Assembly: GCA_947165105.1 (NCBI GenBank)
Contig: CAMUZC010000017.1
Location: 1-21,173, forward strand
DNA length: 21,173 bases
Direction: 5' to 3'
Source of the DNA: an uncultured Lachnospiraceae bacterium
GTDB taxonomy: Bacteria > Bacillota_A > Clostridia > TANB77 > CAG-508
Shown here: one piece after another, positions 1 to 21,173 of the stretch
Layout of the letters: the number at the start of each line of letters is the position of its first letter
Numbering within the stretch: the first letter of the stretch is position 1
Translations under genes and position numbers: made by a program
Notes under the pieces: model-generated
The model's input: only the letters and a program-made list of their open reading frames with translations
What the model was told of the DNA's origin: nothing
Database searches by the model: none

Positions 1-43
1 ATGTATAATGCTCAGTTGATATATCAACGGTGCATACAACACC
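1..43. repeat. Palindromic short repeat, copy A (cut by window edge)
   Basis: The segment matches the right-hand part of the fuller copy at 3334-3407. Shared blocks are GTATAATG, CAGTTGATATAT and the terminal AACGGTGCATACAACAC. It contains the palindrome TTGATATATCAA. The left half would lie before the window. It sits just downstream of the kinase gene that ends at 47, so it is intergenic and might also act as that unit's 3' hairpin. Confidence 0.65.
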
Positions 44-46
44 TTG

Positions 47-541
47 TTATTTTCTTCTATCTACTTTATAAATAACATCAACTTCATCAGCCGTAGGTTC
101 TTCCCATTTGCATTCCAGCTTTTTCATCAAACCTTCATCTAAATAAAAATCCGCCCCTCCATTACCATCTAATATTCTTTGATTTCTCTCTGTAATATTT
201 TGCTTCCAAGTTTCATCATCAACAAATACATAATGAAGTTCGCAATCTATGCCATTGCTTCTATAGTATTCTCTTATTTCTTTTCTATCTTTTTTTGTCC
301 ATAAACCTCTCTCAAATATTACATTAGCACCTGCTTTTACAATTTCTCCAACTTTTCTAGTCAAATATTTATTTAATCTTTCAGAGAATTTATTATAAAA
401 CTCTCCTTGCTCGTTATTTATTAATTCAAAAGTTGCCTCATCTGGAGAAATTACTACAGCATTCAACTCTTGTTTTATTTTATTAGAATAAAAACTTTTG
501 CCACTGCATATTTTTCCACATGTTATTATTACTTTTGCCAC
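47..541 (-). CDS. P-loop kinase-like ATP-binding protein
   Basis: The 164-aa protein starts with a beta strand and a Walker A loop, GKICSGKS at residues 9-16, typical of the AAA_33/zeta-toxin-like and small-molecule kinase fold. A second strand, NVIFERGLW (about 73-81), fits the Asp/Glu-containing second motif of these kinases. A basic lid-like segment (ITERNQRIL) lies near 116-124. The start is GTG at 541, preceded by AAGGAAGTGG at good spacing; no in-frame ATG suits better. It is second in a unit behind the VOC gene (54-base gap) and probably cotranscribed with it. The substrate cannot be read from sequence: nucleotide, antibiotic or RNA-end phosphorylation are all possible. The family call is fairly safe; the function is open. 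Confidence 0.75.
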   Translation of the reverse strand: MAKVIITCGKICSGKSFYSNKIKQELNAVVISPDEATFELINNEQGEFYNKFSERLNKYLTRKVGEIVKAGANVIFERGLWTKKDRKEIREYYRSNGIDCELHYVFVDDETWKQNITERNQRILDGNGGADFYLDEGLMKKLECKWEEPTADEVDVIYKVDRRK

Positions 542-595
542 ATTACCACTTCCTTTTTATTTATCATTGCACCAAAGATTATTATTCTAACCCTA

Positions 596-1024
596 TTAAT
601 AAGAATCACTACAAATTTCAATGGTATTTCCTTCCGGATCAAATATATTAAAATAATAATATGGTTCTGTTATATTTACATACATTATTTCAGACATTTC
701 ACATATACCCAAATTTTTAATTCTTTTATATTCTTCATTTAAGTTTTCTGCATAAAAATTTAGAGTAATAATATTATTTTTCTTTTCTCCTCTATCAATA
801 TTAAAGTTCTTAATATATTCACTATTGAAGTTATCATTTAAATTTCCACTTTTTATTTTTTCTTCATCATATAACTTATTATATATTGATAGCTTATTTC
901 CAAAATCAAATTCTACCCATCTATTTTGAGTATATACATTTTCCTTTTTTTGAAATACTTTTTCATAAAATGTTATAACTTCTTCAAATTTATCTGTTTC
1001 AATGTATGTACTATATAATTCCAT
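596..1024 (-). CDS. VOC (glyoxalase/bleomycin-resistance fold) protein
   Basis: The 142-aa product shows the VOC pattern: an N-terminal strand with an early 'TDKFEEVITFYEKVFQ' helix, a middle Phe-rich strand, and a second repeat ending in YYYFNIFDPEGNTIEI. The F-x-DPEGN-x-IE ending is the hallmark of the glyoxalase/bleomycin-resistance/extradiol dioxygenase superfamily. I chose the ATG at 1024 because AAGGTGAG lies just before it; an in-frame ATG 27 bases upstream lacks a comparable site. Known relatives bind metal and act on thiol adducts, fosfomycin or aromatic substrates, or sequester drugs. The particular role here is unknown. It leads a probable two-gene unit with the downstream P-loop kinase. 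Confidence 0.85.
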   Translation of the reverse strand: MELYSTYIETDKFEEVITFYEKVFQKKENVYTQNRWVEFDFGNKLSIYNKLYDEEKIKSGNLNDNFNSEYIKNFNIDRGEKKNNIITLNFYAENLNEEYKRIKNLGICEMSEIMYVNITEPYYYFNIFDPEGNTIEICSDSY

Positions 1025-1049
1025 CTTCTCACCTTCGTTTTTTATTTGC

Positions 1050-1077
1050 ATTATATCATACTTTACATTTTTTACAA
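1050..1077 (-). promoter_or_regulatory. Promoter of the VOC-kinase unit
   Basis: On the minus strand, TTGTAA (1072-1077) and TATAAT (1050-1055) are separated by 16 bases. A TG one base before the -10 gives an extended -10. The start codon follows about 25 bases downstream. Confidence 0.7.
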
Positions 1078-1183
1078 CCTCTCAAGTATTATTTTTATTG
1101 GCTTCATAAGCCACTTATACTTTCATAAAAAGAAAAAAAATCCAGAAAATTTCAATAAACATATATAAAATATCCACAAAACA

Positions 1184-1192
1184 TGATATAAT
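1184..1192 (+). promoter_or_regulatory. Extended -10 for the DUF3800 gene
   Basis: TGATATAAT reads as an extended -10 (TGnTATAAT), about 30 bases before the coding region. No good -35 is visible, so it would rely on the extended element. Confidence 0.5.
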
Positions 1193-1223
1193 ACTGCATA
1201 AATAACTTAAGAAGGTGATAACA

Positions 1224-1895
1224 ATCAAAAGAAGACTTAATATTTTTATAGACGAAAGCGGCGATTTTGGATTTGTAGATGGAAGTTCTGATTTATATGC
1301 AGTTTCATTTACAATACATGAAAGCGATAATTCAATAATCGATGATTTAAAATATTTAAATACTAGACTAGAAAAAGCTAATTACAATGGAATGATACAC
1401 ATGGCTGACTTAATTGCCAAGCGAGGAGATTATACGCGTTTTAACCTGAAACAAAGACAAAACATATTCTGGTCGATTTTTTATTTTTCCAAAAGAGTTA
1501 ATGTTAAAATTCACACTGTGATAGCTGATAAAAGATTTAAAAATAATAAAGCTCAACTTAACCGAGAATTAGCAATGGAAATAAGTAATTTCTTTGAATC
1601 CATTAGTGACTATATGAACGAATTTGAAAAAGTTGTTGTTTATTACGATAATGGTCAAGAAGCATTAGGAGCAATTCTTGACACATTACTAATTACAAAA
1701 AATAATGTTGAACATAGAATTGAATTTAATCATAAAGAAAAGAGATTATTTCAAGTTTCTGATATGCTTACTTTTATAGATAAAATTGTCTATAAACATA
1801 AAAACAATATATCTTTAACAAATTCAGAAAAATACTTTTTCAGTGTGAAAGATATTTTAGGAATTATTAGACAATTAAAAAATAAAAGAATTTAA
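1224..1895 (+). CDS. DUF3800 domain protein, probable non-AUG start
   Basis: The N-terminal strand LNIFIDESGDFGF carries the IDESG motif that defines DUF3800, a family with an RNase H-like fold found often among mobile and defence genes. The C-terminal half has the family's DNGQ and QVSDMLTF segments, in agreement with the acidic active-site pattern. Length (about 223 aa) is normal. The start is odd: the nearest conventional codon, GTG at 1215, lies inside a near-perfect Shine-Dalgarno stretch (AAGAAGGTGAT). At ideal spacing the frame offers only ATC at 1224. I therefore mark 1224, with GTG 1215 as the alternative. It is convergent with the radical SAM gene and has its own promoter and terminator. 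Biochemical activity of the family is not firmly established. Confidence 0.8.
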   Translation: MKRRLNIFIDESGDFGFVDGSSDLYAVSFTIHESDNSIIDDLKYLNTRLEKANYNGMIHMADLIAKRGDYTRFNLKQRQNIFWSIFYFSKRVNVKIHTVIADKRFKNNKAQLNRELAMEISNFFESISDYMNEFEKVVVYYDNGQEALGAILDTLLITKNNVEHRIEFNHKEKRLFQVSDMLTFIDKIVYKHKNNISLTNSEKYFFSVKDILGIIRQLKNKRI

Positions 1896-1921
1896 AAAAG
1901 CCATTCGTAAGAATGGCTTTT
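1896..1921 (+). terminator. Hairpin terminator after the DUF3800 gene
   Basis: AAAAGCCATTC (1896-1906), loop GTAA, and GAATGGCTTTT (1911-1921) form an 11-bp stem starting directly after the stop codon. The U-run is part of the stem, then GCG follows. It reads equally well on the minus strand. Confidence 0.75.
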
Positions 1922-1993
1922 GCGACGCTCAGCGTCTACTCGGGTTTGGTCCTTGTGAGACCAAAGTAGAAATATATCTACATTAGATAGTAT
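1922..1993. other. GC-rich cluster of inverted repeats, possible structured RNA
   Basis: Three inverted repeats lie in a row: GACGCT/AGCGTC (1924-1936); CTAC-TTTGGTC with GACCAAA-GTAG (1936-1969, 7-bp inner stem with a CTTGTGA loop); and GTAGA/TCTAC (1966-1981). The first 48 bases are much richer in G+C than the flanks. No open reading frame of note covers it. It could be a small RNA, a 3' UTR element of the DUF3800 transcript, or a remnant of a mobile element. I do not recognise a named RNA family. Confidence 0.45.
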
Positions 1994-2098
1994 TCCTAAT
2001 TTATATTATTATACACCCAAATATAAAAAAAGTACATAGTTTTTTTAAATTTTTCTATCTTGTTAACATTTTTTATATAGTAACGTACAGCACTCAAC

Positions 2099-2170
2099 AT
2101 GTGTAGGCGCGGTTGCAGTGTACTTTAACCATGTATAATGTTCCATAGATATGTTTCCTTCGCACACAAC
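2099..2170. repeat. Palindromic short repeat, copy B
   Basis: Aligned with copy C, it shares the core GGTTGCAGTGT, CTTTAACCA and GTATAATGTT. The ends, ATGTGTAGGCGC and TTCGCACACAAC, form an imperfect terminal inverted repeat. It is more diverged than copy C, especially in its right third. It lies immediately downstream of the radical SAM gene's stop codon. Confidence 0.65.
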
Positions 2171-2180
2171 AACAAAATAC

Positions 2181-3263
2181 CTACCTTACTCCTTCATCTA
2201 AAACTTTTGTTAGATCACCTTCAAAACCATAAATTTGCTTACACAAAGGTTGCTTACGTTTTCCTCCTGGAACAACTACTTTTTCCAAATCCTCATAAAT
2301 ACTATATAATCTAATACCGTATTTTTCCATTGTTTCAGTGCTTATTTCTTTAAATGCTGGACATGGCAATATAATTCCATCATACCTTATATCTAGCTTT
2401 TCTGTCCCTGCTGTGCACAAGTGTGATATTTTTCCATTTAGTGGAATTCCTATTCTAATTTTCCCACTAAAATGCTCTTTTTCTCTATTTAGTATCTCAG
2501 CAAATTCTTTTAATTCTTCTTGGCTAAGCATTAACTCTTCTTTGTATTCTCTTCCTCTACCTTGTGGTACAAAATTTAAAATACTTATATTTTCAACATT
2601 AGCAATTTCCAAACATTCGATTATATCTGAAAACTCTTTATAGTTTTGTTTCATGGGAACAAAATGTACGTCAACATTTAAATCTGCATTTCTAGCTCTT
2701 ATAATTGAAGTCATCGCATATGTATTTGTTCTTTTTCTCCCCATTAAATCATTATCAATTTCTTCATTTACTGCTTGCCAATCAAATACAATTTTATCTA
2801 GTCCTAATTCTTTTAAATGCTCTAATTCCTCTTTTGATATTGATGTATATTCTCCTGGATTAAGATAGTGTTCATAATATGCTTTTACTTTTTGTTTTAA
2901 ACGTTCATTCCATTGTTCGTATCGCTCTATTTCTTGCAAAGCTTTTTCGCATTTATTTTTTATATGCTCCACCATTTCTTTTGGTATTTCACTTAATCTT
3001 TTTATTCCACTAGTAAATACTACTGTTCTTAATCCATTATTTTTACAAAATTCAATCATCTTAAACAGATCTGGATGAAGAAATGGTTCACCACCGGAAA
3101 TAGAAACTTCACCTATGCCACCATGATTTATAAAATGAATTATTGTTTTTTTGAATTGTTCTAAAGTTATTATTGTCTTTTTTTCTTTTGATGAATTTGA
3201 AGAGCAAAACTTGCATTTATTGGGACAAGTTTGTATTACTTCAAAACATAAATCTTTTAGCAT
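2181..3263 (-). CDS. Radical SAM protein with SPASM-like C-terminus
   Basis: The 360-aa protein has the [4Fe-4S]/SAM motif CX3CX2C as C13-C17-C20 (CPNKCKFC), followed by SISGGEP (about 54-60), the SAM-binding GGEP motif. A helical insert rich in charged residues (about 95-140) interrupts the usual barrel. The C-terminal part has CTAGTEKLDIRYDG, then PCPAF and a last PLCKQIYG, arranged like the auxiliary-cluster region of SPASM/twitch enzymes. ATG at 3263 has AGGTGAA at the right distance. Such enzymes often modify peptides or cofactors, but no precursor peptide or partner gene is next to it. It stands alone between two copies of the short repeat. Substrate unknown. Confidence 0.85.
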   Translation of the reverse strand: MLKDLCFEVIQTCPNKCKFCSSNSSKEKKTIITLEQFKKTIIHFINHGGIGEVSISGGEPFLHPDLFKMIEFCKNNGLRTVVFTSGIKRLSEIPKEMVEHIKNKCEKALQEIERYEQWNERLKQKVKAYYEHYLNPGEYTSISKEELEHLKELGLDKIVFDWQAVNEEIDNDLMGRKRTNTYAMTSIIRARNADLNVDVHFVPMKQNYKEFSDIIECLEIANVENISILNFVPQGRGREYKEELMLSQEELKEFAEILNREKEHFSGKIRIGIPLNGKISHLCTAGTEKLDIRYDGIILPCPAFKEISTETMEKYGIRLYSIYEDLEKVVVPGGKRKQPLCKQIYGFEGDLTKVLDEGVR

Positions 3264-3333
3264 TTTATTTCACCTCATTATATAACTCTTTATTAGCCTT
3301 TTAACTTAAGAATTGAAATCACTTCGCAATGGG

Positions 3334-3407
3334 GTGTGTGAGCACCGTTGCAGTGTCTTTTAACCACGTATAATGTTCAGTTGATATATAAACGGTGCAT
3401 ACAACAC
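3334..3407. repeat. Palindromic short repeat, copy C (fullest copy)
   Basis: This 74-base element has imperfect terminal inverted repeats: GTGTGTGAGCACCGTT on the left and AACGGTGCATACAACAC on the right. The interior holds TTGCAG and TATAAT 15 bases apart on the plus strand. It resembles a miniature inverted-repeat element (MITE) or REP-like unit. It lies between the radical SAM gene and the end of the AlbA_2 gene. Confidence 0.7.
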
Positions 3408-3418
3408 ATTACTTATAA

Positions 3419-4615
3419 TTACAATTTATCTATATACCCAAGACAGTAATAACATGAATAGAATAACTGCCCTATCAAATTATTTTCATTAAACTTTAGT
3501 TTATTAGCCTCAAATAAAGCCTTATCAATGGTTATAAATCCATTTAAAGGTATTCTGTTACTGTTAGAAATTATGTTATTACCATACTTTACAAGATGTT
3601 CATCAAATATTTTATCAAACCTTTCTTTATACTCACCATCATTAACTATAAATTTAGGTTGAAATACTTTTAATACTGTAAGTTTTTCATATTTTTTTGC
3701 CTCAATAAAATTAGAACAAAAATCTTTACCAAATACAATTTCATATATTTCTCTAAACAAAGAATGTATAATAGTTAACGAAGTGATATTAGCAATACTA
3801 TCTCCAGAAGAAGCAGCTATTACTACTCTGCATCTAAAACTTCCATCTGGTAATATTTCCATTAAGTTTGCAAGACCACCTGTAGTCAAAATGGTTTCAT
3901 TTCCTCTATTCATGTTGGCTTCACCGACAGTAATTGATAATGAATTTCCAACTTTAGAAATACTATATCTCGAATCATATTGATTCAATCTTTCAGATAT
4001 TTTTTCAAGGTCTGCGTTGAAAACCTTAGCTTTTGTTTTTTCAATATTTTTGGTTATTAAAGAAAAACCAAAATCCACATATCCACATAAATTCTCCGGA
4101 ATCATACCAGATAACTCAGATATATATATTTTATCTTCAACACTTTTAATATTATTTTGATTTTTTAAATACAGATTGTTCAATGTATTTGCATCTTTAA
4201 CCCTATCAGATGATGAACCAACTCTATGATATATATGTCCTTCGTTTGTTATATATGGTGGATTTGGCCCTTCTTCAACTTTTATAACATATAGTTTTCT
4301 AGAATTACTAAGATTAAATTTTTTTATATCAAACTGTGGAGTTGGAAAAATCCCATTGCATACAGTTGTATTAATTCTTAATTCAGTCCACATATTGCTA
4401 CACCCGACAATTTTTTTAGAATCATCAACACCCAAAAAAACATATCCACCAAATGAGTTAGCGAAAGCCGCCATTTCTTTCATTAATTGCTTAGGTCGTA
4501 TATCTTCCTCCTTAAATTCTACAAAAAAAGTTTCATCATCTTCAACAGTATCTAAAAACTTTTCTATATCTTTTAATCTTAATCTGTCCCAAAATTTATT
4601 ATTGATTCTAATCAT
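3419..4615 (-). CDS. AlbA_2 (Schlafen-like) putative DNA-binding protein
   Basis: The 398-aa protein carries an AlbA_2 domain at about residues 15-150. Its signature is visible: FFVEFKEED, then KEMAAFANSFGGYVFLGVDD, and GHIYHRVGSSSDRV near 127-139. Such proteins are annotated as ATP-binding or transcriptional regulators; related Schlafen AlbA domains include nucleases. Residues about 160-398 match nothing I recognise. They lack the usual winged-helix or GHKL-type C-terminus and may hold a ligand- or partner-binding domain. It begins 18 bases after the NUDIX gene, with AAGGAGCAGT before ATG, so the two form an operon. A regulatory or defence-linked role is plausible but unproven. Confidence 0.8.
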   Translation of the reverse strand: MIRINNKFWDRLRLKDIEKFLDTVEDDETFFVEFKEEDIRPKQLMKEMAAFANSFGGYVFLGVDDSKKIVGCSNMWTELRINTTVCNGIFPTPQFDIKKFNLSNSRKLYVIKVEEGPNPPYITNEGHIYHRVGSSSDRVKDANTLNNLYLKNQNNIKSVEDKIYISELSGMIPENLCGYVDFGFSLITKNIEKTKAKVFNADLEKISERLNQYDSRYSISKVGNSLSITVGEANMNRGNETILTTGGLANLMEILPDGSFRCRVVIAASSGDSIANITSLTIIHSLFREIYEIVFGKDFCSNFIEAKKYEKLTVLKVFQPKFIVNDGEYKERFDKIFDEHLVKYGNNIISNSNRIPLNGFITIDKALFEANKLKFNENNLIGQLFYSCYYCLGYIDKL

Positions 4616-4633
4616 ACTGCTCCTTCTTTCAAT

Positions 4634-5065
4634 TTATAAAGTATTTATTATTTCTAAAGAAGCGACTTTACCATCTAACATATTTTGGATAGGTTGTTTA
4701 ATAAATGTAATATCTCTCAAATCTTCATCCATATTATTTAAAATATCATCTATGTTTACCCATTTAATATCCAAAATTTCTTCGGGATTTAATTTTATCT
4801 CTTCTTTAATAATCTTGGTAGTAAATATTATTTCAACTAAAACATCGTCTGGCATAACCTTATTTGCTACCGTAGCAATTCCTGTTGCTTCAACTTCGCA
4901 ACCAGTTTCTTCTCTTATTTCACGAATTGCTCCTTCAATAATTGTTTCATTTGGATCAAGATGACCTGCTGGAAGGTTCCACTTGCCATAGCATCTTTTC
5001 TTTTTTTCCTGAACCATTAATACTTTTCCATCTTTTTCTATAATACCTCCAACAATTATTTGCAT
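4634..5065 (-). CDS. NUDIX hydrolase (MutT-like)
   Basis: The 143-aa protein is a single NUDIX domain. The box is intact at residues 34-56: G34, E40, R48-E49, E52-E53 and G55 sit at the GX5EX7REUXEEXGU positions. The preceding GKWNLPAGHLDPNE is typical of MutT/ADP-ribose-pyrophosphatase-like members that hydrolyse nucleoside diphosphates linked to another moiety. It starts at ATG 5065 with GAGGTAGATAGG upstream, and is first in an operon with the AlbA_2 gene. The exact substrate cannot be read from sequence. Confidence 0.9.
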   Translation of the reverse strand: MQIIVGGIIEKDGKVLMVQEKKKRCYGKWNLPAGHLDPNETIIEGAIREIREETGCEVEATGIATVANKVMPDDVLVEIIFTTKIIKEEIKLNPEEILDIKWVNIDDILNNMDEDLRDITFIKQPIQNMLDGKVASLEIINTL

Positions 5066-5102
5066 ATCCTATCTACCTCTTTCTAAAAAAATAATTATCT
5101 GT

Positions 5103-5131
5103 ATTATATCATATTATAATGTAAATTTAAA
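5103..5131 (-). promoter_or_regulatory. Promoter of the NUDIX-AlbA_2 operon
   Basis: On the minus strand, TTTAAA (5126-5131), a 17-base spacer and TATAAT (5103-5108) with TG one base before the -10. The start codon lies about 37 bases downstream. Confidence 0.65.
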
Positions 5132-5172
5132 CCCCTCAAATATTATTTTTGTTTGAATTTAATAGCATTTTC

Positions 5173-5207
5173 ACAAAAAAAGAAAGCTTTTGCTTTCCTT
5201 TTGTGAA
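5173..5207 (-). terminator. Hairpin terminator downstream of rlmD
   Basis: GGAAAGC / GCTTTC around an AAAA loop, extended by A/T pairs to CACAAAA / TTTTGTG. On the minus strand it is followed by a run of T. It is the first good hairpin with a T-run downstream of rlmD, though 160 bases away. The rest of the 304-base gap (5066-5369) holds only the NUDIX promoter and repeat copy D. Confidence 0.55.
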
Positions 5208-5223
5208 TGTGTTTAAATTTTTT

Positions 5224-5264
5224 GGGTTGTATGCACGGTTGACATGTCAACCGTATACCACCCC
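5224..5264. repeat. Short palindrome related to the dispersed repeat (copy D)
   Basis: The centre is a perfect 18-base palindrome, CGGTTGACATGTCAACCG (5236-5253). The flanks GGGTTGTATGCA and TATACCACCCC extend the arms imperfectly. TTGTATGCAC and GTTGACATGTCAAC match the reverse complement of copy A with a few changes, so it looks like a short relative of the same family. Confidence 0.5.
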
Positions 5265-5369
5265 TTTTCATATTTTTTTAAATTATCATCATTTTTTCTA
5301 TTTTTTTGCCATTTTTAGGCTTATTTTTCTACCCTAGTTGCTATGTCGCAAATTCAGTATTTTCAATGG

Positions 5370-6734
5370 TTATCTCAATTTTAGAATTAAGCAGCACTCC
5401 ACATGTGATGTAAACGGAAACATATCCACTGGCTGAACCTCTACCACCTCATACATCTCCTCCATCATCTTCAAATCCCTAACCATAGTCGCAGGATTAC
5501 AACTAATATACACAACTCTACCAGTCTTCAACTTCATAATGTTTTTGATTGTCTTCTCATCCAACCCTCTTCTAGGAGGATCAACAATAATAACATCCGG
5601 CTTAATTTTCTCTTTCTTAATCAACTCATCAAAAGCCTCTTCAACATCCCCGCAAATAAACTCTACATTATCAATATCATTCAAATTAGCATTAATTCTT
5701 GCATCCTCAATAGCTTGTTTTACAATCTCAATTCCATAGACCTTTTTCGCATATTTAGAAGCAAAAATTCCTATTGTACCAACTCCACAGTACAAATCGC
5801 AAACAATATCATTTTCAGTAATATTCGCATTTTCAATAGCAATATTATACAAAGCTTCTGCTTGAATTGGATTAACTTGATAGAATGACATAGGTGAAAT
5901 TTTAAAAATGTAATCTCCTAATCTGTCTGTAATATACCCTCTTCCAACAATTGCTTCGTTTTTATCTCCCATAATTACATTAGTATTTTTCATATTAATG
6001 CTTTTAACAACTGTTCTAACTTCTGGGAATTTATCAATAATATTGTTAGCAAGTGTTAGCTCGTGAGGCATCTCTTTGCCATTTATAACTATTATAACCA
6101 TTATCTCATTTGTTTGAATTCCAACCTTTGTTATAATGTGTCTAACTAATCCTTTTCCAGTTCTCTCGTTATATACGCTGATTTTAAACTTAGCCATTTC
6201 ACTTAATATAAACTCCGCTATTTCTGAAGATATTTTCTTTTGAATTTGACATTCTTTTAATGGAATAATCTCATGAGTTCTTTTAGCAAATACCCCAAAT
6301 ACTGGCTTTCCGTTCTTATCTGTTCCAACAGGATATTGTGCTTTATTTCTGTAATTGTATGGATTTCCCATTCCTAAAACTTTTTTAACTTCCACTTTAT
6401 TAGCTAAAGTTTTATTTATTAAATTTTGAACCTTTTCTTGCTTGATATCTAATGTTTTATCATAATCAATGTGACGCATGCTACATCCACCACATCTTTT
6501 ATATGAATCACAATCAGGATCACATCTAAACTCAGATTTTTGGATAATTTCTACAATCTTTGCAAATGCATGAGATGCTGTTGTTTTTAAAATTAAGATT
6601 TTACATTTTTCACCTTTTATTGCACCTTCAACAAATACTGTGTAATTATTAATTTTTGCAATTCCTTCTCCTTCAAATCCATTATCGATTATTTCTACTA
6701 TATACTCTTCGTTTTTCTTAATTGGTATATCCAT
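5370..6734 (-). CDS. rlmD: 23S rRNA (uracil-C5)-methyltransferase RlmD/RumA type
   Basis: The 454-aa protein has the full RumA layout. An N-terminal TRAM domain (about 1-65, with DNGFEGEGIAKI) is followed by an Fe-S cluster segment with cysteines at 71, 75, 81 and 84 (CGGC motif) and a further Cys in LKECQIQ. The Rossmann methyltransferase domain carries DLYCGVGTIGIF for SAM binding, VDPPRRGLD, and the catalytic SCNPATMVRDL. The family makes 5-methyluridine in 23S rRNA (U1939 in E. coli); Bacillota homologues may also modify U747 (RlmCD), which sequence alone does not settle. It follows the peptidase gene by 18 bases, has GAGGGG before ATG, and is full length. Confident call. Confidence 0.95.
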   Translation of the reverse strand: MDIPIKKNEEYIVEIIDNGFEGEGIAKINNYTVFVEGAIKGEKCKILILKTTASHAFAKIVEIIQKSEFRCDPDCDSYKRCGGCSMRHIDYDKTLDIKQEKVQNLINKTLANKVEVKKVLGMGNPYNYRNKAQYPVGTDKNGKPVFGVFAKRTHEIIPLKECQIQKKISSEIAEFILSEMAKFKISVYNERTGKGLVRHIITKVGIQTNEIMVIIVINGKEMPHELTLANNIIDKFPEVRTVVKSINMKNTNVIMGDKNEAIVGRGYITDRLGDYIFKISPMSFYQVNPIQAEALYNIAIENANITENDIVCDLYCGVGTIGIFASKYAKKVYGIEIVKQAIEDARINANLNDIDNVEFICGDVEEAFDELIKKEKIKPDVIIVDPPRRGLDEKTIKNIMKLKTGRVVYISCNPATMVRDLKMMEEMYEVVEVQPVDMFPFTSHVECCLILKLR

Positions 6735-6752
6735 ATATAAATCCCCTCTACT

Positions 6753-7337
6753 TTATAAATCTGGAGCTCTTAAAATCTTTTGAACATTCATTCCCCAATT
6801 AGTCTTAACTGGTGCTGCTTTTTGTAATAATGGTCTGTTACCTGCATCATATTGTCTTCCTCTGCCCCCATAAATAGCTATATGTCCATTATAGCATAAT
6901 ATGTCTCCTGGCTGAATATCTTTTTTGTCAACTTCTTTCCATCCTTTTTGAGTTAAATATCTTATTAAATTATTTGCTCCGTTTAAATAATTATCTATAT
7001 GTTCTTGTTTTGATAAATATCCTAATTCTTGTAATACCCATGATACATATGTTGCACAACATGTGTTATGATGTCCTGTTTTTGATTCTTCAAATGTGGA
7101 ATTTAATCCGCATTCACCATCATGATTGCATCTATGGTCATATGTACAATATCCATAATTATTTTCTCTCATATAATCATGTATTTCTTTTGCTTTGATG
7201 GAAACTTTATTTTCAATTACTGGCTCATCATAAAGAACATTATCGAGAACCGTAGTATATCTTTCCAACAAAAAAAATCCAACAACGAATGCTGTTATTA
7301 CTAAATATATAATTAAAATTATTTTTAGTATTTTCAT
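6753..7337 (-). CDS. Membrane-anchored NlpC/P60-CHAP-like cysteine peptidase
   Basis: Residues 5-24 form one hydrophobic segment after a short basic start, so it is a membrane anchor or uncleaved signal. The rest should be outside the cell. A Cys pair at 93-94 in NTCCATYVSWVL fits the nucleophile at the start of a helix; GDILCYNGHIAIYGG supplies His152 and QYDAGN a third polar position. This is the NlpC/P60 or CHAP amidase pattern, used to cut peptidoglycan peptides. A Cys-rich insert (CTYDHRCNHDGEC, about 64-76) is unusual and might bind metal or form disulfides. It is followed by rlmD at 18 bases, an arrangement without obvious functional logic. Confidence 0.75.
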   Translation of the reverse strand: MKILKIILIIYLVITAFVVGFFLLERYTTVLDNVLYDEPVIENKVSIKAKEIHDYMRENNYGYCTYDHRCNHDGECGLNSTFEESKTGHHNTCCATYVSWVLQELGYLSKQEHIDNYLNGANNLIRYLTQKGWKEVDKKDIQPGDILCYNGHIAIYGGRGRQYDAGNRPLLQKAAPVKTNWGMNVQKILRAPDL

Positions 7338-7370
7338 TGGACAACCCCATTTCCATAATCAATATTCTAT

Positions 7371-7398
7371 ATTATATCATATATTTTCAAATAAGCAA
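7371..7398 (-). promoter_or_regulatory. Promoter of the peptidase-rlmD unit
   Basis: On the minus strand, TTGCTT (7393-7398), 16-base spacer, TATAAT (7371-7376) with TG one base before the -10. Confidence 0.55.
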
Positions 7399-7411
7399 AG
7401 AATTTTAAATC

Positions 7412-7454
7412 GGGGACGGTCCTTTTTTAAAATTTCAAAAAAAGGACCGTCCCC
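7412..7454. repeat. REP-like GGGGACGGT hairpin, probable terminator of the ABC operon
   Basis: GGGGACGGTCCTTTTTT (7412-7428) and its complement (7438-7454) form a 17-bp perfect stem with a short AT loop. Palindromes beginning GGGGACGGT recur between genes in many Bacillota, from memory, in the style of REP elements. It lies 12 bases past the ABC permease stop and could end that transcript. The same GGGGACGGT core occurs again inside the MFS gene at 16859-16867. Confidence 0.7.
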
Positions 7455-7466
7455 AATTTAAAAAAT

Positions 7467-8696
7467 TTAATTAGCCTTATCTCTATATACCTTAATCATA
7501 TCCTTAAAACTCATCTTGCTACCATAATTCAAAATAGCATTAGAATAAATCTTAATAGCAATTTTAGCAATTACAATACTTGTAATAATTAACACTCCAA
7601 TAGAAATAGCAATATCTTTTGGCTCAGCCAATCCCATCATAATTCTTAAAGGCATGCAGAATGGTGATGAAATAGGTAAAATTGAAGCGATTGCATTTAA
7701 ATTACTTGTTGGATTCATCATAGTAAAGTAAGCTAGATAAAAACCTACAACAGAAATTATTGCAACAGGCATGTTTGCTGACTGAATATCTTCTGGTTTG
7801 CTTACAGTTGATCCTGTTAATGCATATAATAATGCATATGCTAAATAACCTAATATAAAATAAACTATTGTAATAATTCCAAGTGCTGGTGTTATATTAG
7901 ACATATCTAGCACTGAGTTTAGTAATTCTGGTTCTAAGAAAGCTTTTGCACTTGCTAAAGCTGTTCCAACAATTACTATAAGCTGTGCTAATCCAACTAA
8001 ACCAATACCAATAGTTTTACCAAGCACTATAGTTCTAGGGCTTGTTGATGTCACAAGCGTTTCCATTATTTTTGATGTTTTTTCAGTTGTAATTGAACTT
8101 GAAACTTGATATGCACAGAAGTAAATTGCGAAGAACAATACCATAGATAAAAGCATCATTATAAGCACATTACCTTTTGCTTCTTTTTCAGCTGTTTGCT
8201 CTAAACTAAACTCAAAATTTGGTGTAATTGATTTTAATTGTTCTTCATTTAATCCTAATTTACTAATTTGCATATTCATATATAATGCATTCATTCCAGC
8301 AACAATATCTTCTGGAACGTCTCCCATCATTGTTGTATTTTCTACAATATATCTCATCTTAATATTATTGTCTTGTTTTTCAACAATGATTGCTGAATCA
8401 ATTTCGTCTTTTTCAATTTTTTCTTTTATTTCATCATAAGAATTTTTTGTAATCTCTATTTCATAATCTAAATTCAAACTTTTAATTACATCCAAATTAC
8501 CATCAAAAACATCTTCGCTATCAGCAATTAACAACTTTTCTGTTGATGATTCATTTCCTTTAAACTTCTTTATTAAATTTGGAACATTAAATCCAACAAC
8601 TATAAACACTAAAATAATTAAAGTTGAGATAATAAAAGACTTTCTCTTAACCATTTCTTTAATTGTAAATTTCATTACTGTTAAAATATCCTTCAT
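7467..8696 (-). CDS. ABC-2 type transporter permease (NatB-like)
   Basis: The product (409 aa) has the ABC-2 exporter layout: one membrane helix near residues 20-40 after a basic start, a soluble loop of about 130 residues, then five or more hydrophobic segments from about 180 to the end. KTSKIMETLVTSTSPRTIVLGKTIGIG is the conserved NatB/YhaP-like cytoplasmic coupling segment. I prefer ATG at 8696, one base past the ATPase stop; GTG at 8705 would overlap that gene. It pairs with the ATPase encoded just upstream. Relatives export sodium, peptides or drugs; the cargo is unknown. Confidence 0.88.
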   Translation of the reverse strand: MKDILTVMKFTIKEMVKRKSFIISTLIILVFIVVGFNVPNLIKKFKGNESSTEKLLIADSEDVFDGNLDVIKSLNLDYEIEITKNSYDEIKEKIEKDEIDSAIIVEKQDNNIKMRYIVENTTMMGDVPEDIVAGMNALYMNMQISKLGLNEEQLKSITPNFEFSLEQTAEKEAKGNVLIMMLLSMVLFFAIYFCAYQVSSSITTEKTSKIMETLVTSTSPRTIVLGKTIGIGLVGLAQLIVIVGTALASAKAFLEPELLNSVLDMSNITPALGIITIVYFILGYLAYALLYALTGSTVSKPEDIQSANMPVAIISVVGFYLAYFTMMNPTSNLNAIASILPISSPFCMPLRIMMGLAEPKDIAISIGVLIITSIVIAKIAIKIYSNAILNYGSKMSFKDMIKVYRDKAN

Positions 8697-8697
8697 T

Positions 8698-9588
8698 CTA
8701 CTCACCCACCTTTTCTATAAAAATATCATTCAATGTTGGTTTCATAATCTCGAATTTATTTACTTTTATTCCTTGTGAAACCACTTTATTTAATAGCTCG
8801 TGGGCTTTTTCTTCTCCATCAATTCTAATTGTATATTCAGTTCCAACAGTATTTTCAATGTTCATCTCTAAACTGTTAATTATATTATCAATATTTTGAT
8901 TAGCAGATATCTTCATTCTATTTACAGGGTATGTTTCTTTTATTTCTTTTAAATTACCTTGTAACACAGTTTTACCTCTATTTAAAATCAAAATATCCTC
9001 ACAAAATTCTTCAATTGTTGCCATTTGATGTGCAGACATAATTACATATTTTCCATCTTTTACTAATCCTATAATTATATCTTTTAAAATTCCAGTATTT
9101 ACAGGATCTAGGCCACTAAATGGTTCATCTAAAATAACAAGTTCTGGATTATGAATAATTGCAGTCATAAATTGAATTTTTTGTTGATTTCCTTTTGATA
9201 ATTTTTCAGCTGTCATTTGCAAATATTCTTCAACTTTTAATTCTTTAGCCCATTTTTTTATTGAGGCATCAGCACTTTGTTTATCCATTCCTTTTAATTC
9301 AGCAAAATACATTAATTGGTCATATATCTTTGTTTTTGGATATACACCTCTTTCTTCTGGTAAATACCCAAAGTTAACACTTTTTCTATTAACCTCTTTA
9401 CCATTCCATGTAATTGTTCCAGAATCCTTTTTTAAGATTCCTAAAATCATTCTAATTGTAGTTGTTTTACCTGCACCATTTGTTCCTAAAAGCCCATATA
9501 CTCCTGGTTTGCTAAGTTCTAATGATATGTTGTCTACTGCTTTTTTTCCTACAAATGATTTAGATACATTTTTTAAGATTAAACTCAT
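8698..9588 (-). CDS. ABC transporter ATP-binding protein (NatA-like)
   Basis: The 296-aa protein has every nucleotide-binding motif: Walker A GTNGAGKT (35-42), signature LSKGNQQK (130-137), Walker B LVILDE (150-155), D-loop SGLD and H-loop His187 in SAHQM. The Q-loop region reads YLPEERGVYP, as in NatA-type exporter ATPases, with Glu where Gln is common. A C-terminal extension (about 215-296) is typical of this subgroup. AGGAG lies just before the ATG. It is translated directly before its permease and belongs to the operon led by the XRE regulator. Confidence 0.93.
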   Translation of the reverse strand: MSLILKNVSKSFVGKKAVDNISLELSKPGVYGLLGTNGAGKTTTIRMILGILKKDSGTITWNGKEVNRKSVNFGYLPEERGVYPKTKIYDQLMYFAELKGMDKQSADASIKKWAKELKVEEYLQMTAEKLSKGNQQKIQFMTAIIHNPELVILDEPFSGLDPVNTGILKDIIIGLVKDGKYVIMSAHQMATIEEFCEDILILNRGKTVLQGNLKEIKETYPVNRMKISANQNIDNIINSLEMNIENTVGTEYTIRIDGEEKAHELLNKVVSQGIKVNKFEIMKPTLNDIFIEKVGE

Positions 9589-9625
9589 TTTTGGCTCCTC
9601 CCTTTTTTATTAATGTAGTATTATC

Positions 9626-9778
9626 TTATTTATCTTTTAAAAAGAAACTTAAAACAACACATACAGCCATTAAAATAGTTGTTACTATTAACAACCAGTC
9701 TATTTTCAAAAGCAAACATAATAACATTAATATAAATTCTATTGTTATAATCACTTTCATTATAATATCTTTTTTCAT
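9626..9778 (-). CDS. Small membrane protein, 50 aa
   Basis: A strong site, GAAGGAGGAG, precedes ATG at 9778. The frame runs 50 codons: basic start MKKDIIMK, two hydrophobic stretches (about 8-25 and 27-46) separated by KIDW, and a charged end FLKDK. It fills the space between the DUF2178-like gene and the ABC ATPase in the same orientation with close spacing, so I believe it is real. It may be an accessory subunit of the transporter or part of the regulator/membrane-protein module; no family is recognised. Confidence 0.7.
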   Translation of the reverse strand: MKKDIIMKVIITIEFILMLLCLLLKIDWLLIVTTILMAVCVVLSFFLKDK

Positions 9779-9814
9779 GTTTTCTCCTCCTTCTTTAAAT
9801 ATTTATATTATTAT

Positions 9815-10240
9815 TTATTTTCTTTTACTAATTATAAAATAGCTCATAAGATATATTAAAGTATCTATTCCAACAAATGCGGTTAATATCATTCCTTCTT
9901 TTTCTAATCCTAATAAATATAGAACAATGCCAGCTATTGCAGCAATTACAGTAGTTATTCTGAAAGTAATTCCACTTGCTTCGTTATTTATTGCAATTAA
10001 TCTTTCATCTTGTAATTTATTAACCATCTCTTGGCCTTTATCAGCACCAGATATTGCATATATAGTTTTAATAAAAATAAACATTCCAACTACAATTAAA
10101 CCACTAGAAACGCCAGTAATATAATCTATCTTATTCTCATTAAATACATTTTTAAATATAAGTGTAGAAAATAAGATAACAATCCCCAGTAGTATTACTA
10201 TAACAGAAGCCATAATCTTCTTTTTAATCTCTTTATTCAT
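9815..10240 (-). CDS. DUF2178-like four-helix membrane protein
   Basis: The 141-aa protein has four hydrophobic segments (about 10-30, 41-63, 91-112, 115-136). A cytoplasmic loop between the second and third carries LQDERLIAINNEASG, the DER-containing stretch typical of DUF2178-type proteins. Such proteins are habitually encoded next to a tiny XRE regulator and an ABC exporter, as here. It begins 3 bases after the regulator's stop with GAGGAAT before the ATG. The function of the family is not known to me; a role in sensing or in transporter assembly is only inferred. Confidence 0.75.
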   Translation of the reverse strand: MNKEIKKKIMASVIVILLGIVILFSTLIFKNVFNENKIDYITGVSSGLIVVGMFIFIKTIYAISGADKGQEMVNKLQDERLIAINNEASGITFRITTVIAAIAGIVLYLLGLEKEGMILTAFVGIDTLIYLMSYFIISKRK

Positions 10241-10243
10241 AAC

Positions 10244-10441
10244 TTATTCCTCCTCACAAAAAAATACCTCTTCAATTGATTTATTAAAGTGCCTAGAAAT
10301 TTTAAATGCTAACATAATTGATGGGTTATATTTTCCCTTTTCTATTGAGATTATAGTTTGTCTAGAAACGCCAACACAATGTGCTAATTCTTCTTGTTTT
10401 TCATTTCTTGATTTTCTTAATTCTTCAACCAAATTTTTCAA
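10244..10441 (-). CDS. XRE-family HTH regulator (YozG-like)
   Basis: At 65 aa this is essentially one Cro/CI helix-turn-helix: EELAHCVGVSRQTIISIEKGKYNPS (about 18-41) shows the Q-E-ELA...VSRQTI...IE-G-Y-P pattern of the short YozG-like group. Its start is TTG at 10441, after AAGGATAG at usable spacing, and the reading fits the family's MKNxIxELR opening. It leads the operon with the membrane protein and ABC exporter, so it probably controls them. A palindrome just downstream of the -10 (10460-10475) is a likely operator for autoregulation. Confidence 0.9.
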   Translation of the reverse strand: MKNLVEELRKSRNEKQEELAHCVGVSRQTIISIEKGKYNPSIMLAFKISRHFNKSIEEVFFCEEE

Positions 10442-10459
10442 ACTATCACTATCCTTTTT

Positions 10460-10475
10460 AATGTAATGTTACATT
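10460..10475. promoter_or_regulatory. Putative operator of the XRE regulator
   Basis: AATGTAATGTTACATT is a 16-base perfect palindrome located directly downstream of the -10 hexamer and before the regulator's start codon. That is the expected place for a repressor site. Confidence 0.6.
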
Positions 10476-10481
10476 TACTTG

Positions 10482-10510
10482 ATTATATTTCTTTTTTTAT
10501 TGAATGTCAA
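10482..10510 (-). promoter_or_regulatory. Consensus promoter of the XRE-ABC operon
   Basis: On the minus strand, TTGACA (10505-10510), 17-base spacer, TATAAT (10482-10487): both hexamers are exact consensus. A GTCAA/TTGAC inverted repeat (10506-10521) overlaps the -35. Confidence 0.85.
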
Positions 10511-10588
10511 GTTTGTTTGACATCTTTATAAAAAAACAGAAAATAATATAATAAAATTAAAAATTTATGAAATAATTTTTCAATTGTC

Positions 10589-10618
10589 TTGACAACTTAT
10601 AATTATTTGTGGTAATAT
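10589..10618 (+). promoter_or_regulatory. Promoter of tRNA-Leu
   Basis: TTGACA (10589-10594), 18-base spacer, TAATAT (10613-10618). The tRNA begins 12 bases later. Confidence 0.8.
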
Positions 10619-10630
10619 TAATTTTGTAAT

Positions 10631-10714
10631 GCGGATGTGGCGGAATTGGCAGACGCGCTGGTCTTAGGAACCAGTGTCAACGACGTGGGGGTTCAAGTCC
10701 CTTCATCCGCACCA
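10631..10714 (+). tRNA. tRNA-Leu (anticodon UAG)
   Basis: The acceptor arms GCGGATG and CATCCGC pair fully, followed by discriminator A and encoded CCA (to 10714). The anticodon stem CTGGT/ACCAG encloses loop CTTAGGA, giving UAG, which reads CUN leucine codons. A long variable arm (TGTCAACGACGT) and the T-loop GTTCAAGTC confirm a class II leucine tRNA. It is a single gene with its own promoter. Confidence 0.97.
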
Positions 10715-10725
10715 TAGGAAGTTTT

Positions 10726-10780
10726 CGTCAAACTTTTTTAATCTTGAAACTAGTGAGTTTCGAGATTAAAAAAAATGACG
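10726..10780. repeat. Long imperfect hairpin after tRNA-Leu
   Basis: CGTCA, then TTTTTTAATCT and GAAACT, pair with AGTTTC, AGATTAAAAAA and TGACG around an AGTG loop, with a T-G wobble and a small AAC bulge. It is about 23 pairs long. It may help end tRNA transcription or may be a small inserted palindromic element. Confidence 0.6.
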
Positions 10781-10797
10781 AACACAAAAATCGAAAG

Positions 10798-10825
10798 ATC
10801 AATTCGTAAGAGTTGATTTTTTTTG
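10798..10825 (+). terminator. Intrinsic terminator of the tRNA unit
   Basis: ATCAATT (10798-10804), loop CGTAAG and AGTTGAT (10811-10817) form a stem followed by an eight-T run. The rest of the gap up to 10912 is A-rich and shows nothing further. Confidence 0.75.
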
Positions 10826-10912
10826 TATGCTAAAAAAAATTGAAAGGAAATTGCAAAACCAAAAGAAAAAAATAGAGAACTTTTTTATTTTACATAAATC
10901 ATTATATAATGC

Positions 10913-10941
10913 TTGAAATTCAACAAATTTTGTGATATGAT
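10913..10941 (+). promoter_or_regulatory. Promoter of the 164-aa unknown gene
   Basis: TTGAAA (10913-10918), 17-base spacer, TATGAT (10936-10941), with GTGA before the -10 giving an extended element. GGAGGTG at 10956-10962 is the ribosome binding site. Confidence 0.7.
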
Positions 10942-10967
10942 ATATAAAATTTTATGGAGGTGTTAGT

Positions 10968-11462
10968 ATGATTAACATTTATGATTGGTCATACGCTATC
11001 GAAAAAAACATAGTCCGGATAACATTCAATCAACCATTAGCCAATAAAATTATCATTGTAGCAAACGTATTTAAAGCTCAATTAATCACAAACATCAAGT
11101 GTGAAGAAAATGAACTTTATTTTGGATTTAAAAATGCTATAATAGCTAATGATTTTGTTGCTGCTCTTGTCGAAAAATATCCAAATATTTTCACACTGAA
11201 GAACAATTGGGATATTTCTCAGACGGCCAATACCACTGTATCATTTTCCTGCTTGGTAGATTCCAATACTAGTGTTGTAGAAGAAATAGTTACCTCTATG
11301 TTTGATGATTTCAAAACTATTACTTCTATGACTAACAAAAAAGTATCTAACTTTGAATTAAACATTGATTCTTCTGTTGGATATATGAATTTTGATATCG
11401 TTTTCTCTACGCAGGACAATGCAAAGAACTTTATTCACGACTATAATCGATTCAAAAAGTAA
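10968..11462 (+). CDS. Hypothetical protein with two similar halves
   Basis: I do not recognise this 164-aa family. It has no signal peptide, membrane segment or obvious catalytic motif. The sequence divides into two halves, about 15-72 and 89-163, each with the order strand, helix, strand, strand, helix. Each ends in a comparable segment: FGFKNAIIANDFVAALVEKY in the first and FDIVFSTQDNAKNFIHDYNRF-like in the second. That suggests an internal duplication of a small alpha-beta domain. GGAGGTG precedes the ATG, and a promoter and terminator flank it, so it is a real single-gene unit. Its function is unknown. Confidence 0.75.
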   Translation: MINIYDWSYAIEKNIVRITFNQPLANKIIIVANVFKAQLITNIKCEENELYFGFKNAIIANDFVAALVEKYPNIFTLKNNWDISQTANTTVSFSCLVDSNTSVVEEIVTSMFDDFKTITSMTNKKVSNFELNIDSSVGYMNFDIVFSTQDNAKNFIHDYNRFKK

Positions 11463-11469
11463 TCACCAA

Positions 11470-11505
11470 AGCCAGCAATTCATTTTTTGCTGGCTTATCT
11501 TTTTA
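11470..11505 (+). terminator. Terminator after the 164-aa unknown gene
   Basis: AGCCAGCAA (11470-11478) pairs with TTGCTGGCT (11487-11495), followed by TATCTTTTTA, 7 bases after the stop codon. Confidence 0.75.
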
Positions 11506-11554
11506 TATTACTAAAATATTCCTTGTTTCCATTTTAAATACAAATATATTTTTC

Positions 11555-12148
11555 TTATAAGTTGTACTTTTTCTCTATTAGTTCTAAAGCTTTTTTTACA
11601 TCATATTCCTCGGTAATATTAATATTGCATGCTTTAATATATGCTAACATCTCATTTTTCACTTTATTTATTTCTATAATTGATTTTCCTTCGAAATCAT
11701 TAACATTTTCATATTCAATTAAAGTTCCTAGATTTTCAACTATCTGAAAAGCAAATTCATTTCCGTTTTTTTCATATACAATCACATGATATTTCACTTC
11801 AATAAGATTGTAAAAACCTAAACATTTAAATAAACTCTCTGCTTTTTCCAAATCATCACAATTTAAATTTACTTTTTGTTCAGAAACAACATCTCCTTTA
11901 TTATCTAATTCTTTATTCTTATAAGTAATCTTTTTAATCTCTTTTCCATCTAATTTTAAATTCCTCAATAATACTGAATGTTTCAAGAATTCTTGTACAT
12001 TTTCTTTTTTCATTTCAATATCTAAATTTGATAAATATATATCATCAATATCACTTTCTCGTATTTTTTTAAATCCTTCATTTTCTAATTTACCAATGGC
12101 ATCTTCCATTTTTTCAGTCAATCTGACTGTAATTTCTATCTGTTTCAT
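11555..12148 (-). CDS. CYTH domain protein
   Basis: The 197-aa protein follows the CYTH tunnel-fold layout. It has an N-terminal strand with EITVRL (the family signature is ExExK; here E-I-T-V-R), then SVLLRNLKLDGKEIKKITYK, and DLEKAESLFKCLGFYNLIEVKYHVIVYE, then LGTLIEYEN near 140. Charged residues on alternate strands match the polyphosphate-binding pattern. Members include class IV adenylate cyclases and thiamine triphosphatases, and act on triphosphorylated substrates; the second acidic residue of the signature is absent, so activity is uncertain. GAGGAGGA precedes the ATG. It has its own promoter and is separated from the upstream operon by a strong terminator. Confidence 0.75.
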   Translation of the reverse strand: MKQIEITVRLTEKMEDAIGKLENEGFKKIRESDIDDIYLSNLDIEMKKENVQEFLKHSVLLRNLKLDGKEIKKITYKNKELDNKGDVVSEQKVNLNCDDLEKAESLFKCLGFYNLIEVKYHVIVYEKNGNEFAFQIVENLGTLIEYENVNDFEGKSIIEINKVKNEMLAYIKACNINITEEYDVKKALELIEKKYNL

Positions 12149-12174
12149 TTTGTTCCTCCTCTTATATTTTTTAT

Positions 12175-12203
12175 ATTATACAACAAAAAAAGGAAAATTT
12201 AAA
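12175..12203 (-). promoter_or_regulatory. Promoter of the CYTH gene, embedded in a terminator
   Basis: On the minus strand, TTTAAA (12198-12203), 17-base spacer, TATAAT (12175-12180). The -35 lies within the loop-proximal part of the terminator hairpin of the preceding operon. Confidence 0.5.
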
Positions 12204-12223
12204 TACTTAAATTTTCCTTTTTT
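12186..12223 (-). terminator. Terminator of the kinase-rSAM-NADAR-GreA operon
   Basis: A 17-bp perfect stem (12186-12202 with 12207-12223) has a four-base ATAC/GTAT loop. GGAAAATTTAA lies at the top and an A/T run at the base, so it should work on both strands. Confidence 0.8.
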
Positions 12224-12251
12224 GTCCAATTAGGATCAGCAATTTTTACGT

Positions 12252-12722
12252 TTAGATTTTTTCGATTTTTTTAATTACGATTGTTCTTGAATTGAAACTG
12301 AAAGTATCTCCTACATGCTTTCCAATCATAGCCTGTGCAAGAGGTGCATCACAAGCAAGAACACAACTTTTTAAATCGCCCTCTGTACTTCCAAGAATAG
12401 TAAACTTCTTTTCTGCACCCTCCATAGTAAAGGTTACAACTGCTCCGACAATAACGGTTGTGCCATCAAATTCCTGATACTCAGGTGTATCTTCAATGAT
12501 AACAGCCTCTTTAATCTTCCAGTAAATTTTTTCCTTCTGTGCGGGCAAAGTGTGCATAGCTTTTACGCGAAGTTCCATGAACTCAGGATTCTCACGCAAG
12601 TCGTTGTCACGCTTGGCACTTTCACCCATTTCGTTAAGTGTTTTCTGGATTTCGGCATCAATAGCCTTAAACTCAGTTTTAAGCTTAACTAAGCCAGCTC
12701 TCGAAATCAGTTCGTTTTTCAT
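12252..12722 (-). CDS. GreA/GreB-family transcription elongation factor (paralogue)
   Basis: The 156-aa product has both Gre domains. The N-terminal coiled coil (about 8-75) has the tip sequence DLRENPEF with Asp41 and Glu44, the acidic pair that holds the catalytic Mg in RNA polymerase. The C-terminal FKBP-like domain carries ILGSTEGD, CDAPLAQAMIGKHVGDTFSF. So it should rescue backtracked RNA polymerase by inducing transcript cleavage. It diverges from housekeeping GreA (RDND insertion-like tip, unusual mid-region) and is the last gene of an operon with no other transcription genes; its ATG overlaps the NADAR stop by 4 bases. One stretch (12601-12660) is 27/60 G+C, against 15/60 at 16561-16620 in the MFS gene, hinting at a different history. 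Confidence 0.88.
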   Translation of the reverse strand: MKNELISRAGLVKLKTEFKAIDAEIQKTLNEMGESAKRDNDLRENPEFMELRVKAMHTLPAQKEKIYWKIKEAVIIEDTPEYQEFDGTTVIVGAVVTFTMEGAEKKFTILGSTEGDLKSCVLACDAPLAQAMIGKHVGDTFSFNSRTIVIKKIEKI

Positions 12723-13180
12723 GATGAAATCTCTCCTTCGTACTCTGTTTTTAGTTTTAAACGAACAGCCATAACAATTTTCCCATAATTGTTTTGACCA
12801 TCATTATTAGGACCGCAGCCCCAATAATTTTCCTTAACAGTAGCTTCAACAATATATGCATCACCAGTTGCCAACAATTTTTTTAGAATTTGTCCATTCT
12901 GTTTAAACTTGAAGTAAACTGCCTCAAACATAACTTGTTGCTTTATCAGCTCCCAATCTTCTCTCAAATGATACATCCTGTTTCTTCCAATATTGGATGC
13001 TTCTTTGGGTGTTGGAGCATCAACAATTAGCTGTCTTACAGCGGGATCTAAAAACTTATGCGCCTGATAATAGTGCTCAGAGGTTTTCCAATAAATGTTG
13101 TCTTTGTAGAAACCATGGTTAGAATATGTTGCTAAATACCCTAAAGGTCCGAATTCCTTATAGAAACGAATTTCATTCAT
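12719..13180 (-). CDS. NADAR domain protein (YbiA-like N-glycosidase)
   Basis: The 153-aa protein shows all NADAR blocks: FYKEFGPLGYLATYS near the start, WKTSEHYYQAHKF (31-43), ASNIGR (61-66), and WGCGPNNDGQNNYGKIVMAVR (120-140). Known members cleave N-glycosidic bonds: YbiA/RibX acts on reactive riboflavin intermediates, and other NADAR proteins remove ADP-ribose from guanine in DNA. It lies third in the overlapping operon, sharing 8 bases with the rSAM gene and 4 with GreA. Coupling to a nucleotide-kinase-like protein and a radical SAM protein suggests a nucleotide-like substrate, but which bond it cuts here is unknown. Confidence 0.92.
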   Translation of the reverse strand: MNEIRFYKEFGPLGYLATYSNHGFYKDNIYWKTSEHYYQAHKFLDPAVRQLIVDAPTPKEASNIGRNRMYHLREDWELIKQQVMFEAVYFKFKQNGQILKKLLATGDAYIVEATVKENYWGCGPNNDGQNNYGKIVMAVRLKLKTEYEGEISS

Positions 13181-14852
13181 TCCTTCTTTGACCTGGAATA
13201 AGATACTTTTCTTTTAAGTCTGACATCTTATAGATTTCATCTGTTTGTTCTTCTAATTTGATTACAAATCTATAAGACACCTGCCCCTTTTCACTTGCAG
13301 TATCAAACATATTAAGTCGTTCTATTACAATAGAATTATCATAATCACAACTTAATCTCCAGGCTACACCTTCCTGAGTCATTTTGCTATTATGCATACC
13401 ATAGTTTCTTTCGTGGGTAGGAGTTAATGGTTCATTTTCTTTGTTAGTTAAACCGCAAAATTCACTTATTGCTCTACCAAGATTACAAATAATCCCTGTA
13501 TCAATAGAAAATTTGCAGTCAAATAACAAATTAGCGTCATATCCTGCTTGCTGCAAAACACTTATATACGCATTAATCATAGGTAAAACTTCATTTATGA
13601 TGTACTCATATTTTTCAAGTTTTCCTATGTTTTTGTACGCATGTGCTGTTTTCTTACAAAGTTCTAGAACGCTATAAACATCGGCCCATGTGGCATTAGG
13701 AAATGCATCCAAGCTTCTCAAACCTATTGATTTTTTATAAGAAATCAATGCATTCAAGAAGAATCTCTCGGTAATAATATATCCAGACATTGTCCTGTCT
13801 TCAGTTTTGGGATATATGTTTATACCAAAATTTCCATTCTCGGTTATGCTTGGGTTAATAGTATAGTACTCTCCATCATAGTTTCTCATAAGATAAACTT
13901 CAGACAGACTATAATCCTTACCCAAACTGTTTCCTATAATGATGAACTTGTGTGCAATTCGCTTAACTTCTTCAATATCCTTGACCGCTGCATATAAATC
14001 AATACTAAAAAACATTTGAGGTTCTTCTGTAAGACTTATGCTGTGATCATATGGATCCTTGATTTTTGATTCATGCAGTTCAATTTGCTTTTTTTCAGAT
14101 ATCCACAAATAATTTCCTGTACAGATAACCATATGTGATAACACCTCTGTAATATATACATCGGTAATTTTCACCAATGGCTTATAGCGGATTTCAACAC
14201 AAGCCTCTCTGCTACCTGAACCAAATTCTTCGAAGTAGGGTTTGTAAATTTCAAGAAAATTTGCCATATCTAGCATATAGTCAAATTGACTAAATTTCTC
14301 GTTTTTACATTCCCAACCAATTTCGTATGGTGTAAAAGATAATCTTACACCACCTACCCCTTTTGATTCGTTCTTACTAATTCTCTGATGCATCTTGTTA
14401 AGTTCTTCGTTGTGTCTACTAAAACTTACTGAAGAAATTCTTGTAGTGACACCCAATTCTCTCATTAGGAGATTGATGAACTTGTCTAAATACGGATAAT
14501 TTCCAACATCATTGTCCAGATATGGAAATACAACCGAATTCCTGTGTTCTTTCCTGTCGTAAGTTATTATAGACATACTAGTGTCTTTCTGCGGAGATGA
14601 ATACTTTAATGCTGCAATTGTATTTCTAAGTCTAGCTTCTGTCCAAAACTCGACTTTAGAATCGGCAAACTTGCTACATATTTTGCATGCATTTAAACAT
14701 CCTACCTGAGGTTGCAAGTGACGAAGTTTAGAGAAAAATTCTTCTGGCATATTTTTGAACACGGCAATTAATTTTTTCCGCTCCAGATAATCCAGCTCAG
14801 AGATTTCTCTTTCATCACTTAACAAAAATTCCGTTTTCGTCAAGATTATCAT
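13173..14852 (-). CDS. Putative radical SAM protein, 559 aa, unknown family
   Basis: Near the N-terminus GCLNACKIC supplies C52-C56-C59 in CX3CX2C spacing, the radical SAM cluster motif. Later segments follow a barrel rhythm: SVVFPYLDNDVGNYPYLDKFINLLM (about 106-130) would take the place of the GGEP region, then TRISSVSFSRHNEELNKM and GGVRLSFTPYEIGWE (137-181). Beyond about residue 200 there are more than 350 residues I cannot place, with no membrane segment, few cysteines, and a helical segment (ELCKKTAHAYKNIGKLEKYEYI). The ATG overlaps the kinase stop as ATGA, so translation is probably coupled. Substrate and reaction are unknown; the radical SAM assignment rests on motif and context and would be weakened if the barrel does not model. 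Confidence 0.7.
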   Translation of the reverse strand: MIILTKTEFLLSDEREISELDYLERKKLIAVFKNMPEEFFSKLRHLQPQVGCLNACKICSKFADSKVEFWTEARLRNTIAALKYSSPQKDTSMSIITYDRKEHRNSVVFPYLDNDVGNYPYLDKFINLLMRELGVTTRISSVSFSRHNEELNKMHQRISKNESKGVGGVRLSFTPYEIGWECKNEKFSQFDYMLDMANFLEIYKPYFEEFGSGSREACVEIRYKPLVKITDVYITEVLSHMVICTGNYLWISEKKQIELHESKIKDPYDHSISLTEEPQMFFSIDLYAAVKDIEEVKRIAHKFIIIGNSLGKDYSLSEVYLMRNYDGEYYTINPSITENGNFGINIYPKTEDRTMSGYIITERFFLNALISYKKSIGLRSLDAFPNATWADVYSVLELCKKTAHAYKNIGKLEKYEYIINEVLPMINAYISVLQQAGYDANLLFDCKFSIDTGIICNLGRAISEFCGLTNKENEPLTPTHERNYGMHNSKMTQEGVAWRLSCDYDNSIVIERLNMFDTASEKGQVSYRFVIKLEEQTDEIYKMSDLKEKYLIPGQRRNE

Positions 14853-15418
14853 TCCTTTCTAAGAATTTCATCGTACAGTTTCATGATATTTGATTCAATA
14901 TTTTTATTAGTATTGTCAAAAAAGATTGTCCTCTCTTTATCCAATAAATCATTGAATCTTACCAAGAAACTATTTCTTGTTTTGGAATCATCTAATAACT
15001 TATCGAGTGTTGACTTTCCCCTTTCTGAAATCCTTTGTTCTCTGACACTTTCATCAATAGAAACAAAAATCGTCAAATCTGGTTTTAGAATACCGTAACT
15101 TGAATAATCTAAATCTACATCAAGACCTGCAACCTGATGAGAAACAATAGTGTCAATTAGATACCGTACACAATACACATTTTTGTTTTTATAATCATAA
15201 GACTTTTTTATCTTATCAGACATGTATATGACTGATGATAAATAAAACAAATAATGAGCTAATTGTGATGTTTCTCTCACCTCAGTGTCTATTCTGTCTC
15301 TTCCTGAAAATTCAATACTAGGAGTTTTCAACACAACAGATCCATTGTCTATTTTGTTTAACTCTTTAGCCACCGTACTTGTACCAGAACCATCTAAACC
15401 TGTAATTACTATAAACAT
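14849..15418 (-). CDS. dTMP-kinase-like P-loop protein with altered Walker A
   Basis: The protein of about 189 aa opens with FIVITGLDGSGTSTVAKEL, the nucleotide-loop of the thymidylate kinase family, except that the usual GKS/T lysine is Thr (GSGTST). VRYLIDTIVSHQVAG corresponds to the family's DRY segment. DLTIFVSIDESVREQRISERGK contains the strand and LID-type arginines. It should bind or phosphorylate a nucleotide or nucleoside; loss of the lysine may change or reduce catalysis. I prefer ATG at 15418, which has AAGGAGAG 8 bases before it, over ATG at 15424, which is too close. It is the first gene of the four-gene operon. Confidence 0.8.
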   Translation of the reverse strand: MFIVITGLDGSGTSTVAKELNKIDNGSVVLKTPSIEFSGRDRIDTEVRETSQLAHYLFYLSSVIYMSDKIKKSYDYKNKNVYCVRYLIDTIVSHQVAGLDVDLDYSSYGILKPDLTIFVSIDESVREQRISERGKSTLDKLLDDSKTRNSFLVRFNDLLDKERTIFFDNTNKNIESNIMKLYDEILRKE

Positions 15419-15477
15419 TGTCATCTCTCCTTATAAAATCAATTTAAATTTTATAAATAAAAACAAGTTTGATATGT

Positions 15478-15506
15478 ATTATATCACCAACCTTCAAAAA
15501 AAACAA
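15478..15506 (-). promoter_or_regulatory. Promoter of the kinase-rSAM-NADAR-GreA operon
   Basis: On the minus strand, TTGTTT (15501-15506), 17-base spacer, TATAAT (15478-15483) with TG one base before the -10. A TTGACA lies farther upstream but is 29 bases from the -10, too far. The leader to the first ATG is about 55 bases with no strong hairpin. Confidence 0.6.
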
Positions 15507-15620
15507 GTATTTTGTCAATTTTTTATGTTGCCTTGCACTTTTTCGAAATCATCTTGCAAAATTCATAAAGTTATGTTAAATTAACAGTAGTAAATTGAAT
15601 TTAAAAATTAATAAATAAAT

Positions 15621-15655
15621 GTGAGATTTTTCGTAAACCCGTTGTGGAATCGCAC
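15621..15655. other. Small inverted repeat between two units
   Basis: GTGAGATT (15621-15628) can pair with AATCGCAC (15648-15655) with one A-G mismatch, around a 19-base loop. It abuts the MFS terminator. Function unknown; possibly part of a larger 3' structure. Confidence 0.3.
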
Positions 15656-15656
15656 C

Positions 15657-15689
15657 AAAAAGAAGTTATCGAACCGATAACTTCTTTTT
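15657..15689 (-). terminator. Terminator of the MFS gene
   Basis: A 15-bp perfect stem, AAAAAGAAGTTATCG and complement, around an AAC loop, directly next to the MFS stop codon. The outer A/T pairs give a U-run on the minus strand. Confidence 0.8.
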
Positions 15690-16928
15690 TTATTTTCTTA
15701 ATTTATAAATTCTTCCATATAACCCTACAACAATAAACTTCAAAAACTGTCCAACAAATAAAGCAAACACAGCACCTTTCCAATCTGCAATTGCACCAAC
15801 TAAAACAGCAAAAATTGCATATAATATACTTCCTACAAGCGACTTCAACGATCCCATACTACTTCTATATTCATCTTTATACAAACTTTGTGAAATATCA
15901 TTTTTAGCGACATCTGTTGGAAATACTGAATTTGTAACCATTATAAATGGAGAGAATATATTATTCATCAGCAAGCTTACCCAATTTGATACAATGCTAA
16001 ATACATTGGAAAAAATAATTAATTTCTCATTTACCCATTTCTTTAGTATCTTTCCACTAAACCAACTTCCAAAAAAAGCTCCAATATTAGCTAAAATTCC
16101 TGGTATTCCAACAGCCCATATAGGCCATACCATTTTGTAAAACTCACTTCTAAATTGAAATGTTGCCTCTCCTATCCCATCTGAAATTCCATCTGCTATA
16201 ATTTGTCTTTTTAAAACCTTGTTATTCTTCACTAGTTTTACTACATTCTTCACCTGTGCTAAAACATTTTCATCTTCGTTTGAATATCTTTTTACATCTT
16301 TTAATCTAACTGATAAAATCACTTCAAAAATCCTTGGAATTACTGAAATAATCATCAGCATCCTTATTGATGTAAAATATGCTACAACCGCTCCTAGCAC
16401 TGTACTTAATATTCCTGCCATATAATACATTGAATTCGTTTTGCCTAAATAATGCTTATACTCACTCTCTTTTCCCTCTTCTTTTAATGTATCATATATA
16501 AAAGCATTGTTATTTCCACTAAAAAACGCTCTTTCTAATCCTTCAAAAATCGCTGCAAATATTAATCCTACATATGAACCAGTTACAGCTAGAATTACTG
16601 CATATATTAATGAATTAATACATCCCATAATAACTGTATTTTTTCTTCCAATTTTATCTGCTATTATTCCTGTTGGAAATTCGAAAATTGCGCTTGCTAT
16701 CATTGTTATGCTGAATATGCTCATTCCTAACATCATTGAATTTGATATTTGTGAGTAGTATATTATTGCAAATGCACCATATAATTTGAAGTCCATCAAA
16801 AGGTTTAATAGGCCCATTGTTCTTATATTTGTTTTTACAACATTTTTTTCTGGGAAATGGGGACGGTTCGGATTTTCCAAACCACTTTTTTCTTTAGTGC
16901 TTCCGTCTTTTTTTAAATATTCTTTCAT
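15690..16928 (-). CDS. MFS transporter
   Basis: The 412-aa protein has about 11-12 hydrophobic segments. The loop after the second segment, GIIADKIGRKNTVIMG (about 89-104), is the major facilitator G-x-x-x-D-(R/K)-x-G-R-K motif between helices 2 and 3. It is probably a drug or metabolite efflux carrier; no substrate can be named. The start at 16928 has AAGGAGAACTGAGA upstream. The first 37 residues are a hydrophilic tail before helix 1; residues 18-27 (ENPNRPHFPE) are encoded by a copy of the GGGGACGGT repeat motif. It is a single-gene unit with promoter and terminator. Confidence 0.88.
   Translation of the reverse strand: MKEYLKKDGSTKEKSGLENPNRPHFPEKNVVKTNIRTMGLLNLLMDFKLYGAFAIIYYSQISNSMMLGMSIFSITMIASAIFEFPTGIIADKIGRKNTVIMGCINSLIYAVILAVTGSYVGLIFAAIFEGLERAFFSGNNNAFIYDTLKEEGKESEYKHYLGKTNSMYYMAGILSTVLGAVVAYFTSIRMLMIISVIPRIFEVILSVRLKDVKRYSNEDENVLAQVKNVVKLVKNNKVLKRQIIADGISDGIGEATFQFRSEFYKMVWPIWAVGIPGILANIGAFFGSWFSGKILKKWVNEKLIIFSNVFSIVSNWVSLLMNNIFSPFIMVTNSVFPTDVAKNDISQSLYKDEYRSSMGSLKSLVGSILYAIFAVLVGAIADWKGAVFALFVGQFLKFIVVGLYGRIYKLRK
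16859..16867. repeat. GGGGACGGT repeat motif inside the MFS gene
   Basis: GGGGACGGT matches the core of the hairpin at 7412-7454. Flanking GGAAA (16853-16857) and TTTCC (16874-16878) form short inverted ends around it. The insertion keeps the MFS reading frame and lengthens its hydrophilic N-terminus. Confidence 0.5.
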
Positions 16929-17104
16929 TCTCAGTTCTCCTTATTTTTGATTTATTTAGTTATTCCGCTCCTATAAGTGATTTCAAATCAAAAATATATA
17001 ACCTCAAATGTTTTTATTTAACACTGAATATTTTAATATTTCTTAATTTAAAACCACTCTCATGTTACTTTTAATCATAATTATCACTCCCTTCGTATGT
17101 ATTA

Positions 17105-17133
17105 ATGATACTATGTTTTTATGTAAATGTCAA
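17105..17133 (-). promoter_or_regulatory. Promoter of the MFS gene
   Basis: On the minus strand, TTGACA (17128-17133), 17-base spacer TTTACATAAAAACATAG, TATCAT (17105-17110). The spacer closely matches those of the promoters at 18222-18250 and 19728-19756. The leader to the MFS ATG is about 170 bases with no strong hairpin. Confidence 0.7.
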
Positions 17134-17180
17134 TTTAACAAATTAAATATTGTATGTTGAAATAAGTTTATTAAGATAAA

Positions 17181-17214
17181 AAACAGAAGCTATCAACTCT
17201 GATAGCTTCTGTTT
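17181..17214 (-). terminator. Terminator of the 69-aa membrane protein unit
   Basis: AAACAGAAGCTATC (17181-17194) and GATAGCTTCTGTTT (17201-17214) form a 14-bp stem with a 6-base loop, 4 bases beyond the stop codon on the minus strand. Confidence 0.8.
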
Positions 17215-17218
17215 TAGG

Positions 17219-17428
17219 TCATTCATTATAATCACTCTCAACAGCAATTTTACTAATAGCCTTCCAACCTGCAGATTTTAAAAATCTTTCGTATTCCCTA
17301 TTGTCTATTGGATGTTCCCAAGCTTTCAGTTCCTCTGCTTTTTGACTAGATGAACCGCGAGTCATAATATAGACTCCTGTAACAAACCAAATAGTTATTC
17401 CTGTAAATATCAATATCCATGCAATCAT
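17219..17428 (-). CDS. Small single-pass membrane protein, 69 aa
   Basis: AAAGGAGGAAGCAT precedes the ATG, a strong site. Residues 2-23 (IAWILIFTGITIWFVTGVYIM) form one membrane helix; the remaining 45 residues are charged and probably cytoplasmic, with the segment RFLKSAGWKAISKIAV. No family is recognised. It follows the 212-aa unknown gene by 28 bases and should be cotranscribed with it. Confidence 0.7.
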   Translation of the reverse strand: MIAWILIFTGITIWFVTGVYIMTRGSSSQKAEELKAWEHPIDNREYERFLKSAGWKAISKIAVESDYNE

Positions 17429-17456
17429 ATGCTTCCTCCTTTTAGTAAGAATCTAG

Positions 17457-18095
17457 CTAAAAGTTCTGAACATTCTCTATACCAAGATAATTCCTAAGCA
17501 AAAAGAAAAATGCATACACATTATATTCGGAACCAATTTCAATAGTAAACTGAGAATGATCCTGTTCGTAGCTGCCATAGATTTTGTCTTCGGGAAATCC
17601 TTCACAACAATAACGATTTACAACTTTCTTTGGATCAAAAAGTCCCATAAAGTCAAAATCCAATGGTTTTTCAGACTTCACAGAAATCTTCCAGTCATAA
17701 ATATTGCACCTAAGCACAAACTCTATGCCAAGGTCTTCACGGGTAATCTGAAATACAGGTAACTTTACTGATTTAGAATAATGATGAGAAATTACCATAG
17801 GTTCATCATGTTCATCCCAGCCCAAATCCGCAAAAACCAACCTATCGGAGATTACATCCCGAACAAAGCAAACTTGTTCACCCTGTGCTTTTCTATAAAT
17901 GAGTGTCTCTCTTGGTTCATTTACCCGTATCCATGCCGTAACATCAACAGGTAAATTCTTGTCGTAGTAATCCTGCAAATATGAAAGAACATCCGCATCT
18001 GTATAACCAAGATCTTTTTCATAATCATCAGGATTAAAATCCTTAACATACTTCTTCATGTCTTCAAGAATTGCGTAGTGTACTTTTCTTTTCAT
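17457..18095 (-). CDS. Hypothetical protein, 212 aa
   Basis: I do not recognise this protein. It is soluble by sequence, acidic, and rich in aromatic residues, with a helical N-terminal third (DMKKYVKDFNPDDYEKDLGYTDADVLSYLQDYYDK, in part coiled) and a strand-rich middle and end (WIRVNEPRETLIYRK, FVLRCNIYDWKISVK, SQFTIEIGSEYNVYAFFFLLRNYLG). TTTAGGAGGAA lies before the ATG. Its transcript carries the 58-base leader shared with the DUF1385 gene. Its base composition looks less A/T-biased than its neighbours, as for the GreA gene. The gene is real; its function is unknown. Confidence 0.75.
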   Translation of the reverse strand: MKRKVHYAILEDMKKYVKDFNPDDYEKDLGYTDADVLSYLQDYYDKNLPVDVTAWIRVNEPRETLIYRKAQGEQVCFVRDVISDRLVFADLGWDEHDEPMVISHHYSKSVKLPVFQITREDLGIEFVLRCNIYDWKISVKSEKPLDFDFMGLFDPKKVVNRYCCEGFPEDKIYGSYEQDHSQFTIEIGSEYNVYAFFFLLRNYLGIENVQNF

Positions 18096-18153
18096 TATGA
18101 TTTCCTCCTAAATTATTAGGTTTTTAAGTGACGCTCTCACTTTTTATTACGAT

Positions 18154-18212
18154 TTTGTTAGCACCTGACCTTTACTAACTCCTACTATATCAACTGGTTC
18201 TTGACCAGATTT
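18154..18212 (-). promoter_or_regulatory. Conserved 58-base 5' leader, copy 1
   Basis: On the minus strand the transcript would start just before this block. It contains hairpin CTGGT-CAAGA-ACCAG and a second inverted pair GTTAG...CTAAC enclosing TAAAGGTCAGGTG, with TAGTAGGAG between them. It differs from copy 2 (19653-19710) at one position, which falls in the first hairpin's loop. A separate hairpin, AAGTGA-GAGCG-TCACTT, lies nearer the start codon. A cis-acting RNA or attenuator is likely; I do not recognise a known class. Confidence 0.65.
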
Positions 18213-18221
18213 AATGCTTAT

Positions 18222-18250
18222 ATACTATCACATTTTTATGCAAATGTAAA
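18222..18250 (-). promoter_or_regulatory. Promoter of the 212-aa gene unit
   Basis: On the minus strand, TTTACA (18245-18250), 17-base spacer, TAGTAT (18222-18227), just upstream of leader copy 1. Confidence 0.65.
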
Positions 18251-18297
18251 TATTTATTAATTGCTACACTAAAACATACTCAATAATTTTTCCATAG

Positions 18298-18329
18298 AAA
18301 AAGCTCTCATATAAAAATGAGAGCTTTTT
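18298..18329 (-). terminator. Terminator of the 142-aa membrane protein gene
   Basis: AAAAAGCTCTCAT and ATGAGAGCTTTTT pair over 13 bases around ATAAAA, 7 bases past the stop codon. The stem is the same as in the terminator at 18909-18935. Confidence 0.8.
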
Positions 18330-18336
18330 AATATTA

Positions 18337-18765
18337 TCAGTCATCATCAAAAACTTCATAAGTTGTCTCAACTTCTCTTATTTCGCAAAATTCAACCATA
18401 TCTCCTAGAATGAAAAAAATAAAATCCAAGAAAAGCAATCCTAATTCCATTCCAATTGCGTCTCCAAAATAAACAAAGGATGCAATAGCTGTCATTACAA
18501 AAAAACTCATCCAAACTTTAGAAGATGCTTTTATGGAATAATGTCCATCACTCATGCCACATTTTGCAATTACAATAATTAAGTTAGCAATCTCAGTTAT
18601 TATAACTGCAGCTACTGTAATTGCAATTATTTGCATATCAAAGTCTTCGTATTTTGTTTTAAATGATTCGTTTTTATAATACATGACGAAATAAAAAAAT
18701 CCCAGAGTACATATTATAAAACTGATAACATTGATACAGTACCGTAAAATATTAGATACTTTCAT
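18337..18765 (-). CDS. Membrane protein of unknown function, 142 aa
   Basis: I take ATG 18765 as start because TAAGGAGGTTGTC lies directly before it; longer in-frame starts (to 18831) would cross a structured leader. About four hydrophobic segments are visible: near 10-28, 48-67, 85-105 and 107-126 of this version. An acidic tail (CEIREVETTYEVFDDD) ends the protein, probably in the cytoplasm. The third region carries SKVWMSFFVMTAIASFVYFGD. No family is recognised. It is a single-gene unit with its own promoter, leader and terminator. Confidence 0.72.
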   Translation of the reverse strand: MKVSNILRYCINVISFIICTLGFFYFVMYYKNESFKTKYEDFDMQIIAITVAAVIITEIANLIIVIAKCGMSDGHYSIKASSKVWMSFFVMTAIASFVYFGDAIGMELGLLFLDFIFFILGDMVEFCEIREVETTYEVFDDD

Positions 18766-18804
18766 AAATGACAACCTCCTTAAATTTCTTGCCATTATCT
18801 GTTT

Positions 18805-18834
18805 TCCCTTTCGGGAGTCGGCACTTTGCACGAC
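18805..18834 (-). promoter_or_regulatory. Structured 5' leader of the 142-aa membrane protein gene
   Basis: On the minus strand, GTCG-T-GCA-AAG-TGC-CGAC forms a small hairpin (18817-18834). TCCC-GAAA-GGGA follows (18805-18816) with a GNRA tetraloop. Both are G+C-rich within an A/T-rich leader of roughly 75 bases. It could be a cis-regulatory RNA. Confidence 0.45.
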
Positions 18835-18847
18835 CTATACGATATAT

Positions 18848-18876
18848 ATTATAACATAATTTACATAATATTTCAA
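18848..18876 (-). promoter_or_regulatory. Promoter of the 142-aa membrane protein gene
   Basis: On the minus strand, TTGAAA (18871-18876), 17-base spacer, TATAAT (18848-18853). Confidence 0.75.
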
Positions 18877-18908
18877 ATTGATCTCATCTTATCAAGAGGA
18901 TAAAAGAA

Positions 18909-18935
18909 AAAAAGCTCTCATTATGAGAGCTTTTT
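18909..18935 (-). terminator. Terminator of the DUF1385 gene
   Basis: AAAAAGCTCTCAT and ATGAGAGCTTTTT, separated by one base, give a stem closed by a short loop, 7 bases past the stop codon. It is a near-copy of 18298-18329. Confidence 0.8.
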
Positions 18936-18941
18936 CTTTTA

Positions 18942-19619
18942 TCATTCTTCATTTTTAACCTTAATATATTCGAACATCCCTTGAACCGCTACTTCAATTT
19001 CTTCAATTCCTGGTTCTCTTATTACCATCTTCTGCAAAAAATCACATTTTCCAGTAGCCCAAAGTAAGAATGTAACAAATACACTAACTACACACCAAAT
19101 GATTTTTAAAACAATCCAAGGAATAAAGAGTATTCCAAGCATACATATTGTAATTAGTACCAGCACAACTGCAATAATTGTAGAACCACATCTAATTGAA
19201 ATTGAATTCATTTGTCTTACTTCATTACAATCAAGTGTTACTTTTTCATGTATATCCCAATAATTCAAAACCTTATGTTCTGCAGCATGATATTTAAATA
19301 TCTGTTCATTCTTAGGATTAACAGCCCGAATAAGATATCTTGTAATTATTGCCAGCCAAATAAAAGCAAAAAAAGATAATACTTTTATCCTATAGTCTCC
19401 AAAATTTTCTATAAAAGGTTTTACAATTAAATACATTATTGTAAAAAATAGAGCTAATAGCCTATCACTAATTTTGAACTTTTCTTTCTGATTTATTATA
19501 TTTGACTGCACTATACTAATTTCACCATTCTCATTTCTACTAGCACATATTGTAATGTTCTTTTTATTGATATAAAAATCAATTCCATCAATTCTTGCCT
19601 TTGCCTCTGCAACATTCAT
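18942..19619 (-). CDS. DUF1385 family membrane protein
   Basis: The 225-aa protein has the DUF1385 signature YHAAEHKVLNYW (about 113-124), then LDCNEVRQMNSISIRCGSTIIA (about 133-154), matching the family's YHGAEHK and N-V-R...RCGT blocks. Hydrophobic segments lie at about 50-67, 81-98, 148-168 and 170-192. The His-Glu-His and Cys residues look suited to metal or heme binding, but the family (YqhQ-like) has no firm biochemical role. It is shorter than usual at the N-terminus. AAGGAGGGTTTATA precedes ATG. Its transcript carries leader copy 2. Confidence 0.8.
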   Translation of the reverse strand: MNVAEAKARIDGIDFYINKKNITICASRNENGEISIVQSNIINQKEKFKISDRLLALFFTIMYLIVKPFIENFGDYRIKVLSFFAFIWLAIITRYLIRAVNPKNEQIFKYHAAEHKVLNYWDIHEKVTLDCNEVRQMNSISIRCGSTIIAVVLVLITICMLGILFIPWIVLKIIWCVVSVFVTFLLWATGKCDFLQKMVIREPGIEEIEVAVQGMFEYIKVKNEE

Positions 19620-19652
19620 TATAAACCCTCCTTATTATAGAAAGTTTAAAAA

Positions 19653-19710
19653 TTTGTTAGCACCTGACCTTTACTAACTCCTACTATATCAACTGGTACT
19701 TGACCAGATT
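19653..19710 (-). promoter_or_regulatory. Conserved 58-base 5' leader, copy 2
   Basis: 57 of 58 bases match copy 1 (18154-18211), including the stem CTGGT/ACCAG (loop CAAGT here) and GTTAG/CTAAC pairs. It lies between the promoter and the DUF1385 start codon, about 34 bases before it. It has no start codon in the frame that stays open, so it is probably not a leader peptide. Confidence 0.65.
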
Positions 19711-19727
19711 AAAATTATAATGGTTAA

Positions 19728-19756
19728 ATATTATCATGCTTTTATGTAAATGTCAA
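19728..19756 (-). promoter_or_regulatory. Promoter of the DUF1385 gene
   Basis: On the minus strand, TTGACA (19751-19756), 17-base spacer, TAATAT (19728-19733). The -35 overlaps the end of the upstream NUDIX gene. Confidence 0.8.
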
Positions 19757-20283
19757 TTTTCATTACTATTTATATTTCTTCCCTTTAACCAATCCAATAA
19801 AAATTCAAATTCCTCATAATGATTCATAAAAAACTTATCTTCTTTCATTAATTCATTAATTTCTTCAGCAGAAAACCAATGCACTGATGTAACCTCCTCT
19901 TCTTGAAGCTTTAATTCTTCAATATTAGGTATATCCATCTTTATATAATAATCATCCCAAAATACTTTTTCAGAATCTGACCTTCCACCATAGTATAGTA
20001 CTAAATCTTGAGGATTTACATCTACTCCTATTTCTTCCTTTATTTCTGTAATTATACCTTGAAGGCTTGTTTCTCCTGATTTTGGATGTCCACCGGTTGT
20101 GGCATATTTGCCATTTTTTCTTTCACTTCTTTTTTGTATCAAAAATTTTCCTTCTGAATTCTGTATAAAAACTAAAACTACATTTATGTATTTCCCTTCA
20201 GGAATTTCCTCTCCCTTGTATATTGTCTCTCCTGTTAAATTTCTATTTTTATCATATAAATCTCTTTTTTCAATCTCACCCAT
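19753..20283 (-). CDS. NUDIX hydrolase, IPP-isomerase-like
   Basis: The 176-aa protein opens like the YfcD/isopentenyl-diphosphate isomerase group (RDLYDKNRNLTGETIYKGEEIPEGKY). The NUDIX box lies at 65-87: G65, E71, E80, E83-E84 and G86 fit GX5EX7REUXEEXGU, but the box's Arg is Thr79. VFWDDYYIKMDI and HWFSAEEI follow, as in that group. It probably hydrolyses a nucleoside-diphosphate-type substrate; isomerase activity is unlikely because the isomerase's NTCCSHP segment is not present. GGAAGGAG precedes the ATG. It lies 61 bases after the HelD-like gene and may be cotranscribed with it. Confidence 0.85.
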   Translation of the reverse strand: MGEIEKRDLYDKNRNLTGETIYKGEEIPEGKYINVVLVFIQNSEGKFLIQKRSERKNGKYATTGGHPKSGETSLQGIITEIKEEIGVDVNPQDLVLYYGGRSDSEKVFWDDYYIKMDIPNIEELKLQEEEVTSVHWFSAEEINELMKEDKFFMNHYEEFEFLLDWLKGRNINSNEN

Positions 20284-20344
20284 CTCGCTATACTCCTTCC
20301 ACGTTCCCCTGTTTTAAAAATTTAAAATTATCTACATCCAAATT

Positions 20345-21173
20345 TTAATTCAACAAATCCGATTTTTCTCCAATATAAAATACATCCAATTTGCTCATAG
20401 CTCTTGTAATTGTAACATATAATAACTTAATATCCAAGCTACTATTAGTATATTTTTCATTGTTAGCATTTGCAATAATTACACAATCAAACTCTAATCC
20501 TTTTGCTAGATATGATGGAACAATTGAAATTCCGGCATTATATTCCGAGTCTTTACCTTGAATTAATTTTACATCATTTCTTATTTTGCTAAGATTCTTC
20601 TGAAGTTCCTTACATTCACTCATATCTTTTCCAATGATTGCTATTGATTTGTAATTATTATCAAGATACTCATTAATCCTCTCATTTACCGCTTCTACTA
20701 GATCTTTCATATTCTCTTTTTTCTGAATATTAATTGAGTCTTTCCTATCAATAACTGGTTCTCCTAGCACAATAAATTCTTTTTCATAATCTGGCAATTT
20801 GCTTATTACCGAATTTGCAACATCCATTATTTCCTTTGTTGTTCTGTATGTTTTCTTCAAAGTCGTATATGTCGCATCAACATCTGAAAACTCAACATCT
20901 ATAAATCTTTGCCAGTTCTCAATTCCTCTGTAATAATGAACCCCTTGGGCTATATCTCCTAAAATTGTCATAGAATTACTATTTAAAATTGTTTTCAAAA
21001 CATCAAACTGAAACTCTCCATAATCCTGCGCCTCATCTATTACAACATGCTTCACTCTTGCCTTTTCTTTTATTCCGTTAATTTTATATTGAAGATACAT
21101 AAGTGGTGCCAAATCCTCAAATGCAATTTCGTTTTTACTTAGATTTTCAAGTGTTGATTGTTTTAGATATTCT
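20345..21173 (-). CDS. helD: HelD-like superfamily 1 helicase, partial (5' end outside window)
   Basis: The frame stays open to the window's right edge, so only the C-terminal 275 or so residues are seen. Helicase motifs follow in order: VVIDEAQDYGEFQ (motif II), MTILGDIAQGVH (III), LKKTYRTTKEIMDVA (IV), YLAKGLEFDCVIIANA (V) and LYVTITRAMSKL (VI). EDLAPLMYLQYKINGI just before motif II is characteristic of the HelD group, which in Bacillota strips and recycles RNA polymerase from DNA. UvrD/Rep or RecQ-type alternatives fit less well. A TTG at 21112 is not a real start because the protein is plainly continuous upstream. Confidence 0.9.
   Translation of the reverse strand, partial: EYLKQSTLENLSKNEIAFEDLAPLMYLQYKINGIKEKARVKHVVIDEAQDYGEFQFDVLKTILNSNSMTILGDIAQGVHYYRGIENWQRFIDVEFSDVDATYTTLKKTYRTTKEIMDVANSVISKLPDYEKEFIVLGEPVIDRKDSINIQKKENMKDLVEAVNERINEYLDNNYKSIAIIGKDMSECKELQKNLSKIRNDVKLIQGKDSEYNAGISIVPSYLAKGLEFDCVIIANANNEKYTNSSLDIKLLYVTITRAMSKLDVFYIGEKSDLLN

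Follow-up and report, generated by a model that had tools for sequence, protein, structure and literature searches.

Viperin and its prokaryotic counterparts are radical SAM enzymes that make ddh-nucleotides, and prokaryotic viperins are often found close to nucleotide kinases.

NADAR proteins are reported to reverse the ADP-ribosylation of guanine and to serve as antitoxins (PMC11543638, PMC11125620), and NADAR domains are listed among experimentally tested defence systems (PMC13092281). The roles of NADARs outside DarT operons have been called unclear (PMC11125620). Among transcript-cleavage factors, GreA is reported to relieve the arrest that follows a single incorporation of oxazinomycin, a nucleotide analogue (PMC6821320). 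TFS4, an archaeal virus-induced paralogue of these factors, is described as an inhibitor of RNA polymerase whose catalytic acids are replaced by lysines (PMC5715097).

Here we describe a locus that combines a thymidylate-kinase-like protein (KIN), a 559-residue radical-SAM-like protein (rSAM), a NADAR and a Gre paralogue. Among the matches listed in open-access PMC, judged by title and start of abstract, no paper describes this four-gene set. The combination suggests a system, so far undescribed, that is based on altered nucleotides.

Architecture of the locus

The window is the whole 21,173-nucleotide stretch of contig CAMUZC010000017.1 that was analysed. Its minus strand encodes KIN, rSAM, NADAR and Gre, in this order, with overlaps of 4, 8 and 4 bases, exactly as the first-pass annotation had placed them. 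The features are as follows.

14849..15418, minus strand: KIN, thymidylate-kinase-like P-loop protein, 189 residues (Pfam PF02223; the reading frame can also be opened at 15424)
13173..14852, minus strand: rSAM, 559-residue radical-SAM-like putative enzyme of an unnamed family (CX3CX2C motif and predicted fold)
12719..13180, minus strand: predicted NADAR (YbiA-like) N-glycosidase (Pfam NADAR, NCBIfam ribofla_fusion)
12252..12722, minus strand: Gre paralogue, GreA/GreB family transcript-cleavage factor (Pfam GreA_GreB, DLREN tip)
about 12187..12222, minus strand: hairpin with U-run 3′ of Gre, likely terminator (folding compared with shuffles)
12175..12203, minus strand: promoter-like TTTAAA-17-TATAAT ahead of CYTH (10/12 matches)
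11555..12148, minus strand: CYTH/CyaB-like protein, a loosely linked fifth gene (NCBIfam cyaB, below cut-off)

The KIN start at 15418, chosen in the earlier annotation, fits better than 15424: seven of nine other KIN proteins begin at that methionine. A strong terminator had been proposed after Gre, and the hairpin found there folds at −17.4 kcal/mol (z −3.9), a value equalled in 1 of 200 dinucleotide shuffles; together with its U-run it is likely a terminator. A terminator scanner that requires G–C pairs left it unlisted. The proposed promoter ahead of the operon, in contrast, found no support: promoter-like sites show no excess in 11400–15720 (19 versus a shuffle mean of 20.5), and the nearest one, at 15437–15408, overlaps the KIN start. 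The CYTH promoter candidate lies in this region, and the same count, not above shuffles, applies to it.

The linked CYTH gene is absent from the first-pass annotation. It matches NCBIfam cyaB at 1.7e-12, below the family cut-off. Close relatives (E < 1e-40) occur in 9 of 11 rSAM-positive genomes versus 10 of 374 rSAM-negative ones, and at E 0.001 the weaker ones are widespread, with matches in 95 of 385 genomes. Three of the ten rSAM-negative genomes that carry a close CYTH relative seem to have lost the middle genes and retain KIN, or a remnant of NADAR or of Gre. We therefore rejected CYTH as an obligate fifth gene, since it is linked, yet frequently alone or broken.

An unnamed radical-SAM-like family

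The radical SAM assignment of the 559-residue protein stood in part. No Pfam model, Radical_SAM included, matches it up to E 0.1, and none of Pfam, NCBIfam, PADLOC and PHROGs names the family. The CX3CX2C motif (Cys52, Cys56 and Cys59) is invariant in alignments of 38 and 114 rows and present in 119 of 120 listed homologues. An AF2 model (pLDDT 91, pTM 0.90) has the predicted fold of a radical SAM barrel, a partial TIM barrel, as judged by structural matches; a peptide epimerase ranks first among these, level with a viperin-like enzyme, and the closest solved folds include the biosynthetic enzymes EpeE, SkfB, BtrN and DesII. The residues matched are spread over positions 36–534, which makes a large insert likely; residues 224–447, modelled alone without an alignment, reach a pLDDT of 36.5. 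We conclude from the invariant motif and the predicted fold that rSAM is a putative enzyme of a radical-SAM-like family.

Other comparisons gave little. Foldseek alone found nothing under E 1e-3 for the model in the PDB, the whole model had no match under E 1e-3 among viral structures, and a profile of the rSAM alignment returned nothing of note from PDB sequences. A radical SAM profile run on ten relatives matched only P0034 and P0242 (13.4 bits, against a cut-off of 29.5), and hhalign with another radical SAM protein gave 34% or 20% probability. The family comprises 390 proteins plus 99 in a distant branch, so that the analysis defines a family of several hundred putative enzymes that carries no Pfam or NCBIfam name.

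The distant branch is actinobacterial and adjoins a NUDIX hydrolase. CX3CX2C is present in 86 of its 99 members; several of the 13 that lack it are short, whereas P0172 (526 residues), P0206 (551) and P0203 (617) are not. The link to NUDIX is seen in a clean fusion (P0240), a doubtful fusion (P0203), an intact neighbour (locus L063) and two plasmid remnants; in 10 of 12 plasmid records NUDIX occurs without a matched rSAM. At L063, genes for an ATP-grasp-like protein, rSAM and NUDIX stand in a row, with no KIN, NADAR or Gre adjoining.

The partner proteins

The kinase-like, NADAR and Gre identities proposed earlier are all backed by Pfam matches. KIN matches PF02223 (Thymidylate_kin) at 2.4e-14 (53.9 bits, cut-off 27) and the PADLOC model PDC-M51B at 5e-31, and falls below the dTMP kinase equivalog cut-off (56.6 versus 83.25 bits). 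Its P-loop, GLDGSGTST, and its VRY motif are invariant in all ten sequences. In each of the ten, the P-loop lysine, present in yeast dTMP kinase, is replaced by threonine, and valine replaces the aspartate of the DR(Y) motif. Strong KIN matches occur in 13 of 385 genomes, which include all 11 with rSAM. PADLOC PDC-M51 was rejected as the same system: its partner PDC-M51A is generic (14/14 genomes and 11/14 controls) and is not rSAM.

The NADAR protein matches Pfam NADAR at 3.3e-32 (112.4 bits, gathering score 35.1) and NCBIfam ribofla_fusion at 109.3 bits (cut-off 73.7); its 73.6 bits against DS32_2_antiphage lie far under that model's cut-off of 240. Glu35 and Lys42 are invariant in 13/13 sequences and have the same spacing of 7 as Glu88 and Lys95, which are reported to be needed in the E. 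coli C7 NADAR (PMC11543638). Glu117 aligns with an aspartate of YbiA in a pairwise alignment and is a candidate counterpart of the third acid, D171 in DarT1-linked NADARs.

Gre matches Pfam GreA_GreB at 49.8 bits (cut-off 26.9), with 3.4e-13 for the C-terminal domain, and lies far below the NCBIfam greA cut-off (67.5 versus 139 bits). Its tip, DLREN, an acidic DxxE with Asp41 and Glu44, is invariant in 13/13. It is a second Gre: another Gre is encoded in 11 of 12 genomes.

A recurring mobile cassette

KIN, NADAR and Gre lie beside the 559-residue homologue, in the order KIN–rSAM–NADAR–Gre, in all 12 other genomes found to encode it; KIN is whole in nine and cut by a contig end in three. Fusions of cassette genes, always in gene order, occur in 6 of 120 listed rSAM homologues, and the four genes give correlated pairwise distances (r 0.79–0.955). 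The distribution of rSAM across genome sets is patchy (1/391, 6/292 and 11/385). Mobility genes occur in at least seven of ten cassette neighbourhoods, and the G+C content of the cassette is higher than that of its flanks in eight of nine loci. The four-gene set is thus a recurring mobile cassette. A chance junction of unrelated genes could have been favoured by how common NADARs, kinases and Gre factors individually are; recurrence in 12/12 genomes, fusions and co-varying distances make this practically negligible, and we rejected it, in line with the operon proposed by the first-pass annotation.

Among open reading frames flanking the cassette in the window and ten loci, no gene besides CYTH is common to most cassettes, which gives no sign of a transporter or regulator moving along with the cassette. 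Three of ten chosen neighbours match PADLOC models, one of them a helicase that may be generic; the other seven have no match, and no clear defence island was seen. Scans with short exact patterns found no relative of the clostridial-type rSAM in viral contigs (two scans) or phage records, and none of KIN in viral contigs (one scan). On this basis, viral carriage of the clostridial-type cassette was rejected.

Function of the cassette

We tentatively favour, at a little under an even chance, a mobile accessory module centred on a modified nucleotide, which rSAM makes or alters and NADAR cleaves while Gre protects the host RNA polymerase. Here, rSAM would act on a nucleotide, or on a compound derived from one, to give a modified product, and KIN might supply, phosphorylate or sense the nucleotide. 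NADAR would hydrolyse the N-glycosidic bond of the product, limiting or clearing it, and Gre would cleave the 3′ end of stalled transcripts, allowing the host polymerase to survive incorporation. The conserved order, fusions, correlated distances and KIN co-occurrence argue for this module, as do the retained Glu35/Lys42 of NADAR and Asp41/Glu44 of Gre with the oxazinomycin precedent, the presence of NADAR domains in tested defence systems, and the actinobacterial NUDIX linkage, patchiness, mobility genes, G+C content and PADLOC-matching neighbours. Against it count the missing P-loop lysine and DR(Y) aspartate of KIN, the peptide epimerase as best structural match, the null Foldseek result and the lack of a Radical_SAM Pfam match. 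Further points against it are the context of L063, which would suit small-molecule biosynthesis as well, the plasmid records in which NUDIX has no matched rSAM, the lack of a clear defence island, and the absence of clostridial-type relatives from the viral contigs and phage records scanned.

The likeliest purpose is genetic conflict with phage or another element. A fuller version, in which the new family makes a nucleotide that poisons RNA polymerase, with NADAR destroying it and a private Gre excising it from the host's stalled transcripts as antidotes, and NUDIX taking their place in actinobacteria, is possible but on the unlikely side. The first-pass annotation had raised a modified nucleotide, with antiphage or antimetabolite biology, as a possibility, and this is supported in part. 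The analysis shows the gene set, its order, the fusions, co-inheritance, a patchy and mobile distribution, the kept catalytic residues of NADAR and Gre, and the rSAM motif and predicted fold; we infer the substrate, which way the chemistry runs, how the four proteins share the work and the anti-phage purpose.

An unlikely but serious alternative is detoxification or resistance, in which the module makes no toxin and deals with a nucleoside antimetabolite of outside origin or with damage like ADP-ribosylated guanine: rSAM and NADAR would destroy the adduct or repair it, and Gre would rescue the RNA polymerase that it stalls. NADAR, Gre and the actinobacterial NUDIX are all clean-up activities, consistent with the reported reversal of guanine ADP-ribosylation by antitoxin NADARs (PMC11543638, PMC11125620) and relief of oxazinomycin arrest at single sites by GreA (PMC6821320). 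However, no ADP-ribosyltransferase is found among the four genes, and the apparent loss of the middle genes described above (three of the ten rSAM-negative, CYTH-bearing genomes) is easier to reconcile with a costly, active enzyme than with a simple shield, although it is no proof.

Rather unlikely is small-molecule biosynthesis, in which a nucleotide-derived metabolite or cofactor serves another use and carriage on mobile DNA is accidental. The ATP-grasp-like, rSAM and NUDIX row at L063 resembles a biosynthetic set, and EpeE, SkfB, BtrN and DesII are among the closest folds, but the cassette seemingly brings no transporter or regulator, and a dedicated Gre has no obvious place unless the product hits RNA polymerase. 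That Gre itself shuts down RNA polymerase on infection, with the other genes only switching it on, has a precedent in the virus-induced inhibitor TFS4 (PMC5715097). It is very improbable: the acids that became lysines in TFS4 are invariant at the tip of the operon Gre in 13/13, and we rejected it.

Comparison with described systems

The DarT1–NADAR and YarT–YbiA antitoxin modules share with the operon a YbiA-like NADAR with conserved glutamate and lysine. A DarT–NADAR pair was nevertheless rejected, since neither the four genes nor CYTH match an ADP-ribosyltransferase; rSAM, KIN and Gre are the partners instead, and the cassette thus provides a setting for NADAR outside DarT operons. KIN resembles dTMP kinase and the PADLOC candidate PDC-M51B in overall sequence match, and differs from dTMP kinase in its P-loop threonine and its valine in DR(Y). 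The operon Gre has the C-terminal domain and catalytic coiled-coil tip of GreA and GreB, but is a divergent paralogue far below greA cut-offs and locked into the operon. In contrast to viperin, rSAM has 559 residues, a likely large insert and NADAR and Gre as partners; it has no viperin-named NCBIfam or PADLOC match, and is not classed here as a viperin. An inherited unit that joins transcript cleavage by Gre, N-glycosidic hydrolysis by NADAR and radical chemistry would represent a novel means of dealing with altered nucleotides.

A four-gene cassette in the window

Four genes of the window encode a thymidylate-kinase-like P-loop protein (KIN), a 559-residue radical-SAM-like protein (rSAM), a YbiA-like putative N-glycosidase (NADAR) and a GreA/GreB-type transcript-cleavage-factor paralogue (Gre). 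A CyaB-like gene (CYTH) lies nearby.

12252-15424, minus strand: KIN-rSAM-NADAR-Gre cassette, with successive overlaps of 4, 8 and 4 bases
KIN, within the cassette: Thymidylate_kin, 53.9 bits (Pfam)
NADAR, within the cassette: NADAR domain, 112.4 bits (Pfam)
Gre, within the cassette: Gre C-terminal domain, 49.8 bits (Pfam)
11555-12148, downstream of Gre: CYTH/CyaB-like gene (NCBIfam)

The overlaps, together with a hairpin and U-run 3' of Gre, bear out the overlapping operon proposed in the first-pass annotation; the promoter it had placed ahead of the genes did not emerge, as a search found nothing above shuffled sequence. Across positions 11555-15424, G+C content climbs along the operon from 30.4% in KIN to 39.1% in Gre and is 23.4% in CYTH. 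Elsewhere, the minus strand of the window encodes a second P-loop protein (47-541; AAA_33, also Zeta_toxin at 2.4e-7), which has an ordinary GK P-loop and is unrelated to KIN, and an ordinary radical SAM protein (2181-3263; Pfam, 1.6e-21), of which no relative was seen beside the cassettes of the compared loci.

The 559-residue rSAM matched nothing in Pfam, NCBIfam or PHROGs and drew only a stray match in PADLOC (0.036); its family is without a name in these four libraries. No paper describing the four-gene set was among the literature matches listed.

The cassette recurs in a fixed order

Two cassette loci came from two metagenome-assembled genomes and the others from whole-genome searches with an rSAM alignment; every clostridial locus studied in context traces back to one starting genome (G001), to the order of that genome or to the two metagenome-assembled genomes. 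In overlapping draws, the alignment found rSAM in 1 of 391 genomes of the class, 6 of 292 of the family and 11 of 385 of the order. The distinct rSAM-bearing genomes number 12, with L001/L004 and L002/L020 each being one locus and counted once.

The co-occurrence that the first-pass annotation proposed to count holds in these genomes: NADAR and then Gre lie downstream of rSAM in all 12, and KIN lies upstream in all 12, whole in nine and running off the contig in the remaining three (L018, L010 and L004). Gaps among the four genes, with mechanically assigned starts, range from -35 to +17 bases. Extra Pfam domains occur on 6 of 120 listed rSAM homologues, every one in gene order: four rSAM-NADAR fusions (P0061, P0068, P0091 and P0114), a KIN-rSAM fusion (P0065) and an rSAM-NADAR-Gre fusion (P0099). 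The four genes also diverge in step: their pairwise distances are correlated, with r of 0.79 to 0.955 over 45 to 78 pairs that are not independent.

Cassette-type KIN (E < 1e-50) was present in 13 of the 385 genomes, namely all 11 that carry rSAM plus G718 and G679, and three further genomes gave weak matches alone (E 7e-6 to 7e-4). The co-occurrence of KIN and rSAM has a Fisher p of 1e-19 among genomes that share ancestry. Operon-type NADAR was found in 12/12 rSAM-bearing genomes versus 0/18 others, which were chosen rather than drawn (11 with KIN or CYTH, seven without); among these 18, G679 has a more distant NADAR (E 1e-25) and G808 a NADAR stub. All 12 rSAM-bearing genomes carry the operon Gre, at E 1e-72 or better. 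Eleven of them encode at least one additional, distant Gre, presumably the housekeeping factor, in agreement with the earlier description of the operon Gre as a paralogue; G566 shows one Gre alone.

Catalytic positions are conserved in NADAR and Gre. In KIN, by contrast, GLDGSGTST stands where a Lys-bearing P-loop is expected, and VRY replaces DRY by comparison with a yeast dTMP kinase alignment, each in 10 of 10 sequences. The GSGT P-loop is also found in some archaeal CMP kinases, a family that KIN matches weakly (3e-7, NCBIfam), so KIN may still be active. Asp41 and Glu44 at the Gre tip are kept in 13/13, and E. coli GreA has this motif at the aligned positions. Glu35 and Lys42 of NADAR are invariant (13/13); their spacing equals that of Glu88 and Lys95, residues given for the E. 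coli C7 NADAR in PMC11543638.

Mobility and apparent cassette loss

We compared flanking ORFs of at least 90 aa across the window and ten loci. The flanks have in common recombinases (L016, L020 and L022), an agr-like region that L022 and L023 carry on opposite cassette sides, and a pair of small genes lying about 5 to 6 kb from the cassette in L016 and L019; all other matches were frames antisense to cassette genes. Because these flanks have little else in common, the cassette occupies many sites. The agr-like region (L022 1646-6465, L023 4504-11400) contains AgrB by Pfam and related kinase and regulator genes.

Pfam annotation of 20 of the 79 neighbour ORFs at ten loci placed mobility genes near the cassette in seven: serine recombinases (L016, L020, L022), a relaxase with MobC (L017), an integrase (L018), an IS200 transposase (L023) and, in L024, UPF0236, which we take to be transposase-like. 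The 12 genomes, about 18 Mb in total, contain 45 resolvase-family genes; about 97 kb of cassette flanks contain three, versus about 0.24 expected. G+C content is higher in the cassette than in its flanks at 8 of 9 loci, and in the window it is 34.2% versus 29.3% overall.

PADLOC matched three of ten scanned neighbours: a Fic protein in L025 (SoFic, 3e-43), a large helicase in L022 (DpdE, 2.2e-136, and ZorD) that is perhaps a generic SNF2 helicase, and, more weakly, a mad2 match in L019 (7.8e-13). Such defence-type neighbours are suggestive and do not make a defence island. The PADLOC candidate-defence model PDC-M51A (PDLC04689) is generic and, taken alone, says little: it matched 14 of 14 genomes tried and also 11 of 14 controls.

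Close CYTH relatives (E < 1e-40) occur in 9 of 11 rSAM-bearing versus 10 of 374 other genomes, and a CYTH relative of any kind (E 0.001) in 95 of 385. CYTH adjoins the cassette in seven of the nine, after Gre but before KIN in G717. G567 has the first part of CYTH alone, at a contig end, and G002 has CYTH and cassette on different contigs. Some lone CYTH genes look like cassette remains, because cassette genes adjoin them in three genomes lacking rSAM: KIN directly before CYTH in G718 (L046), with the three middle genes absent, a NADAR stub in G808 (L052; 33 aa, 64% identical) and a Gre stub in G551 (L055; 19 aa, 95%). No cassette remnants were seen in the other seven of these ten genomes. CYTH itself is frequently split.

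The linked CYTH subfamily also stands alone at unrelated sites (L046-L059; L019, L023, L025). These copies often lie close to contig ends and are often split between two frames, so the gene may be mobile or decay-prone. By eye, from protein starts, the same gene pair in G002 flanks the CYTH side (L057 1-2000) and the KIN side (L058 800-1600), as if by direct duplication round the cassette or by the mixing of two strains.

An actinobacterial branch with NUDIX partners

An rSAM remnant on a Streptomyces plasmid led to 99 related proteins. Most are close to 555 aa long, and those with a named source come mainly from Streptomyces, Nonomuraea and Kitasatospora. One of them, P0149, shares 31% identity with the window rSAM across 533 aligned residues; hhalign of the branch and clostridial alignments gave a probability of 100% over 521 columns, and the CX3CX2C motif is present in 86 of the 99.

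Their context comes from a single intact locus, two fusions (one clean and one doubtful) and two remnants. At the intact locus, L063 (a viral-contig record, G+C 73.9%), NUDIX follows rSAM 72 bases downstream, an ATP-grasp-like gene (6399-7937, plus strand; 1.4e-5, just under the cut-off) lies directly upstream of the pair and an IS110 transposase downstream; the 17.6 kb of this record yielded no KIN, NADAR or Gre. NUDIX domains occur on two branch proteins: P0240 is a clean rSAM-NUDIX fusion, while in P0203 the N-terminal half is absent and, by eye, the frame is lost ahead of NUDIX, so this copy may have decayed and its fusion may be apparent only. On two Streptomyces plasmids, rSAM remnants adjoin or run into NUDIX. 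The pairing is not exclusive, since 10 of 12 plasmid records match the NUDIX part alone.

Proposed mechanism and relation to known systems

The likeliest rSAM substrate would be a nucleotide, because its partners vary by phylum (NADAR with KIN, or NUDIX) yet all act on nucleotides. A Gre factor would make sense were the rSAM product to reach RNA polymerase. According to PMC6821320, GreA relieves arrest from a single oxazinomycin, and at poly-T tracts relieves arrest once oxazinomycin is removed, not before. A need for both Gre and a nucleotide-clearing enzyme would follow from this arrest pattern. The nearest known concept is viperin with a kinase, and we do not claim the cassette rSAM as a viperin. 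The window NADAR is nearer to YbiA (2b3w, 7.7e-27) than to 8bau (6e-7), the sole other solved NADAR structure matched.
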